NCBI GenBank assembly: GCA_903900335.1
Contig: CAIUMP010000056.1
Location: 62,001 to 126,000 of the forward strand
From: an uncultured Ignavibacteriota bacterium
GTDB lineage: Bacteria > Bacteroidota > Ignavibacteria > Palsa-1295
Direction: 5' to 3'
Length of the DNA: 64,000 nt
Part shown: piece after piece, positions 1 to 64,000 of the stretch
How positions within the stretch are numbered: position 1 is the first letter of the stretch
Layout: each line of letters opens with the position of its first letter
Made by a program: the position numbers and the translations under genes
The notes under the pieces: generated by a model
The model's database searches: none
Seen by the model: the letters and a program-made list of their open reading frames with translations, nothing else
Told to the model about the DNA's origin: nothing

Positions 1-2
1 CT

Positions 3-1304
3 TGGAGTGCGTTCTTCAACTCGCTAACTCAAGATGATACTCTTTGGATGGTTACCTCGAAGGATAAGAAACTGTTTCTTCTCGCTCGTGGAAGGGTAAA
101 AGAAGTATTACCACAAAACATGGCCAAAACACATCCCGCTTTTAGGGGCAAAAAGGATTGGCCCGAGGAAGGCAAGAAGCAGAAATACTGGGCAATTATT
201 CAGCAGCCAAGTTCCCAAATTGTTTGGAATGATATCACTGATATTAAGGGTGTATTGCGATTTGTATTAAAAAATGGCGTAGTACTTCCGCTCCCGAAGG
301 ATCCGGCGCAATGGGGCAATTGGCTAAGAGGTCTGCACAAACTTTCAACTTCATCCACTCGACTACTACAAACTCGATTTGGAGCAGTAGCGAGCGATGG
401 CGCTCTGGCTGCTCCCTCAGAGGACATTGAGGCACCCGAGGAGACGAATGCGCAGACTGTGACAAATTATACCACGTACTGGAAGCCGCAAACAGCAAAA
501 TCTAATGAAGGCACACTAATGGTTAGCGCAGCAAGCGCGCGATACAAGCGTGTCTTGAAGGGTGATGTCTTATGGATTCTTATGGTCAAAGATGCTCATC
601 TCTACCTCGTAGGGATGGGAGCGATTGAAGAGGTCATGACGGATGAGCAAGCCGTTGAGAGATTTGGTGATGATAGGTGGGAAGCCGAATGTCATGTCGC
701 ATTCAAAAAACCCTACGTGCCCTATGAATTGCGGGACATTACAGACCTGTCAAAGGAACTCCGTTTTGAAGGGTCTAATTCGAGCCTTCCAGACGATCCC
801 GGGAAGTGGGCGAATGCGCTCCGAGCGCTTCGCAAGCCTACACAGCACTCTGTCAAGTTGCTTGCGAATAGATTGCAAGTTCCGGTGATCGCAAGCGATT
901 CTTCCCCGCTTGACGAATTGAAATTAGGCAATGCTCCGGTCGGGGCTGGCTTTGGCGATTCAATTTCGAATCGAAAAGTCGAGAAAGCCGCGATCAAGTT
1001 TGTGACGTCTCATTTTGAAAAACAAGGGTGGAAAGTCACTTCTAAAGAACAAGAACTATGTGGTTATGACTTGCTATGCGAGAAGGGTAAGAAGATTCAG
1101 CATTTGGAAGTTAAAGGCGTCAAGGGAGTCGGAGAGTCCGTTATACTAACGAGAAACGAGGTAGCCTATTTGGATCAGCCTTCTTCGTTTGTTTGCGTGG
1201 TGACGTCGGCTCTCAGTATGCCAAAATTGACTCGCTATTCAGGAGAGGAATTCAAACGGCAGTTCAAGCTAAATCCGTATGCCTTCATGGCAACGAAGGT
1301 ATAG
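3..1304 (+). CDS. DUF3883-type nuclease-like protein with repeated N-terminal modules, 5' partial
   Basis: The frame is open from base 3, and the residues before the first in-window ATG (base 48) align with a later copy of the same module, so the gene starts upstream of the window. Two modules are visible. The first contains DDTLWMVTSKDKKLFLL, the second GDVLWILMVKDAHLYLV, and each is followed by a stretch of about 70 residues that ends in an IT-D motif, a P-D-P-W motif and a Leu-rich helix. The last 110 residues resemble DUF3883 (NO VEIN C-terminal) domains. They carry GYDLLCEKG followed by HLEVKGV, which fits a PD-(D/E)xK core (Asp, then Glu-x-Lys). DUF3883 proteins are often found near restriction and defence genes. 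Base use looks more AT-rich than in the paa genes that follow. A nuclease or DNA-sensing role is inferred; the family match is fairly secure, the function is not. Confidence 0.7.
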   Translation, partial: WSAFFNSLTQDDTLWMVTSKDKKLFLLARGRVKEVLPQNMAKTHPAFRGKKDWPEEGKKQKYWAIIQQPSSQIVWNDITDIKGVLRFVLKNGVVLPLPKDPAQWGNWLRGLHKLSTSSTRLLQTRFGAVASDGALAAPSEDIEAPEETNAQTVTNYTTYWKPQTAKSNEGTLMVSAASARYKRVLKGDVLWILMVKDAHLYLVGMGAIEEVMTDEQAVERFGDDRWEAECHVAFKKPYVPYELRDITDLSKELRFEGSNSSLPDDPGKWANALRALRKPTQHSVKLLANRLQVPVIASDSSPLDELKLGNAPVGAGFGDSISNRKVEKAAIKFVTSHFEKQGWKVTSKEQELCGYDLLCEKGKKIQHLEVKGVKGVGESVILTRNEVAYLDQPSSFVCVVTSALSMPKLTRYSGEEFKRQFKLNPYAFMATKV

Positions 1305-1326
1305 GAATTACAACGTTACAACTTCA

Positions 1327-1740
1327 ATGACCGAAAGCCTAGACCCTCGCATCCAACGCGCGCACATCGAAGGCGCGCCAGCCTCAGCCGGGCTCGAACC
1401 GAACGAGCACTGGGAGACCTTCGCGATCTTCCATCAGGATAAGCGCGGCGCCGCGCACGAGTTCGTCGGTATCGTCCACGCGCCCGACCCTGAGCTTGCG
1501 CTCGTCTTCGCGAAGGAGCAATTCGGACGCCGCAAGAAGACCGTGAATATCTGGGCCGTCCGCTCGACCGACATCTTCACCTTCCAGCACGAGGACGAGG
1601 ACATGTTCTCCACCGTGCCGGACAAAAACTATCGCGAGGCCTCCGGCTATCCGGTGCGCAAGCGTATCAACAAATATCTTTTCGATACCAAGGAAGAGCA
1701 GAAGGAAATGGAACGAATGGACGCGGAGGCGAAAGCATGA
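1327..1740 (+). CDS. paaB: Phenylacetyl-CoA epoxidase subunit PaaB
   Basis: PaaB is the small bridging subunit of the multicomponent oxygenase that turns phenylacetyl-CoA into its ring-1,2-epoxide in aerobic phenylacetate breakdown. The core starts near residue 28 (EHWETFAIFHQDKRG, then HEFVGIVHAPDPELAL) and contains the FGRR and NIWAV segments typical of the family. The protein is 137 residues from ATG 1327, longer than the usual 95 or so because of N- and C-terminal extensions. An in-frame ATG at 1279 lies inside the previous gene and is less likely. No clear ribosome binding site precedes 1327. The stop overlaps the paaC start (ATGA), so translation is probably coupled. The catalytic partner paaA, normally just upstream, is absent; the DUF3883 gene ends 22 bases before this start. 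Confidence 0.88.
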   Translation: MTESLDPRIQRAHIEGAPASAGLEPNEHWETFAIFHQDKRGAAHEFVGIVHAPDPELALVFAKEQFGRRKKTVNIWAVRSTDIFTFQHEDEDMFSTVPDKNYREASGYPVRKRINKYLFDTKEEQKEMERMDAEAKA

Positions 1741-2492
1741 ACGACGCAATCAAAGACTTACTCTATCGCATGGCCGACGATGAACTCATCATCGGTCACC
1801 GCAACAGCGAGTGGACGGGCCTCGGGCCGATCCTCGAAGAAGACATCGCGTTCTCCTCCATCGCGCAGGATCAGATCGGTCATGCGCTGGCGATCTACAC
1901 GCTGCTTCAGCAACACTTCGAAGCAGGCACACCAGACGCCATCGCGTTCGGTCGCGACGAGAAGGATTTTCACTCGTCACACTTTGTCGAGCTTCCTATC
2001 GGCGATTATGCATTCAGCCTGATGCGTCACTTCCTCTTCGATCACGCGGAGTCTTTGCGCTACGAGATGCTCACACAATCTTCTTTCGCGCCGCTTGCCG
2101 CACTTGCGAAGAAGATCAAGGGTGAATTGAAGTATCACGTCCTTCATGCTGATCTCTGGGTAACGAAGCTCGGCAAAGGGACGGAGGAGAGTCATGCGCG
2201 AATGCAAACGGCGCTCAACGAAGCATTCCCGTATGCGCTCGGGATGTTCGAGCCATCGAAGTTTGAAGACGAATTGCAGACGAACAATATCTTCGAAGGC
2301 GAAGCGGCTCTGCAAGCGAAGTGGCTTGACGCAATCGCACCGATCATCGACAAGGCAGGTCTTGTCCTGCCTGATGTTGCCCCTTCGTCCATCATCTTCG
2401 GCGGACGCAACGGCTATCACAGTGTGTATCTTCAACCGATGGTCGAGGAGATGTCGGAAGTGTATCGACTCGATCCTGCAGCGACATGGTAG
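1737..2492 (+). CDS. paaC: Phenylacetyl-CoA epoxidase subunit PaaC
   Basis: PaaC is the ferritin-like structural subunit that pairs with PaaA in the epoxidase complex; it has the di-iron fold but is not the catalytic subunit. The 251-residue length is normal. Family hallmarks are the N-terminal LLYRMADDELIIGHRNSEW, then GPILEEDIAFSSIAQDQIGH, and a later FLFDHAESLRYE helix. The start codon overlaps the paaB stop by four bases. The stop (TAG at 2490-2492) overlaps the first codons of the long paaD reading frame. Everything seen agrees with an intact protein. Confidence 0.93.
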   Translation: MNDAIKDLLYRMADDELIIGHRNSEWTGLGPILEEDIAFSSIAQDQIGHALAIYTLLQQHFEAGTPDAIAFGRDEKDFHSSHFVELPIGDYAFSLMRHFLFDHAESLRYEMLTQSSFAPLAALAKKIKGELKYHVLHADLWVTKLGKGTEESHARMQTALNEAFPYALGMFEPSKFEDELQTNNIFEGEAALQAKWLDAIAPIIDKAGLVLPDVAPSSIIFGGRNGYHSVYLQPMVEEMSEVYRLDPAATW

Positions 2493-3040
2493 TTACGCAT
2501 AACCGCGTGGAGCGTGCCGACCCCGGCACGCTCTTAAACCAACAGAGAGGAAGTGCCGAGGGCGGCACTTCCCACGCGGTTATGGAGGTACTCGCCACCG
2601 TCATGGACCCCGAAATCCCCACCCTCAGCGTCATAGATCTCGGCATGATAACCGGGGTTACGATGAGCGATGATGGCATCCACGTTCGCCTACTCCCAAC
2701 ATTCGTGGCATGTCCCGCGACGAGTTACATTCGCAATAGCATCACCGACACGCTCGCGAACGCAGGCTTCCATAATGTGACGGTTGATATGGAAGACGAA
2801 CTCTCCTGGTCCAGCGACCGCGTGACTGAGCGAGGCCGGAAGCTGCTGGAAGAATTCGGTTTGGGCGCGCCGATACAGATTGATGGCGTCCTCAATCTCG
2901 AAACCATCGAGCATGTCAATTGTCCGCATTGCGGCAGCGCGAACACCACACTCCGCTCGATGTTCGGTAGCACGCTCTGCCGCTCGATCCATTACTGCGA
3001 GGATTGCCGGCAGGGGTTTGAGAGGTTTAAGCCGGTCTGA
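2486..3040 (+). CDS. paaD: PaaD (PaaJ)-like MIP18-family protein, N-terminus disrupted by a hairpin element
   Basis: PaaD-type proteins carry a MIP18/DUF59 domain and are thought to help iron-sulfur maturation of the PaaABCE oxygenase. The domain starts at MEVLATVMDPEIPTLSVIDL (ATG 2582). The C-terminal zinc-ribbon-like part has CPHCGS, a single Cys in STLC, then CEDC, and ends in FERFKPV, as in the family. The open frame also reaches back to ATG 2486, which overlaps paaC by seven bases. The extra 32 residues are encoded entirely by a double-hairpin element (2498-2584) and resemble no PaaD sequence I know. Either ATG 2582 is the true start, with the element forming the leader, or the element has been added to the protein in frame. 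No paaE or other paa gene follows. Confidence 0.9.
   Translation: MVVTHNRVERADPGTLLNQQRGSAEGGTSHAVMEVLATVMDPEIPTLSVIDLGMITGVTMSDDGIHVRLLPTFVACPATSYIRNSITDTLANAGFHNVTVDMEDELSWSSDRVTERGRKLLEEFGLGAPIQIDGVLNLETIEHVNCPHCGSANTTLRSMFGSTLCRSIHYCEDCRQGFERFKPV
2498..2584. repeat. BIME-like pair of inverted REP hairpins at the paaC/paaD junction
   Basis: An outer 13-base inverted repeat (CATAACCGCGTGG at 2498-2510, CCACGCGGTTATG at 2572-2584) encloses two perfect hairpins. Hairpin 1 is GAGCGTGCCG-ACCC-CGGCACGCTC (2510-2533). Hairpin 2 is GGAAGTGCCG-AGGG-CGGCACTTCC (2549-2572). A 15-base linker separates them. Each palindrome has a GTGG head on its outer side (GTGG at 2507-2510, CCAC at 2572-2575), the layout of two REP elements in inverted orientation. 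As RNA it would fold as a three-way junction that places ATG 2582 in the closing stem. The structure is read directly; the REP/BIME assignment is inference from the head-plus-palindrome pattern. Confidence 0.85.
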
Positions 3041-3076
3041 ACTTTGCTTTGTGTGATTGAGATGATTGGAGCTTGA

Positions 3077-3643
3077 TTAGCCCAACAGCACTATATCGAG
3101 TGCCTGATCCAATAGTATTATACCCGTACTAACGAGCAGCGTCACTATCGCCGTGATAGCCTGAAATCGCGGACGATATCCCTTTTCAACGGATGTGCGA
3201 TAGACCAGATAGAACAACATCGCAGACACCAACACTGGAAGCGTAAACTTGCCGATACCAAGCGCAAGACCAATCCGTGCCTCATCATTCGCATTCCGGA
3301 AACTGATACCCAGCGCAAGCAGCCGCATGAAGAACGGGACGAAGACGATCGGATACAATCGGCGATCTGAGAAACGCCGCAAAAGATAGAAGCCGATGAA
3401 CGCCTCGATGATGGTGATGAGCGGCCCAGCGGCGTCGATCAAACTGGAATCGAGTTGCGTCGCGGTACCCACGGTCGAGTAGGTCGAGTTGAGCGTCATG
3501 ATCATCGGGCAACCAAGCGCGCAGCCCATAAGGTAGTGGCCGCATTCGTGGAGCAGCCAGGAGAAGAGAACAATCAGGATGGTGACAAGCACATAGCCCG
3601 CCATACTGTTTCTTCCCAAATGTAATCGCTTCAACATAACCAT
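3077..3643 (-). CDS. Small M50-like (site-2-protease type) membrane metalloprotease
   Basis: A protein of about 188 residues with several hydrophobic segments. The first segment leads straight into LLHECGHYLMG, an HExxH zinc-protease motif placed within the membrane as in M50/site-2 proteases. A later AAGPLITIIEAFIGFYLL segment resembles the AGP region next to the active site of small M50-like proteins. It lacks PDZ or CBS domains, so it is a minimal form. The open frame reaches 3700 but then overlaps the upstream gene; ATG 3643 lies 19 bases after that gene's stop, and ATG 3604 is also possible. The substrate is unknown. It probably shares a transcript with the barrel protein just upstream. 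Confidence 0.68.
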   Translation of the reverse strand: MVMLKRLHLGRNSMAGYVLVTILIVLFSWLLHECGHYLMGCALGCPMIMTLNSTYSTVGTATQLDSSLIDAAGPLITIIEAFIGFYLLRRFSDRRLYPIVFVPFFMRLLALGISFRNANDEARIGLALGIGKFTLPVLVSAMLFYLVYRTSVEKGYRPRFQAITAIVTLLVSTGIILLDQALDIVLLG

Positions 3644-3662
3644 ATAATAGAATGGGCCAAGC

Positions 3663-4172
3663 TTAGAACGCCAACCCGAGGCTCGCACCACACCACACAA
3701 ATGTTTGGTTGCTAAAGAACAGAGGCGTCAACATAAGACGCAATAGAACTCCGCCGTCAGGTGGCTGATAGTGATACCCAATACCGACCGAATAAAATGA
3801 TCCGTGCGCTGTGATATCGGGATAATCTAAAATAAATTTGCCACTCTGAATCACCAAACCGGCATCGAATTCCAGCCACTGAGAAAGAGCCCGCGGAAAC
3901 CAATTGAGAAAGATCGGAAACGTTAGTGTGCCCAATACACCGTTCTCAAGATAAGAGCTACTCGGGATATTGCTTATTCCTACACGGAAACCGAAATCGG
4001 GGGATACCATTCGGTCGTAATTGATCGAATAAAAAATCGCTGGCCCGCCAAATTCAAAATACACCGCATTCGAAGCGGTTATTGTCGTGTCGGCGTGCGT
4101 CGAGTCCGCCTGCGCCCTGGCATTCGAAAGACAAACGGGAATGAGAATGCAGACGAATGCGGATCGGATCAT
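3663..4172 (-). CDS. Outer-membrane beta-barrel-like protein
   Basis: The start was placed at ATG 4172 because a Sec signal peptide begins there (MIRSAFVCILIPVCLSNARA). The longer open frame (to 4421) has no membrane-targeting logic and would run into the methyltransferase gene start. The 169-residue product shows alternating hydrophobic/aromatic strands (YFEFGGPAIFYSINYDR, FGFRVGIS, FYSVGIGYHYQ) and ends in Phe, as outer-membrane barrels often do. No specific family was recognised. It precedes the M50-like gene on the same strand with a short gap. Confidence 0.6.
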   Translation of the reverse strand: MIRSAFVCILIPVCLSNARAQADSTHADTTITASNAVYFEFGGPAIFYSINYDRMVSPDFGFRVGISNIPSSSYLENGVLGTLTFPIFLNWFPRALSQWLEFDAGLVIQSGKFILDYPDITAHGSFYSVGIGYHYQPPDGGVLLRLMLTPLFFSNQTFVWCGASLGLAF

Positions 4173-4329
4173 AAACGTGCTTACGGCCCGAGCGTCTCCA
4201 CGTTGCTCCAAATTAATCTCTGTAGCTTGTTTCAATTCTCTGACACTCCGGTTGACATGATATGAGAGGATTAGAACTGTCGAGATTTTCCTATGGTGCG
4301 CTGTTTTTTCGTATATTGTGTTCAGGATA

Positions 4330-5910
4330 ATGGGCACCTCAGACTTGCAAGCAGTGACAACAGAACTACTTAGGGAAACTCGCGGGAGTGTATATACGAA
4401 AGAGTGGGTCGTCCGGCTCATTCTGGATCTCTGTGCCTACACTTCCGATTTTGATCTTGCCTGCTCCTCTGCGCTTGAACCAGCCGCCGGAGAGGGTGCT
4501 TTTGCCCTGGAGATGGTGAAGCGATTGATGGAATCCTCGCGGAAGTTCTCGCGAGACCCGCAAGAGCTGGGTTCAGCATTAATCCTGTTTGAGATTGATC
4601 CAGTCGCCGCGGAACGGCTACGATACAGCATTGTATCTCTCCTTCAGGACGAGGGCGTATCATCAAAAGTAGCGGAAGATTTATGTGATTCGTGGATTCG
4701 CGTCGGTGACTATCTTCTCTCGACAAACAAAATACCCAAGGTTGATTTTGTGCTCGGCAATCCTCCGTACATTCGACTTGAGAACCTCGATGAGAGGTTC
4801 GCTGCGATGTACCGGCGATTGTTCCCCACAATGAGAGGTAGAGCTGATATCTACGTTGGGTTCTTCGAGGCGGGTCTGCGTCAACTGAAAGAAGGTGGTG
4901 TTTGCGGATTCATTTGCGCTGATAGATGGATGCGCAATAGTTATGGTTCTCACCTTCGTGCTCTGATACACCGGTTGTTTTCAGTTGACTGGATTATTGA
5001 ACTTCACGAAGCTGACGCATTCGAGGACGAGGTGGATGCCTATCCAGCAGTCACGGTTATCAGGCGCCGTTCGCAGGAACTCGTGAATATCGCTGAGGTC
5101 GTTGCGCAAACAACTCTTGAGGGGCTTCGCTTTCGAAGTATTGAGCCGTGGCTCAACGATGACGAACCATGGCCAAACGGAGATCCGGAGTCAATGGCTA
5201 AACTGGTTGCATGGAATAAACTACTCTCCACGCTTGAAGAAGAAGCAACTGGTACTTTCGTAGGAATCGGCGTCGCCAGCGGAGCAGACAAGATTTATGT
5301 CACGCGTGACGAGGAGCTTGTCGAGAAGAATCGCCTTCTTCCTTTAGCCTTAGGGAGTGACGTCTCAGAGTCAGGCTTCACCTGGTCACGACATTTTCTT
5401 GTTAACCCATGGAATGAAAAGGGTCTTGTTGATCTCAAACTCTTCCCCAAGCTCCAACAGTATTTTGAGAGTCATTCCAAGTCTTTGAAAGCAAGACATG
5501 TAGGCAAGAAATCCGAGGAGAAGTTCTATCGGACGATTGATAGGGTTGATTATGACTTGCTCACAGCCGAAAAACTGTATATCCCAGACATCCGATCTCG
5601 TTTGGTGCCGGTCCTCGATTCGGGATGGACATATCCGCATCATAACCTCTACTTTATCATCTCGCGAGATTGGGATCTCGAGGTCTTGGGCGGAATTCTA
5701 CTTTCGGAGCAAGCTCAACTCTTCATTTCTGCTTATGCCATGAAGATGAGAGGGGGATTCTACAGATATCAAGCTCAGTACTTGCGTAGAATTCGGGTTC
5801 CAAGGCTTCAAAATATTTCCGAAGACGACGCGCAAGAATTTCGCGATGCCTTTAGAGATAGAGATTCGGCTCGAAGCACACTCCGAGCGAACAAGTTCTA
5901 CCCAGCCTGA
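4330..5910 (+). CDS. N6-adenine DNA methyltransferase of a PaeR7I/XhoI-type R-M system
   Basis: This enzyme transfers a methyl group from SAM to adenine in DNA. Motif I is LEPAAGEGAFALEM (near residues 50-65) and motif IV is VLGNPPYIRL, the NPPY signature of gamma-class/Eco57I-like N6-adenine methyltransferases. The C-terminal half, from GIGVASGADKIYVTRDEE on, looks like a TaqI-type target recognition domain (GFYRYQAQYLRRIRVPRL near the end). From ATG 4330 it has 526 residues, close to M.PaeR7I as I recall it (about 530). A GTG at 4318 is an alternative start. It lies five bases before the endonuclease gene. The gene contains one CTCGAG site (5677-5682). Base use is more AT-rich than in sucC, which suggests transfer. 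Confidence 0.92.
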   Translation: MGTSDLQAVTTELLRETRGSVYTKEWVVRLILDLCAYTSDFDLACSSALEPAAGEGAFALEMVKRLMESSRKFSRDPQELGSALILFEIDPVAAERLRYSIVSLLQDEGVSSKVAEDLCDSWIRVGDYLLSTNKIPKVDFVLGNPPYIRLENLDERFAAMYRRLFPTMRGRADIYVGFFEAGLRQLKEGGVCGFICADRWMRNSYGSHLRALIHRLFSVDWIIELHEADAFEDEVDAYPAVTVIRRRSQELVNIAEVVAQTTLEGLRFRSIEPWLNDDEPWPNGDPESMAKLVAWNKLLSTLEEEATGTFVGIGVASGADKIYVTRDEELVEKNRLLPLALGSDVSESGFTWSRHFLVNPWNEKGLVDLKLFPKLQQYFESHSKSLKARHVGKKSEEKFYRTIDRVDYDLLTAEKLYIPDIRSRLVPVLDSGWTYPHHNLYFIISRDWDLEVLGGILLSEQAQLFISAYAMKMRGGFYRYQAQYLRRIRVPRLQNISEDDAQEFRDAFRDRDSARSTLRANKFYPA

Positions 5911-5915
5911 TCACT

Positions 5916-6647
5916 ATGAAGAAATCGCTAATCGATGCACGCTTTCAGGAAGCTGTTCAACACTTCTGGAATTCTCGTGTCAGCGCGCTTGCGGATCAAA
6001 AAGCTCGTGGCGTTACTGACGCTGGCGGTCGCGGTTCTGTGACGGCAAATGTCCAAATGAGATTACTCGAGAAGCTGGTCGCCGATACATTGTCCGATCT
6101 CGGCTTGGATGCGACATGCATCAAAACGAAGAGTTCTATCGAACTACCTGGATATTATCGGCCCGAAAAACAATGGGATCTGTTGGTGGTTGCAGATGGG
6201 AAATTGCTTTGTGCTCTTGAGTTCAAGTCGCAAGTCGGACCATCATTTGGCAACAATTTCAACAATCGTGTTGAAGAAGCAATCGGTAGTGCTTCGGATG
6301 TTTGGATCGCCTACAGGGAAGGACGATTCGGTAAAACACATCGTCCATTCCTGGGTTATTTCTTCCTGCTGGAAGATTGTCCCAAAGTCCACAATCCGGT
6401 TCGGGTAGCTCAATCGCATTTTCCAGTCGATCCCATATTTGAAGGGAGTAGTTATGCAAAGAGGTATCAGATACTGTGCGAACGCCTCCTCCTTGAGCGG
6501 TTGTATGACACTGCTTGCTTTACAATTGCGACGAACTCCGACCCCACCTTAATCAAGCATCCGTCAAAGGAGTTGTCTTTCAACAAGTTCATTAGTCAAC
6601 TTCGCGGGTCAGTTACTTCGTTTCTCGAAGGCGAGTTATTCGGTTGA
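5916..6647 (+). CDS. Type II restriction endonuclease, PaeR7I/XhoI family (expected C^TCGAG)
   Basis: This 243-residue protein carries the string ALEFKSQVGPSFGNNFNNR, which I recall as nearly identical in R.PaeR7I, followed by EEAIGSASDVWIAYREG, also very close to that enzyme. Earlier, LPGYYRPEKQWDLLVV supplies the acidic residue of a PD-(D/E)xK site, and EFK supplies Glu and Lys. XhoI and PaeR7I recognise CTCGAG, so the same specificity is predicted. The gene follows the methyltransferase with a five-base gap, a normal operon. The gene itself has a CTCGAG at 6066-6071. A hairpin follows the stop. No controller protein gene is seen. Family assignment is strong; specificity is inference from conservation. 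Confidence 0.93.
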   Translation: MKKSLIDARFQEAVQHFWNSRVSALADQKARGVTDAGGRGSVTANVQMRLLEKLVADTLSDLGLDATCIKTKSSIELPGYYRPEKQWDLLVVADGKLLCALEFKSQVGPSFGNNFNNRVEEAIGSASDVWIAYREGRFGKTHRPFLGYFFLLEDCPKVHNPVRVAQSHFPVDPIFEGSSYAKRYQILCERLLLERLYDTACFTIATNSDPTLIKHPSKELSFNKFISQLRGSVTSFLEGELFG

Positions 6648-6655
6648 ACCAGATT

Positions 6656-6688
6656 CCTCCTGCTCTCTCCAGTTGTAAGAGCAGGAGG
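6656..6688. terminator. Hairpin between convergent restriction gene and sucC
   Basis: CCTCCTGCTCT (6656-6666) pairs perfectly with AGAGCAGGAGG (6678-6688) around an 11-base loop. It lies between two convergent genes, so it could end transcripts from both sides. No clear T-run follows on either strand, so a classical intrinsic terminator is not certain. Confidence 0.6.
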
Positions 6689-6706
6689 TCTATCCTAAGA
6701 TTATCC

Positions 6707-7870
6707 CTACACCCCCAACGCCTCCGTAACCTTCTCCGCTGCGGCCTTCAGGCCCTTGGCGACGAGGAAGTTCATGCCGCTGTCGCGCAGGATGACGCCG
6801 GCCTCTTCCGCGTTCGTGCCTTCGAGTCGGACGACGATCGGGACGTGCGGCTTCACGAGCTTCGAGGCCTCGACAACGCCCGTCGCAACGCGGTCGCAGC
6901 GGACGATACCGCCGAAGATATTGATGAGGATCGCCTTGACATGCGGATCGCTCAGGATGATGCGGAAGCCCGCAGCGACCGTATCCTTATTGGCTCCGCC
7001 GCCAACATCGAGGAAGTTCGCCGGCTCTCCACCCGCGAGCTTGATGATGTCCATCGTCGCCATCGCGAGTCCTGCGCCGTTGACCATACAGCCGACGTTG
7101 CCATCGAGCTTGATATAATTCAAATTCGACTTCGACGCCTCGACCTCCAGCGGATCTTCTTCGGCGATGTCACGCAGTGCCGCAAAATCCGGATGACGGA
7201 ACATCGCGTTGTCATCGAAGTTGACTTTCGCATCGAGCGCGATCATCTTCTGATCCTTCGTCAGCACCAGCGGATTGATCTCGAACAGCGACGCATCGGT
7301 CTCCTCATACGCCAGGTACAGCGCCTTGAGGAACGCGACGCACTCCTTTAGCGCACCGCCGCTCAGTCCCAGCGCGAAAGCAAGCTGCCGCGCTTCGTAA
7401 TCACGGAAACCGAGAGCCGGATCGATGAAAACCTTCACGATCTTCTCCGGCGACTCCTCGGCGACCTTCTCGATCTCCATACCGCCCTCGGTCGAGACCA
7501 TGACGACATTCTTGCCGGTGTCGCGGTCGAGCACGATGCCCGCATAAAACTCCTTCTCGATGTCAACGCCCTGCTCGACGAGCAACCGCTGCACGAGGCG
7601 TCCCTCCGGCCCGGTCTGATGGGTGATGAGCGTCATGCCGAGAATTTCGCTCGCCCTCGCACGGACCTCATCCAAATTCTTGGCAAGCTTTACGCCGCCG
7701 CCCTTGCCGCGTCCGCCAGCATGGATCTGCGCCTTGACGACAGCGAGTGTCGTCGGCAGCTTCTTCGCGGCCTCGACCGCCTCATCGACCGAATAGGCGG
7801 CGTAGCCAACCGGCACCGGCACGCCATACTTCTTCAGAATCTCTTTACCTTGGTATTCGTGGATTTTCAT
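6707..7870 (-). CDS. sucC: Succinate-CoA ligase (ADP-forming) subunit beta
   Basis: SucC binds the nucleotide and succinate in the TCA-cycle enzyme that makes ATP (or GTP) from succinyl-CoA. The N-terminus [20 protein letters not shown] is the standard one, so the start is ATG 7870 (387 residues, normal length) and not the upstream codon at 7891. The ATP-grasp part includes [19 protein letters not shown] and [20 protein letters not shown]. The ligase part has [22 protein letters not shown] and [12 protein letters not shown]. The alpha-subunit gene sucD is not adjacent and must lie elsewhere. Upstream lies a long gene-free stretch with palindromes. Confidence 0.97.
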
Positions 7871-8030
7871 ACGGGAAAAATTGGTGAGCACGCGAAACGA
7901 AGCGGCGCGGGTTCGAATTCCAATTTTTCAAATCCGTGCTGGAAACGCTACTGGCCATTCGCTGCCGCGTGTTCTTTGCATTCAACATTCATAAAGGCAC
8001 CTTTTTCTTGAAAACGGGTGCCCCTATTCT

Positions 8031-8057
8031 CTCAATTGAGTGTTCATTTAATGAACA
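8031..8057. promoter_or_regulatory. Adjacent perfect palindromes, possible operator upstream of sucC
   Basis: CTCAATTGAG (8031-8040) is a perfect 10-base palindrome. It is directly followed by TGTTCAT-TTA-ATGAACA (8041-8057), a perfect 7-base-arm palindrome. The layout is that of operator sites for a dimeric regulator. They lie about 160 bases upstream of the sucC start. No regulator gene is nearby, so a link to sucC is a guess. Confidence 0.35.
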
Positions 8058-8186
8058 GGCTCTCCTTCCTCGATTACTTTCTGACGTTGCTGCGAGAAAA
8101 TCGGTGCCCATGATATCACTGGCTAATATAGCACTTCCCTAAAACAAAAGCAAGCCCAATCTGACGATTTCTGTAAATTCTCCAGT

Positions 8187-8210
8187 GTAGGTCGGGCATC
8201 CCCGCCCGAC
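8187..8210 (+). repeat. REP-like palindrome with GTAG head
   Basis: GTAG (8187-8190) is followed at once by GTCGGGC-ATCCCC-GCCCGAC (8191-8210), a perfect 7-base stem. A GTAG tetranucleotide next to an imperfect GC-rich palindrome is the pattern of REP elements mobilised by REP-associated tyrosine transposases (RAYT). No such transposase is in the window. Confidence 0.6.
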
Positions 8211-8686
8211 AGGCCCGGATGGAACGCATATTCACAGCAACGGCGTAGCGAAGGGATTCGGCGGACCACCGCGCAACCACCATCTTCGCAAGCATCTCCT
8301 CCCCACGCTCGGAGAGGCGGCCGGAATGGACGCCGCTGGGCAGTTCCTTCGCCTCGAGACAACCTCATGGGAGCCACGCTCGACATCAGCTCTCCACAGA
8401 CATATTCTTCTTTTGCAGCCGCCTCGGGACAAATTACCAAGAGGTATAGGTGTAGCCAAGCGGAACGGTCCGTGAAGCCTTCGTTGTGTTGGTAGCCGAG
8501 TAATCAGCATCCGATGCCCATTCTCGCTGGCGAGCACAAGAAGCTCGGGCACCCCGCGCCAGCCGTTGCGGAGCGATGGATGACGCAGGGGCCATCGTTT
8601 GTCGAACCGATCTCGATGGCGCGGTGCTACTTACAAGCAACGGAGAATCCGTTATGTGCGTCGCCTGGCATTGAACCAGAGTGCGC

Positions 8687-9646
8687 TTAGAATCCGTATT
8701 GAAATCCTGCCAAGACCTTCACCGTCTCCGCGACCTGATCGCCATTGAGTGCGTGAACAACAGGAATCCACACGGTTGCGTCGAGTGAAATCTGGCGACT
8801 AAGAAACACTTGAACTCCCGGAGCGACATACGTTACGTCGCCGCCAGAACCATCGATACGCTGTCCATCTTGAAGTTCATAACCGCGCCACTCGCCGCGA
8901 ACACCGAAAGCTCCGAAGATCGTCGGATCACCAGAATCATTTTGATAGAGACGGTAACGGAGAGTGACATCATAGTTAAGATTGTTGCCATAGACATGTC
9001 CGCTTGCGCCGGAACCGAATCCACGAAGCCCCGCTAATAGGTTGGCTCCGATGTTCCATCGTTCAAACCCTAGCATGTAGCCAAATCCCGCGATGAAATC
9101 TGTTGTGCCTGTGCCTAATTGCAGATCGGCATTCGCAGGTTCGCTTCCATTCATGGCAGTGGTTAGGCCGTTCGCGAACTTCACTCCCAGCGTTGCAGCG
9201 ACAATGCGCGTATCTCCAAAGGCATGATCTGCGAGGAGATTGTAACGACCTATGAGTGATACATCTCCGAGGCCGCTGTTCGTGAAGGAGGATGCACCGG
9301 TCACAGGATCGATCTCGCTCACAGTCTTGTGGGCAAACGGCGCGATGAGCGTAGCGGACAAGCCCGGCGCGATGTGATAGATGAGTGATAGCTGATTTGT
9401 GACGTATGTCTCCCGAGCATTCTTCGCGTTTGGAACGCGCGAGCCATTAATGTATTCGTGGCTCAAATCCGTGTATCGAGCATCGTATCGAATTGCGGAG
9501 CCACCCATTTCGAGCGGAGATATGCCTTGCGAGCATAAGCAGAAATCGCACTCGGAAACGAGGCCCGGAGGCAATTGTGCGGATGCAGTACTTGTAGTCG
9601 CAATAAATAAACAAGCAACCGCAAAAGCTGATCGTGAAATCATCAT
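8687..9646 (-). CDS. Outer-membrane beta-barrel protein with N-terminal Cys cluster
   Basis: A 319-residue protein with a signal peptide (MMISRSAFAVACLFIATTST, cleavage near ASA-Q). The mature N-terminus carries CDFCLCSQGISPLEMGG. The rest is a series of amphipathic strands (YVTNQLSLIYHIAPGLSATL, LGDVSLIGRYNLL, WNIGANLLAGLRGF) ending in AGFQYGF, with terminal Phe, as in outer-membrane porins and transporters. I recall similar barrels with a CxxC-type start in Bacteroidota next to metal transport genes, which would fit the neighbouring CNGHCYL protein, but this link is inference. The substrate is not known. Confidence 0.7.
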   Translation of the reverse strand: MMISRSAFAVACLFIATTSTASAQLPPGLVSECDFCLCSQGISPLEMGGSAIRYDARYTDLSHEYINGSRVPNAKNARETYVTNQLSLIYHIAPGLSATLIAPFAHKTVSEIDPVTGASSFTNSGLGDVSLIGRYNLLADHAFGDTRIVAATLGVKFANGLTTAMNGSEPANADLQLGTGTTDFIAGFGYMLGFERWNIGANLLAGLRGFGSGASGHVYGNNLNYDVTLRYRLYQNDSGDPTIFGAFGVRGEWRGYELQDGQRIDGSGGDVTYVAPGVQVFLSRQISLDATVWIPVVHALNGDQVAETVKVLAGFQYGF

Positions 9647-9736
9647 TGTATAATAAAATCTGTTGAGCGAAAGTCACCGCATGGTTTCACGAGTCGCGAA
9701 GAACCATGGGTGCTATGATCTACTGAGTGGGAGCGT

Positions 9737-10192
9737 TCAGCAGGATCGGGGAGGCTTTACCGAGAGAGAGAGCCAGCCGGAAGAGAGTGCGCAGGTTGGA
9801 TCGGTAGGGATTCGTCTCAATTGATGGGGGAACAACGCGCTTGCGTCTCCCGACGTAAGAAGATACTGTTGATCGAGTTGCGTGCTTGCTCGACTCGATT
9901 GTCTATCACTATTCTGCGCGGCGTTCTTCGCAATTTGTTTTACGAGATAGCAATGACCATTGCAATGCGGCATCTTACGCTCGCAGAGCGTCCGTGCGAT
10001 TTCGTCCTGATTGAGATGAAACAGAAAATAGGAGAGCGGCACGGCGTTGAGTTGCAGCACGATGGCCGCAATGCCGATGGATGTTAGCAGCTTGATGGAT
10101 ATTGCCTCTTTCACACTGTCCTTGATAACAGTTGACGGGACATAAACAATGCCCAGTGCGCTTGGAACATGATGCATAGTTTGGTGTTTCAT
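9737..10192 (-). CDS. Small membrane protein with CNGHCYL motif
   Basis: A protein of about 151 residues with one hydrophobic segment (LLTSIGIAAIVLQLNAVPL) followed by a conserved-looking block: LNQDEIARTLCERK, then HCNGHCYLVKQIAKN. Bacteroidota have a family of short uncharacterised proteins with a CxGKCYL block near metal-related outer-membrane proteins, and this matches it. Two close Cys residues suggest metal binding or a disulfide. The start is uncertain: ATG 10192 leaves 30 bases to the divergent gene at 10223, and ATG 10177 is possible. It lies upstream of the Cys-cluster barrel gene on the same strand. Function unknown. Confidence 0.6.
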   Translation of the reverse strand: MKHQTMHHVPSALGIVYVPSTVIKDSVKEAISIKLLTSIGIAAIVLQLNAVPLSYFLFHLNQDEIARTLCERKMPHCNGHCYLVKQIAKNAAQNSDRQSSRASTQLDQQYLLTSGDASALFPHQLRRIPTDPTCALSSGWLSLSVKPPRSC

Positions 10193-10222
10193 TTTTAGCA
10201 GTGTTCATAAACAATCAGGACT

Positions 10223-10933
10223 ATGAAGAACTACTTCTCGAAGATCCTATTCAGTTTTGTCTTCTCAGTACTCGTTCTTCAGGCCCCAGCAGCTTTCGCG
10301 CAAAATTGGGAGATTGAGCTTGGAGCAGGGTTCGATATTCAAAAGGGAGTATTTACGGCTCCGTGCGCCTGTCAATATTCCGATGGTTCTGGCTACGCGA
10401 TACGTGCTGCCGTCGCCTATGACTATTTCTCGTCTGATGGTCTCTTGTTTGGAATGAAGCCTGGAGTAGATTACAAACAATTCGCTTCCGCCCATACGTA
10501 TATTTCCCCGGATCGGGAGCTGAATCTGCGTGACAGCGCGAACATTTCTCAAACCTATCTCACGGTCGATCCTTTCGTGCGGTACACCTTCACTGGAACA
10601 GATTTGTTTGTTCAAGCGGCGCCAAGCTTTGCGTATGTAATCGGAAGTCATTTTTATCAGCACAAAACCTATCTCAACGGATCTCGGTGGGGCGATGGAA
10701 AAGCGGACTCGACATGGGAAGACGGACCGTTAGAGAATTCCTTCAAGACTCGAATTGCTGCCCGAGTTTCCGCCGGGTATCGCTTCGCGTTGTTCGGAGC
10801 ATACGTCGCACCAACGGTAACTGCGGATCTCCCGCTCTCGGAGCTTGGCTCCGCGGACGCGACCAACACTAGGACTTCCTATTGGGCCATCACCACAATA
10901 TATTGTTCGTTGGGAGTGTTTTTCAAAATATGA
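10223..10933 (+). CDS. Outer-membrane beta-barrel protein
   Basis: A 236-residue protein with a signal peptide (MKNYFSKILFSFVFSVLVLQ, cleavage after AFA). Mature strands are typical of a barrel: IELGAGFDIQKG, YAIRAAVAYDYFSSD, FVRYTFTGTDLFVQAAPSFA, ISAGYRFALFG-like segments near the end, and a C-terminal LGVFFKI. It resembles the general outer-membrane beta-barrel proteins of Bacteroidota, with no specific function. It is divergent from the CNGHCYL gene with only 30 bases between starts. Confidence 0.7.
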   Translation: MKNYFSKILFSFVFSVLVLQAPAAFAQNWEIELGAGFDIQKGVFTAPCACQYSDGSGYAIRAAVAYDYFSSDGLLFGMKPGVDYKQFASAHTYISPDRELNLRDSANISQTYLTVDPFVRYTFTGTDLFVQAAPSFAYVIGSHFYQHKTYLNGSRWGDGKADSTWEDGPLENSFKTRIAARVSAGYRFALFGAYVAPTVTADLPLSELGSADATNTRTSYWAITTIYCSLGVFFKI

Positions 10934-10960
10934 GATATCAATACTGTAGCGACTTTCTCC

Positions 10961-12526
10961 TCAGTCCTTCACAAACTGCAGCGTAACCCCAAACGCCTCC
11001 TCGAACATATCCTTCTTGTTCTCGATGGCCCATAGTTCGTGGTCGCAGCGGCGTGCGCTGAGGAGTTCGAGCCGAACGACGGTGCCTCGGCGTGTGGCTT
11101 TGAAATGCTTGACGCGAGATTGGTGGCTGCGGTCCGTAGCGTCCGCAACGCGGAGGATACCGCCGAGCATCCACACGCGCGCCTGATCCTCATCAGAGAG
11201 ATTCGCAAAGGCGGAGTGTTGCTGATTCGGCAATGCGCGCCGGTGATAGCGCGCAATGTTCGCGATGAGCAAGCGTTCAAGATCGGTGAAGCCGGTTAAT
11301 TCGGAGTTCAGTATGATATAGAACGAATGCTTGTGATGAGACTCGTGAGAGATCGCGTAACCAATGTCGTGTAGTATCGAGGCCGCGACAAGCAGCGTGC
11401 GATCATGCTCTTTAAGTCCGTGCAGCGATTTCAGTTGATCGAACAACTCGCCTGCAAGGACGGCCACATGTTTACCATGCGTCGCTTCGTAGCCGAATCG
11501 CTCGCCGAGCGCTTCTGCTCCGGCTAAGCGGGCATCGCTCTCGGCAAGTCCACGAGCCGCGCGTGGGCTTTGTATCTCCGACATTCTATCAAGCAGCACA
11601 CCTTCGCGCAAGCTCCATCCGCATGTGCTGATCTTCGCGATCTTCAGCGCGCGCATGGTGTGCTCCAGGATCTGTCCGCCAGCGATGATGATCTCCGCGC
11701 GCTGCTCGCTGATGCCGGGCAGTCTTTTCCGTTCGGTGGCAGTCATCGTGAGCATCTCCCGATTGAACTGCGCGAGCGAATTCCGTGTGATCGCAATGCT
11801 CGGCACTGCGCCGGACTGTCCCGACTCGTTGTCGGGATAGGACATGGACTGAAACGCCGCACCGATCGAGAGTATGCTGCCCGATGTGCCCGTCGCTGCA
11901 GCCCATTTCGCCCCCTTCATTTCGCGAACCGGGCGTTCGAGTGCGGCTTCAATCTCTTGCTGTAGAGCGAGCAGCTCTTTGGGTTTCGGCGGATCGTTTG
12001 AGAGAAATTGCTCTGTGAGTCGGACAGCACCAATACGCATAGAGTGTAGCATGTCTGGTGTCCATTGCTGTCCCGGTTTGATCTTGCGCATGAGGGATAG
12101 CTCCGTGGAGCCGCCGCCGATGTCGATGTTCAGCACACTCTTCGCGCCGTTCGTGCATCCGTGCGATGCAGCGAGACCGATCAATCGAGCTTCCTCCACA
12201 CCAGACAGAACTTCAATGCGAACACCCGTTCGCTGTTCTACTTCCTTGATGAACGCCGCGGCATTGTCTGCTTCGCGAACGGATGCCGTTGCAATCGCGA
12301 TGATCTGCTGTGCGCCGAGAGATTGCGCGAGCGCTTTGAATACGCTGAGCGTGCGTATCGCAACGACCGTCGCCTCGCTGGAGAGATGACCCTTCACAAG
12401 TGTCTCATGCCCCAAGCGCACCATGGACTTCTCACGCCGTATCGGCAGCAGTGTGCGACCCGGCCCCGGCTCGGCAACGAGCAGCTTGATCGAATTCGAA
12501 CCTATGTCGATGACGGCGATTCTCAC
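10961..12526 (-). CDS. ppx: Ppx/GppA phosphatase with C-terminal HD domain (exopolyphosphatase or pppGpp phosphohydrolase)
   Basis: The N-terminal half is an actin-fold Ppx/GppA domain: RIAVIDIGSNSIKLLVAEPG (first phosphate loop), IAIATASVREADN, EVLSGVEEARLIGL and LNIDIGGGSTELSLM. The C-terminal third is an HD-type domain (LVAASILHDIGYAISHESHH, then IARYHRR). This fits enzymes that shorten polyphosphate or convert pppGpp to ppGpp; sequence alone cannot choose. GTG 12526 puts the first beta strand right at the start, as is normal. A TTG at 12559 is possible and would abut a repeat that ends at 12562. Thymidylate-kinase-like genes lie upstream on the same strand and may be co-transcribed through the repeat. 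Confidence 0.9.
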   Translation of the reverse strand: MRIAVIDIGSNSIKLLVAEPGPGRTLLPIRREKSMVRLGHETLVKGHLSSEATVVAIRTLSVFKALAQSLGAQQIIAIATASVREADNAAAFIKEVEQRTGVRIEVLSGVEEARLIGLAASHGCTNGAKSVLNIDIGGGSTELSLMRKIKPGQQWTPDMLHSMRIGAVRLTEQFLSNDPPKPKELLALQQEIEAALERPVREMKGAKWAAATGTSGSILSIGAAFQSMSYPDNESGQSGAVPSIAITRNSLAQFNREMLTMTATERKRLPGISEQRAEIIIAGGQILEHTMRALKIAKISTCGWSLREGVLLDRMSEIQSPRAARGLAESDARLAGAEALGERFGYEATHGKHVAVLAGELFDQLKSLHGLKEHDRTLLVAASILHDIGYAISHESHHKHSFYIILNSELTGFTDLERLLIANIARYHRRALPNQQHSAFANLSDEDQARVWMLGGILRVADATDRSHQSRVKHFKATRRGTVVRLELLSARRCDHELWAIENKKDMFEEAFGVTLQFVKD

Positions 12527-12561
12527 GAGTCGGGGGTTAAAATTAGTTACAGAACTCAAAT

Positions 12562-12645
12562 TGTCATTCCCGCGAACGCGGGGATCCAGGGGTCGATGCG
12601 TGCAATGCCGTACGGGTTTGGATTCCCGCGTTCGCGGGAATGACA
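12562..12645. repeat. Inverted pair of TGTCATTCCCGC palindromic repeats
   Basis: A 27-base unit at 12562-12588 and its near-exact inverted copy at 12619-12645 (one mismatch) are separated by 30 bases. Each unit has an inner palindrome of the form CCCGCG-nn-CGCGGG (AA in one copy, TT in the other). A third single hairpin with the same TGTCATTCCCGC arms is at 50619-50646. This is a dispersed palindromic repeat family of the kind found between genes in many bacteria. It sits between the kinase-like gene and ppx. Confidence 0.85.
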
Positions 12646-12664
12646 GAGTGGGGAACGGCGTGCG

Positions 12665-13447
12665 TTACTTCTTCTTCTTGGACGCACTCACCACATCAAG
12701 CGCAAGTGCCGTGTCGGGAGTCGTGATCCCCATGTTCGCACCGCGAAGCGCGGGCTGACCTTCGATCACTTTTGCAATGGCTCGTCGCAGATCCGCCGAG
12801 ACGCGTGCGGTTGTGCGCGAAGCATTGATAACGCGGAAGCCATACTCCGTCGTCATCCGGTCGAACTCCTTCAACATCTGCGTTTGATATGCAACGAAGC
12901 TGTCGTAGAAATCCTCACCGTGTCCGGCATCCATTCCGGACTCCCAGTAATCGAACGCATGTCCACCCGAGAGCATTCGGTGTACGAGATCACTAACGGA
13001 GTCAATTCGCAAATAAAATATCGCATCTGGCACAAGAGCGATGCCGTAAATATCGCGCACCCAATCGCTATCCATGCCGCGTACGACTGCGCGGGCAATG
13101 GCGGAGTACATATAGCGATCCGTCAGTACGATGAAACCCGCTTTGAGCGCGGGAATAATTTCATTGTCAAGGCGATCAGCAAAGTCCGTGGCATAGAACA
13201 ATTGCATCGTCAGCTTGCCGAGCGTGTGTCCCGTCTTCGCTTCTTTGATGCCGCGCCCAGCAAGCTCCGAGCGCGTCATACCGGTGTCGGCGACGGCGTA
13301 GCCTTGCGACTCCAACCACGGGCGCAGCGTTGCGATGTGTGTGGAGCGGCCCACACCATCGGTGCCTTCAATTACGATGAGCTTGCCGGGATAGGGCTTG
13401 AGTTCTGCGTCCGGAAGCGGGGTTCCGTAAAATTGCATGGGTGTCAT
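12665..13447 (-). CDS. Thymidylate-kinase-like protein with altered P-loop
   Basis: A 260-residue paralogue of the next upstream gene. Both share a (V/I)EGTDG start, ATDFADR, a (V/L)TDRY or ADRY DR(Y/H)-type motif and an ESG/EAGMD block. The P-loop reads GTDGVGRST: the invariant Lys of GxxxxGKS/T is replaced by Arg. The motifs LTDRYMYSAIARAVVRGMD and FYLRIDS remain. Thymidylate kinases phosphorylate dTMP with ATP; with Arg in the P-loop activity may be weak, changed or lost. The start ATG 13447 follows the upstream stop after one base, so translation is coupled. A second ATG three codons later is possible. The C-terminus ends in a Lys tail (SASKKKK). Confidence 0.8.
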   Translation of the reverse strand: MTPMQFYGTPLPDAELKPYPGKLIVIEGTDGVGRSTHIATLRPWLESQGYAVADTGMTRSELAGRGIKEAKTGHTLGKLTMQLFYATDFADRLDNEIIPALKAGFIVLTDRYMYSAIARAVVRGMDSDWVRDIYGIALVPDAIFYLRIDSVSDLVHRMLSGGHAFDYWESGMDAGHGEDFYDSFVAYQTQMLKEFDRMTTEYGFRVINASRTTARVSADLRRAIAKVIEGQPALRGANMGITTPDTALALDVVSASKKKK

Positions 13448-13448
13448 G

Positions 13449-14120
13449 TTAGAACCTCTTAATCCCTTTTAAGTGTGGGGTGATGAGCTTACGCATCTCT
13501 TGTTGCTGAACGAGAATAGAACGCGTCGCGTCGATCTTCGTGAGTCCGAATTCGGACACCATCTTGTCGTATTCGTCGAGTATCTTTCCTTGAAAGATCT
13601 TGAAGCTCTCGACTTCATCATCCGCAAACCCGCGATCCATTCCCGCCTCGTAATACTTGAGCTCAGGACGACCCGAAAGTATTCGTTCGATGGCGACCTC
13701 CAGCGGTGCGCGGAAAAAGAAGCGCACCGTCGGCTCAACAGCGAAGCGATAGATCTGCCGCACCCATTTCGGATCGCAGCCGCGTGTGACATCGCGAGCG
13801 AAGGCGGTATAGATGTATCGGTCTGCGAGCACGATGGCACCGGCCTTCAGCGGCGGAATGATGTCGCGCTCGGTGCGGTCGGCGAAGTCTGTAGCGTGAA
13901 GGAGTGAGAACGTGGCCGGCGTAAAGAGAAATTTCTTCTTCGCGCGCTTCGTCGTTTCCTTGACAAGCGGCGAGGAATTCCACTCGGAAAAAATAACAGG
14001 GTAGCCCTCGCTCTTGAGCCATTGATAAAGCAAGGCAAGCTGCGTGGATTTTCCGCTGCCGTCGGTGCCCTCAACAACGAAGAGGCGCCCGGGAAACTGG
14101 TGGTGGCCGTAGGAGATCAT
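13449..14120 (-). CDS. tmk: Thymidylate kinase (dTMP kinase) family protein
   Basis: A 223-residue protein with an intact P-loop (VVEGTDGSGKSTQLALLYQW). It also has LLHATDFADRTE, VLADRYIYTAFARDV (DR-type motif that positions dTMP) and a C-terminal segment YYEAGMDRG. The lid-region Arg residues typical of dTMP kinases are hard to place. The reaction would be dTMP + ATP to dTDP + ADP. The pairing with a diverged paralogue, and the ppx gene in the same direction, is unusual for a housekeeping tmk, so it may be a paralogue with another phosphate-transfer role. Start ATG 14120 is well defined by the fold. Confidence 0.82.
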   Translation of the reverse strand: MISYGHHQFPGRLFVVEGTDGSGKSTQLALLYQWLKSEGYPVIFSEWNSSPLVKETTKRAKKKFLFTPATFSLLHATDFADRTERDIIPPLKAGAIVLADRYIYTAFARDVTRGCDPKWVRQIYRFAVEPTVRFFFRAPLEVAIERILSGRPELKYYEAGMDRGFADDEVESFKIFQGKILDEYDKMVSEFGLTKIDATRSILVQQQEMRKLITPHLKGIKRF

Positions 14121-14283
14121 GCTGTTCTAAGCTTCGCGAAAGTGTGTCACATTGAAACCATAGAACATAGTTTACCGAAGAGAATATTCGTCCCAATGTT
14201 AAATGATTGTTAAGAGGTTGGCGAAGCGTGCAAGAATAAGACCAGTCAGAATCTCCCCGGCTCGCCCTCCGCTCTTGCATTTC

Positions 14284-14328
14284 ATCATCAACCCCCAGAG
14301 CCCGCACGCGGGACCCAGGGGTGATGAT
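14284..14328. repeat. Nested hairpin, terminator-like or repeat
   Basis: ATCATCAACCCC (14284-14295) pairs with GGGGTGATGAT (14318-14328) with one bulge, and an inner CCCGC-AC-GCGGG hairpin (14301-14312) sits in its loop. It lies just downstream of the stop of the T9SS cargo gene at 14367 (minus strand) and upstream of the tmk start. It may end the cargo transcript or be another palindromic repeat; there is no clear T-run. Confidence 0.5.
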
Positions 14329-14366
14329 ACCCTCGACTTAGATCGGTCGTTTCCGATCTTGATCGC

Positions 14367-16691
14367 TTATCTCCGAACCACTACTCTACAATTCGAAACG
14401 CTCGTACCGGAGCGCACCCGAACCGTATAGATGCCGCTACCCTCTGGCGTCGCAACATGTACGGCAGCGTTTGCATCCACGTGGGCTGTTCTTGAAAGGC
14501 GAGGGGCGCCCATCATGTCCAGGAACTCAATGGTCACGTCGCCGAGGGCATCAGAGGAAGTCAGTGCTACCTCCGCTTGCGCCGGGTTCGGAGCCACCCT
14601 GAAGGTAGGCCCACAACGTTGGTTCATCAATTGGGAGATAAGCCAGTTGCCACAACTTTGCTGAGGAAAGACAGTGCTGACCACGCTGCCTGGCAGCCCG
14701 TACTCACACGCGTTGTGGGCCGTCGGGATGCCGCTGCAGGTGAATGACACACGGGGACGCACGGCGGTGTCCTTCGTTGTCGTGAATCGTGCGTTGGCAA
14801 TGGGGCCACCGGATACGGCACCCTGGACTCGCACGGTCGCTTGCTGGTTGCGATCACTGTGTTCAGGGAGCTGTGCGGCATAGCAATCGTAGGTGCCAAG
14901 GTAATGCAAAGCTGTGTCGAAGTCGATCGTCAACTCGATGTCCTCTGCGCGATCCAACCCCTCCACAAAGATCGGGATCACCACGGTGTTGCCTCCAATG
15001 GTATCAATTGCAACATCTTTGGTCTTCGCGACCAGCTCTTTCGGAGCAATGCCATACCCTTCGAGCGGAATGTGGAACCGCGTACCATCCTCGAAGGTCA
15101 ACTCATACTCCGCATCACAACGTCCCGGACTGGATGCACGGAACGTAACACATGCGCTATCTGCGGCCGCCCAGGTATTGGCAATGGAATGAACTATTGT
15201 GTACTCGCTTGCATGAGCGCCGATGATCTGCTGCGATGTAATGCTTGCAGGACAGCCTCTGAAGTTCGCCCGGATGCTCCGTGTAACGGGTGGCGTGCAG
15301 TAATACGCGCTGTCGCCCGCAAACAGGTCGTGTTCTGCAATGGCGCAGCTGAAGACCGGTGCATGATTATAGCCAGCGAGGGCAATGGTATCCTTCCTAC
15401 CATCGTCAAACGAGATGACAAGCGCAGCCTGATGGCGCGCAGCGTGCGCAGGCGTAAAACCTACAACGATAGTGTCATTCGATGGGAGATACGTGCTGTA
15501 GCTTTTCGCGTCTTTACCCTGAAGCTCAAGTCCGATGATGGAAGCAGCTCCGCAAGCAGGATACCGGATCGCGATAGTTCTGGAGAGCATGGTTCCACAG
15601 TTTGTAGTGTCCGTGGAAAAGAGTGACTTAGGGGAAACGGCCAGGACATCGCTGGATCCGTGGGGCACAGGCTGCCCACCGCAATTATTGGTTGCCCAAA
15701 TGTTGCCGGTTTCATCCATCGCGAGTAACATGTTCGCGTTGATAGCCACGATGTTCCGGGAGTCCGCCGGAACCGCTGGGCCACCGATCCCTTTCCACGT
15801 CACTCCGTTATCCACAGAGCGCCGGATCCCTGCGCCGTTCGCCTGACCCACTGTCCCGGCGAAGAGCGCGTTCGATGTGACCGCGAAGGCTCCGGAGTAG
15901 TAGTGTCCTGCGTAGGAATCCGCAGATCTCCAGAACATACCGCCATCCGTACTCACGTAGATCTGCGATCTTCCATCGGCCGGGCTCGAGGAATAGTACT
16001 CTTCATTGGCAAGGTAAAGCCGTTTGGCATCGCAGCTATCAGCAGAGAGCGTCCATGAATCGAAATCAATGTTCGATCCACCCGCGCTCCAGGTGCGACC
16101 GTAATCAGCGGAGGAATGCACGCACCCGATCTGCGAGCCCCAGTCACCGGTCAGCACATACACCGTTCGATCCTTACCGACGGCAAAGCTGAACGATGAA
16201 GTCGATTGATGAAAGGATTGCGACCAGGATGAGCCGCCATCGAAGCTCGTAAACAACGATCCTCCACCTGTCAGCGCGTGCATTGTGGAGGCCGATCCGT
16301 TGAAGGCAACCTTTACGTAAGAACCATCCCGGGCAAGATGCCAGGATGCGCCACCATCAGACGTCATAAAGAGACCATCTTGCGAGGCAATTGCTCCCGT
16401 TCGTTTGTCGAAGAAGGCGATATCGAGCACGCGGGAGTGTTGCCAACTATACGCGGTTTGCCAGACTTTGCCCGAGTCGTAGGAATACCGAACAGTTTGT
16501 CCCCCCGCCCAAACCACACCATCCGAGAAGCACATTGCACCATTTGTAATGGTTGAACCCCCACCTGGGGAGACGATACTCCATTGCGCAGTTGCAATAG
16601 CCGGTACGGAATACAGTAGCACCGCGGGAAGCAAGCAAAGGATCGTTCTGCAAATCAACTGTTGGAAGCGAGGGTTCGAAGTAGTAATCAT
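14367..16691 (-). CDS. T9SS-sorted secreted protein with BNR/sortilin-like propeller repeats
   Basis: A 774-residue protein with a signal sequence in its first 35 residues (ending near VPAIATAQ). The N-terminal half contains repeated blades of the sialidase/photosystem II assembly-factor-like type: MTSDGGASWHL, FTSFDGGSSWSQ, HSSADYGRTWSAGG, VSTDGGMFWRS, RRSVDNGVTWKG. The middle holds about two Ig-like segments with paired Cys (FSCAIAEHDLF, CDAEYELTFEDG). The end is a type A sorting domain, RVAPNPAQAEVAL then GIYTVRVRSG and CRVVVRR. The protein is expected on the cell surface or outside. Ligand and role unknown. Start ATG 16691. Confidence 0.85.
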   Translation of the reverse strand: MITTSNPRFQQLICRTILCLLPAVLLYSVPAIATAQWSIVSPGGGSTITNGAMCFSDGVVWAGGQTVRYSYDSGKVWQTAYSWQHSRVLDIAFFDKRTGAIASQDGLFMTSDGGASWHLARDGSYVKVAFNGSASTMHALTGGGSLFTSFDGGSSWSQSFHQSTSSFSFAVGKDRTVYVLTGDWGSQIGCVHSSADYGRTWSAGGSNIDFDSWTLSADSCDAKRLYLANEEYYSSSPADGRSQIYVSTDGGMFWRSADSYAGHYYSGAFAVTSNALFAGTVGQANGAGIRRSVDNGVTWKGIGGPAVPADSRNIVAINANMLLAMDETGNIWATNNCGGQPVPHGSSDVLAVSPKSLFSTDTTNCGTMLSRTIAIRYPACGAASIIGLELQGKDAKSYSTYLPSNDTIVVGFTPAHAARHQAALVISFDDGRKDTIALAGYNHAPVFSCAIAEHDLFAGDSAYYCTPPVTRSIRANFRGCPASITSQQIIGAHASEYTIVHSIANTWAAADSACVTFRASSPGRCDAEYELTFEDGTRFHIPLEGYGIAPKELVAKTKDVAIDTIGGNTVVIPIFVEGLDRAEDIELTIDFDTALHYLGTYDCYAAQLPEHSDRNQQATVRVQGAVSGGPIANARFTTTKDTAVRPRVSFTCSGIPTAHNACEYGLPGSVVSTVFPQQSCGNWLISQLMNQRCGPTFRVAPNPAQAEVALTSSDALGDVTIEFLDMMGAPRLSRTAHVDANAAVHVATPEGSGIYTVRVRSGTSVSNCRVVVRR

Positions 16692-16821
16692 CGTAGGATG
16701 TGATCAAGTGAACGTCAATCCACAATGATGACCAATGAACCTACGAAAGGTAACGGCTACGGATAGGTCACTTATTTATGCCCTATCCAAATTACTGCTC
16801 TTCCTGCCCCCCCTATTGTGG

Positions 16822-18477
16822 CTACTCCCGCACAACGCGCTCCATCCTTCTGATACCGTTCGATTCAATGATGACAAGATACACGCCACCAGGTAGCTTC
16901 GTAAGATCGAGCTGGCGTCCTGCTGAGCTGGATTGCATTGCAACGTTGATCTCACGGCCTAAGGCGTCCATTACGATCACGCGCGCACTCGGAAGGACAT
17001 CTGCGATCGTTACCCAACCTGCTGTGGGATTTGGAAAAACGAGGGCAGCGCTGTATGGTTTCGCGAACGATTCAGCAACTTCGGAGAATGGATGCAACCG
17101 AACGGGCATGCCGCCGGAATAGGCGTAGGCATCCACCTGTCCCATACCATACGTCATTACATTGAACGGATGTGGAATCGAAATGAAGTGCTCGCCATAA
17201 TTCATACTAAAGGAAATATAGAAGTACGGGCTTTGGGGTACCGGTGTGAGAGAATGAATAATGGGGAGTGCGTGCCCATCAATCGTGATGAGTGAGTCAC
17301 GCGCGGAGAGGAGTAACGTAACGTCGTGCGTCGTAAAAGTGGCATTGTCCGACACAGCAACAGCGAGGGATGTATCCATGTGGGTGAGCGAGGGAGTCAT
17401 AACCATGGCAGGATCGCCATTACTTATTCCACTCACGTTGGTGTGCAAATATTGCGCAACTTCGATTGGATGAGTCGCCGTCACAAAATGTGGTTGACTT
17501 GTTAGGGTATCGAATTGATAGAACTGTCCTGCGTCCAAAACAACCCTCTGCGTTGAATCCACGGATCGAACAATGGAGACTACCGTGCTATCATATCCAG
17601 CGACGATGCGGGCAATTCCCTGACCGCTCTGATCTGCAAGTGGAACGACGACAGCGGAATCCTCCCACAGATCAAGCGGTAGTAGCTGTTCAATCAAGTG
17701 ATTGCGCGATGTTCCACCACCTGCAGTTAAAAAGTCTGAAGGGATCTGCGTACGCGAATGACCACTAAAAAGCGCGATCGGTTTGTCGCTTGAGATGAAA
17801 GAACCTGTCAGATCACCAGCCGCAACACCGATATCACTTTGCACTTCATATAAGTCTCCTTTTGATAACGAGACGGTGAAGCTGGAATCTGCACGGTGCC
17901 CGTCGTTTGTGCGGGCGCGAGGAGTGATGTTGATGTGGGTACTATCGTGCGCGGAGGCAACGAGAAACTCTCCTGGCATAAACTCTGACGGGGGTAATGA
18001 GGGTAGGTCTACCGAATTTTCAAAGCTCATCGCGCGATAGGTAGTGCCGCACGCCTGCGTCGGATAAGCAAGGAATGCATCAGACGAATAGACTTTATGA
18101 TTTAGACCTACAACGGTTATGTTCTGATTTGAAGTCACGTGAACAGCCAGGCCCTTTACCACGGCCCCTGCTTCACCAATGACCACAGAACCTTCACCGT
18201 TACCACTCGGCAATCCCACTGTCGTCATGAACCCCGGAGTAACCGTAAAGCTTTGGGAGAACTTCAGAGCGGGCACTTCCACCAACCCCATTGCCGTAAC
18301 ATCACCGAGGATCATGAGCTCCATCGTATCGGTCTGTTGCGCCACATTGAGATAATAATTACTCGCAAACCCAATATAAAACTCCTTCCCGCTCGTAGCG
18401 TAGCGCGGCTGGGCGGAGAGTGTGGCACCAATGGCAAGAAGGACAATGACCGTTAGGTAGGAACGAGATGTAATCAT
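16822..18477 (-). CDS. T9SS-sorted IgGFc-binding-like surface protein
   Basis: About 551 residues from ATG 18477, which opens a clean signal peptide (ITSRSYLTVIVLLAIGATLS, ending AQ). The next residues, SGKEFYIGFASNYY, match the start of IgGFc-binding-protein N-terminal domains (GxEFxxGF). The domain continues with VHVTSNQNITVVGLN, a string of strands, then APVIF-like strands in its second half. The last 80 residues are a T9SS sorting domain (VFPNPTAGWVTIADV, LGREIN, LPGGVYLVIIE). The domain is common in secreted Bacteroidota proteins; real binding of antibody is not implied. It lies in line with the previous cargo gene (130-base gap). Confidence 0.83.
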   Translation of the reverse strand: MITSRSYLTVIVLLAIGATLSAQPRYATSGKEFYIGFASNYYLNVAQQTDTMELMILGDVTAMGLVEVPALKFSQSFTVTPGFMTTVGLPSGNGEGSVVIGEAGAVVKGLAVHVTSNQNITVVGLNHKVYSSDAFLAYPTQACGTTYRAMSFENSVDLPSLPPSEFMPGEFLVASAHDSTHINITPRARTNDGHRADSSFTVSLSKGDLYEVQSDIGVAAGDLTGSFISSDKPIALFSGHSRTQIPSDFLTAGGGTSRNHLIEQLLPLDLWEDSAVVVPLADQSGQGIARIVAGYDSTVVSIVRSVDSTQRVVLDAGQFYQFDTLTSQPHFVTATHPIEVAQYLHTNVSGISNGDPAMVMTPSLTHMDTSLAVAVSDNATFTTHDVTLLLSARDSLITIDGHALPIIHSLTPVPQSPYFYISFSMNYGEHFISIPHPFNVMTYGMGQVDAYAYSGGMPVRLHPFSEVAESFAKPYSAALVFPNPTAGWVTIADVLPSARVIVMDALGREINVAMQSSSAGRQLDLTKLPGGVYLVIIESNGIRRMERVVRE

Positions 18478-18622
18478 ATACAAATATAAGCCAAAGGACT
18501 CCGCAAATGTTGGAGCAGGAGGCGACCCTCCTCAGCCCTCGATTGCCCCATCTACCTAACAGAAAGACTTCAGCACAGAATCACCGGCGCGAACTGGGGC
18601 TTTATCGTGTTGTTTCCTTTAC

Positions 18623-19525
18623 ATGAACCACCCATTCAATCGCTATACCGCCGCTGGCAACACCTTCGTTGTGATGAACACGTGGGAGAAACCGCTCTCG
18701 CTCTCACGCGAAGCGATGACGACACTTGTCCAAACCGCGTGTGATTTCACAACCGGGGTTGGCTCCGACGGCCTGATCCTCATCAACCACAGCGGGATGA
18801 CTGGAGCGGAATTCCGAATGGATTTCTACAATCCTGATGGTTCGACGGGAATGCTCTGCGGTAACGGAGCGCGCTGCGCCGTGCAGGCCGCGCGGGACTA
18901 CGGTTACGCCAAAGCCGACCGAACAGAGTTCGAAGTACTCGGCGCGGTCAACCATGCGGACCTACTTGCCACTGGAAGCATTCGCGTCTATTTCCACGAC
19001 CCCACTGTAATTCGTCCGAGCGTTGAGCTTCAACTCGATAACCCGAAGCCCATCAGCACAGGCTATGTCGATCTCGGTTCGCAACACGTTGTCGTATTCA
19101 TGGATGAGCTGAAGAAGCTGGGGGAGACGGACATCGAGACGTTCGACATCGCGCACTACGGCCCTCTACTTCGATGGCACTCGGCCTTTGCCCCTGTTGG
19201 TGTGAATGCGAACTTTGTAGATGTGGGGGAAGATTGTGGTGTGAAATATCTTCGCATTCGTACCTATGAACGCGGCGTCGAAGGTGAAACGCTTGCCTGC
19301 GGCACGGGCTGCATGTCCTCCGCCATCATCGCGAAGCTGACGGGGAAGATAAGCGCAACATCCATTCGGTTGCTTACGCAAAGCGGGGAATTCGTCACCG
19401 TGGAATTTGCTTTAGATGGTGAACGCGTTACGCGCCTGTCACTCGAAGGCCCGGTCGTCCGGGGCGAAACAGGGATGCTCTTGTTTGACGAAAACCATGG
19501 GGACCTAAAGGTGATCTATGACTAA
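18623..19525 (+). CDS. dapF: Diaminopimelate epimerase
   Basis: DapF interconverts LL- and meso-diaminopimelate, supplying lysine and the cross-linking residue of peptidoglycan. The two catalytic Cys regions are present: MLCGNGARCAVQAARDYGYA and GETLACGTGCMSSAI, one in each half of the pseudo-symmetric fold. Other signatures are YTAAGNTFVVMN at the N-terminus, GVGSDGLI and FVDVGED. Length is 300 residues, slightly above the usual 275. The stop overlaps the next gene by eight bases, so a barrel protein gene is translationally coupled to it. Confidence 0.96.
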   Translation: MNHPFNRYTAAGNTFVVMNTWEKPLSLSREAMTTLVQTACDFTTGVGSDGLILINHSGMTGAEFRMDFYNPDGSTGMLCGNGARCAVQAARDYGYAKADRTEFEVLGAVNHADLLATGSIRVYFHDPTVIRPSVELQLDNPKPISTGYVDLGSQHVVVFMDELKKLGETDIETFDIAHYGPLLRWHSAFAPVGVNANFVDVGEDCGVKYLRIRTYERGVEGETLACGTGCMSSAIIAKLTGKISATSIRLLTQSGEFVTVEFALDGERVTRLSLEGPVVRGETGMLLFDENHGDLKVIYD

Positions 19526-20243
19526 GCCATTTGCCATACTCCTGCTTCTGTGCACACTGTGCACTCCGCTGTTTGCCCAGCGGAAGATCTACACCCCACC
19601 CGCGCTGAAAAAGGATACTTCCACGTTCTGGATCTTCAACGATGTGACGATCGGCCCTTACTTTACGGGCGGTTACTCCCGGCAGAATCAGGGTGCCCCC
19701 GAAGGCTGGCACTCGGCGTCACGCTTCGCTTTTGTCTTCGGAGCTACCGCGGATTTCTCCATCAGTCCGTGGCTGGGGTTCGATCTCGGGCTGTTCTATG
19801 ATTCGCGCGATCTCTATCTTGGCACTAACTCGGGTGACACGGACAACATTGATCTCAACATCGGCTATATCGCCATTCAACCATCTATCCGGATCGGCTG
19901 GCTGCTCGTCGGACTGGCGTTCGATCTTCCCATGGCCGGCGGCGCGGAGGAGGTGGTCTCGCAGTTCACCCATCTGGGTCACACGGCACCCTATCACCAA
20001 AATCTCAATGCGGCGACAAGCGACCTCAGCACGCTGACCGAACTTCGCGGCACGATCTCCATCCCGATTCTACAGGGTGAAAGCGGCATTGTTCATGCGG
20101 TCATAAGCGCCAACTGGCCGCTGGCTCATGCCGTCCAAGGCACCTCCAGCTTCGACACGACCGGCCACTTTTCCGCGATGGGCCGTGGCCCACTTCCAAC
20201 CGTGGAGGCGGGGATCAGCTATCAATTTGACATTCTTCATTAG
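19518..20243 (+). CDS. Outer-membrane beta-barrel protein (paralogue of next gene)
   Basis: A 241-residue protein with a signal peptide (MTKPFAILLLLCTLCTPLFA-Q) followed by strands such as DVTIGPYFTGGYSR, FAFVFGATADFSISPWLGFD, NIGYIAIQPSIRIGWLLVGL and a C-terminal VEAGISYQFDI. Layout and motifs (VGP-FTAG, FAF-GG, W-LG-DLG--Y-SR, IDL--GYIAI-P) match the protein at 20299, so the two are paralogues. The start overlaps dapF. Function unknown; outer-membrane location inferred. Confidence 0.75.
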   Translation: MTKPFAILLLLCTLCTPLFAQRKIYTPPALKKDTSTFWIFNDVTIGPYFTGGYSRQNQGAPEGWHSASRFAFVFGATADFSISPWLGFDLGLFYDSRDLYLGTNSGDTDNIDLNIGYIAIQPSIRIGWLLVGLAFDLPMAGGAEEVVSQFTHLGHTAPYHQNLNAATSDLSTLTELRGTISIPILQGESGIVHAVISANWPLAHAVQGTSSFDTTGHFSAMGRGPLPTVEAGISYQFDILH

Positions 20244-20259
20244 CCATTGGCTATATTTG
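20226..20259 (+). promoter_or_regulatory. Candidate Bacteroidota-type promoter
   Basis: TTTG (20226-20229) and TATATTTG (20252-20259), 22 bases apart, match the -33 TTTG and -7 TAnnTTTG elements of Bacteroidota housekeeping promoters. They lie about 40 bases upstream of the second barrel gene, which would give that gene its own transcript. The -33 part lies in the end of the previous gene. Confidence 0.5.
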
Positions 20260-20298
20260 TATTCTGTTTGTGCATATAAGATTTTTCAATAAAGCATC

Positions 20299-20970
20299 AT
20301 GAAGAAATTACTTTCTGCATCGCTCCTACTTATTCTCCTGTTCGGCGGCCTCTCCTCGTCCCGAGCACAAGGCTCCGGAATGTCCCTTCAAAACTGGAAG
20401 GATATTCTCGTTGGCCCCATGTTCACGGCCGGTGCCTCCGTTAATGCTGGGCCTGTCTCCGATGGCACAAAGACCGGCTCAAAGTTCGCATTTACCGGTG
20501 GTGTACTATTGACATATCCCTGGAGCCCGCAGATCGCACTGGACTTGGGAATCGGCTATGAATCACGCGGTGTAAATTATCACGATCAGGCAAACGACGC
20601 GAATGCCATCGACCTGAGTCTGGGCTACTTAGCTATTCGTCCGGAGCTCAAACTCGGCGGCTTCATTATCGGACTTTGCCTGGGCTTGCCGATGAGCGTC
20701 GGCACGACGTATTCAGGAACAGCCAAATTCGCATCGGGCAGCACTCCAACGTCTTCCGAGATGCCCTTTCTGGTTGAGGGTCGGATTGGCGGAGACATTG
20801 TTCTGTCCAGCAGTGATGGCGGGCAGTTGCATCTTCTCATTGGCGCAGGTTATCCATTTACGAAACTTCTGAATCACAGCATCACCGTTCTTGATGACAC
20901 GAAAGATAACGGCCCACTCGCCTCTGCGCAGCTTGGCCTTACGTACTTGTTTGATCTGACACCACACTAA
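20299..20970 (+). CDS. Outer-membrane beta-barrel protein
   Basis: A 223-residue paralogue of the preceding gene. It has a signal peptide (MKKLLSASLLLILLFGGLSS, cleavage near SRA-Q) and strands ILVGPMFTAGASVN, KFAFTGGVLLTYPWSPQIAL, LSLGYLAIRPELKLGGFIIG and a C-terminal AQLGLTYLFDLT. No Cys and no known enzymatic motif. Candidate promoter just upstream. Function unknown. Confidence 0.74.
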   Translation: MKKLLSASLLLILLFGGLSSSRAQGSGMSLQNWKDILVGPMFTAGASVNAGPVSDGTKTGSKFAFTGGVLLTYPWSPQIALDLGIGYESRGVNYHDQANDANAIDLSLGYLAIRPELKLGGFIIGLCLGLPMSVGTTYSGTAKFASGSTPTSSEMPFLVEGRIGGDIVLSSSDGGQLHLLIGAGYPFTKLLNHSITVLDDTKDNGPLASAQLGLTYLFDLTPH

Positions 20971-21014
20971 TTCCATTTCATTTCGACGGACGCACACCGC
21001 TCTCGTCTTCACCG

Positions 21015-21782
21015 ATGTTTCAGCAGCGTGTGCGTCCGATTGTGATCCGAATTGTCGGATTGGCTCTCGCGCTCACCTCCCTCTCCTACTTATTCAATCT
21101 TGATCAGCATACAGGCGCATCGCGCATAGTCCTCTGGGCATGGGAACGCCCGACCAATCTGCGGGAGATCGACACAACTCACGTCTCCGTCGCCTACCTT
21201 GCTGCCACCTTGGATATCTCTGGTAGTGACCTCCGAGTAACTCCGCGTCGTCAACCACTATTGCTCGCGACAGGCACCCGAACCATCCCTGTCATTCGAA
21301 TGGAGATCGCTACTAACTCACAAGCGTCGAGTCTGCCGCTCATCAGCATTCGCGATTGTATTAAGAAGGAGTTTGTACGTTGTAATGCAACTTCCATTCA
21401 AATAGATTTTGATGCGCGGGTGAGTGAGCGCCCGTTCTATCGTGCTCTGTTGCAAGAGCTCCGCGCAGAACTTCCTCGTGGCACACGGATTGCCATTACT
21501 GCGCTTGCGTCCTGGTGTATATACGATACCTGGATTGATTCTCTGCCTATCAACGAAGCTATACCCATGTTCTTTCGGATGGGTTCTGATGACAAACGCG
21601 TGAAGGATTACATCAATAGTGGCGGACGCGTGCGAAGCACGATGGCCGCGCGCAATGTTGGCATAGCGCTCGACGAACCGATCCATCCCGACCTGCGCGG
21701 TCGAACCGTCTATGTATTCAATTCCGCCCCGTGGACGCCAAAGTCTATTCACAAAGTTGAAATGATGTTGGGAGGGTTCTGA
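21015..21782 (+). CDS. DUF3142 domain protein
   Basis: A 255-residue protein with an N-terminal hydrophobic segment (IVIRIVGLALALTSLSYLF), so it is probably exported or anchored. The rest fits DUF3142, a barrel-like domain of unknown role: IVLWAWERPTNLREID at the start, VQIDFDARVSERPFY-like (here IQIDFDARVSERPFY) in the middle and ITALASWCIYDTWID after it. The Asp pair in IDFDA is the obvious candidate active site by analogy with TIM-barrel glycoside hydrolases. Its stop overlaps the next gene's start by one base (TGATG), a strong sign of a two-gene unit. Confidence 0.75.
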   Translation: MFQQRVRPIVIRIVGLALALTSLSYLFNLDQHTGASRIVLWAWERPTNLREIDTTHVSVAYLAATLDISGSDLRVTPRRQPLLLATGTRTIPVIRMEIATNSQASSLPLISIRDCIKKEFVRCNATSIQIDFDARVSERPFYRALLQELRAELPRGTRIAITALASWCIYDTWIDSLPINEAIPMFFRMGSDDKRVKDYINSGGRVRSTMAARNVGIALDEPIHPDLRGRTVYVFNSAPWTPKSIHKVEMMLGGF

Positions 21783-24265
21783 TGAAACGCTTGTCGAAGT
21801 CTGTAAGTGTAGATCTACTGTTACTTGTATGCGTTGGCTTGTTGCTCTTGTTGCAGAAGCCGAAGCGCGGGGAGTCCTGCGGACCGATGTTCGACTATGC
21901 TATCCTCCACTATTCTCTACACCCTGATCTACCTTTGGACCGATTTGCTGCCGGTCACCTTGGCATACTGGAGCCAACGTACGCCCGCTCCTATCTGGCT
22001 GTGGCTTATCGGTATTTAGTTGGCCAAACTATTGATACCAAAGGCCAACGTGCGCTGCACACCATGTGGAAAGGACGGCTCGGTGAGTGGCGAAGCTGGG
22101 AGGAAGAGGATCAGCCACGCCGCAAGACAGACTCCACGTGGCAAGATAAATGGGATCATCTCGTTACCGCCACGCTTCCTTGGCGAGCAAAGGACCAAAT
22201 ATTGTTCGACTCGGAAAGTCACGAGTACACTCTGATAGATAAGATCGTCAACCGGGAGTTCGGCAAAACATACCATTATCCAGATCCCGCGCGGTCGAAT
22301 CGTTGGGAAGAGGTGAAGGCGAATCTCTATCCGCCAACGCTCGTCAATCAAATTGAGGAAGCACATAGGCATCATCGGTTTGAATATGTATTTGAGGGCG
22401 CGTTTCAAAATGCAGTACTGACCTATCGTAGTCTTGCCCATGAGTTTGGCGCGAGAAGTTCGGAGGCGTTGGACTGGGTCGCTACGTACGACACGGCCCT
22501 CGCGAGCGACCACGTCCCTGCGGAGGCCGCTCCAAGTGCATCGACAGCAATTAGAAAGAATCGCATTTATCTCATCGGAGCCTCGCACTTCTATCATGGC
22601 GATTTCGATCTCGCCAGAGAGCGATTCTTCTCCATCACATCCGACAAAGATTCGCGATGGCACGCAATAGCGTCTTATCTTGCAGCACGGACCTACGTGC
22701 GTCAGGCGCTGCTCGCCGACGATACCGATCCCATTGTTCGGCCAGCATTGCAGGAAGCCATTCGAGAGCTTACGTTGATACTCGATGGACATCCCGATAC
22801 GCAGATTCGAGAGTGGTCTCAGGCGCTCCTTCGTACTGCGCGTGCGCACTACGATTGGAGCGCGCGCCAGAAAGAGCTGGCCGTCAATATACTCCTGCCC
22901 CACATCTCCGACAGCATCGCCGATCTCGTCGCCGATTACACGGCAACGCTCGACCACACGCTCGAAGGTGGAGTCGTGAGTTATCTTTATGGGGAACGCC
23001 CAACGTTCGTCCAGCTGCCCAAAGATCGAACGGAAGACATGACTGACTGGGTAATGACATTCCAGGTCAGGGATTCGGGTGCGAATGCGTACGTCTTCGC
23101 CAAATGGCAAAAGACAAAGACGCTTCCGTGGCTTGTCAGCGCGCTTTCGCGAGCTTCGCGCTCGGATAAGATCGTACCCGCATTACTCGCCGCTTCCGAA
23201 AACATCAAGGCAGAGAGTCCTGCCTACCAGACCGTCCGCTTCCACGAAGCGCGGCTCCTCGTCGCACGTGGAGAGAATGATCGCGCACGGGATATAATTG
23301 ACGCTGTCTTGAACGCAGCACGCAACGAATATTTCCCGGCTTCTAGCCGAAACCAGTTCCAGGAGCTTCGTCTGAAACTCGCGCAGAGTTATGATGAGAT
23401 GGTCGCGTTTCTTGAACGCCGCCCGGCCGCGCTCAGCGGAGACTATGAAGGCTCTGAGTTACCATTCACTGACAAGGATAAAGAATTAAAGGAGGATCAG
23501 AAGTATTTGACACCGCTCGATGAGATCGGCGTGCAAATTCTCAGTTACTCTCTACCGAACTCCTACTTCACGCGACTTGGGGCGACTCCATCATTCAGCC
23601 ACGAACTACGTGCGCGATTGGATGTGACCGGCTGGGTTCGGGCAGTACTTGCCAATGAGGATGAGCTGGCGCAACAACTTGCCAAGTTATATCTGAAGGA
23701 GATGCCTGTTCGAACGCGGCTCTTCGCCCGTTACAGCGCCGCAACCACCGTGACCGAACGACACTACGAGGCAATCGGCATTCTTCTGCACGCCAAAGGA
23801 TTCTCCCCGTACTTCAAAATGGGACTCAGCCGCTTCGAAGATGACACCGCCGCCGATAGTTACCGCGACAACTGGTGGTGCAGCGAAGAGACTGAGCACA
23901 GTGCGGACTCCATGAAGGACTACTATCTCGAACGCGGCTGGTATGGCTCTGCTCCGCCGCCCGCGCGAACAGAGCTTCCGCTCCCATTTCTCACGCCGGA
24001 CGAGCGCCACACTGCGAGTGACGAACTCTCGCGCATTCGAAAATGTCGCAGTTCGGTTGGGTATCTGAACAAGGAGGCGCTGACCTGGGCCAAAGCCGCA
24101 CCGAACGACCCCCGTATGCCGGAGATGCTCCACCGCGCCGTGCAAGGCTCGCGCTATGGATGCGAAGATGAAGACGCGACCGCGCCAGTAAAAGCCGCCT
24201 TTACGTACCTGCACAAACACTACCCGAAATCCCCCTGGACCAAGCGAACGAAGTATTGGTTTTAG
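21782..24265 (+). CDS. Large helical-repeat protein partnered with DUF3142
   Basis: An 827-residue protein with an N-terminal membrane segment (VDLLLLVCVGLLLLLQKP) followed by a long soluble part that looks mostly helical and repeat-like, e.g. AGHLGILEPTYARSYLAVAY, FYHGDFDLARERFFSI, WHAIASYLAARTYVRQALL and RDIIDAVLNAA, reminiscent of TPR or Sel1-type scaffolds. The middle has Arg-rich and acidic segments. I know no named family, but DUF3142 proteins are often encoded next to a big partner of this kind. It may form an envelope complex with the DUF3142 protein. Function unknown. Confidence 0.7.
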   Translation: MKRLSKSVSVDLLLLVCVGLLLLLQKPKRGESCGPMFDYAILHYSLHPDLPLDRFAAGHLGILEPTYARSYLAVAYRYLVGQTIDTKGQRALHTMWKGRLGEWRSWEEEDQPRRKTDSTWQDKWDHLVTATLPWRAKDQILFDSESHEYTLIDKIVNREFGKTYHYPDPARSNRWEEVKANLYPPTLVNQIEEAHRHHRFEYVFEGAFQNAVLTYRSLAHEFGARSSEALDWVATYDTALASDHVPAEAAPSASTAIRKNRIYLIGASHFYHGDFDLARERFFSITSDKDSRWHAIASYLAARTYVRQALLADDTDPIVRPALQEAIRELTLILDGHPDTQIREWSQALLRTARAHYDWSARQKELAVNILLPHISDSIADLVADYTATLDHTLEGGVVSYLYGERPTFVQLPKDRTEDMTDWVMTFQVRDSGANAYVFAKWQKTKTLPWLVSALSRASRSDKIVPALLAASENIKAESPAYQTVRFHEARLLVARGENDRARDIIDAVLNAARNEYFPASSRNQFQELRLKLAQSYDEMVAFLERRPAALSGDYEGSELPFTDKDKELKEDQKYLTPLDEIGVQILSYSLPNSYFTRLGATPSFSHELRARLDVTGWVRAVLANEDELAQQLAKLYLKEMPVRTRLFARYSAATTVTERHYEAIGILLHAKGFSPYFKMGLSRFEDDTAADSYRDNWWCSEETEHSADSMKDYYLERGWYGSAPPPARTELPLPFLTPDERHTASDELSRIRKCRSSVGYLNKEALTWAKAAPNDPRMPEMLHRAVQGSRYGCEDEDATAPVKAAFTYLHKHYPKSPWTKRTKYWF

Positions 24266-24290
24266 GAGCTGTGATTATGTAGGCGCGGCT

Positions 24291-25511
24291 CTACTTCGCA
24301 AGAACGAGTGCGCTCGTTCGCACACCATCTTCGGTTGCAACGCGACGATAATAAATACCGGGAATCGCATCGGCCGCATTCCACTCGACCTCATGCGGCC
24401 CGGCATCGAAGTCCTGATCGGCAAGCGTTGCCATTTCGTGGCCGAGCATATCGAATATTTTTAGCGAGACATGCTCCGCCCGCGGCAGGGTGAAGGGGAT
24501 TGTTGTGCTCAGGGTGAAGGGGTTGGGGAAGTTGGAGGGGGATGATTTTGATTGTAGATTGGAGGAAACAACGCTGTGTGCGATCATCTCGGAGAGTTGG
24601 CGAGACCAGACACCATCTCCATTCGTGCCGGCAAATACTGTCGCGCCAATCATCGAGAATGAAGATGGCCATGCCTTTAGGCCGGCGTCAACTTTTGCCC
24701 AACGTCCGCCACTGTCGCTTGAAAGAAACAATCCCGACTGGTAGGTTCCAGCGAGCAGTGTTGACCCAAACGCCGCGAGTGAATGGACGAAGAGGTTACT
24801 TAGACCCTTGTTCGTTTCAACCCAAGATGCTCCGCTGTCGGTTGACTTGAACACGCCACCCATGTATGTACCGGCAAAGAGATTCGTACCGATGACCGCC
24901 AGCGCATTGACGTGAGTGTTCGTCATCCCGACTCTTGAATTAGTCCAGGTTTTCCCTTCATTCGTGGAACGGAAAACGCCGCTATCCTGTGCAGCGGCAA
25001 AGATGACGGATTCCATCGCCGCCAGCCCGACGACATTCAGTTGAGTCAGACCGTCACTTCTTTGCGTCCAAGTCACGCCCGCATCCGTCGAAAAGACGAC
25101 CCCTTGGCCATGGAGTCCCGCAAAGATAGAGGTACCGCTGGTAGTGAGCGTGTTCACGTACATCTTTGCAATTCCCGAAGTAGCCGCAATCCACGAAGCA
25201 CCAAAGTTGGTTGAATAATATGCGCCTTCGCCAGAGGTGCCAGCCAAGATGCTCGTTCCCATTGTGGCAAGAGCCAAGACGCCTACGTTCGGGGGTAGGC
25301 CGGTAGTATCATTCCTCCAGGAAGCTCCATTATCAGTTGAACGGAAGATGCCATTCGCTGGAGTTCCTGCGAATAGGTCAGTACCGACTGCCGCGAGCGC
25401 ACCAACCTCAATATTGAAGTCGGTCATCGGCGTGGTTTGCACCCATTGGGCTTGGCCAATGGTACTGAAGGCCATCGTAATGAGTATTGTCAATAGTATT
25501 TGAGTCTTCAT
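24291..25511 (-). CDS. T9SS-sorted protein with seven BNR-like propeller blades
   Basis: From ATG 25511 it has 406 residues; a signal peptide (KTQILLTILITMAFSTIGQA) follows. Seven blades of about 43 residues repeat the pattern LFAGT--GGVF-STD-GASW: FRSTDNGASW, YYSTNFGASW, VFSTDAGVTW, FRSTNEGKTW, FKSTDSGASW, FLSSDSGGRW and a last degenerate one. A seven-bladed propeller is likely. The end is a sorting domain (FPNPFTLSTTIPFTL, KIFDMLGHEMATL, GIYYRRVATEDG). An ATG at 25520 is also possible; the open frame to 25670 overlaps the VWA gene and is rejected. Secreted; ligand unknown. Confidence 0.85.
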   Translation of the reverse strand: MKTQILLTILITMAFSTIGQAQWVQTTPMTDFNIEVGALAAVGTDLFAGTPANGIFRSTDNGASWRNDTTGLPPNVGVLALATMGTSILAGTSGEGAYYSTNFGASWIAATSGIAKMYVNTLTTSGTSIFAGLHGQGVVFSTDAGVTWTQRSDGLTQLNVVGLAAMESVIFAAAQDSGVFRSTNEGKTWTNSRVGMTNTHVNALAVIGTNLFAGTYMGGVFKSTDSGASWVETNKGLSNLFVHSLAAFGSTLLAGTYQSGLFLSSDSGGRWAKVDAGLKAWPSSFSMIGATVFAGTNGDGVWSRQLSEMIAHSVVSSNLQSKSSPSNFPNPFTLSTTIPFTLPRAEHVSLKIFDMLGHEMATLADQDFDAGPHEVEWNAADAIPGIYYRRVATEDGVRTSALVLAK

Positions 25512-25569
25512 ACGAGTCATGTCAATATTACTAACGACACGCACTAAGGTTACTTTGTTACACCTCCAG

Positions 25570-26748
25570 TCAATCCCCCCGCCCCGGAAACTTCTTTCTC
25601 CGATTCCGCACATAATCCACGAAGACGAACTGGCCGAGATCGTTGAGGCCGGAGTAATACGCGCGGCCATGATTCGATTTCGTTAGCTCTTCGACGAAGC
25701 CGATGAGATAGGGGTCTTGCGCGACCATGAAGGTGGAGATGGTGATCTTCTCGCGGCGGCAGGCGAGCGCTTCGTCCAGCGTTTTGTTGACGATCTTGGG
25801 GTCGAGTCCGAACGAGTTTTTGTAGAGGCGTCCATTATCTTCGAACATGGCCGACGGCTTACCGTCGGTCACCATGAAGATCTGTTTGTTGACGTTGCCG
25901 GAGCGTTTGAGCAACTGCCGCGCGAGGCGGATTCCCGCGCGGGTGTTCGTGTGAAATGGCCCGACTTCGAGAAAGGGCAATTCGTTAACGGTGATGAGCT
26001 TGGCTTCGTCGCCGAAGGTGACCACATAGAGTTGGTCCTTCGGGAATTTCGTTTTGATGAGTTCACTAAGTGCGAGCGCCACCTTCTTTGCTGGAGTGAT
26101 GCGGTCCTCGCCGTAGAGGATCATCGAGTGGGAGATGTCGATCATGAGGACCGTCGCGCACGAGGTGAGGTGTTCGGTCTCATAGACTTCGATGTCCTCT
26201 TCCGTCAAATGCAGGTCACCGCTTTCCACCCCCCAGCCCCCTCCCGGTTCCGAGGTGGGGGAGTTCGGGTCAGTGGTGTCTAGGTCGCGCAGGTTACGCT
26301 TTTGGGCGTTCTGAATTGTTTGAGTAAAATCGATATTCGAAGCTTGGTCGCCGAAGGTGTAGTTCTTCGTATTCTGCGTACGCTCGATGCCGCTGCCAGT
26401 GTGCGGTGTGTCGTGGGCACCGCTGGGCGCTTTGCGCAGCGACTTGAACATCTCCAGCAGCGCATCCCGGCGAATGTTTTGGATGGCTTTGTTCGTCGGC
26501 TTCAGAAGCGCATTCTCATCTTCCTCTATAAGTCCCAGTTTTTTCAGATCATCGACGAACATGTCTAGCGTCATGTTCGGGCCGAAGATCTGATACTGTT
26601 CGTCGAGGTAGCGCATCCATTCGAGCGACTCGTCCACATCGCCGGAAGTCTGGAGGAGGATTTGGCTAAAGAGGTCGAGAAGCTGCCGCAGCCTGTCCTC
26701 GGCGGTGGCGCTTTCGTTGGGGATCCATTGGGAGTAAGATATTCGCAT
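25570..26748 (-). CDS. VWA-domain protein (CoxE/Mg-chelatase-like)
   Basis: A 392-residue cytoplasmic protein. Residues 200-390 form a von Willebrand factor A domain with an intact MIDAS motif (VLMIDISHSM, DxSxS), a conserved Thr later (FMVTDGKPSAMF) and no signal peptide. The N-terminal 190 residues are mostly helical. Such proteins usually work with a MoxR-type AAA+ ATPase that remodels a target; no such ATPase is encoded nearby. The stop lies 58 bases upstream of the next T9SS gene. Partner unknown. Confidence 0.8.
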   Translation of the reverse strand: MRISYSQWIPNESATAEDRLRQLLDLFSQILLQTSGDVDESLEWMRYLDEQYQIFGPNMTLDMFVDDLKKLGLIEEDENALLKPTNKAIQNIRRDALLEMFKSLRKAPSGAHDTPHTGSGIERTQNTKNYTFGDQASNIDFTQTIQNAQKRNLRDLDTTDPNSPTSEPGGGWGVESGDLHLTEEDIEVYETEHLTSCATVLMIDISHSMILYGEDRITPAKKVALALSELIKTKFPKDQLYVVTFGDEAKLITVNELPFLEVGPFHTNTRAGIRLARQLLKRSGNVNKQIFMVTDGKPSAMFEDNGRLYKNSFGLDPKIVNKTLDEALACRREKITISTFMVAQDPYLIGFVEELTKSNHGRAYYSGLNDLGQFVFVDYVRNRRKKFPGRGD

Positions 26749-26937
26749 GAAGATATACTAACCGTTCGGAGCGCAGAGAGGTTTGTTTTCAAAGTCCCTT
26801 CGTTCACGCAGAAAGAGTTATTCATTAGTTGAAGATTTCGTAACAGCCTTGCGATACCTTTTTTCGTTTCAGGTCACTTAAACCTCGTAGGAGCGAGGAA
26901 GTCTGTTATGAAGTAAGAAGTTCTTATCGATAGGAGC

Positions 26938-27498
26938 GTGCAAGCCGGAAGCAACACATTCTGGAAATTGGTAGAGACCGAGAAGGACACCATCTGGCGT
27001 CTGGCTCGGGCGCTTACGCATTCCTATGCTGAGGCGCAAGATCTCGTGAGCGACACCTGGGTCGAAGCCTATCGCAGCTTTCCTTCTCTTCGTGAGGAGG
27101 CGGCTTTCCGGAAATTCGTCAGCACGATCACCGTACGGCTGCACCGCCGGAAACGCTGGCGCGCCAGATTATTCGATCCACTCGAAGCCGCGAAAGAAGT
27201 GCGCAGCGATTCGATCCGCGAATCCTCCCACGATCTCGAGTTACTCCTTCACGCATTGTCTCGATTGCCTGCGCGACAACGGGAGGCCATCGTTCTCTTT
27301 GAGATCACGGGGCTATCCTTGAAGGAGATTCAAGCCATTCAAGGTGGCACGTTGGCGGGTGTGAAATCCCGCATCAATCGGGCACGCAATGGTCTCCGAG
27401 ATATGATACTCGAACCTTCAGCAGATCATGGGGCATCGCGACACGATGTCGCGCTTGAAGGCTTTACGCTCGGAAGTATTCGCTTACAACAGCTATGA
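26938..27498 (+). CDS. ECF-type RNA polymerase sigma factor
   Basis: A 186-residue group IV sigma factor. Region 2 is around residues 25-55 (ARALTHSYAEAQDLVSDTW, then VEAYRSF). Region 4 is around 108-155 with LPARQREAIVLFEITGLSL, then EIQAIQGGT and VKSRINRARNGLRD for the helix-turn-helix. The only start in frame is GTG 26938, with AGGAG almost adjacent, so initiation may be weak. The stop overlaps the next gene by four bases (ATGA). The coupled neighbour has a membrane segment and might be the regulator that holds the sigma factor inactive. Confidence 0.9.
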   Translation: MQAGSNTFWKLVETEKDTIWRLARALTHSYAEAQDLVSDTWVEAYRSFPSLREEAAFRKFVSTITVRLHRRKRWRARLFDPLEAAKEVRSDSIRESSHDLELLLHALSRLPARQREAIVLFEITGLSLKEIQAIQGGTLAGVKSRINRARNGLRDMILEPSADHGASRHDVALEGFTLGSIRLQQL

Positions 27499-28505
27499 AA
27501 CGAACGACACACATAACGGGGAACCGGGAGAGCGACCTCTTCGAACCGCTGCGTTCGCTGTCATCGCCATTCGGAGTCGAGCGCATTCAACTCGCCGTCC
27601 TCGGGTTCTCTCACCGCGTTTCACTGTGGAATGTTATCCGTAGCTTTCTCGCAGAGTTTCTTGCTCTAGGTGTAATTACGGCCACGGCTGCTAATTTCAT
27701 CCCGATCCTCCACGCTGATGTTGCAACCGTAGCAAACGCGACAGCCGCGCCGAAGGACAATAGAGTAGCGAGAGTTGATCATATTCGACCAGTTTCCGCA
27801 GCGGTGCAATCTGCAACGACTGTCTCGTCCGGTTCGCTGTTAGTTACCTCTACCCCTCCAAAGGTTTCGCCTTCAGCGGTCGAAGCACAATCAATAGAGT
27901 ATCTATCCCAGACTATCACAAGGGTACAGCTGATACCAGCTGGCACACCGCGAGCCGAAACCCGTTCTTTAAATGCCTCTTCCATCCTGCCAGTTTATGA
28001 GTCTCCTTTTTTAGCGAGCGAATCGAAGACTGTATTTTCATCGAGCGTCGTTGGCGGAGCATTGTTCGGGCGGATGCGCATGATCGCCGAGGGCATTGAT
28101 CTCAATCTTGCCAGAGAGAACTACTCGCTCACGTTTGGCTATTTGCGCGCAAATGGCAATCGCAACTTGGATGAGGAGATCCTGCATCATCCGAGCGACC
28201 TGAAACTACTGGTTGCAGAGGAACGGCAGCAATTCAGCTTGCTCGCTGGAATCGCTATACCGATGGGACCAATCCAAACCCATGCCTCCATTGGGCCCTC
28301 CTATCTAGTTTTGAAAACAACCACAGCCACCTCCGCGACGAAGGTACTTGATCTTCCAACTTTGCAGTATCGTTTCGGGGCTCAATGTGACATAGAGATC
28401 GACTACTCTCTCAGCAGCGCGATCCAGGCCGGCATTCGGGGAACAGCCGGCTACTTTGGGATGCCAACAGGCGCGGTACTTCTTGGTCTGACAGTGACGC
28501 CATAA
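27495..28505 (+). CDS. Membrane protein with barrel-like C-terminus, coupled to the ECF sigma factor
   Basis: A 336-residue protein of no recognised family. Residues 1-45 are soluble. One hydrophobic segment follows (FLALGVITATAANFIPI, about residues 54-75). Residues 80-165 are low-complexity, Ala/Ser/Thr/Pro-rich. The final 150 residues look like an outer-membrane-type barrel (SSVVGGALFGRMRM, YSLTFGYLRAN, QQFSLLAGIAIPMGP, AGIRGTAGYF). The position suggests an anti-sigma role for the N-terminus, as in sigma/anti-sigma pairs, but no zinc-binding or RskA-like motif was seen. A span from cytoplasm through periplasm to a barrel-like domain would be unusual. Function inferred weakly. Confidence 0.6.
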   Translation: MKRTTHITGNRESDLFEPLRSLSSPFGVERIQLAVLGFSHRVSLWNVIRSFLAEFLALGVITATAANFIPILHADVATVANATAAPKDNRVARVDHIRPVSAAVQSATTVSSGSLLVTSTPPKVSPSAVEAQSIEYLSQTITRVQLIPAGTPRAETRSLNASSILPVYESPFLASESKTVFSSSVVGGALFGRMRMIAEGIDLNLARENYSLTFGYLRANGNRNLDEEILHHPSDLKLLVAEERQQFSLLAGIAIPMGPIQTHASIGPSYLVLKTTTATSATKVLDLPTLQYRFGAQCDIEIDYSLSSAIQAGIRGTAGYFGMPTGAVLLGLTVTP

Positions 28506-28599
28506 CATATCGGGGTCGGGACTTTTTTCGGTTGATTTCTCAACCGCGGGATTGCTCGTCCAAAATTTCAGAACGCATCATCTTTTCGAGCGAATCGCT

Positions 28600-30099
28600 A
28601 TGATGAACAAAGGACTCTCGAAGCTGGGACTTCAGCTTTTAGACAAACTCACTGACTCCTTTCCCACGATTGTACCGCAGCTCTTCCAGAGGGCGTTTCT
28701 TGGTACGCTTGGAAGCAGCTTTGTCCATGGCCAGATCCAGGCGTCGTATGAGCGGAAGTGGTGCGCTTCTTCGTTCCGCGCTTCTCACTTCTCACCGCTC
28801 TCAAAGCCCGAGAAGATTCTCCTCGCTGTCGATGTCTGCATTGGGGATGCCATACTCGCCAGCGAATGTTTGCCGGTTCTGCGGCGCGCCTATCCTGAGG
28901 CGGAGATTCACTATCTGTGCAATAAGACCGGAGGTGAACTTGTCGAGGGAATGCCCGGCGTGATCGTACACAACTTCGTTCGCGGAGAGAAGGGGTTTCC
29001 AACCCGGGAGGATCTCATTGGGATCAGGGCACTCGTGGAGCGAGAATCCTTCTCTCTTGTTTTGAACATGGGGCCGTTCATTACGAAGCGAACGCTCACG
29101 CGGCGCGGATGGGAAGCCGCTGCTTCGACCGTGCTTCAGCTCTATATACCATTCGCTGCCTTCGTACTCCTGGCATGGAAAGAGAATGGCCAGCGCCACA
29201 TTTCCTATCTTGCTAAGATCTTCCTTCAGGATTTCCTCGGACGCTTTAATGAGGCGCACCAGCCGGCCAGATCATTGGAGAACCAACTTCGGATATTGGG
29301 GCAGGATTCCAACAGCGAAGCGGAGCCCCTAAATTCGAATCGCGTCTATCTTTCGGATGTGTCCATCGACGCAGCAAGGCGATTTCTCCGATCACACAAT
29401 CTTCAGCCCGGAGGTGGTTTACTGTTCTTCAATCCGGATGCCACCTCTCGTTTTGGCATGATACCATTGGAGATCCAACGCCGCATTATTCAGGATGTCA
29501 CAAGAATGGAGGGTGTTTCTGCGGTGCTCATCGGTCAGGCCTACTCCAATCCACTGATCGAACGCGAGATCATTGCTTCGCTCGATAGTATCTCCCGACA
29601 CAAGCTTGTGCTCGTACCACACATGCCGATCGGAGCGTATGTTGCGCTCCTGGACGCTTGCGACATGTACATCTCGGGCGACACCGGGCCGATCCATATA
29701 GCTGCAACACGAAAACTTTCGCCAAAGGACTCCGCGCCAATGCGAAACAAAACCTCCGTCGTGGCGATCTATGGTGCAACCGACTCGCGGATGTATGGCT
29801 ACGATTCTGAGCAGCCAAATCATGTACCGGCCAATCAAGATGCTCCATCACGAGCGTTCTCTGCACCAGTACCGTGCAGAAATATTACGTGTATCAATAA
29901 GTTTGGCAAATTCTGTGAGGAGGTTCGGTGTTTCGATCGGTTGCCAGTGGAGGAAGTAGCGGCATACATCGCATCTTATTTCAGTCAATTGTCTAAGACA
30001 CGTGCCTTGGAATCTGGCTCAGCCATTCAAACTGATCTGGATGCAGCTGTCCCGAACATTGAATTCAGTGTAGATATAGAGCGTGCATTCGTTAGTTGA
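28600..30099 (+). CDS. Family 9 glycosyltransferase (heptosyltransferase-like)
   Basis: About 499 residues. The N-terminal Rossmann half is KILLAVDVCIGDAILASECLP then AEIHYLCNKTGGELVEGMPG. The C-terminal half has the sugar-nucleotide site DMYISGDTGPIHIAATRKLS followed by VVAIYGAT, standard for GT9 LPS heptosyltransferases. A Cys-rich tail (CRNITCINKFGKFCEEVRC) is also seen in GT9 members. Longer than usual (about 350) because of an insertion near residues 150-260. ATG 28600 or 28603 fits better than TTG 28552. A short CGGTTGA/TCAACCG hairpin lies 54-71 bases upstream. Likely role: transfer of a sugar to lipopolysaccharide or another envelope glycan. Confidence 0.85.
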   Translation: MMNKGLSKLGLQLLDKLTDSFPTIVPQLFQRAFLGTLGSSFVHGQIQASYERKWCASSFRASHFSPLSKPEKILLAVDVCIGDAILASECLPVLRRAYPEAEIHYLCNKTGGELVEGMPGVIVHNFVRGEKGFPTREDLIGIRALVERESFSLVLNMGPFITKRTLTRRGWEAAASTVLQLYIPFAAFVLLAWKENGQRHISYLAKIFLQDFLGRFNEAHQPARSLENQLRILGQDSNSEAEPLNSNRVYLSDVSIDAARRFLRSHNLQPGGGLLFFNPDATSRFGMIPLEIQRRIIQDVTRMEGVSAVLIGQAYSNPLIEREIIASLDSISRHKLVLVPHMPIGAYVALLDACDMYISGDTGPIHIAATRKLSPKDSAPMRNKTSVVAIYGATDSRMYGYDSEQPNHVPANQDAPSRAFSAPVPCRNITCINKFGKFCEEVRCFDRLPVEEVAAYIASYFSQLSKTRALESGSAIQTDLDAAVPNIEFSVDIERAFVS

Positions 30100-30808
30100 T
30101 ACCGTCCTCTTTCTCCTCTGCGTCTATGGCATGGGTTTCGCCGCTGCGATCCCGGTTGGTGCATCGCAACTTGAGGTTGCTAAGCGATCTCTTAAGGGGT
30201 TTCTCCTTTCCGCTTTGGCGGTCGTAGCTGGTTCGGTATCGTCTGATCTGGTCTATGGGTTCATTGCGCTCTTCGGTCTTGGCGCGTTGCTTCAACAGCC
30301 CGCCGTGGAGGCTGGCTTCTGGTTGCTCAATGGTCTCCTGACGCTCGTGCTTGGCATCATCACCCTGCGCGATGCGATACGAGAGAATGCAAGCGCATCT
30401 GAGAACCTACTTCCGCGTACGGTCGCGATCGATAACTCATCACAACCCACGATCACTGAGCCACTCGCAATTGCCAGATTGCGAAAACCAGGGGTTGCGT
30501 ACCTCACCGGATTCTCCCTCGCATTCACCAACCCAATGATGATCGCATGGTGGCTGCTGGCCGCACAATTGCTCAGGGGAGTTCATCTTGCCCCTCCCGA
30601 CACGCTGGCCACGCGCATTCTTTTCCTTGCAGCCGGCGCACTTGGCATTGGATCCTATCTTTCTATCTTTGCGCTGCTCGTGCATCGTGCACATAAGACC
30701 GTCTCTCACCAACGCTCGAAGAAGATCAATTCCCTGTTTGGCGTCGCGATGATCGCGCTGGCAATCTATTTTATCATTCGTTCTGTAAACGTCTTCTTGA
30801 CACTCTAA
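30083..30808 (+). CDS. LysE/RhtB-type amino acid exporter
   Basis: A 241-residue protein with about six membrane segments. The first, FLLCVYGMGFAAAIPVGASQ, carries the PVGASQLE-like loop typical of LysE translocators (usually PGPxxL). FSLAFTNPMMIAWWLLA is the conserved AxNPKxxxxW-type motif of the middle. It exports amino acids or related small molecules. The GTG start at 30083 overlaps the GT9 stop by 17 bases, suggesting coupling; a later start is possible. Convergent with the DUF354 gene. Confidence 0.82.
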   Translation: MHSLVDTVLFLLCVYGMGFAAAIPVGASQLEVAKRSLKGFLLSALAVVAGSVSSDLVYGFIALFGLGALLQQPAVEAGFWLLNGLLTLVLGIITLRDAIRENASASENLLPRTVAIDNSSQPTITEPLAIARLRKPGVAYLTGFSLAFTNPMMIAWWLLAAQLLRGVHLAPPDTLATRILFLAAGALGIGSYLSIFALLVHRAHKTVSHQRSKKINSLFGVAMIALAIYFIIRSVNVFLTL

Positions 30809-30823
30809 GCCGCACGTTCATCC

Positions 30824-31855
30824 CTATGCGATGATGTTCAGGATGGCATTGACAATAGCCTCACGGACCACATTCGTTGTCTGAAGCTCCGTCCGATCAC
30901 GTTTCCGCAGTAGTGGGATGATCTCCTCGGCATTATCTATTGCGATCATCTTCCCTTGCTCGATCAACCAGCGATCCACAGCCCCTTCGGGGCCTTTGAA
31001 GATCGATATGACTGGCACGCCAAGCACCGCGGCCTCGCGGTTCATTGTGCCACCCCCGCCAATTACGAGATCGGAGTGATACAGAAGGTTCATGCCATTC
31101 ACAGCATGAGTGGGAATGATCACATTTGGAGCGGAGTCCCACTCAGAAATCAATTCTCTCCTTTCCTGCTTGTTGCGTGGAATGAGAACAATCTGAGCAT
31201 TGTCCCGCGTACTGAGATCTTTCATGATCTTGGCAAAGAGTCGAGAGGACTCATCACTGCGATAGTGCGCTGTAGCGGATGGGGGACGTATTGTGACGAT
31301 GACCTTTGTAGTAGCCAATCCGAGTTGATCGACGAGGCTGTTGTCTGGCGTGAAGGATGATAGGTATGTTTCCTCCTTGAGGCCTGGATACGTCAGATAT
31401 TTACTTCGCGCAAGCCCTAGTTGTTCAAGTTTCGAAAACGGGATCACCTCGGGCGTCATGACGAACGTACTCAAACGATTGAACAGACGAACGCTTGCGC
31501 CTTCGTAATCATAGAGTGTTAAAGATGGAATCCGCAGTAGCTTCGACGCAAGCAGCAACCCTCGCGAACCATGCCCAACGGCAAGCGCGATGTGCTTTCC
31601 CTGCAGATACCACGCAAGCGCGATCGCACGAGTGAGAATGCCGACTGTCTTGCGAACGGTTGATCCACCATATTCACCGCCGACAACCTTCGCATTCAGT
31701 ACCGCTTGTTCGACAAGCTCTTGTGTTTGGGCGAAATCCCTGGCGGTGAGAATGACTTCGAAACCCTTCGCTTCAAGCTCGCGAATGATTGGCAGGAAGA
31801 ACGGCACATGGGGCGTGTTCTCCAGATCGATCCAGACGTTGCGATGCTCACTCAT
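30824..31855 (-). CDS. DUF354 glycosyltransferase-like protein
   Basis: A 343-residue protein with the DUF354 start VWIDLENTPHVPFFLPIIRE, resembling UDP-glycosyltransferase/UDP-GlcNAc-epimerase (GT-B) folds. VVGGEYGGSTVRKTVG, AVGHGSRGLLLASKL and NLLYHSDLVIGGGGTMNREAA form the substrate pocket and glycine-rich loop. DUF354 members occur in cell-surface glycan clusters of bacteria and archaea. The activity is not established. The start overlaps the stop of the upstream gene by eight bases, so the two are an operon. Confidence 0.82.
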   Translation of the reverse strand: MSEHRNVWIDLENTPHVPFFLPIIRELEAKGFEVILTARDFAQTQELVEQAVLNAKVVGGEYGGSTVRKTVGILTRAIALAWYLQGKHIALAVGHGSRGLLLASKLLRIPSLTLYDYEGASVRLFNRLSTFVMTPEVIPFSKLEQLGLARSKYLTYPGLKEETYLSSFTPDNSLVDQLGLATTKVIVTIRPPSATAHYRSDESSRLFAKIMKDLSTRDNAQIVLIPRNKQERRELISEWDSAPNVIIPTHAVNGMNLLYHSDLVIGGGGTMNREAAVLGVPVISIFKGPEGAVDRWLIEQGKMIAIDNAEEIIPLLRKRDRTELQTTNVVREAIVNAILNIIA

Positions 31856-32993
31856 ACGCGGCGAGTTCGGCTAATCCACGGAACATCCACGCATTCGACC
31901 AACGCAGGTATGGAATTCGATTTGTGAATAGGCGATGCCTTTGATAATAGAAGTATCCCTTCGGCGAACGCATGTTCTCGATCGACCACGCCGCGACACG
32001 CTGTGCAGTGTCAACGTCGCCGAAGGTGGCAAGTGTTACCATTGCTTGCCCAAGTGCGTGGGCATCGATTGGAAAGCGTTTGTTTGAGAAGTAGTTGACT
32101 GCAAAGTCCTCGGCAATGAAGGTCTTCTTAAAGTATATAAAGCCCCGTGTGGCTGAGGCAAGAAGCTCTGCATCACGGAGTGCCTCTGCAATGTGCCTCA
32201 TGGAAACGACTACAAAGCCGGTATGAAAGGAGTCGATCCATGTTTGAGACACCTCACGTCCATAGACCCAGGAACCGTCGGAGGCCTGAAAGCATGCAAC
32301 ATACTGTGCGGCTTGACGCGCGAGGCTCATGTACTCGTCATTGCCCAGTAATATCCCAGCATTCAGCAAGAACTCCGCGCCAAGTAAAGAAGCGTTGAAA
32401 ACGATCTGCGGATCATCCTGGGCATATCCGAATGCAATGCCAGTATCTGGCACCGTAGTGACGCGAGAGACGGAATGTAGGACATATCCAACTGCGCGTT
32501 CAAGCGCATTCTTCACTTCCTCTGAAGGATGTTCCGCACAAAAATCCGCAAGCGATATACCCGCAAATGAAGTGGTAACAATGTTCGGCATTCCTGTTGG
32601 CAGATAATGCGTCCGCGACTGCCATGGAAAGGGGTAGCCCCAACCACCGTTCGCGTGTTGCAAGCGAAGGAGCTTCCGTACAAGTTGTTCTGCATCGTCG
32701 TGCCAACTCAGGGTAGCACGTTCTTTCGCTCGAACCAAGCCTGAGATGAACAGCGCCAACGCCTTCGCATTTTCTGATCGAGGGACTCGAAGGAGTCGTC
32801 GAACATTGATCGGTGATCGCCGCCCAAGTTGCACCGCCGCCAATCGCACAAGCGGGCTCCTTAGTCCTTGCAAAAATGGCGACGTCAGTAGATCGTGCGG
32901 ATCATTACCGGCAAAGCTCGATTCCTTCGCCCATTGATAGAGCGACTGCAGTTCGGCCCGCGTGGGTTCGGCATCCGTGGTAATGGTGGGCAT
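31848..32993 (-). CDS. Alpha/alpha-barrel protein (terpene-cyclase or six-hairpin-glycosidase-like fold)
   Basis: About 381 residues from ATG 32993; the open frame reaches 33212 but would overlap the divergent promoter. The chain is a series of paired helices with QW- or hairpin-like turns: LLRLQHANGGWGYPFPWQSR, AQYVACFQASDGSWVYGREV, GFIYFKKTFI. Such repeats occur in prenyltransferase/terpene-cyclase-like and six-hairpin glycosidase folds. Catalytic residues could not be identified. It is coupled to the DUF354 gene, which points to work on the same surface glycan. Divergent from the T9SS cargo gene at 33139. Confidence 0.6.
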   Translation of the reverse strand: MPTITTDAEPTRAELQSLYQWAKESSFAGNDPHDLLTSPFLQGLRSPLVRLAAVQLGRRSPINVRRLLRVPRSENAKALALFISGLVRAKERATLSWHDDAEQLVRKLLRLQHANGGWGYPFPWQSRTHYLPTGMPNIVTTSFAGISLADFCAEHPSEEVKNALERAVGYVLHSVSRVTTVPDTGIAFGYAQDDPQIVFNASLLGAEFLLNAGILLGNDEYMSLARQAAQYVACFQASDGSWVYGREVSQTWIDSFHTGFVVVSMRHIAEALRDAELLASATRGFIYFKKTFIAEDFAVNYFSNKRFPIDAHALGQAMVTLATFGDVDTAQRVAAWSIENMRSPKGYFYYQRHRLFTNRIPYLRWSNAWMFRGLAELAAYE

Positions 32994-33091
32994 TACTGTG
33001 GCAACGCGAAGGGGAGGGCTTCCGGTTGCCCGAAACGAGTCAAAAACCGCCACTGCCCTAACTTTCCTTCTCTTTGCAACACTTTTCTCCG

Positions 33092-33099
33092 TATATTTG
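33092..33099 (+). promoter_or_regulatory. Candidate -7 promoter element of the cargo operon
   Basis: TATATTTG fits TAnnTTTG and lies 40 bases upstream of the start at 33139. A TTTG at 33073-33076 is only 15 bases upstream, shorter than the usual -33 spacing, so this is a weak call. Confidence 0.35.
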
Positions 33100-33138
33100 A
33101 GGTTTAGATGTGTACATACTTTCGTAGGAGACATCAGA

Positions 33139-36100
33139 ATGAAACTCGTCGTTCGAATAGGGTTATTGTTGGTCATTGTCGCATCGGTCGGATGCCTCGT
33201 TCTTCCTTCCAAGGCACAGGTCAGGTACCGCCGCGGAACTCCAACTCCGGGCTTTCCCCGATCGCAGTTCTATGTGGTCGATTCGGATGACGAATCGCCA
33301 TATAAGCCAACGTTCAAGTTTATTGACACAACCTTTGTCACCTGGATCCGTGTCACAGGCTTTCCGGCCTCAGACACCAGTTCGTCGCGGATCGGTGCTA
33401 CCGTTGATACGGTCCTTATGCCCTATTATCTCAGCAGCATTTGGCTCCTGCAGCCACCATTCGCTGACCCAATGGGACACATGACACCGGGCTCCTCGAT
33501 CTCGACAAGTGGTACGATCTGCTTCAGTGGTATAGATTCCTCCTCGAATAATCAACCTATGCCGGTCGCCAGCGCTCTCATGGATCTGGTTGCACCGCTG
33601 TGGGGTGATTTTGAATTGATTCAGAGCGGATCTAATCGAACCAATATCTATGTCCGCCCTGTCAGCCCGGATTCCTTCTACGTCTCGTTCTATAACCTTG
33701 GACTCAAAGGGACGAACGGTCAGATCCGAGCGACATTCCAGGTCGTCTTCCGCGCAGTCGATAGCTCGATCACCTTCGAGTACAAGTCGTTCGACGGAAC
33801 ACTCAATGGCGTCCCCGCAGCTCAGATCCTCCAGCAATCGGTGACGATCGGCGTCATGGGCCGCTTCCTGAACATGGGCACGATGTATCTCCATAAAGGA
33901 TATTACTACGCCACCAGCTCCACTGGGCACGCACAGAGCCTGCACAACGGGCTTGCCGTGAAATTCTTCCGAATGGATAAGGATGCTTTTCAAATTACCG
34001 GCATCAGCTTCCCACCCTACGACCGATATGAGCTCACATCCAGCACGATGGCGCCTTCGTGCGACATCAACAACTCCTCGGACTCTGCCATTCGTGTCTT
34101 TGTCACTACGACGATGACCAACCTGAGCACGGGGGTCGTGTTCTATTCCAAGCATGATAGTATTGATGTGGCATTACAAAACACGGCCACCTTTACTGGT
34201 GCTTCCTATCAAGGGTTGCCAACGGGTGCATATAAAGTAACATTCGTACTCTCCTATCGCAATAACATATCCGACCAGTGGGCAGAGAACAATACAGCAA
34301 CTCGCTACTTTGTGTATCTGGGAAATCCCACCGTGCCATTCCGCGAGGAGTTCAACAGCGGGCTATCCCCAAGTTTGTGGTCCAATAACGGCGCTGACGT
34401 TCGAGATGCCTCGACCATCATGTACACGCCTATTGCACCGGTGGCAAAGGGTGTGAAAGCGGTGGTGCTCAATCGACTCGATCCAAGCGGCCAATCATAC
34501 CCCACAGATGCCGGCGGCGATACGCTCACAAGTGCACCGATGGATCTGACTGGCCAACCTGGTCCTGTCTACCTATACTTCCACTATCAGCGCGGACTTT
34601 CCAGCGACAGCAGTCAAGCGGGTATCTACAGCCGCTTCCACTCAGGCCCAGAGCTACCCATCCCATACGCGCAAGGTGGCATGGCGCAGTTTGGTGATAC
34701 ACTCTTAGTAGAAGGACTTGTAAGCAGTGGTAATAGATGGAATCCCGATGAATCTTCCTGGTCGAAGATCGGGGTGATCACCGGTGGCTTTGACGTAAAG
34801 ACCCAGACGTTCCGCGCACTGCTTGGCAACCAATTTCTGCACGATCATTTCCGGATGAGGCTTCGTATCCAAGCACGCAACTCCATCGCGGATAAGTCCC
34901 CGATGACTGCCCAATATTTCCTGGAAGATGCGGATAACTTCGTCGTCGATGCGATCCATGTCGAGCCCATTCCATCCCACAAAACAGAGCTCGAACCGTT
35001 GGATGTTGATCTTGGCAATGGGGTCTTCAACCACATCCCACGCGACCTCTCTGGCGGACTTACTCCGAAAGTGCGCGTCATGAATAACGGCGATGACGTT
35101 GCACTCGGACTCTTCATCGCTCATCTTCGCATTTGGGATGGCATTGGGAGGATCGTCTATGATAGGATCAGCCATTGCGACATTCCATCCCCGCAGACAG
35201 ATCAATGGTACACCTTGCCGGCGTGGGACATTCATGGGAGCCAGGGCGGCGTCTTTACCGCACTCGTCACGCTTGAAGCGACCGACTATGATCTGTATAA
35301 AGCCAACGATACAAATCTCTTCTACAAGCCGCTCGTCATTGACGATCAGTATTCTATGGATGATGGGCAGCCGGATGCCGTGGGCACATCTTCAACCGCG
35401 CCTACGAACTTCTACTACACCTTTACACCGCTGGGGAATGACACGCTGCGCGGTTGCCGCTTTTATTATACTGGTTCCAGTTCAGCTGCGTCGTGGTCCG
35501 TGGACATCTTCGCAAATGGCACGACAGTAAATCGCAGCTTCTCGGTCACCCCTTCGGGCGCTGGTTGGTATCAGGCGAATTTCGCGCCCGTGGCACTCAA
35601 GGACACAACCGTCTATCGCCTGCACTTCACCATGAGCAGCGGCACCAACTTTGGCGGGGACAACTCTAACGGGCTTGTCTATTACACGCTATTGGACTCC
35701 GTAACAAGTGCAAACAATCGCTATGGAACACTTCACCCGGACGTCCTCAGTCATTTCTTCTACTCTCCAACGGTTTCCTACACCTCCCCGACAGCGACCG
35801 ACGCAGCAAACGGTGGCTTCCTGGTGCCAATGTTCCGATTGGTCTTCAGCGGGGCGACAAATTATCTCCCCGTCGAACTTGCTTCCATTTCCGCACAGAG
35901 GAATAGCGGCGGTGCGGTGGTGCTTTCGTGGAAGACGGCGGTGGAAGAAAACGTGGCATTGTACGAGATAGAGCGCGTGAGCACACATGAACTCATCGCG
36001 CAGCTTCCTGCGCGCAATATTTCCACTGGGGCAGAATATGCTGCAATGGACCGGACAGCACCGGCCGACAACGTGCTCTACGAGATCTTCGCGCGTGACA

Positions 36101-36393
36101 AGGATGGCTCCCGCTCATCGCTTGGAAGAGTTCTGGCCGCGCCGTTTGGAAACAACGCAGGCCTTACGATTGCTGCATACCCAAATCCTGCGCGTGGGAC
36201 ACTCTCAATTACTTCCAACCAACAACTTGATGGTGTGTTGCTCATCGATCCGCTCGGGCGAGTCGTTCGCCGTTTCGGCGCTGTTTCGGGTACTGAGTCA
36301 TTCGATGTAACAAATGTGCCTAACGGAAGTTATTTCCTCTGCGCATCAACGGATGCAAAGTCTGTGCGTACCCGCATTACCATTCTACACTGA
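33139..36393 (+). CDS. Large T9SS-sorted secreted protein
   Basis: From ATG 33139, preceded by GGAG at a normal distance, it has 1084 residues. A signal peptide (KLVVRIGLLLVIVASVGCLV) leads into a mature N-terminus RYRRGTPTPGFPRSQFYVVD. The body has beta-rich segments: a GEVED-like region with FVTWIRVTGFPASDTSSSRI, lectin/jelly-roll-like strands around VYLYFHYQRGLSSDSSQAG, and tandem CARDB-like strands. Near the end is a VELASISAQRNSGGAVVLSW fibronectin-like segment, common before T9SS domains. The end is YPNPARGTLSITSNQQLDGV, GRVVRRFG, NGSYFLCAS. It opens an operon of three cargo genes. Function unknown. Confidence 0.85.
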   Translation: MKLVVRIGLLLVIVASVGCLVLPSKAQVRYRRGTPTPGFPRSQFYVVDSDDESPYKPTFKFIDTTFVTWIRVTGFPASDTSSSRIGATVDTVLMPYYLSSIWLLQPPFADPMGHMTPGSSISTSGTICFSGIDSSSNNQPMPVASALMDLVAPLWGDFELIQSGSNRTNIYVRPVSPDSFYVSFYNLGLKGTNGQIRATFQVVFRAVDSSITFEYKSFDGTLNGVPAAQILQQSVTIGVMGRFLNMGTMYLHKGYYYATSSTGHAQSLHNGLAVKFFRMDKDAFQITGISFPPYDRYELTSSTMAPSCDINNSSDSAIRVFVTTTMTNLSTGVVFYSKHDSIDVALQNTATFTGASYQGLPTGAYKVTFVLSYRNNISDQWAENNTATRYFVYLGNPTVPFREEFNSGLSPSLWSNNGADVRDASTIMYTPIAPVAKGVKAVVLNRLDPSGQSYPTDAGGDTLTSAPMDLTGQPGPVYLYFHYQRGLSSDSSQAGIYSRFHSGPELPIPYAQGGMAQFGDTLLVEGLVSSGNRWNPDESSWSKIGVITGGFDVKTQTFRALLGNQFLHDHFRMRLRIQARNSIADKSPMTAQYFLEDADNFVVDAIHVEPIPSHKTELEPLDVDLGNGVFNHIPRDLSGGLTPKVRVMNNGDDVALGLFIAHLRIWDGIGRIVYDRISHCDIPSPQTDQWYTLPAWDIHGSQGGVFTALVTLEATDYDLYKANDTNLFYKPLVIDDQYSMDDGQPDAVGTSSTAPTNFYYTFTPLGNDTLRGCRFYYTGSSSAASWSVDIFANGTTVNRSFSVTPSGAGWYQANFAPVALKDTTVYRLHFTMSSGTNFGGDNSNGLVYYTLLDSVTSANNRYGTLHPDVLSHFFYSPTVSYTSPTATDAANGGFLVPMFRLVFSGATNYLPVELASISAQRNSGGAVVLSWKTAVEENVALYEIERVSTHELIAQLPARNISTGAEYAAMDRTAPADNVLYEIFARDKDGSRSSLGRVLAAPFGNNAGLTIAAYPNPARGTLSITSNQQLDGVLLIDPLGRVVRRFGAVSGTESFDVTNVPNGSYFLCASTDAKSVRTRITILH

Positions 36394-36439
36394 TCTGTCC
36401 ATCGGCGAAGTAGCACTGATCCAATGTAGCAAAAAACGG

Positions 36440-38086
36440 ATGTTTCGCTTCTCGTTCATAGCGGTCGTTCTGTTCCTATCCACTGCGGGTGGCCCTGCGT
36501 CAGGGCAGACCGTCATGCCGCGCGCGGGAAGGAATTTCACGTTCGGGATTATCGAGGGGCCAGATCGAAACGTATCTTCGGGTGGCCCATTCGTTGCATC
36601 CCAACTAACACTCACAGCTCTCAGCACGTATGATGGAAGCGGTACGGTAACTTCCCCGAGCGGCTACTCGCAACCCTTTAGCTTCACTGCCAATCATCCG
36701 ACAATTATCGATCTGCCGCACAACCTTACGCATCAAACCGATCTCGGCAAAACTGCGAAAGGCGTCCTGGTTCATACCACACGACCTGTCAACCTGGTGC
36801 TGGAGGATTCCGTCGTAGATGCTGGCGATGCATCGCAGATCTACCCTGATGATGGGCTGGACACTAACTACGTTGTGAGCGAGTGGGGACTTTGGAATGA
36901 CATTGGCGAGAACAACCGCGTCGAGTTCTTGGTCACAGCGAGCCAGGACAGTACACACGTTTCGATTGTGCCATCGTCGATGACCATGCTGATCGAACCA
37001 TCCAACGTGTCGATCGAGATAATGCTCATGAAGGGTGAGTGCTATATGGTCAAAGCGGACTCCAACTCGCGACCAAAGAACATCGGGCTTTCGGGCTCAA
37101 CAGTGAGGGCTGATAAGCCCGTGTCGGTCATGGTGGGGACGACATGCGCGTATGTTCCGGCAGGGGTTCAATCCTGCAATGAGCTGATGGATGAGTTGAT
37201 CGGACGAAAGTGGTGGGGTACCCATTTCTTCGTTCAACCCTTGGGGAATGTGGACTCCATGGTAGAGTTACTACTAACAGGTGACACGGATTTCGTGGCG
37301 ATCATTAACGGCACCCCAAGTCTTGCAAACGGCAAGAGGCTGGTTTCAGAAGTGCGGGGTGCTGCGGAAATTCTCGCGACTGTACCTGTAGAAGTTCACC
37401 AACTTACGAGAGGAAGCGAACTCTCTCCCGGTGCGCAAGGGGACCCGACGCTGGTGACCATTCTGCCCGTGAGTCAGTACTCCGACACGATGATCTGGGT
37501 CAGTCCTAACATGCTTGCTGATTTGTCCCCGTTCACTCATTGGGCACCGATCATCTTTCCTACAGCGGCGTACAATTCAATCATGCTCGATGGTGTCGCG
37601 CTCGCAGCGATTCCAGCAACACGGCTCGCTGGTGTCGTGCGCCCCATTAATGCGAGCGCGTGGTCAGCGATCAATCCGATCGTTAGTGAGGGCGTGCATA
37701 CCTTGTGTTCCCCTGTCCCAATCTTTGCGCTTTGCACTGGATTCCAACTGGCTGATGCGTATTCCTTCATTCCCGGCACCGTTCTGCCTCTCTCGAAACC
37801 GGATGGTACACAGGGACTGCCGACAGAGTCAGCTAATGAATCTGCGAGTCTTGCGGTTTCCATCTATCCGAATCCGTCAAGCACCTATGTGAGGGTCATC
37901 GGAGCGGTGCCACTCTCGGACATTGGGCTCGTCGATCCGCTTGGCCGCGAGGTGATACACATCGCTACAATCTCAGATGAATACTCGTTCGATGTCGAAC
38001 ACATCCCGGCAGGAACGTACACCTTGGTTGCTAACAGCAGATCTTCGAACGCTCAAGGACACTGGCAAATATCGATCATCCACTAA
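36440..38086 (+). CDS. T9SS-sorted IgGFc-binding-like protein (first copy of a tandem pair)
   Basis: About 548 residues from ATG 36440, where a signal peptide begins (MFRFSFIAVVLFLSTAGGPA). The mature part starts AGRNFTFGIIEGPDR and continues VVSEWGLWNDIGENNRVEFL, LMKGECYMVKAD, SGSTVRADKPVSVM, KWWGTHFFVQPLGN. Each of these blocks has a close match in the gene at 38135. The end is a sorting domain (SIYPNPSSTYVRVIG, DPLGREVIHIA, AGTYTLVANS). Upstream ATGs (e.g. 36314) are inside the previous gene. Function unknown; surface or secreted location expected. Confidence 0.83.
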   Translation: MFRFSFIAVVLFLSTAGGPASGQTVMPRAGRNFTFGIIEGPDRNVSSGGPFVASQLTLTALSTYDGSGTVTSPSGYSQPFSFTANHPTIIDLPHNLTHQTDLGKTAKGVLVHTTRPVNLVLEDSVVDAGDASQIYPDDGLDTNYVVSEWGLWNDIGENNRVEFLVTASQDSTHVSIVPSSMTMLIEPSNVSIEIMLMKGECYMVKADSNSRPKNIGLSGSTVRADKPVSVMVGTTCAYVPAGVQSCNELMDELIGRKWWGTHFFVQPLGNVDSMVELLLTGDTDFVAIINGTPSLANGKRLVSEVRGAAEILATVPVEVHQLTRGSELSPGAQGDPTLVTILPVSQYSDTMIWVSPNMLADLSPFTHWAPIIFPTAAYNSIMLDGVALAAIPATRLAGVVRPINASAWSAINPIVSEGVHTLCSPVPIFALCTGFQLADAYSFIPGTVLPLSKPDGTQGLPTESANESASLAVSIYPNPSSTYVRVIGAVPLSDIGLVDPLGREVIHIATISDEYSFDVEHIPAGTYTLVANSRSSNAQGHWQISIIH

Positions 38087-38134
38087 TTTACAAAACGTAT
38101 CGTGAGATCAATAACGCATTCTGGGTGGTCCTCG

Positions 38135-41038
38135 GTGAAGCGCATTCGGGCACTGTGCTTTCTCGTCTTCTTCGCGCTTACTCTTTTTTCGGATCTATCC
38201 GCAAACGCGCAGGCTACGCTGCAGCGCGCTGGTCAGAATTTTACCTTTGGTATCATTGAGGGGCCTGATCGTCTTGCTGTCTCGGACACGAACGTTCAGC
38301 CCTCGCACATCACGGTCACTGTCACGAGCCCATTTGATGGCTGTGGTGTGTACCTGTCACCCGATGGCGAAGCGGGTCAGTTCTCGTTCACGGCGAATAG
38401 GCCTACCATCTTCGACCTGCCATACCACCTGATGCACCTGACCGATCTTGGCAAGACGAGGAAGGGTATTCTTGTACACACCAACGAACCAGTAAATATC
38501 GTCCTGCAGGACTCCGTACCGGAGGCCGGCGAAGCAACACAGATCTTTCCTGATGAGGCGCTGGACACCAGCTATGTAGTCAGTGAGTGGGGTCTGTGGA
38601 ATGACTTTCGTGAGAATAACCGCGTGCAGTTTCTCGTAACTGCAAGTCAGGATAATACCATTGTTACGATCGTCCCGACAGTTCGAACATTACTCGGACA
38701 GCCTGCTGGTGTACCAATCGTCGTTACGCTTATGAAGGGCGAGTGCTATATGGTGAAGGCAGACTCCTCATCGTTCCCACTGGAGACTTCTCTTTCTGGT
38801 TCGACGGTCGTCTCAACAAAGCCCGTCAGTGTCATCGCTGGCATCACATGCGCGTATGTTCCGTTGGAGAAGCAATCGTGCAATGAGATCATGGATGAGA
38901 TCCTCGGCAAGAAGTGGTGGGGCCAGCACTTCTTCGTGCAGCCGCTCGGAAATCGGGATCCCATGGTGGAGCTCTTGATCACGAGCGACCAAGACTTCTT
39001 CGCGACGATCAACGGTGCGCCTTCTGCATCCTCTGGAAAACGGCTCTACGCGGAAGTTCTCGGACCGGCAGAGGTCCAAACATTCGCTCCAACACAAGTG
39101 GCACAGTTGACGCGCGGGAGCAGCTTCTCCTTTTCTGGCGAGAGCGATCCTTCGGTAGTCACTATTCTTGATACGTCGCACTATGCCGACACAATGATCT
39201 GGAATGCACCGCATATTGTGGAGTCTGATTTTTCAAGCTTCGCAAACTGGGCACCCATCATCTTCCCAACGGCGGATTCAGACAAGATTTTTCTCGATGG
39301 TATTGCGCTCAATGCGATTCCGATCGCAAAGTTATTCGACACTGTTCGCGTCATCAACAAAACCCGCTGGTCTGCCATCAATCCCAGTGTGGATGAAGGA
39401 TTTCACAGGCTCACCTCTAACGTACCGATCTTCTCGCTTGGTACTGGATTCCAACAGGCGGATTCCTACTCCTTTATCGCTGGAACGGTTGGTCCCGGTA
39501 TTCACCGCGACACGGCACATCATACCTTACTCCTGAAGCCCGAGCCAGCTACTGCCTGTTCAAATTTCGGCGTCAATGTCACCCTCGACGCACCGCTCAC
39601 GCAGAAGGAATTTGCGACCAGCCTGCAGATCCTGCTTCGTTACGATCCAACGACGCTCTATCTGGTAGCCATCGAACCGCATGCTGTCCTTACCAATGCG
39701 ACCTATAAGATCGACTCCTCGACGCCTGGTATATTGGCGATCTCTGTGGTGGGAATACCGCTGAGCGGCACGGATCTCTTCCGCATGGTCTTTGGTGGGT
39801 CGCGTTCGTCAGCAAGTACGTCCATCGGGAAGAACTCCGCTGCGGATGCGTGCGCGGATGCAATCGAGCAGATTCCGATCGACGCAGTAACATTCGCCGT
39901 CGAGCCCTCGACGGATTCGCTGCATCGCTCGCTGATACTTCGTTCAACGAAAGCGAAGTCCTGCACGCAGACAACACTCGCGTTGGTTGCAGATTCGATC
40001 ATTAGCGGAAAGGATAAATTTATCCCTGTCCGTATCGAGCTGCAGTTTGATACAACGCTTGAATATCTCACGACGGTAATTCCGGGCATTCCACTTGCGC
40101 CGATCAACTACACGCAGTCGGGACAGAATAATGGCAACTACCGTTTGACGGTCAATGCGCCGACCGTGGTGAGTGGCGGCGATACCCTGCTTCTCTTTAG
40201 GTTATTCCCTCATGCGGCTTCGGATAGTGTGACGCTCCACGCGCGCGTTACCTATTTGCTCTGCGGTGACACAGTCGCTAAGGATCTGATCCTCCACACC
40301 TCCATCGCTGCAAATACGGATACTGGCAATACGTGGCTTTCCGTCGCTGTCTCGCCCGTTACCTTTGGAAATCCTGCCTCTGCGGATGTGACACTGTTCG
40401 GACTTCCATCGAGCGCTATCGTGAATCATTTCGATCTGTTCGTAAACTACAATGGCAATGTTTTGAAAGCTGTACAGGCGGATGTCAACGGCACCCTCAC
40501 GAGCGGCTGGACTGCGAGCGTGCAGCAAATCTCCGAGGACGTTGCGAAGATAACATTCACATCCTCAGGTGGACCACTGGGTACGTCCGGTGTGTTAACA
40601 CATTTGATCTTCAAGACCTACGTGTCGGACTCGGAGACTTCACCGATCAGCGTAATGAGTTCGCTACCCGGCACATCGAATGGCTGCGCAGTGGTGTATC
40701 AGTCGGCACAGGCACAAACGGTATTCCTGGGCAAGGATATTTGTGGTGATCCTACGCTCCGAGCATTCTTGTTGACGAACGGAGTGAAGATCGAGAGTGC
40801 CTTCCAGAGTGACGACGGAGGAATTGTTGCAAACATTCTGGCCGGACAAAGCGCAAACGTTGCGCTTTCAGTCTCGAATATGGTTGGCGAAAGCGTGTGG
40901 GCGTCCACTGTCGTGGTTGCGCCTGGTGTTCAATCCGTGCGCATTCCAGCAGGGTCCTTGTTGCCATCCGGCGGGTATGTCGTGCGTGCGGAAGCAAACC
41001 GGTTTGTATCGTCGCGGAAGGTGGTAGTTCGGAAGTGA
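38135..41038 (+). CDS. T9SS-sorted IgGFc-binding-like protein with cohesin-like tail (second copy)
   Basis: About 967 residues from GTG 38135, which starts the signal peptide (RIRALCFLVFFALTLFSDLS, ending ANAQ); a GTG at 38102 is possible. The first 440 residues repeat the preceding gene (AGQNFTFGIIEGPDR, VVSEWGLWNDFRENNRVQFL, KWWGQHFFVQPLGN). Then come about three segments with cohesin-like strand patterns (LQILLRYDPTTLYLVAI, RIELQFDTTLEYLTT, LFVNYNGNVLKAVQAD). The last 90 residues are sorting-domain-like (VVVAPGVQSVRIPAGSLLPS, then YVVRAEANRFVSSRKVVVRK). A duplication followed by domain gain is evident. Function unknown. Confidence 0.82.
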   Translation: MKRIRALCFLVFFALTLFSDLSANAQATLQRAGQNFTFGIIEGPDRLAVSDTNVQPSHITVTVTSPFDGCGVYLSPDGEAGQFSFTANRPTIFDLPYHLMHLTDLGKTRKGILVHTNEPVNIVLQDSVPEAGEATQIFPDEALDTSYVVSEWGLWNDFRENNRVQFLVTASQDNTIVTIVPTVRTLLGQPAGVPIVVTLMKGECYMVKADSSSFPLETSLSGSTVVSTKPVSVIAGITCAYVPLEKQSCNEIMDEILGKKWWGQHFFVQPLGNRDPMVELLITSDQDFFATINGAPSASSGKRLYAEVLGPAEVQTFAPTQVAQLTRGSSFSFSGESDPSVVTILDTSHYADTMIWNAPHIVESDFSSFANWAPIIFPTADSDKIFLDGIALNAIPIAKLFDTVRVINKTRWSAINPSVDEGFHRLTSNVPIFSLGTGFQQADSYSFIAGTVGPGIHRDTAHHTLLLKPEPATACSNFGVNVTLDAPLTQKEFATSLQILLRYDPTTLYLVAIEPHAVLTNATYKIDSSTPGILAISVVGIPLSGTDLFRMVFGGSRSSASTSIGKNSAADACADAIEQIPIDAVTFAVEPSTDSLHRSLILRSTKAKSCTQTTLALVADSIISGKDKFIPVRIELQFDTTLEYLTTVIPGIPLAPINYTQSGQNNGNYRLTVNAPTVVSGGDTLLLFRLFPHAASDSVTLHARVTYLLCGDTVAKDLILHTSIAANTDTGNTWLSVAVSPVTFGNPASADVTLFGLPSSAIVNHFDLFVNYNGNVLKAVQADVNGTLTSGWTASVQQISEDVAKITFTSSGGPLGTSGVLTHLIFKTYVSDSETSPISVMSSLPGTSNGCAVVYQSAQAQTVFLGKDICGDPTLRAFLLTNGVKIESAFQSDDGGIVANILAGQSANVALSVSNMVGESVWASTVVVAPGVQSVRIPAGSLLPSGGYVVRAEANRFVSSRKVVVRK

Positions 41039-41068
41039 TGACTTTCGAACCCTTCGTTCAACGTTAGC

Positions 41069-42502
41069 TCAAACAAACTCCGGTCCCCACGAACCGGCAG
41101 GATAGAAATGCAGCGTGTGCTTCCGCTTTAGCACTGGTGTGTAGAGCTTCCACGATGCGAGCATCTCATCTGAACTGACGAACAGCGTTTGATCGCCAAG
41201 CATCACATCATGTAGTAGCGTGTGATATGCATCCGGAAGTGCACCGAATGCTTCCGAGTAAGAGAAATGCATCCACTCGGTCTTAAGCATCATCTCCGTG
41301 CCGGGGGCTTTCACTTCGAAGGACATGCGAAAGCCCTCGTTGGGCTGCACGGCAATCACTAAAACATTCGCAGAGGAGTGCGACTCTGTACTATTGTCGT
41401 GGAGTTTGTGTGGGGTGAAAAGATTGATCGGTGGGCAGCGGAATGTGATCTTGATCTCTGAGCTGTGATCCTTCAATCGCTTGCCCGTCCGCAGATAGAA
41501 CGGCACTCCGTGCCAGCGCCAATTCTCCATGTGGAGCTTTAGGCCAACGAATGTCTCCGTGTTGGAATTTCTGCGAACACCTTTCTCCTCCCGATAACCG
41601 CGCACGCGCTCTCCGCCGATCTCACCATCGGTGTATTGCCCCATCGTTACATCGTTCTCGCCAATCGGAGCGATCGAACGCAGGACACGCACTTTTTCAT
41701 AGCGGATGTCCGCCGCGGTAAAGGAGGCCGGGATCTCCATCGCAGTTAGCGCAATTAGCTGCGTAAGATGATTCTGTATCATGTCACGCATCGCCCCGCT
41801 CTTCTCGTAATATCCCGCACGTGACTCTACACCAAGCTCTTCTGCGACAACGATCTCCACCTTCTCTATCTTCTCCCGATTCCACATCGATTCGAAGATC
41901 GCATTGCCAAAGCGGAAGGCGATAAGGTTCTGCACCGTCTCCTTGCCGAGGTAGTGGTCAATGCGATAGACCTGCTCCTCGTCGAAGTTCTTGTGGACGA
42001 CATCATTCAATTCGACAGCCGAGTCGAGATCGCGACCGAACGGCTTTTCAATGACGAGGCGCGTCCAGCCTTTGCTCTTGTTCAATCCCGCTGCACCGAG
42101 TGCTTCGATGGTCGGTCCAAACTGCGGCGGAGGCAGCGCAAGATAGAATATGCGATTTCCTGCCTGTCCGTGCGCTCGTTCCAGCTTCGCGATGCGCGCT
42201 GAGAGCTTCTTAAAATCTTCCGATGTGCTTTCGCCGATAGCGTGATAGTACAGTCGAGAGGAGCACCACTTGTTAGCGAGTTCGGCGTTACTTCCTAGAG
42301 ATTCCTTTATAGCATCCTCGGCATTCTTTCGGAAGCCCGCATCATCCATGTCATTGCCGCGACCGATCCCTAGAATGATGATGTCCTCATTCATGTGGCC
42401 GGCGGCTGCCATTTCATAGAGCGAAGGGATCAGCTTGCGATGTGCAAGATCACCCGTTGCTCCGAAGATCGCGATAACGGCCGGCTGAGAGTGTTTGGTC
42501 AT
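41069..42502 (-). CDS. zwf: Glucose-6-phosphate 1-dehydrogenase
   Basis: Zwf oxidises glucose 6-phosphate to 6-phosphogluconolactone with NAD(P), the first step of the oxidative pentose phosphate pathway. Hallmarks are IFGATGDLAHRKLIPSLYEM (dinucleotide binding), VIEKPFGRDL, VYRIDHYLGKETVQNLIAFR (active-site RIDHYLGKE) and RPPIN-like RCPPINLF near the end. 477 residues from ATG 42502, normal length. An upstream TTG (42526) overlaps the previous stop and is less likely. It follows gnd on the same strand with a 25-base gap. Confidence 0.97.
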   Translation of the reverse strand: MTKHSQPAVIAIFGATGDLAHRKLIPSLYEMAAAGHMNEDIIILGIGRGNDMDDAGFRKNAEDAIKESLGSNAELANKWCSSRLYYHAIGESTSEDFKKLSARIAKLERAHGQAGNRIFYLALPPPQFGPTIEALGAAGLNKSKGWTRLVIEKPFGRDLDSAVELNDVVHKNFDEEQVYRIDHYLGKETVQNLIAFRFGNAIFESMWNREKIEKVEIVVAEELGVESRAGYYEKSGAMRDMIQNHLTQLIALTAMEIPASFTAADIRYEKVRVLRSIAPIGENDVTMGQYTDGEIGGERVRGYREEKGVRRNSNTETFVGLKLHMENWRWHGVPFYLRTGKRLKDHSSEIKITFRCPPINLFTPHKLHDNSTESHSSANVLVIAVQPNEGFRMSFEVKAPGTEMMLKTEWMHFSYSEAFGALPDAYHTLLHDVMLGDQTLFVSSDEMLASWKLYTPVLKRKHTLHFYPAGSWGPEFV

Positions 42503-42527
42503 ACGGTTTGCTTTCGATGTCAACAAA

Positions 42528-43433
42528 TTACTCCTTTACGATAGGATGGCCGCCGAACTCATTGCGCATTGCCGAGAGCAATTTATCACTGAAAGACTCT
42601 TTCTCCCGAGAGCGAATGCGTTCAAGTAAGGAGAGTGTCATGATCGGCGCAGGGACATCATTCTCAATAGCTTCGAAGACCGTCCAACGGCCTTCACCGG
42701 AATCGGCTACGACGGGTGCGATGCCTTCCAACTCTGGATTCTTTGCGAGAGCATCGGCTGTGAGATCAAGCAACCACGAGCGAACAACACTTCCATATCG
42801 CCAGATCTCAGAGATCTGGTGCACATCAAATTCGAAGCCCTTCTTATGTTTGAGCAATGAAAGCCCCTCAGCGTAAGCTTGCATCAGTCCGTACTCTATA
42901 CCATTGTGTACCATCTTGACGTAATGCCCTGCTCCGCACTCGCCAACGCGACCCCATCCTTGCGTCTTCGATGGAGCGAGCGTCTCGAAAATCGGGGTGA
43001 GATACTCGACGATCTTTTCATCGCCGCCGATCATCATACTATACCCTTCCTTCAAGCCCCAGATGCCGCCGCTTGTGCCGGCATCGACGAACGCGATATT
43101 GCTCGCTCGCAAGGATTCGGCGCGGCGCATCGAGTCCTTGAAATTTGAATTGCCACCATCAATGAGAATGTCGCCGGTGTGAAGATGCGGAAGAAGACCA
43201 GCAATGGTGTCGTCCACTGGTGCACCGGCAGGGACCATGATCCATAGAATGCGAGGTGTCGGGAGCTTGCTGCATAACTCTTCAAGCGAAGCTGCTGAGC
43301 CGCCTCCAGATGCGACCATGCGCTGACGCGCTTCCTCGCTGGGGTCGTATCCGACGATTTGATGTCCACCGTTGATGAGGCGCGCCGCCATATTGGCACC
43401 CATGCGGCCAAGACCAATCATTGCTATTGTCAT
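42528..43433 (-). CDS. gnd: 6-phosphogluconate dehydrogenase, short (decarboxylating, YqeC/GndA-like) form
   Basis: This enzyme turns 6-phosphogluconate into ribulose 5-phosphate plus CO2 and reduced cofactor. It has 301 residues, the length of the short bacterial form. The cofactor site is TIAMIGLGRMGANMAARL. The catalytic region is DAGTSGGIWGLKEGYSMMIG and GHYVKMVHNGIEYG (Lys and His-Asn). It sits ten bases after the GH15 stop and just before zwf, so the operon pairs the two dehydrogenases of the pathway. Cofactor preference (NAD or NADP) was not deduced. Confidence 0.95.
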   Translation of the reverse strand: MTIAMIGLGRMGANMAARLINGGHQIVGYDPSEEARQRMVASGGGSAASLEELCSKLPTPRILWIMVPAGAPVDDTIAGLLPHLHTGDILIDGGNSNFKDSMRRAESLRASNIAFVDAGTSGGIWGLKEGYSMMIGGDEKIVEYLTPIFETLAPSKTQGWGRVGECGAGHYVKMVHNGIEYGLMQAYAEGLSLLKHKKGFEFDVHQISEIWRYGSVVRSWLLDLTADALAKNPELEGIAPVVADSGEGRWTVFEAIENDVPAPIMTLSLLERIRSREKESFSDKLLSAMRNEFGGHPIVKE

Positions 43434-43442
43434 AGAGCTTTC

Positions 43443-45863
43443 TTAAACGATCGTGATCTGATAATTCCTTGACTCCCACTCCTCGCGGTCATTCCAGTGA
43501 AACGTGAACTCGATCCGGGTCTCGTTCAGGTCCTTCATTTCAATGTCAAAATAATAGACACCGAGCCTGGTGTGTTCGGAGTTCGCTTCGTGTTCCGTCT
43601 CCCAGTCGTCGAAGGTCCAGTGGAGCGTGAACGGTTCGGGAGCTTGCATTCGCAGTGTGGCATCGCACAACACCTTTGCGGGATGTCGGTTCGGCTTCCA
43701 TATCTCGATAAGTCGGCACTGCTTCCGTTTGCCCTGATACCGCGCAACGACTTCCGGCACGGTGTCGAAAACTTTCCCATCCCGCACAGAGCGCAGCAGA
43801 CGAATGTACTCCGCATGGGCCCACATGAGCGGCATGGCTGCCCCTGTGGGATGACCAAGTTTGAGCCAATCGGTTGGAGATTCTTCCATATCCCACACTT
43901 GCTCCGTCACCAACCCTGTCTTGCTGGCGAATTGCTCAATGGCTTTCAGGTACTCACCGGGGTCGCGACCTGCCGCGAGTTCGTAGTGTCCGCGTTCGCC
44001 TGTTAGCAATGGCCACAATCGTCCGGTACCCCAATCGTCGTAACCTGTGCCATCGTCGCGCTGGCCGTAACCATCGTGATTGTAGCGATAGTACGAAGGA
44101 CCGAGTGGCGTCTCTCGGCGGAGAATGGTGTCGATGACTTTTACCGAATCGACAATAAGCGGATCATTGGCACTGCGTACACCATAACGAACAAGCTCTA
44201 AGAAGCCACCATCAACAATTTCATTTGCTGGATGCACTGGATTCATGTCTGGCCTCTGATTCTGAAGCGTGAGCGTCGTAGTATCAGGATCTTCATCCGA
44301 GGATGGATCGGTAAGATCGAGCGGCAAGATGCGAATGTAATGGCGTGGTACGTCGGCCACCAGTGTACCAGCATTCGTAACTGTCCAGGGTTCGATATGG
44401 CACTCGAGAAAGTCTGCGTAGTCGCGCAGATAAGCAGCGCTCGCTACTTCTTTGCGTTCCTCCGCGAATGCGGCGGCGGCGATCAGTGCGGAGATAACGG
44501 CAGCAAGGGTGGAAGGCGAGAGACCACTCGCCTCCTCCCATCGCTCCTGCTGCGTGCCGGGTCCGTGAATGAGAAGGAAGGAGGCAGCCCGCATCACCAT
44601 CACGTAAGGATCAAAATCCTGCAAGCCCTTTTCGGTTGAGAGTCTATGAGCCAGCAGAATAGGAAAGGCCACTTCATCAAGCTGTGAGCCTTTCCAGTAG
44701 GGCTCACCATCAACCCAAAAGTTCTGCGAGAAACCTCCATCGCTGTGCTGCGTCGCAGCGATGTAGATCAAAGCCCGCAAGGGGCTGACCTTATCGCCGG
44801 CCGCAAGCAGCCCCATCGCGCTGTTGACAAGATCGCGCGTCCAAACAAGGTGATACCCACCCAGATTATCGGGGCCATCCTCCTTGGGATTGGGATCGCT
44901 CTTCGTTTCACCCCACGGGATGGAGAGCGATGCCACGAACGCACCTGGGAAGGTCTTATCTTCATGCCCCAGCAGGAGCGATGTGCTGCTTGCATAGAGT
45001 TTGCCAGAATCAGTAGAGTGTGCACCAAGCGGCAGAAACATCTTCGAAGCCTGTTCCCACTCATCCAGCACAAGCTTCCGGCGATCCTCGAACGGAAATC
45101 CCAGCGCCTGAAATAGCGTAGAGACTGCACTCTGCAACGTGCTCCCAAAGGCAAGACCAAGGGTAAACTCGTTCGATACGGTAAGATCGATTTCTCCGGT
45201 GAGCGCAACATTTCCATTGATGGCTTGGTCGTATTCCCACTGCATCTCATGATGTTCGGAAACATCGCGCCAGCCATCGGAGGCGCCAACAAAGCCGACG
45301 GAAAGCTTGCGAAACGCGGTGTTCGCACCAAGCGCACACCAGGATTCACCCTTGTGTGCGACCAGGAATTGTCGTCCTGCCTGCTCCATAACAAACGCTT
45401 CGTTGTTGTGGCCGCCGCGCTCCATGTGTGGTGAGAAAAGCACGTAGAGATGCAGCTTATCACGAAGGGATTTGCCAGCGTCCACGGTGATCCGCTGAAG
45501 GACACACGGGAATTGCGAGTCCGCGATGATCTCCTTATGGATGGAGTAGCGACCTTGGGGATCGCGATTCGTGGTGTGGTAACCAAGCGCGTGCATGGAC
45601 ATGCGTTCCATGGTTGGCACAAGATCGCGCTTCTCTTCGTGGAAAAATGTCTCACCATCGGTGATGAGGAATTGTAGGTCGCGGGTCTGTGGTGTGTCAA
45701 CGGTCGGCCAATAGACCTCCGTTAGGATTCCGCGCCAAAGCGTGAACCAGATCTTGCTCGCGTCAGAGTAGGCGGTGCCTACGCCGTCCTTACTACCCGC
45801 AGTCCATCGTGGCTCGATACCGGGCCACCCGAATGCATACTGTTCTCCTCGAATTCTTGCCAT
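43443..45863 (-). CDS. GH15 glucoamylase/glucodextranase-type enzyme
   Basis: An 806-residue enzyme expected to remove glucose from ends of alpha-glucans. It starts FGWPGIEPRWTAGSKDGVGT, typical of bacterial GH15 glucodextranase-like proteins, with a beta-sandwich N-terminal part to about residue 275. The catalytic (alpha/alpha)6 barrel includes GGYHLVWTRDLVNSAMGLLA (WTRD acid region), DGGFSQNFWVDG, and LVTEQVWDMEESP with the second catalytic Glu. No signal peptide is present, so it probably acts on internal glycogen or maltodextrin. It heads an operon with gnd and zwf, linking glucan breakdown to NADPH supply. The last 80 residues are a small beta domain (PFTLHWTFDDWETEHEA). Confidence 0.92.
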   Translation of the reverse strand: MARIRGEQYAFGWPGIEPRWTAGSKDGVGTAYSDASKIWFTLWRGILTEVYWPTVDTPQTRDLQFLITDGETFFHEEKRDLVPTMERMSMHALGYHTTNRDPQGRYSIHKEIIADSQFPCVLQRITVDAGKSLRDKLHLYVLFSPHMERGGHNNEAFVMEQAGRQFLVAHKGESWCALGANTAFRKLSVGFVGASDGWRDVSEHHEMQWEYDQAINGNVALTGEIDLTVSNEFTLGLAFGSTLQSAVSTLFQALGFPFEDRRKLVLDEWEQASKMFLPLGAHSTDSGKLYASSTSLLLGHEDKTFPGAFVASLSIPWGETKSDPNPKEDGPDNLGGYHLVWTRDLVNSAMGLLAAGDKVSPLRALIYIAATQHSDGGFSQNFWVDGEPYWKGSQLDEVAFPILLAHRLSTEKGLQDFDPYVMVMRAASFLLIHGPGTQQERWEEASGLSPSTLAAVISALIAAAAFAEERKEVASAAYLRDYADFLECHIEPWTVTNAGTLVADVPRHYIRILPLDLTDPSSDEDPDTTTLTLQNQRPDMNPVHPANEIVDGGFLELVRYGVRSANDPLIVDSVKVIDTILRRETPLGPSYYRYNHDGYGQRDDGTGYDDWGTGRLWPLLTGERGHYELAAGRDPGEYLKAIEQFASKTGLVTEQVWDMEESPTDWLKLGHPTGAAMPLMWAHAEYIRLLRSVRDGKVFDTVPEVVARYQGKRKQCRLIEIWKPNRHPAKVLCDATLRMQAPEPFTLHWTFDDWETEHEANSEHTRLGVYYFDIEMKDLNETRIEFTFHWNDREEWESRNYQITIV

Positions 45864-46082
45864 GCGGTCACAAAGATACTACCGTAAGAATCGTAGACTG
45901 TTGAATTGCGAGAACCGGGAATTAGAAAATCCCGAAGAAGTATCAGAATGGCCGTTCTAAAGCCACCAGCTACAGAAATCAAAAATTATTCATAATCGGG
46001 TTTGTCCCGATTGAGCCCGAGCGCCTGCGAACCGATTGCGGGAGCACCCTGTTATTTTTGACAGTTAGAAGTTTGGCAATAT

Positions 46083-46104
46083 TGTGGAAAAGAGCTTGTC
46101 CACA
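46083..46104. promoter_or_regulatory. Inverted pair of DnaA-box-like sequences
   Basis: TGTGGAAAA (46083-46091, reverse complement TTTTCCACA) and TTGTCCACA (46096-46104) each differ from the DnaA box TTATCCACA by one base, and together they form an inverted repeat TGTGGA-N10-TCCACA. They lie 37 bases upstream of the Cys-rich gene. Either a DnaA-controlled promoter, another operator or chance. Confidence 0.35.
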
Positions 46105-46140
46105 AGGCCAGAGATTTTCACACAACGTTCTATAACTCCT

Positions 46141-46461
46141 ATGCGCAAACTCGCACTACTCATTACTCTCGGATTGTTTATGAACGCCACGGCCGCAAAT
46201 GCGTGCGATGGCGACAAGGCGACAAAAGCCGGTAAGGGCAAGAAAGCCTCGGCAGCCTGCATGAAGGCCTGCAAAGATGCCGGCGGCATGAAAGACGGCA
46301 AGTGCAATATGACCGCCGAAGAGATGGCAAAGTCAGGTTGCTGCATGCACGGAGCGACTGCCGCGAAGGCCGGCTCAAAGGCCGGTTGCGACATGAAGGC
46401 CGCCGCTGGTGCCAAGCACGATTGCTGCAAGGGCAAAGCAGAGAGCGCCCCGAAGAGCTAA
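46141..46461 (+). CDS. Small exported Cys/Met/Lys-rich protein
   Basis: A 106-residue protein with a signal peptide (MRKLALLITLGLFMNATAAN, then AC). The mature part is low-complexity, with Lys, Ala and Gly plus Cys in CMKACKDAGG, GKCNMTAEEMAKSGCCMHG, AGCDMKAAAG and HDCCKGK. There are nine or so Cys, several next to Met or His. This composition suggests metal (copper or zinc) binding in the periplasm, an inference only. No family recognised. Start ATG 46141 is where the signal peptide begins; earlier codons have no such feature. Confidence 0.7.
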   Translation: MRKLALLITLGLFMNATAANACDGDKATKAGKGKKASAACMKACKDAGGMKDGKCNMTAEEMAKSGCCMHGATAAKAGSKAGCDMKAAAGAKHDCCKGKAESAPKS

Positions 46462-46479
46462 CGGCCGGTAGGGTTTAGG

Positions 46480-46537
46480 AATTAGGGTTTAGGGTCTAGC
46501 TGGGATGAAACTCCTTGCTATACTCTAAACCCTATTT
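46480..46537. terminator. Long imperfect inverted repeat between convergent genes
   Basis: A 21-base left arm (46480-46500) and right arm (46517-46537) differ at three places around a 16-base loop. The arms contain TAGGGTTTAG and its complement CTAAACCCTA; another TAGGGTTTAGG copy lies at 46469-46479. It sits between the Cys-rich gene (plus) and a lipoprotein gene (minus), with T-rich sequence on the right. A bidirectional terminator is the simplest reading. Confidence 0.6.
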
Positions 46538-46541
46538 CATT

Positions 46542-47660
46542 TTAATTGGGGATCGAGATTCCGAGCACCTTGACGTCGCGGTTCGGGCTCGCGTTATGAA
46601 TGAAAGCTACGCGATCGCCATTCGGTGAGATCATCGGCTGGAAGGCGTCAGAACCGATCGAGGCGGAGTGTCCATTTTGAGTATTCACCGCAAATAGTGC
46701 ATATGGCTGTGCGACTTTGCCGGAGGAGTATGCAAGCAATGTCCCGTCGCGCGATGCATCGAAGCTCTCAACACTATCCTGTGAGACGACAGCGGTCCTT
46801 ACGTTCGTAAGTATGTTGATTCGATCAATGCCACGCGAGTTGTTGCGAACAAACAGGTCGTGTGAGCTTGACGCATAGGCGCTCGCTGCCAACGGTGCCT
46901 CTGCATTTGGATAGGTGTGGAGGATCGTGCCATTGGTGTCCCACACAGAAATATTGGAACCGGCAGAATCGGATGAGGTCACCACGAAGGTGCCACCGTC
47001 GATCCACAGGCAACGGTTATTGATGATGTTCGGCGGGGTGAACTGCCGAACACGGCGAACGGGGTTCGCGGATACATCATAAATCGTATAGACCGGCGCC
47101 CTATCGGTTGGACTGGCATCCGTGGAGATGATGTACTTAGAATCGGGTGAAACGCCAAGCAGGGCCGCAGTTTGTACAAGCTTTGTTGTTGTGTTGTCGT
47201 GGATATTGACTCGGTAAATGCTAGCCCCAAGCTGAACGTAAGCTGTCGAGCCATCATTCGACAACGAGAGCACAGCGGAATTCCAATACGCTTCGACCAC
47301 ATCGCCCGGCCCCATCACGCTACCCAACGATCCATCTGCACCGAAATTATAGAGGCCAACGGTGTAGGAGATCGAGTTGTCCAAAGCGGACACAGTTTGC
47401 TTCTCTACGAGCGCAATCAGCGCGGATTCACTCGGCAGCCAGGCAACATTGTCCACGACCATAAACACTGTAGCCGAGGTCGAAGAGGTGCATCCCAATC
47501 CTACGAATGCAGAGGAAGCCAAAGCCAGAAACAGCAATATGGATATCTTCGAGCGAGCGAACTCAGCTAGCCGACGTGTTACATGGAAGCTGGACTGCTT
47601 CGACCGCGCAGAAGGCGTTGGCCGTGGCGAATAGAACGAAAGATTAGTACGATTTTGCAT
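46542..47660 (-). CDS. Lipoprotein with WD40/TolB-like beta-propeller
   Basis: A 372-residue protein. Residues 37-57 form a hydrophobic segment ending in a lipobox (FVGLGC), so it is probably a lipoprotein with an unusually long N-terminal tail (about 36 basic residues, no better start seen). The rest consists of blades with patterns such as LLGVSPDSKYIISTD, WIDGGTFVVTSSDSAGS, FDASRDGTLLAYSSGK and MISPNGDRVAFIHNAS, which match WD40-like/TolB-like repeats. It ends VKVLGISIPN. Function unknown. It is convergent with the small Cys-rich gene and divergent from the nucleotidyltransferase gene. Confidence 0.7.
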   Translation of the reverse strand: MQNRTNLSFYSPRPTPSARSKQSSFHVTRRLAEFARSKISILLFLALASSAFVGLGCTSSTSATVFMVVDNVAWLPSESALIALVEKQTVSALDNSISYTVGLYNFGADGSLGSVMGPGDVVEAYWNSAVLSLSNDGSTAYVQLGASIYRVNIHDNTTTKLVQTAALLGVSPDSKYIISTDASPTDRAPVYTIYDVSANPVRRVRQFTPPNIINNRCLWIDGGTFVVTSSDSAGSNISVWDTNGTILHTYPNAEAPLAASAYASSSHDLFVRNNSRGIDRINILTNVRTAVVSQDSVESFDASRDGTLLAYSSGKVAQPYALFAVNTQNGHSASIGSDAFQPMISPNGDRVAFIHNASPNRDVKVLGISIPN

Positions 47661-47797
47661 AGATTTCCTAACACGACGCGGGAGTGCTAAGTGCTACGCG
47701 GCGTGTTGCAAGGGTGGATGACATTAATGAGGAGGGTCTTGAGCTGCTATCAGCATTCCCCCGGCTTCATTCCCGATTCATCACACAACATTGCCAC

Positions 47798-48778
47798 ATG
47801 CACGTTATAATTCCCACCGCCGGATTCGGTGTACGACTCCGACCACATACCTTCAGTCACCCTAAGGTCCTGCTGAACGTTGCCGGCAAACCAATCCTGG
47901 CACATATCCTGGACAGCCTCATCGCTGGTGGCATGACGAGCGCAACGATCGTCATCGGCTACCGTGGGGCAGAAATTGAGCAATATGTCCGAGGAAACTA
48001 CCCCGCGTTGAAGGTCAACTTTGTGGAGCAGCCGGAGCTGCTCGGCTTAGGGCACTCCATCTGGGTCGCTCGGGAGAGCTTTCCTACCGATGGTTCGCCA
48101 CTGTTCATCATGTTGGGGGACACGATCATTGACCTGGACTTCGCGAAGGTATTTTCTCTTCAAACGAGTATGCTTGGCGTTCAGGAAGTACCAGATCCAC
48201 GTCGCTTTGGTGTGGTCGAAGTGGAAAACGGCATCATTACCAAGCTCATTGAAAAGCCCGAGCATCCAACCACCAACCTTGCCATTGCAGGCCTGTATCT
48301 GTTTCTCAATCCTGGTTTGCTCCGCGCCTGCCTCGATGAGCTTGTAACCAAGAATATCCGGACGAAGAATGAATATCAACTTACGGATGCGCTTCAGTTG
48401 ATGATCGACCGTGGTGAGAGATTTTCTACGTTTCAGGTGGGAGCATGGTACGATTGTGGTAAGCCGGAGACATTATTGGAAACGAACCGACACATGCTCG
48501 ACAAGGCATCGCATTCGCGGAGCTTCGATCGGGCGGTGGTGATCGACCCATGCTATATCGCGGACAGCGCACAGATCGAGAACGCGGTTGTCGGGCCGTA
48601 CGCAAGCATTGGCGCCGGAGCGACCGTTCGCAATAGCATCGTTCGCGACAGCATCGTCGGGGACGGAGCCGTGTTGGATGGTGTTATTACCGAAGGCAGC
48701 ATCATTGGCTACGGTGCTACTGTTAGCGCTCCATTCCGCCGCTTGAATATCGGGGATACTTCCGAAGTTATTCAATGA
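47798..48778 (+). CDS. Sugar-phosphate nucleotidyltransferase with left-handed-helix tail
   Basis: A 326-residue enzyme that would make an NDP-sugar from a sugar 1-phosphate. The signature is MHVIIPTAGFGVRLRPHTFS followed by HPKVLLNVAGKPILAHILD, the GxGxRLxPxT and PK motifs. FIMLGDTIIDLDF carries the metal-binding Asp, and IEKPEHPTTNLAIAGLYLF is typical of thymidylyl/uridylyl/guanylyltransferases. After residue 240 a hexapeptide-like beta helix follows (AQIENAVVGPYASIGAGATV, IVRDSIVGDGAVLDGV). The exact sugar and nucleotide cannot be told. Start ATG 47798 opens the first beta strand. Confidence 0.88.
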   Translation: MHVIIPTAGFGVRLRPHTFSHPKVLLNVAGKPILAHILDSLIAGGMTSATIVIGYRGAEIEQYVRGNYPALKVNFVEQPELLGLGHSIWVARESFPTDGSPLFIMLGDTIIDLDFAKVFSLQTSMLGVQEVPDPRRFGVVEVENGIITKLIEKPEHPTTNLAIAGLYLFLNPGLLRACLDELVTKNIRTKNEYQLTDALQLMIDRGERFSTFQVGAWYDCGKPETLLETNRHMLDKASHSRSFDRAVVIDPCYIADSAQIENAVVGPYASIGAGATVRNSIVRDSIVGDGAVLDGVITEGSIIGYGATVSAPFRRLNIGDTSEVIQ

Positions 48779-48925
48779 ATCTTCTGTGCTCTGTTACTGG
48801 TGCACCGTTTCTTCACGCGCAATTACAACTTGGTAATCCGTTTGCAGCTCTTTTGCTGAACGATGGCACTTCGCGGATATCGACTCTGAATCCATAGAGT
48901 TCGAGCTCCTTCTGTGAGGCGTTCC

Positions 48926-50596
48926 ATGCTGGCGGATCTGCTCAACAATCGCATGGCTCAGCAATCCCGTCGCTTTCATAATTTCGCGGAGTTTCGCGAT
49001 CACGTTCTTTCAACGTATCTCTCCTATTACCCGACGTTCGCATCGACGCTCGGGCTGCACCAGTATGACGCTCGCATCGAAGATTTCAGTGCGCCGCGCC
49101 GGGAGCATTACCTGGCTGAGCTTCGGCAAGCGAAGGAAATATTAGACCGTGATTTTCGAGAAGAGAATCCGGACAGAACGTGTCGCTTCGAATGCCGGGC
49201 GCTCGAATGGAAATTGAACGACGAGATCTTTCGCCTGACGGAGCTTCGCGATTTCGAGTGGAACCCGATGGTCTATAACGACCAGTTGGAACTCACACAT
49301 TTGTTAGACCGCGACTTCGCTCCATTCTCGGAACGGATGGGCTCGGTTCTGGTTCGATTGCGCGCCTACCCACGCGTGCTTGCCATTGCGCGACAAAATT
49401 TAAGCGGGCACCTCGACCGCACCATCGTTGAAACGGGGTTGATGGCACTCCAAGGCCGACTCGATTTCCTTGAGTTCTTACCCGAGAAGTATTTCTCCCA
49501 TCTCACGAACCCTCAGTTGGTTGCGGACCTTACGGAAGCGATGCAAACCGCCAAGCTTGCGATCTCGCACTTCATGGAAGCCATACGTACCGTCGTCCTT
49601 CCAACTGCAATGTATGACTCCTTCCGTCTTGGCCCGGATCTGCTTCAGCGGTTCATCAAGTCCTCAGAACTGATCGATGATTCGATCGACGATCTTCTGA
49701 AGAAGGGGCGCGCAGAGATGGATCGCCTCACGGTAGAGTTATACAAGAAGAGCGCCGAACTGGACTCGAAGATGACCACGCAAGAGGTGTTCCACACCTT
49801 CGTCGAGTCCGACCACTTCAATGAACGGACGATCTTGAGTGAGATGGACAGCATGCTCGAGCGCATACGCCAGTTCATCGTGCAGCACGATCTGATCGAG
49901 ATGCCTTCCGAGGTTCGCTGCACCGTCGAGGAGACACCCGCGCACATGCGCTGGGCCTTCGCCGCAATGAACAGCCCAGGGGCCTTCGAACAGGTGGCAA
50001 CAGAAGCGCTCTATTATATCACGCTTCCGGAAGCGACGTGGGAGGAGACTCAGCGAAAAGAGTACTTGCACGGCCTCAATCGCTCCGTTTTGGAGATCAT
50101 CTCTATTCACGAGGCCTATCCCGGACATTACACGCATTTCCTCCATCTTCAAAATGTGAAGAGCAAAGTGGGTAAGTGTTTCTGGTCCTACGCCTTTTTG
50201 GAAGGCTGGGCCCATTACACCGAGGAGATGATGCTCGAGGCCGGATGGGGCAATGGCGACCCAAGAATCCATATCGCGTATTTACAAGAGGCGCTCATCC
50301 GGTTGTGCCGTTACGTCGCCTCTCTCGAATTACATTCCGGAAAGATGACTTTGTCGGAGGTGCAGCACCTCTTCGAAGAAAAGGCTCTGCTGCGACCGAT
50401 CGCGGCACGCAAGGAAGCAGAGCGTGCCGTCTTCGATCCGGGATACCTCTTCTACACGCTTGGCAAATTCCAGATCCGCGAGCTTCGCGAACGTTTACAG
50501 AAGCAGCCTGGATTTTCGCTGTATGATTTTCACAATGAGTTCTTGAGCTTCGGAACTGCGCCTGTGAGCATCATTGCGGAGATGATGGAAGCGTAA
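48926..50596 (+). CDS. DUF885 family metallopeptidase-like protein
   Basis: About 556 residues (a GTG at 48914 would add four). The family is marked by ISIHEAYPGHYTHFLHLQ, an HExxxGH zinc site, and SYAFLEGWAHYTEEMMLEAGW with a third ligand Glu. DUF885 proteins resemble M2/M3-type zinc peptidases. No signal peptide is seen, so it is likely cytoplasmic. The end, FLSFGTAPVSIIAEMM, is also typical of the family. A palindromic repeat follows the stop. Confidence 0.85.
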   Translation: MLADLLNNRMAQQSRRFHNFAEFRDHVLSTYLSYYPTFASTLGLHQYDARIEDFSAPRREHYLAELRQAKEILDRDFREENPDRTCRFECRALEWKLNDEIFRLTELRDFEWNPMVYNDQLELTHLLDRDFAPFSERMGSVLVRLRAYPRVLAIARQNLSGHLDRTIVETGLMALQGRLDFLEFLPEKYFSHLTNPQLVADLTEAMQTAKLAISHFMEAIRTVVLPTAMYDSFRLGPDLLQRFIKSSELIDDSIDDLLKKGRAEMDRLTVELYKKSAELDSKMTTQEVFHTFVESDHFNERTILSEMDSMLERIRQFIVQHDLIEMPSEVRCTVEETPAHMRWAFAAMNSPGAFEQVATEALYYITLPEATWEETQRKEYLHGLNRSVLEIISIHEAYPGHYTHFLHLQNVKSKVGKCFWSYAFLEGWAHYTEEMMLEAGWGNGDPRIHIAYLQEALIRLCRYVASLELHSGKMTLSEVQHLFEEKALLRPIAARKEAERAVFDPGYLFYTLGKFQIRELRERLQKQPGFSLYDFHNEFLSFGTAPVSIIAEMMEA

Positions 50597-50618
50597 CCTA
50601 TTCGGCAAACAACACCGC

Positions 50619-50646
50619 TGTCATTCCCGCTTTCGCGGGAATGACA
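50619..50646. repeat. TGTCATTCCCGC palindromic repeat (single copy)
   Basis: TGTCATTCCCGC-TTTC-GCGGGAATGACA is a perfect 12-base stem with a four-base loop, the same family as the pair at 12562-12645. It lies 23 bases after the DUF885 stop and may also act as a transcript end. Confidence 0.8.
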
Positions 50647-50740
50647 GTTCATGCAAACAGGTGTGTGGCGCAATGCTCAGCCACACATCGGCGCTCATGA
50701 CTATTTGGTTTCGACAAATTTACTTTCCCCACGTCGTTTC

Positions 50741-51514
50741 ATGTTAAATTCCCGTCTGTTGCCTGCTGCTGACGATCCGTTGCACTTCGTCGTGCTTCTT
50801 CACGCCTTCCCGCTTTCGACCGCGATGTGGGACAGAATGGCGGTTGAGTTGGAAAGCATTCGAGATGATACAACGTTGCTTCTTGTCGATCTTCCGGGAT
50901 TCGGGGAATCGCCTCTTCATGAGGGTTGGACGATGAAGGGCATTGCGAAAGAAATCCGCGAGGCTATTCTTGTTCACACACCCGATCGCATCATACTCGG
51001 TGGACTGAGTATGGGAGGTTACGCGGCATTCGCATTCTATCGGGAGTACCCTTCTATGCTTCGTGGGATCGTGCTTTCGAACACCAAAGCGGAGGTAGAT
51101 TCCGAAGAGGCGAAAGCATATCGCGCGGAGTTCGCTGCGGATGCGTTAGCGCGCGGTGCGGACGCCGCAATTGATCGGCTTTACTCGAAATTCGTTACCG
51201 AAGACACCGACGCCGAGATAGCCATTGATATTCGCAGCTGGATGTCGGAAGCGCAACCAAGGGCGATCGCAGATGCCCTCGGTGCGATGGCTGCCCGGGA
51301 GGACTCGACAGATCTACTCAAACTCATCAGCATTCCCGCCCTCGTTATCTCCGGTTCGGAAGATGAAACGATCGCGGCAGAGATCCAGCGTAAGATGGCA
51401 AAGGAGCTCCACGGGGCAACCTACGTGGAGATGAACGGCGCGGCACACCTGACTGCCTCGGAGCGCCCCTTGGAATGGGCCGAGGCATTTGCAAGCTTTT
51501 TGGATCGTGTTTGA
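50741..51514 (+). CDS. Alpha/beta hydrolase
   Basis: A 257-residue serine hydrolase. LLHAFPLSTAMWDRM is the oxyanion-hole turn, IILGGLSMGGYAAFAFY the nucleophile elbow (GLSMGG), VISGSEDETIAAE the acidic residue region and MNGAAHLTASERP the catalytic His. Members act as esterases, carboxyl-ester lipases or ring-cleavage-product hydrolases; the substrate is unknown. ATG 50741 gives the normal start; the ORF extends to 50651. It overlaps the methyltransferase gene that follows. Confidence 0.85.
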   Translation: MLNSRLLPAADDPLHFVVLLHAFPLSTAMWDRMAVELESIRDDTTLLLVDLPGFGESPLHEGWTMKGIAKEIREAILVHTPDRIILGGLSMGGYAAFAFYREYPSMLRGIVLSNTKAEVDSEEAKAYRAEFAADALARGADAAIDRLYSKFVTEDTDAEIAIDIRSWMSEAQPRAIADALGAMAAREDSTDLLKLISIPALVISGSEDETIAAEIQRKMAKELHGATYVEMNGAAHLTASERPLEWAEAFASFLDRV

Positions 51515-52115
51515 GAAACTCGAACAACTGGATCTGAAGTCGCCACAGCGCACGGCGAAAATCGACTTCGCCCTGCAGCGTAGGCAGCCGACGCTCACGG
51601 TTGTATTGGAGAATATTCACGACCCTCACAACATGAACGCAATCCTGCGCTCGTGTGATGCGGTGGGAGTGATGACCGTGCATCTTGTCTATTACATCGA
51701 AGAATTTCCCAAGCTCAACCATGTGACTTCCAGCGGAGCCTATAAATGGATCGAGTATGTGCGGCATACATCCGTTGCATCTTGCTTTGAGAAACTCCAC
51801 GACGATGGATTCCAGATTCTTGCAACCAAGATAGAACCCAACGCGAAGACCATTTATGATTGCGACCTGACTCGCCCCACCGCACTCGTGCTTGGCAACG
51901 AGCATCGGGGCGTTTCGGAGGAAGTTGCGAGGCTTGCGGACGAACTGATCTACATTCCAATGATGGGAATGGCCGAAAGCCTGAACGTCTCGGTGGCGAC
52001 GGCGGTGGCGCTCTTCGAGGCTCACCGTCAGCGGCGGGAGCTGGGAATGTACGACGCACCGCAACTTTCGCCGGAGGCGCTCCGTTCGAAGCGAGTCGAA
52101 TGGCTGATGAAATAG
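51507..52115 (+). CDS. SpoU/TrmH-family RNA 2'-O-methyltransferase
   Basis: A 202-residue SPOUT (trefoil-knot) enzyme that methylates ribose 2'-OH in tRNA or rRNA. Motif 1 is VLENIHDPHNMNAILRSCDA, motif 2 ALVLGNEHRGVSEE and motif 3 IPMMGMAESLNVSVATAVAL. It resembles TrmH (tRNA Gm18) more than rRNA RlmB, but this is not decisive. GTG 51507 is the likely start (overlapping the hydrolase stop by eight bases); a TTG at 51489 is possible. Confidence 0.88.
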   Translation: MFEKLEQLDLKSPQRTAKIDFALQRRQPTLTVVLENIHDPHNMNAILRSCDAVGVMTVHLVYYIEEFPKLNHVTSSGAYKWIEYVRHTSVASCFEKLHDDGFQILATKIEPNAKTIYDCDLTRPTALVLGNEHRGVSEEVARLADELIYIPMMGMAESLNVSVATAVALFEAHRQRRELGMYDAPQLSPEALRSKRVEWLMK

Positions 52116-52116
52116 T

Positions 52117-54366
52117 TTGAACCACATCTCGCTCACTCTCAACGCCGGTCCACTCTGGCTGTATCTTCTTATCCTGCTGGCCAGTGTACTGGTGGCGGTT
52201 TGGTCGTACCGTAATACGATTCCGCGCACAACGAACTTTCGTAGGAATGCACTGATCACGCTTCGCTCGTTGGGCCTGGCTGCGCTGCTTTTGGCGATCT
52301 TCCAGCCGATCTTTAGCTCCACCACCACCCAGAAGACAATCCCTTCGTTCGCACTTGTGATGGACAACTCGCAGTCCATGGCGCTGCCGGAGCAAGGACA
52401 TGTTCTCACACGTAGCACAGCGACGCGTAGGGACGCTATGGTTGCAAGCATTCACGAAGCGATACCAAAGGGAATGCTGACTGACGGTACGCAGTCCGAT
52501 CTCTACTCTGTCGGTGAACGCACCTATTCGCTTGGCAATAAGACGCCGATTGATAGCATTCGTCCTGTCGCTTCGCAGACCGATCTTTCTAGTTTGTTCG
52601 AGGTGATTCGCGCTGAACGCAAGACGAAGAACACCGAGGCGATCGTTCTGTACACGGACGGTGCATTCACTGCCGGAAAGAACCCCGTCTATTCCGCTAC
52701 CGATCTCGGTGTACCTGTTTACGTCGTGGGACTTGGTGATTCGACGGAGCCGCGCGATGTAGCCGTGACAGAGCTCTTCACCAATGAGGTAGGTACCATC
52801 GGTGCGCTGCAGCCGGTGGACATTACGATCCACTACGGTGGCGCAAAGCCGGGAGAGCACATCACGGTCGAGCTCTTCGAAGAAGAGCAAAAGCTCGGCG
52901 AACGAGCGATCGAGATCGCCCAGGCAAGTGGAGATGAAGCCGTGAGCTTTCAATACACCCCGACAACCGAGGGGACGAAGAAGCTGATCGCGAAGGTCAC
53001 GACACTTTCTGGCGAAGCAACAGACAAGAACAATCTGCGCATTGCGTATGTCAAGGTGTTGAAGAACAAGTTTCATGTCCTTCTCTTTGCAGGCGCGCCA
53101 TCGAGTGATGTGAGCTTCTTGCGACAGTTCTTTTCGGAAAATCCATCGCTCCAGCTCACGACATTTATTCAGAAGCAGGGAGCCGAGTTTTACGAGGGTA
53201 CACCGACACGTGAGAAGTTCGGACAAGTGGATCTTGTGGTACTTGCCGGTTTTCCCATCGCATCAACTTCGGACGCCACGATCGCGCTTGTACGCGATCT
53301 TCTGACGCGCGAGGGGCGCTCGTTGCTTTTCGTCGCATCCCGTCAACTCGATCTTGGGAAGCTTCAGCAATTGGGAGATGCACTGCCGTTCAAAGTGGAG
53401 CCGCGAATGGCATCACAGAATGAGATCAAGGCTGGCATGGCAGTCAATCCAGCTGTCTCAGATAATCCGGTGCTGCACATTCCCCCGGATGAACGCGGGA
53501 AGATCAGCTGGGATGGCGTCGCCCCGCTCTTCAAAACCGAAACTCACTTTCAGGCGCGGCCCGAAAGCCAAACGCTCGCTGAAGCGACTATGGCTGGCGT
53601 AAAACTTGGCGAGCCGCTCATTCTTTCACGTCATATTGGACAAGCCCGGCAGCTGGCGATCACAGGCTACGGCCTGTGGCAGTGGAAGCTTACCAGCTTC
53701 GGACGTGAGCGCGCGTATGCGAACCGTAGCGACACAGCAAAGCAACTCGTAAGTGCACTCGATCTATTCCTATCGAACGCGGCGCGTTGGCTAACGACGG
53801 AAGAATCGAACAAACGCGTACGCATCGCGCCGGAGCGGAAGTTCTATCAGGCCGGAGAACGCATCGAAGTCTTCGGACAAGTCTATAATGAGAGCTACGA
53901 GCCGATGGAACATGCGGACGTCACCATCCGCATAACAGGATCTGCGCTCACAAAGCCCGTGGATCTCGCGTTGGAGGCTGTGGGCAACGGACGCTTCACC
54001 GCCGTGATGCCGGAAGGGCTACCGAAAGGTGATTACGCATTCAAAGGAGCGGCCTCTGCCAGTGGCGTGGAGATCGGAACAGACGATGGGCGATTCAACG
54101 TCGGCGATTTTAATATTGAGCTTGCGGAGCCGCGTATGAGAAGCGATATTCTCCGACAAATGGCTGAACGCACCGGAGGAAAATTCTACACACCTGAAAC
54201 AGCGGTGAATATTCTCAAGGACATTCAGGCCTCGCCGCGCTTCACGCCACGCGAAATCTCCAACACCAGGGATTTCGAGATATGGAATAGCTGGCCGCTG
54301 CTAGCTCTCGCACTGCTGTTCTTCAGCACTGAGTGGTTTATTCGCAAGCGATTGGGGATGTTATAG
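52117..54366 (+). CDS. VWA-domain inner-membrane protein (large)
   Basis: A 749-residue protein with two N-terminal membrane segments (LWLYLLILLASVLVAVW and ALITLRSLGLAALLLAI) and one at the C-terminus (WPLLALALLFFSTEWFI). The region between is periplasmic or cytoplasmic. SFALVMDNSQSMAL (residues 77-90) is a VWA MIDAS motif (DNSQS). A later TRDLL-like part has LVREGRSLLFVA (glutamine-amidotransferase-like Rossmann segment), and the 600s have Ig-like strands (YNESYEPMEHADVTIRI). Bacteroidota have similar BatA-like or aerotolerance-type proteins. The start is TTG 52117 (two bases after the previous stop). Function unknown. Confidence 0.75.
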   Translation: MNHISLTLNAGPLWLYLLILLASVLVAVWSYRNTIPRTTNFRRNALITLRSLGLAALLLAIFQPIFSSTTTQKTIPSFALVMDNSQSMALPEQGHVLTRSTATRRDAMVASIHEAIPKGMLTDGTQSDLYSVGERTYSLGNKTPIDSIRPVASQTDLSSLFEVIRAERKTKNTEAIVLYTDGAFTAGKNPVYSATDLGVPVYVVGLGDSTEPRDVAVTELFTNEVGTIGALQPVDITIHYGGAKPGEHITVELFEEEQKLGERAIEIAQASGDEAVSFQYTPTTEGTKKLIAKVTTLSGEATDKNNLRIAYVKVLKNKFHVLLFAGAPSSDVSFLRQFFSENPSLQLTTFIQKQGAEFYEGTPTREKFGQVDLVVLAGFPIASTSDATIALVRDLLTREGRSLLFVASRQLDLGKLQQLGDALPFKVEPRMASQNEIKAGMAVNPAVSDNPVLHIPPDERGKISWDGVAPLFKTETHFQARPESQTLAEATMAGVKLGEPLILSRHIGQARQLAITGYGLWQWKLTSFGRERAYANRSDTAKQLVSALDLFLSNAARWLTTEESNKRVRIAPERKFYQAGERIEVFGQVYNESYEPMEHADVTIRITGSALTKPVDLALEAVGNGRFTAVMPEGLPKGDYAFKGAASASGVEIGTDDGRFNVGDFNIELAEPRMRSDILRQMAERTGGKFYTPETAVNILKDIQASPRFTPREISNTRDFEIWNSWPLLALALLFFSTEWFIRKRLGML

Positions 54367-54386
54367 ACCAGCGCAAACACTGTAAA

Positions 54387-54423
54387 AAGGCCGGCACCCC
54401 ATTGGAATGGAGATGCCGGCCTT
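54387..54423. terminator. Terminator between convergent genes
   Basis: AAGGCCGGCA (54387-54396) pairs with TGCCGGCCTT (54414-54423) around a 17-base loop. On the minus strand the stem is followed by a T-run (TTTTTACA), so it should end the DoxX transcript; it may also serve the VWA gene. Confidence 0.75.
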
Positions 54424-54464
54424 AAGCTTGCTAGCCCGTTCTGCCGAAATTGTCCCAACCGGCC

Positions 54465-54896
54465 TTAGGCAGTCGCGACCTGGAGTGACGCCTGGCTACG
54501 TCCGTCCAGGCTCATTTGCCACGGCGTCGGAATGGCGGTCATCAACAACCCGGCACCAATGAGCGCGAAGTTCTTCATGAAGTTGACCATGTCCCCCATC
54601 TTCGCCATCGGGTCAGAATCATTCCAGAAGGCATGCATAGTGAATGTCACTGGCAGGAGAAAGAGGATCATCGCGGCGACACCGATCTTAGGCTTGTAGC
54701 CAGTCAGTATGCTCAGAGATGCGATCGTCAGCAGCACGCCGCCGATGAATACGCTTACTTCCGGCATCGGCACGCCCTTGCTCGCCGCATAGCCTGCGAG
54801 CATTGCGTTGCTGGAAAAATGGTTGAAAGCATTAAATAGCAGATACAACCCAAAAATAATGCGCCCAATAAGAAAAGAGATCTTCATAATCGACAT
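54465..54896 (-). CDS. DoxX-family membrane protein
   Basis: A 143-residue protein with four hydrophobic segments (IIFGLYLLFNAFNHF, VFIGGVLLTIASLSILTGY, VAAMILFLLPVTFTMHAFW, NFALIGAGLLMTAIPT). The start GRIIFGLYLLFNAFNHF is a DoxX hallmark. DoxX-like proteins are small four-helix membrane proteins of often unknown role in quinone or redox processes. ATG 54887 (three residues later) is an alternative start. Confidence 0.85.
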   Translation of the reverse strand: MSIMKISFLIGRIIFGLYLLFNAFNHFSSNAMLAGYAASKGVPMPEVSVFIGGVLLTIASLSILTGYKPKIGVAAMILFLLPVTFTMHAFWNDSDPMAKMGDMVNFMKNFALIGAGLLMTAIPTPWQMSLDGRSQASLQVATA

Positions 54897-54989
54897 TAGT
54901 TAGAATGTGTGTTTACGCAATCATTGTTGCAACTACCACTTCTAACGACAGCCCATTCTTATTTGTTTCAACAATTATTATTTCGTTGA

Positions 54990-55625
54990 TTATGGCTTGG
55001 ATTCGAAGCTTTTCTTTCGGATGATGGCAAACCATGCCTTCGGTCCACCAGCACTATAGCGCGAGCCGTCGTACTCCGGTCGTACGTTGTAGTTGGATGG
55101 CGTAACGGACTCGACAGTCCAGCCTTCCTGAAAACGGTCGTGAAGCATCTGTTTCGAAATCCTTCTCGGACCTTGCAAACCGGGCTCTGCGTCGCTGAAG
55201 CAAATGAGGAAGAGCCGTCCTCCAGGTTTTAGTACATGCGCAAGCCCCATGACATACCTCGCTGCGTCTTCATCACTAAATACATGGAAGACACCGCTGT
55301 CGATGATGTTATCGAACTGCTCGTCCCAATCACCGAGCGTTAGGCCATCCTTGACGAGGAAGGTGGCGGCGATGCCTCTCTCTTGCGCCTTGGATGCTGC
55401 ACGTTGAATTGCATCCGGCACGAAATCGTACCCCGTTACGGTGCAGCCGCGCGCTGCAAAGAAGAGCGCATTTTCTCCAGTACCGCAGCCGGAGTCGAGC
55501 AGCGTACCGTGGATCTGATCAGCAACGGCAACGAGTGCCTTTTGCGGAGTGGGGATTTCCCATGCCGGGGCTTCGCCGGAATAAGCGTTTTGGAATGTCG
55601 TCTGGTCGAGTGGAGTAATTGCCAT
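54990..55625 (-). CDS. Class I SAM-dependent methyltransferase
   Basis: From ATG 55625 it has 211 residues. Motif I is GTLLDSGCGTGENALFFAAR, and FDNIIDSGVFHVFSDEDAAR with LKPGGRLFLICFSDAEPG mark the later beta strands. The end (YSAGGPKAWFAIIRK) is typical of small-molecule methyltransferases such as those for thiopurine or tellurite. The ORF reaches 55844 but the extra part overlaps a low-complexity gene on the same strand and is rejected. Substrate unknown. Confidence 0.85.
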   Translation of the reverse strand: MAITPLDQTTFQNAYSGEAPAWEIPTPQKALVAVADQIHGTLLDSGCGTGENALFFAARGCTVTGYDFVPDAIQRAASKAQERGIAATFLVKDGLTLGDWDEQFDNIIDSGVFHVFSDEDAARYVMGLAHVLKPGGRLFLICFSDAEPGLQGPRRISKQMLHDRFQEGWTVESVTPSNYNVRPEYDGSRYSAGGPKAWFAIIRKKSFESKP

Positions 55626-55680
55626 ACGCTTCAAACATTGTCCTTGCAAGAGTAATGCTTCTCGAACGTGCTGACACAAA

Positions 55681-55706
55681 AGAAAAAGGGAGACCATGGT
55701 CTCCCT
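55681..55706 (-). terminator. Terminator of the Gly/His-rich lipoprotein gene
   Basis: AGGGAGACCATGGTCTCCCT is a perfect 20-base palindrome (55687-55706), and on the minus strand it is followed by TTTTTCTTTT. It lies 26 bases past the stop of the gene at 55732, so it fits an intrinsic terminator. Confidence 0.8.
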
Positions 55707-55731
55707 CTCTTCACCCCCCAACATTCGCTTG

Positions 55732-56172
55732 TTAGTGATGTCCCCCGCCGTGACTGGTGGAGTCCGATAATCCTCCACCACCATTGCTGCCACTGCCACC
55801 ATTGTTGCTACCACCACCATTACTACCTCCTCCGCTTGATCCACCCCCGTGGCGTGTGGAGTCTATTCCACCACCCTCGTGCTGGCTGATGCGCGTGGTG
55901 TCTCCGACATCGCAGCTGTGGTGTGCTTCAGTGGTGTCCCCGCTGTGGCGGAGATCGGTGGTGTCGCTGGTGGTGGAGTCGTGATGAACGATGCTGGAAT
56001 CACGATGGGAAGCGCTGGAGTCGCTGCCGAGGGCAACACGGCCGCGGCTCACAGCGCTATCGAGGGATGTGCGCAGCCCGCTGTTAAGGATCGAGCTGAG
56101 ATTATCCGAGCATCCTGATGAGGCGGCGGTCAGCACGAAGCTAACCGCGAGTAATTTGGCAAACTGTTTCAT
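55732..56172 (-). CDS. Gly/Ser/His-rich lipoprotein
   Basis: A 146-residue protein. ATG 56172 opens a lipoprotein signal (KQFAKLLAVSFVLTAASSGC, lipobox SSGC). The mature protein is low-complexity: Ser/Thr/Asp/His-rich from residue 50 (HRDSSIVHHDSTTSDTTD, HSGDTTEAHHS), then a Gly/Ser/Asn stretch (GGGSSGGGSNGGGSNNGGSG) and a terminal HGGGHH. The His clusters suggest metal binding, but that is inference. No homologous family recognised. Terminator downstream. Confidence 0.65.
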   Translation of the reverse strand: MKQFAKLLAVSFVLTAASSGCSDNLSSILNSGLRTSLDSAVSRGRVALGSDSSASHRDSSIVHHDSTTSDTTDLRHSGDTTEAHHSCDVGDTTRISQHEGGGIDSTRHGGGSSGGGSNGGGSNNGGSGSNGGGGLSDSTSHGGGHH

Positions 56173-56578
56173 TGGCAATCCTATGAAATAAACTAAAAGA
56201 GACTCACAACTAAAGACACACGTTGCGCCCAAGAATTACAACGTGCGTGAAGTACATGAGGAAATCGTTGCGCGGTAGCACCGACAACAAATAGGGATGC
56301 CCGCCAACGGCATACCTCCTTGCGAAAGAAAATTCGTTGCAAGCTCGGAATGACGCATGTTGCTTCGCTCGCTGTGACAACCGACTTGCCGGGCGAAAGT
56401 TGCGTCCGTTCTAGTGCAAGAACTGAATGAAATAAGGACTTCACGGGTGTAACAAATTCCAGTTTGGTCGGTTATTCCTCCCGGGTGTCGGCGTAAGCCT
56501 GTTACCTTTTGCTTTGGCGCTGGTCTTTATATGAGGGCTGTGTCCCGGATCAGTCTGTGTCTTATCATCGAACCGTGT
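56173..56578. other. Divergent intergenic region
   Basis: 406 bases between two lipoprotein genes on opposite strands. No gene-like frame, tRNA or repeat was found. It must hold at least two promoters, but no confident TAnnTTTG pair was seen. Confidence 0.45.
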
Positions 56579-57376
56579 ATGCGTAATTTCATTGCAGTTT
56601 CCGTTCTTCTTCTTGGTGTGTTCAGCTTCGGTTGCAGCCATTCGACCGATCCGCAGAGTTCAGGTGGATCCGGCAACGGGACGCCGTGGGTGACCGGGCC
56701 CTATGGCGTCGGCGGAAACGTTGATGAGATCAATGCGGGACCTTCTTCATTTGATACGGTCTATTTTGTCGGTGCCGGCGCTGCGACGATTCATCTGACA
56801 GGACCGAAGGATACGACGGCCGGTACGTTCGGCGGATTGTACGCTTTCAATCATCTGCCTGCGGGCAATTATGCGATGACCATTTCGGTGGGCGGCTTTC
56901 CATCTTCGACGGTCTATTTCTCCGAGCCGCGTGATAGTGGTGTCGAGCATTACACGCGGCTATTTCCGGAGTCCTGGATAAAGTCAACGATCGATCTTGT
57001 TTCTCCGGATGTAGATCCCACGAATGGATTGCATGTCAAGACCCATTTGGAAACGATGGACCTCAGTCGGCCTGCCGTTGGAACGGTGTATCTGTATCTT
57101 TCAAAGACGAATGCGATCGATCCGAAGAAGCCAGAGACGTATGATTGGATCTGCAACTATGAGCCAGGATATCAAAAGGACAGTCTGGTGACAGTGACGA
57201 TCCTGCCTCAAGAAGTACGCAAGTACTACCCCAAGGGAACGACCGTTTATTGTAAAGCCTACGCTTCGCCGTACAACCAGCAATACAATTATCCGAGCTA
57301 CGATAGCACCGGGAAGCTATTCTACCCGTACTTTGGGAAATACCCGACGAACGCAGTGCCCATCACCATTCCATAG
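56579..57376 (+). CDS. Lipoprotein with beta-sandwich-like body
   Basis: A 265-residue protein; ATG 56579 opens a lipoprotein signal (RNFIAVSVLLLGVFSFGC, lipobox SFGC). The mature part starts HSTDPQSSGGSGNG and then shows a beta-rich body (VYFVGAGAATIHLTGPKDTT, AGNYAMTISVGGFPSSTVYF, STIDLVSPDVDPTNGL). Tyr-rich end (YASPYNQQYNYPSYDS). No family recognised. It is likely on the periplasmic face of the inner or outer membrane. The upstream ATG 56531 is not favoured. Confidence 0.65.
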   Translation: MRNFIAVSVLLLGVFSFGCSHSTDPQSSGGSGNGTPWVTGPYGVGGNVDEINAGPSSFDTVYFVGAGAATIHLTGPKDTTAGTFGGLYAFNHLPAGNYAMTISVGGFPSSTVYFSEPRDSGVEHYTRLFPESWIKSTIDLVSPDVDPTNGLHVKTHLETMDLSRPAVGTVYLYLSKTNAIDPKKPETYDWICNYEPGYQKDSLVTVTILPQEVRKYYPKGTTVYCKAYASPYNQQYNYPSYDSTGKLFYPYFGKYPTNAVPITIP

Positions 57377-57396
57377 CATGGTGGCTGCCAGGTAGT

Positions 57397-57404
57397 TATA
57401 TTTG
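57397..57404 (+). promoter_or_regulatory. Candidate -7 promoter element
   Basis: TATATTTG (57397-57404) fits TAnnTTTG and lies 28 bases upstream of the SIMPL-domain gene. No clear -33 TTTG was found upstream, so the call is weak. Confidence 0.3.
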
Positions 57405-57432
57405 TGCATTGATCTCCATTCAACTTCCGGCC

Positions 57433-58164
57433 ATGAAGAACTCACTCAATGCGTTACTCTTTTCGATCTCGATCGTGGCCGCCGCGGTGGTGCTGAGCGG
57501 GGCATGGAAGAAATCCCACCCGACGCACGAATCCATTTCGGTAACGGGACTTGCAAATCAGAATTTCACTTCGGACTTGATCGTGTGGTTCGGTGATTTT
57601 ACCGAGAAGGATCTAGTGCTAAAAGATGCGTATGAGAAGCTCAAGCATGATGCGGACATCGTACGCGAGCATTTGATTTCGAAAGGCGCAAAGCCGGAGG
57701 AGATCGTCTTCAGCTCTGTGGATATTAATCGCAAGTGGAAGACCGTTTTCGGCGCCGATGGCAAATCGCGTCAGGATGTCTTTGATGGGTATGAGCTTGT
57801 GCAACACGTGAAGCTGCAGTCGAGTGATGTGGATAAGGTAGAATTGATCTCTCGTGAAGTTACGGAGCTAATAAACAACGGCGTTGAACTCTACTCTCGG
57901 CAACCTTCCTACTATTACACAAAGCTTTCCGATTTGAAGATCAAGATGCTTGCTGCCGCCACGGCAGATGCACGGAACCGTGCGGAGAAGATCGCAGAGA
58001 ACTCGCACTCGTCACTTGGCAAACTTCGGAATGCTTCCATGGGGATCTTTCAGATCACGGGACAGAATTCGAATGAGGAATTCTCGGGTGGTGGCGCGTT
58101 CAATACGTCATCCAAGGCGAAAACGGCTTCGATCACTGTGCGGTTGGAGTTTGCTGTGGATTAA
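57433..58164 (+). CDS. SIMPL-domain (DUF541) periplasmic protein
   Basis: A 243-residue protein from ATG 57433 with a hydrophobic N-terminus (NALLFSISIVAAAVVLSGAW). The DUF541/SIMPL core begins ESISVTGLANQNF and includes VREHLISKGAKPEEIVFSS and TELINNGVELYSRQPSYYYT, ending in AKTASITVRLEFAV. This family forms beta-rich periplasmic or surface proteins; the name comes from one interacting with mouse pelle-like kinase. Function in this organism unknown. Confidence 0.85.
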   Translation: MKNSLNALLFSISIVAAAVVLSGAWKKSHPTHESISVTGLANQNFTSDLIVWFGDFTEKDLVLKDAYEKLKHDADIVREHLISKGAKPEEIVFSSVDINRKWKTVFGADGKSRQDVFDGYELVQHVKLQSSDVDKVELISREVTELINNGVELYSRQPSYYYTKLSDLKIKMLAAATADARNRAEKIAENSHSSLGKLRNASMGIFQITGQNSNEEFSGGGAFNTSSKAKTASITVRLEFAVD

Positions 58165-58314
58165 GGAGTTATCCCCAAAAGGGTTGCGAAGTTAGAACCA
58201 TTCACGGAGTTCTGTCTGTTAAGCGCCCCTGCTGGATAATCCGGGGCGATGTGCTCAGGAACGTGGATGATCGCTCATCCGTAGCAGCAAACAGACAAAG
58301 CAGGATTTTTACCG

Positions 58315-58467
58315 ATGAAAAGAACATTTCAGCCCAGCCGTCGCAAGCGGGCAAATAAGCATGGATTTCGCGCCCGCATGGCCACAAAGAATGGCCGCCG
58401 CGTGCTTGCATCGCGTCGTGCCAAGGGCCGCCACAAACTGACAACCTCCGACGAGCGGAAGTCATAA
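58315..58467 (+). CDS. rpmH: Ribosomal protein L34
   Basis: A 50-residue, very basic protein: [20 protein letters not shown] then [19 protein letters not shown]. This is the classic L34 sequence. It binds 23S rRNA in the large ribosomal subunit. It lies upstream of rnpA with an intrinsic terminator between them, so rnpA may be expressed by read-through. Short for automatic gene finders, but unmistakable. Confidence 0.98.
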
Positions 58468-58522
58468 GCATTGGCCCAGTCTGCTGCTTCTGTGGCAGCT
58501 TGACGCATTTAGCTTTCTTAGG

Positions 58523-58552
58523 AGCACCCGAATTCCATTCGGGTGCTTTTTG
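58523..58552 (+). terminator. Intrinsic terminator between rpmH and rnpA
   Basis: AGCACCCGAAT (58523-58533) and ATTCGGGTGCT (58537-58547) form an 11-base stem with a three-base loop, followed by TTTTTG. It lies 55 bases after rpmH and 44 before rnpA, so rnpA either has another promoter or relies on partial read-through. Confidence 0.85.
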
Positions 58553-58596
58553 TTCTTAGAGGCGAATTCCCGAATTTTCAGACAGAGCTCATTCGA

Positions 58597-59094
58597 ATGG
58601 CCGACGAAGGCAACCGCGTTTCTCCCGACCGCCGACATTCGTTGTCCGGCAGGAAGAACTTGGATTGGTTCTTCGCGAATCGGAAATGGGTTCGGAATAC
58701 AGGGAACAGTGTTGTCGAGGCGGCATGGGCAACGCGAGATTTGCCGCAGGACGAGGCGGCGCTTCGTTTCCTCTTCCTTGCAGCCAAGCGCTCCTACAAA
58801 CTTGCTCACGACCGCAATCAGATCAAGCGGTGGCTGCGCGCAGCAGTGACGGAGGCATCCGGCTTTGCGGAGTTGGAGCAAGTGATGGCCGAACGTGGTC
58901 AGCAGGTTCTGCTGATGCTCCGCATCGCTCAGCCAATTCCGGAAATGAGCTGGGAGCTGATTCTAAAGGAGGTAGTTTCTGTTGTCTTACAAATCTCCAA
59001 GCGCAGCATCACTGCTTCAGCCCCACCTACAGGCCGTGCTATGACATTAGTTAAGAAGAAGGACAGGGGTCCTCTCCCGGAGATTCAATCCTAG
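58597..59094 (+). CDS. rnpA: Ribonuclease P protein component
   Basis: A 165-residue protein that helps RNase P RNA to mature tRNA 5' ends. The N-terminal half contains [20 protein letters not shown] and the RNR signature [20 protein letters not shown], a conserved basic helix that contacts RNA. It is longer than usual (about 120) with a C-terminal extension. Start ATG 58597 follows the terminator. yidD comes next with a 17-base gap. Confidence 0.93.
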
Positions 59095-59111
59095 CAAGCA
59101 CCCTTTACGAC

Positions 59112-59321
59112 ATGCGGGCGATCTTCATCTTCCTAATTCGTATTTATCAGCGGCTGATATCGCCGCTCTTCCCACCATCCTGCCGTTTTGTACCGACGTG
59201 CTCGGAGTATTCGGCGCAAGCCATTCAGAAATTTGGAGTTGTGCGGGGTGTCTGGCTGGGGATAAAGCGAATTTCTAAGTGCCACCCATTACACAAGGGT
59301 GGCTATGATCCTGTTCCATAA
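59112..59321 (+). CDS. yidD: Membrane protein insertion efficiency factor YidD
   Basis: A 69-residue protein with the family signature [20 protein letters not shown] then [15 protein letters not shown], followed by RISKCHP and KGGYDP. It supports YidC-dependent insertion of proteins into the inner membrane. In most genomes yidC follows, but here the next gene is a small unrelated membrane protein, so yidC must be elsewhere. Confidence 0.96.
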
Positions 59322-59469
59322 TGCAAACTCATTCTCTTCCCTAAATCCTGTTTTCTATCTCTTTTGGTTTCAATTCCATGAACTGAACGATTCCGATTAA
59401 CATTGTACTAAAGGACGGGATGTTCCGTCGCCCCATGAGCCTGTTGTCCGAGTAATTTCCCAAAGTGTT

Positions 59470-59733
59470 ATGATGTCACGAACCGTAAGTATTCGGCTGA
59501 TCGCTGTGGCCTTGTTGATCGCTGCAGCGGACATTGCGCTCGCCGTCTTCAAGGTGTTTGGCGGCGAATACGGGTGGTTAGATTATGCTGTGATCGCACT
59601 CGTCGCTGTCATCTTCCTTGCTGCAGCTCTGCTTCGCGGAAGGGATCGAGCGGAAGAAGTGCAGGCTGCGAAATCAGTTCGCAACTCCTTCCTAAAGCAC
59701 AAGTGGGAGCAAAAGTACCGCCGCGAGTGGTAA
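59470..59733 (+). CDS. Small membrane protein, unknown
   Basis: An 87-residue protein with two hydrophobic segments (IRLIAVALLIAAADIALAVF and WLDYAVIALVAVIFLAAALL) and a basic tail (KHKWEQKYRREW). Double ATG at 59470 and 59473. No family recognised. It lies in the rpmH-rnpA-yidD region, after a 148-base gap without features, where yidC would be expected. It is far too small to be YidC. Confidence 0.6.
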   Translation: MMSRTVSIRLIAVALLIAAADIALAVFKVFGGEYGWLDYAVIALVAVIFLAAALLRGRDRAEEVQAAKSVRNSFLKHKWEQKYRREW

Positions 59734-59775
59734 GCCCTTGTTCACTCTAATCTTTGACGACTTCGGATTAGCGGC

Positions 59776-62700
59776 TTACTTTACGACGATCATTGTCTTC
59801 TCATCACGTAGCGTGCTGATGCCGTCTGACCATACCGTGATGTAGTGATAAACTCCACTTGGCAGAGCGCCTGCATCAAGCTCTATCTTTTTCCGTCCTG
59901 CCTCAACGTTGTCGTCGAATGGAACGAGAACACGCTCACCAAGCTCGTTTAGGATCTGGATCTCTACATGTCCCGGCGACCCGATCTCCAGTTCGATCGC
60001 AGTTCGAGGATTGAAGGGATTGGGGGAGTTCTGTGCAACCTTGATCCAACTTGGCTTGAGAGCGAATTGCTCACTCGTATCACACTGTTCGATCCGTATT
60101 TGTCCATCCGAGACGGAGGAGAGCGTTGCGGGTGAAGTTCCGAACGAAGCGTTAACAAGATGTATTGCCGCCGTACTTGTGCTTGGCAACAAGATCTCAA
60201 ACGGCAGAGTAGCAACAAGTGTCTTGCCACTGAGCGGAGAAGAGTAGGTCGCTGTGACCTCTCTATCACCAAAAGAATATTGCTTAACGGAGAAGACTGG
60301 CGCGGCGCTTCCGCCTGCCGGCGCAATGCTATTACCCGCCGAGGCCTGGGGCGTCTTCATATCCAACTGCATCGGGTCGAAGGTGACACGGAATGTCAGA
60401 CTTGTGATCGCCGCGGGGGTAACGTCGTTGAGCGTGCGCACAGCGGTTTGAACGATCTGTCCGGGTCTTCCGGAGACCGTATCCAGTGTCAGTTGAACTG
60501 CAACGGGCTGTCCTTTACCAGACCCGCTAAGAGTTGCGATGGTGGAGGTACCCGCGCTATTAGTCACCTGTAGTTGTGCCGTTTGATTACCCGAAGAGCC
60601 TGGCACAAAACGAACACAGATCGTCGCGAACTGGCTATCGGCCAGGATGGTCGCGTTCGAAACAGAAGTGATCTTAAACGATCCGCTCCCCGTACCAACG
60701 ATGGACATGGTTCCGAGATCAATACCCACGCACGAGTAATTCGTAATGCGGAGGCAAGTGTCCTTGCTCGAATCGCCAACGTTCACCGAGCTAAAGCTCA
60801 CGTTCGTATCCAGTGCGGTAATTTTTGGAGGAGATGATAAGCGGCCTGTTATCGGAATATCGATCGGCGCTATTCCCTGATACTGAAGCTCAAGAATAGC
60901 ATACGCGGTGTCAGGCGTGATCGAACTCACTGAGACCTTAACGGAGTCGCTTGCTCCAGGAGCTACGCTGTCATGCGGGTATTGTGCGATAGTGAAGTTT
61001 TTCGAAACAAGGAATTTGGCGCTGATCAGTTTCAATACGCCTGTACCCTTATTGTCAATATGCACTGTGCTGGTCGAAGTCACCCCTGTTCGTAGACAGC
61101 CGAAGTCAACACCAGTTGGATTGACAAGTAGCGATACTCGCTCGCCGTTACCGCGCACCATGAACGTTGTGCTGGTCGTGTGATTCGTATCGAGTCGCGT
61201 GATCTGCGAAACCGTATTGGTATCCGTAGGACAGAAGCGTAACTTGACTTTGCCAGAAGCGCCGGGTGCGAGGAGTAGCGGGTCGGCGCTCTGATACGAG
61301 AAAGGCGGTTGGAAGCTCTTCGCCCCAGTTACTACCAGCGTATCTTGGGCGGAGTTCCAAACGACGATATCCGTGTCCTTGCAAGCACCAACGCTAACCG
61401 TCCCGAAGTCAATTACTGGTGGGATGTTCAGGATACCCTCGCCAGTGTAGGCCAGTAGCTGAACGGCCTGATCGGTCGGGAGATGTGTGTGGAAGTTGAG
61501 ACTACCCTGCCAAGCATTGGGGCCCGGGGAGCAGAAGCGCACTCCGATGCGGAGGGTGTCTCCCGGAGCCAGAACAAACCCGGTACTCGGGGAGAGTAAG
61601 ATAAAATTGTTGTTCGTGATCGATGGAGCATCCACCAACAGTGTATCATTGCCAGTGTTGTAGACAAAGAATGACGAGTCTTTACACGTGCCTTTGGTCA
61701 CGTGACCAAAATTGAAGGGCGACTTCATTGTAAGTATTCCCTTCTTCAGAGGAAGAGGACGTGCGTCCCCTTTCAGAATCACCACAACCGCTGTTGGATT
61801 ATCTGAATTGATCGAGTCCGGTGTCTGATACGCGATCGTATCCGTCGGACAGAAGCGAATGTGAAGCGTGAAGTTCGAGTTCTCGGCGATGGTGATCGGC
61901 ACACCGTTGATTGCCGTGAAGGCCGGGTTCGGCAAGATAAACCTCGTGATGGTCAGTGGACCAGTGCCCGTATTAGCGATCGTGAATGTTGTGTCTTTGC
62001 AGGAGTCCTTTTGGACTCTGCCGAAGTTGATGGTGTCGGGCACTGAAACCATCGGCTGAACCGCACAACCCTTTAGCTGAACGAGCACTTGAACGTCATT
62101 CGTACCAATGTGCAACGTGTCGGACATCGGGCACTTGAGAACTGTCGGGCAAAACGACAGTGTCACGGAAAGCGAATCTCCTATCTTCACCGTCTTAGGA
62201 GGAGTTGGTGACTTGAGCAAGAATTGTCCAGCATCTGCTCCAGTAATGGAGAGCTGGTTGACGTCCAAATCGGACTTGCCGACGGAGTAAATTTGGAAAG
62301 TCGTGTCGTGCGAGCACTTACCCACGGCGATTTTGCCGAAGTCGATCACCGTTGTCTTCGAGAGTACTTTTGCAGGTCCGGGTATCTTGGCGATCATGCC
62401 GCTTGTGTGCGTCATCATTTGCAGCACTCCAGAGGTGTCTGCTTGGAGTGCGACAATGTAGATTTCCGTATCGGCGGCTCCCTTATGCATCTCTAACTTA
62501 CCCGACGACCACTTCCAACTATGGCTCACGGGGTCTTTGGACGGAGTCACGTCAATGAGATACCACGTCGATTCGTTGGGCCAGGCAGTCCATACCTGCA
62601 CGGGCAAGGTATCGGAGCTGTTGTCCCACCCACACCCGTGGCCGATGATCTCGAAAGAATCCTTGCTAAAAACGACTCTCTGCACGGAAGGACCAGTAAA

Positions 62701-64000
62701 GTCCTTATTGCTCGAATAGTAGTTCGAGCTTGAACCGACAGCATTTGAAACATACCCGTCAATCCTCACTCTGCCGAGACCACCAGTACCACCATTGGAA
62801 TTAGAATTCGAGCTTGTACCACCCGATCCGCCAATGACAGAAATTGCGCCGTTAGCACCGATGACAATAGAATCCCGAGCTCCAATGGAAACTGTACCGC
62901 CCGAGCCTCCGCCACCAGCTGCTGCCGATTGAAATGATGCCGGGACGGCGTTCGACCCAGAGCCGCCGTTCGAAGTGATTGCGCTGCTACTTCCACTGCC
63001 CATCGTGAGGGTTGAGAAGCTTGTTAATTCGATCGCGCCACCACCGCCTCCACCAGAACCGCCTTTGGATCCACCAAAGAAAGAAACATACGTTACGTTT
63101 CCTGCACCCCCGCCTGATCCACCGGCTAATGGCACGAGCAATTCATTTCCGTTCGCTCGTCCATGGTTGTCCCCCGCTCCGTCTCCTTTGGTCCCATCTG
63201 TGGCGAACCCACCACCGCCGCCGCCGTAATCCGCGGAGTAACTGCTCGTACTTCCGCCACCACTTCCACCGCCAAACCCGCCGGCAACACTCGGCTGGTT
63301 CCAACTTATCGTCCCGCTGTGCCCGAACGGATGACCGGTGCCACCGCCGCCTCCATCGTCGCCGCTCGAAACGTAGTGCTCTCCATCACCACCACTAATA
63401 CCGGTCATCGACTGTCCTCCGGTTGGATCAGTAGGCACACCACCGCTTCCCAAACCTCCGCAGGCAAGGTTTGTTGCGTCTCCGCCTCCGCCAGTGAATC
63501 CGTTGCCGCCGACAGCAGGATAGCCACCACCACCGCCGCCACCGCCGGGACCACCATTGCCGCCGCTGACACCAGTAGTAGCATTCAAACCATTGGCACT
63601 AAGCGTTGCGTTGATGAGCCGAATTGGCCCTTTGGAAAGAATGCGGAGCGGGAGAAATGCTTGATTACCGGGCGTCACGAGATCAGGATCGCCGGTGGGA
63701 CAGGAGTAGATCCCGTTTTGAAGGATCATCGAATCGACGATCATCGTATTGCGAACGCTGCGTGGCACAAGCGGTGCTTGACCGATGACCCCGCCGCCCG
63801 TGAGCGTGCCGAGATGGCCTGGAAGCCGGACGCTGAAATTAACGGGAGCACTCTGACCTGCCGAGTTCACTACCTGAAGCTGAATCGTCGTTCCGTCCGG
63901 AGCACTTTCCTCAATGAGGAGCATCTGCTGGATCACCATACCGTTGTTGCTAACGATAGAGGGTCCCAATCGGACGAACGCGGAGTCACTAGCAACAACT
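59776..64000 (-). CDS. Giant T9SS-sorted protein with Gly-rich and ASH-like repeats, 5' partial
   Basis: The frame is open to the window end, so the N-terminus is missing; a TTG at 63969 is not a convincing start. Residues after it show beta strands (IQLQVVNSAGQSAPVNFSV), then a long Gly-rich region (GGGGGGGGYPAVGGNGFTGG) of about 300 residues. Next come about six ASPM/SPD-2/Hydin-like domains, each opening with a ---FG-V--G-C-D--F pattern (VIDFGKIAVGKCSHD, TINFGRVQKDSCKD, PFNFGHVTKGTCKD, VIDFGTVSVGACKD, GVDFGCLRTGVTST, NVSFSSVNVGDSSKD). A cohesin-like part (TFRVTFDPMQLDM) precedes a type A sorting domain (QNSPNPFNPRTAIELEI, LPSGVYHYITVWSDG). It is probably a large surface adhesin or sheath protein. 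Confidence 0.85.
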   Translation of the reverse strand, partial: VVASDSAFVRLGPSIVSNNGMVIQQMLLIEESAPDGTTIQLQVVNSAGQSAPVNFSVRLPGHLGTLTGGGVIGQAPLVPRSVRNTMIVDSMILQNGIYSCPTGDPDLVTPGNQAFLPLRILSKGPIRLINATLSANGLNATTGVSGGNGGPGGGGGGGGYPAVGGNGFTGGGGDATNLACGGLGSGGVPTDPTGGQSMTGISGGDGEHYVSSGDDGGGGGTGHPFGHSGTISWNQPSVAGGFGGGSGGGSTSSYSADYGGGGGGFATDGTKGDGAGDNHGRANGNELLVPLAGGSGGGAGNVTYVSFFGGSKGGSGGGGGGAIELTSFSTLTMGSGSSSAITSNGGSGSNAVPASFQSAAAGGGGSGGTVSIGARDSIVIGANGAISVIGGSGGTSSNSNSNGGTGGLGRVRIDGYVSNAVGSSSNYYSSNKDFTGPSVQRVVFSKDSFEIIGHGCGWDNSSDTLPVQVWTAWPNESTWYLIDVTPSKDPVSHSWKWSSGKLEMHKGAADTEIYIVALQADTSGVLQMMTHTSGMIAKIPGPAKVLSKTTVIDFGKIAVGKCSHDTTFQIYSVGKSDLDVNQLSITGADAGQFLLKSPTPPKTVKIGDSLSVTLSFCPTVLKCPMSDTLHIGTNDVQVLVQLKGCAVQPMVSVPDTINFGRVQKDSCKDTTFTIANTGTGPLTITRFILPNPAFTAINGVPITIAENSNFTLHIRFCPTDTIAYQTPDSINSDNPTAVVVILKGDARPLPLKKGILTMKSPFNFGHVTKGTCKDSSFFVYNTGNDTLLVDAPSITNNNFILLSPSTGFVLAPGDTLRIGVRFCSPGPNAWQGSLNFHTHLPTDQAVQLLAYTGEGILNIPPVIDFGTVSVGACKDTDIVVWNSAQDTLVVTGAKSFQPPFSYQSADPLLLAPGASGKVKLRFCPTDTNTVSQITRLDTNHTTSTTFMVRGNGERVSLLVNPTGVDFGCLRTGVTSTSTVHIDNKGTGVLKLISAKFLVSKNFTIAQYPHDSVAPGASDSVKVSVSSITPDTAYAILELQYQGIAPIDIPITGRLSSPPKITALDTNVSFSSVNVGDSSKDTCLRITNYSCVGIDLGTMSIVGTGSGSFKITSVSNATILADSQFATICVRFVPGSSGNQTAQLQVTNSAGTSTIATLSGSGKGQPVAVQLTLDTVSGRPGQIVQTAVRTLNDVTPAAITSLTFRVTFDPMQLDMKTPQASAGNSIAPAGGSAAPVFSVKQYSFGDREVTATYSSPLSGKTLVATLPFEILLPSTSTAAIHLVNASFGTSPATLSSVSDGQIRIEQCDTSEQFALKPSWIKVAQNSPNPFNPRTAIELEIGSPGHVEIQILNELGERVLVPFDDNVEAGRKKIELDAGALPSGVYHYITVWSDGISTLRDEKTMIVVK

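Follow-up and report, generated by a model that had tools for sequence, protein, structure and literature searches.

Paired hairpins at the start of paaD as a probable in-frame dimer of a genus-specific, REP-like repeat in Kapabacteria

The paired hairpins at the paaC/paaD junction most probably represent a genus-specific REP-like repeat in the form of a head-to-head dimer, inserted into paaD in frame and close to its 5′ end, a reading to which we assign a probability of about 0.85. The junction lies within a 64,000-nucleotide stretch of DNA (the window), in which paaC (1737..2492, + strand; TIGR02158 over cut-off) is the upstream neighbor of paaD, encoding the phenylacetyl-CoA epoxidase subunit PaaD (2486..3040, + strand; TIGR02159 over cut-off), whose start ATG overlaps the paaC stop (ATGGTAG).

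The paaD insertion

The double hairpin and the outer inverted repeat around it were found exactly where the original prediction had placed them, and the GTGG heads of both hairpins point outward, as it had claimed. The outer arms (2498-2510 and 2572-2584, 13 bases each) share their innermost pair with the hairpin feet, and the fold consists of a 12 bp closing stem and two hairpins, each with a perfect 10-bp stem and a 4-base loop, one at 2510-2533 (loop ACCC) and the other at 2549-2572 (loop AGGG). The folding energy of the junction had a z of −5.7 as RNA and of −9.0 as single-stranded DNA, with none of 200 shuffles as stable in either case.

The element itself consists of two inverted 30-bp units, arranged tail to tail with their heads outward, at 2504-2578. 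Unit 1 (2504..2533, + strand; covariance model 7.6e-8, and fold) is in sense orientation, with the head CGCGTGG, a stem at 2510-2519/2524-2533 and the loop ACCC at 2520-2523, while the inverted unit 2 (2549..2578, − strand; covariance model 2.4e-8, and fold) has a stem at 2549-2558/2563-2572, a loop at 2559-2562 and the head CCACGCG at 2572-2578; a 15-base spacer (2534..2548) separates the two tails. Of the 87-base unit originally proposed, only the 75 bp (25 codons) from 2504 to 2578, encoding RVERADPGTLLNQQRGSAEGGTSHA, proved to be the insert, whereas the flanks CATAAC (2498..2503) and GTTATG (2579..2584, containing ATG 2582) belong to the host. These flanks are the left and right halves of a palindrome that extends the closing stem, and other copies of the repeat lack the left half. 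Removal of the insert leaves the perfect palindrome CATAACGTTATG at the paaD site. Since other pairs lack the CATAAC/GTTATG match seen at paaD, a palindromic target was rejected as the general case, and the extension of the closing stem reflects either a palindrome of the target or coincidence.

Comparison of paaD within the genus bears on a further proposal, that the hairpin controls the paaD start. In all seven genus members paaD starts at an ATG-GTA that overlaps the stop of paaC. Relatives have Tyr, Phe, Leu or other codons in place of ATG 2582, which is thus unconserved, and on this comparison start-codon control at ATG 2582 was rejected. Because, in addition, excision of the 75 bp gives the length of paaD in the closest relative, the uninserted G003 (MVVTHN-VMEVLATVMD here versus MVTQQQ-IYDVLATVMD in G003), the feature is best read as a translated in-frame insertion rather than as a start-codon switch. 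Between ATG 2486 and ATG 2582, 32 codons can be read through without a stop, as had been noted, but comparison with related paaD genes indicated that not all 32 residues are extra, MVVTHN plus V being native. Since the TIGR02159 match begins at residue 39, the insert falls in the N-terminal tail of PaaD, and unrelated extensions at the same position in G004, G005 and G006 indicate that this tail tolerates inserts; most likely, the insert does nothing except lengthen it. At the N-terminus of the G006 paaD (locus L312, about 1330-1520), a different in-frame palindrome, CCCCTCCCGCTTGCGGGAGGGG, and a second related copy occupy the same place.

Elsewhere in the window, positions 4318-6647 contain an ORF with a NPPYIRLE-type adenine methyltransferase motif followed by a PaeR7I-type restriction endonuclease-like ORF, on a reading of the sequence likely a restriction-modification pair.

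A dispersed repeat family within one genus

Use of the 106-bp junction as a query of the window's own genome revealed a second place, in ruvA, and pattern searches revealed more. Covariance models, the first built from eight copies and the second from 61 copies, run with an E limit of 0.3, gave 17 matches in this genome, 48 in G002, 20 in G006, 16 in G003 and 7, 4 and 3 in the remaining three genus members; the weaker of these matches are uncertain, and the best E-values of units extend down to 1e-8. The genomes with known titles are metagenome assemblies. The search for further copies in the genome and its relatives thus yielded a dispersed unit, found both singly and as inverted pairs, which supports the original BIME-like reading of the junction as two inverted REP-like units.

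Beyond the genus, no unit was found in 393 other Bacteroidota genomes at E 0.001, and one weak match among 54 relatives of other genera (G060, same class) was judged to be chance. Exact-pattern searches gave 26 or so matches in other phyla, all but one without outer stem pairing, and the exception, a perfect palindrome in Glycomyces, was likewise judged to be chance. The outer stem, which was left free in the pattern, is present at nearly all Kapabacteria loci and so provides an independent control. On these matches, the repeat is confined to one Kapabacteria genus among the genomes sampled, and no paper on repeats of this sort in Kapabacteria came up in our literature search.

The 30-bp unit can be written as Y-CGCGTGG-stem-loop-stem with a weak DCC tail, the stem being 9-10 bp and the loop 4 bases. 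Over 61 copies, the CGCGTGG head is almost invariant (GTGG occurs in 60, and its last G is paired in 50), while the stem varies with its pairing kept: 95.4% of stem cells are paired compared to 74.6% in shuffles, and 120 stem cells are changed on both sides compared to 34 when shuffled, a number that none of 500 shuffles reached. Slid registers of the 61 copies lacked this covariation signal. Single units are commoner than pairs, which comprise six heads-out pairs of 60-89 bp (paaD, C62 and G002 contigs 203, 226, 113 and 106) and three heads-in pairs; the C62 dimer, at 89 bp, is not a multiple of three. Finally, 58 of the 61 units are stop-free in six frames, compared to about 40 for shuffles.

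Insertion into genes and choice of codon phase

Assignment of sites by the codon-usage scores of both flanks, with the element itself excluded and the final split made by hand, placed about 65 of 74 independent sites (about 88%) inside genes and left nine intergenic or unclear. These copies, mostly in frame inside genes, support the suggestion that the junction element is a mobile palindrome that settled in frame. Both flanks were coding at 0.59 of random positions and at 48 of 77 sites; strict targeting of genes was dropped as an explanation, random positions being coding about as often, and the closeness of the two shares indicates that genes are not avoided, rather than targeted. Host genes identified by NCBIfam include ruvA, mfd, methylmalonyl-CoA mutase, queA, miaB and carA, as well as dnaG, mnmA, metG, pheS, nuoN and lpd.

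Most of the insertions are missing from the orthologues of congeners, and their positions correspond to variable loops. In three well-aligned cases, the gain is exact (75 bp in paaD, 30 bp in mfd and 30 bp in a glycosyltransferase-like gene of G002), with no host codons lost and no target-site duplication visible; gains of exactly 30 or 75 bp leave no room for one. Several other orthologue comparisons showed a net gain of just 4-9 codons, reflecting either small host deletions at insertion or loops that differ for other reasons. In a methylmalonyl-CoA decarboxylase/carboxyltransferase-like gene on G002 contig 33 (locus L086, about 2000-2080), one unit has landed midway through an older one, of which congeners carry apparent decayed forms, pointing to vertical inheritance, decay and renewed insertion.

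Other palindromes, CCCCCTCCTTTAGAAGGAGGGGG and CCCCCTCCTATTGGCATAGGAGGGGG, lie in frame in protein loops of G004 and G001 genes (loci L264 and L221). One of them is in queA, near the place where the CGCGTGG repeat is inserted in other species, and such tolerant loops may be shared by several repeat families.

Of the 65 intragenic sites, 55 share codon phase 0 (P 2e-17), whichever way the unit points; this phase held 28 sense and 34 antisense units, and the two orientations encode different peptides. The favored phase gives a peptide of mainly A, G, V, R, T and H, the second commonest is rich in A, P, T and S, and the rare or absent phases are W/P-rich or about half basic, so that the ranking of phases tracks peptide mildness. 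This is the ranking that selection on the translated peptide would give, and it points to protein-level selection, although a mechanistic phase preference may be an alternative source of the bias. There are strong indications that the units are translated as extra stretches of 10 or 25 residues in variable loops and tails.

Relation to known repeats and alternative explanations

Comparison with known systems suggested that the family is of a known kind, with the build of REPs and the habit of the Rickettsia elements, and that it is unusual in its tag and in its near-lack of gene avoidance. Di Nocera et al. (2013) described GTAG and CGTC REPs forming HH and TT dimers, with some REPs intragenic and most intergenic (PMC3733652). 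The Kapabacteria repeat resembles REPs in its 10-bp stem (REP range 6-13 bp) and in a tag at one end that is nearly invariant in 61 copies, but differs in its mostly intragenic copies and in the lack of a RAYT gene flanked by the repeat among 32 Y1 loci in seven genomes; the same two features separate it from GTAG REPs. Among these, the account of Opitutus terrae in that paper gives the closest parallel in GTAG-20, with a mostly GTGG tag beside a short stem-loop, tags-out dimers and compensatory stem variants, and names O. terrae as having the most intragenic GTAG REPs (PMC3733652); compared by description rather than by consensus, the Kapabacteria tag is longer (CGCGTGG) and its last G mostly pairs. 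Enterobacterial BIMEs and Pseudomonas REPINs share the layout of two inverted units with a short spacer and heads outward, but lie outside genes and are linked with a RAYT family, whereas the units described here lie in genes and singles are commoner.

Like the Rickettsia palindromic elements (RPE), for which a review summarizes in-frame copies (PMC10969869), the repeat lies in frame in many unrelated functional genes, both singly and grouped (PMC3733652, PMC10969869). RPE-4 and RPE-6 are identical to CGTC REPs (PMC3733652), and on a likeness drawn by description they differ from the Kapabacteria repeat in having CGTC rather than CGCGTGG as their tag; the first-reported RPEs are longer (about 150 bp) and come from a different phylum. 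Unlike a MITE, the repeat shows no room for target-site duplication in the three exact cases and has a flank consensus of no more than 1-3 bases, and unlike an intrinsic terminator or cis-regulatory RNA, the junction structure is absent from the six congeners compared and an Rfam search of the junction gave no family at its threshold.

Several of these results also bear on explanations other than an inserted repeat. That the junction is a chance palindrome, or a compositional artefact of GC-rich coding sequence, is negligibly probable: the core pattern is matched exactly, though singly, by chance in GC-rich genomes, but a dispersed consensus, presence and absence between congeners, E-values to 1e-8 and, decisively, compensatory stem changes over 61 copies refute it. 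A local RNA switch, in which ATG 2582 is masked or freed by the closing stem and paaD translation is thereby set, would fit the very stable RNA fold and the position of this ATG inside the closing stem; it is nevertheless very unlikely given that dozens of genes with no relation to one another carry the unit, mostly in the middle of the gene, that no congener keeps ATG 2582 or the structure while every one starts paaD at the ATG on the paaC stop, and that no Rfam family matches. We give similarly little credence to a functional peptide module, in which the RV..ADPG or G.GVGTHHA stretch is kept for its role in proteins, for the strong bias in codon phase that would favor it fits simple tolerability, the two orientations are about equally frequent despite their different peptides, the host proteins are unrelated and congeners manage without the insert.

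A weightier alternative, which we regard as possible but somewhat improbable, is that of a REP/BIME family of the classical type, mobilized by a RAYT of its own, its copies being intragenic merely because the genomes are gene-dense. The head and hairpin, the inverted heads-out dimers, the short loops and the weak tail consensus all agree with it, as does an intragenic share (about 88%) not above the gene-density expectation, and Y1 transposases with flanking palindromes of their own occur in the same genomes. However, described REPs are mostly intergenic (PMC3733652), and 50 of 61 copies have the final G of the head in a pair, in contrast to a free GTAG tag. The search for a RAYT also went against a dedicated enzyme: Y1 genes were present in all seven genomes, but at none of the 32 loci examined did the unit flank the gene as a cognate transposase would have it. 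Two Y1 proteins examined resemble REP-associated transposases, below NCBI's cut-off, and a RAYT encoded elsewhere could act on the unit in trans.

The Y1 genes at loci L018, L183, L013 and L016 are flanked by palindromes of their own, including CACCGGAGCTTTAGCTCCGGTG, GCCGGGAAGGAGGCCCTTCCCGGC, GCCCCCGGTGTCAACCGGGGGC and CCAGGGGTAGAGTCCGC, implying several other REP-like families in the genus.

For the REP-like repeat inserted in paaD, we propose that the unit would spread as a single-stranded hairpin, cut at its head by a Y1 transposase of the IS200/RAYT type acting in trans. Insertions would be tolerated because 30 bp preserves the frame and the units are almost stop-free in six frames, and purifying selection would afterwards favor the phase that codes for small residues. 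We raise, tentatively and with some doubt, the idea that this is gene-adapted mobile DNA, in which a ten-codon size, few stops and a mild peptide would render a substrate of a single-strand DNA enzyme harmless in essential genes and a recurrent source of new protein loops.

In-frame coding palindromes have been reported chiefly from Rickettsia, and a place outside genes is part of the very name of repetitive extragenic palindromes. The present lineage belongs to a different phylum and is known from soil metagenomes. Its genes, dnaG, metG, pheS, ruvA and mfd among them, hold dozens of copies, and its uninserted congeners allow tests of how the element moves, of how proteins tolerate it and of whether insertion or selection sets the codon phase.
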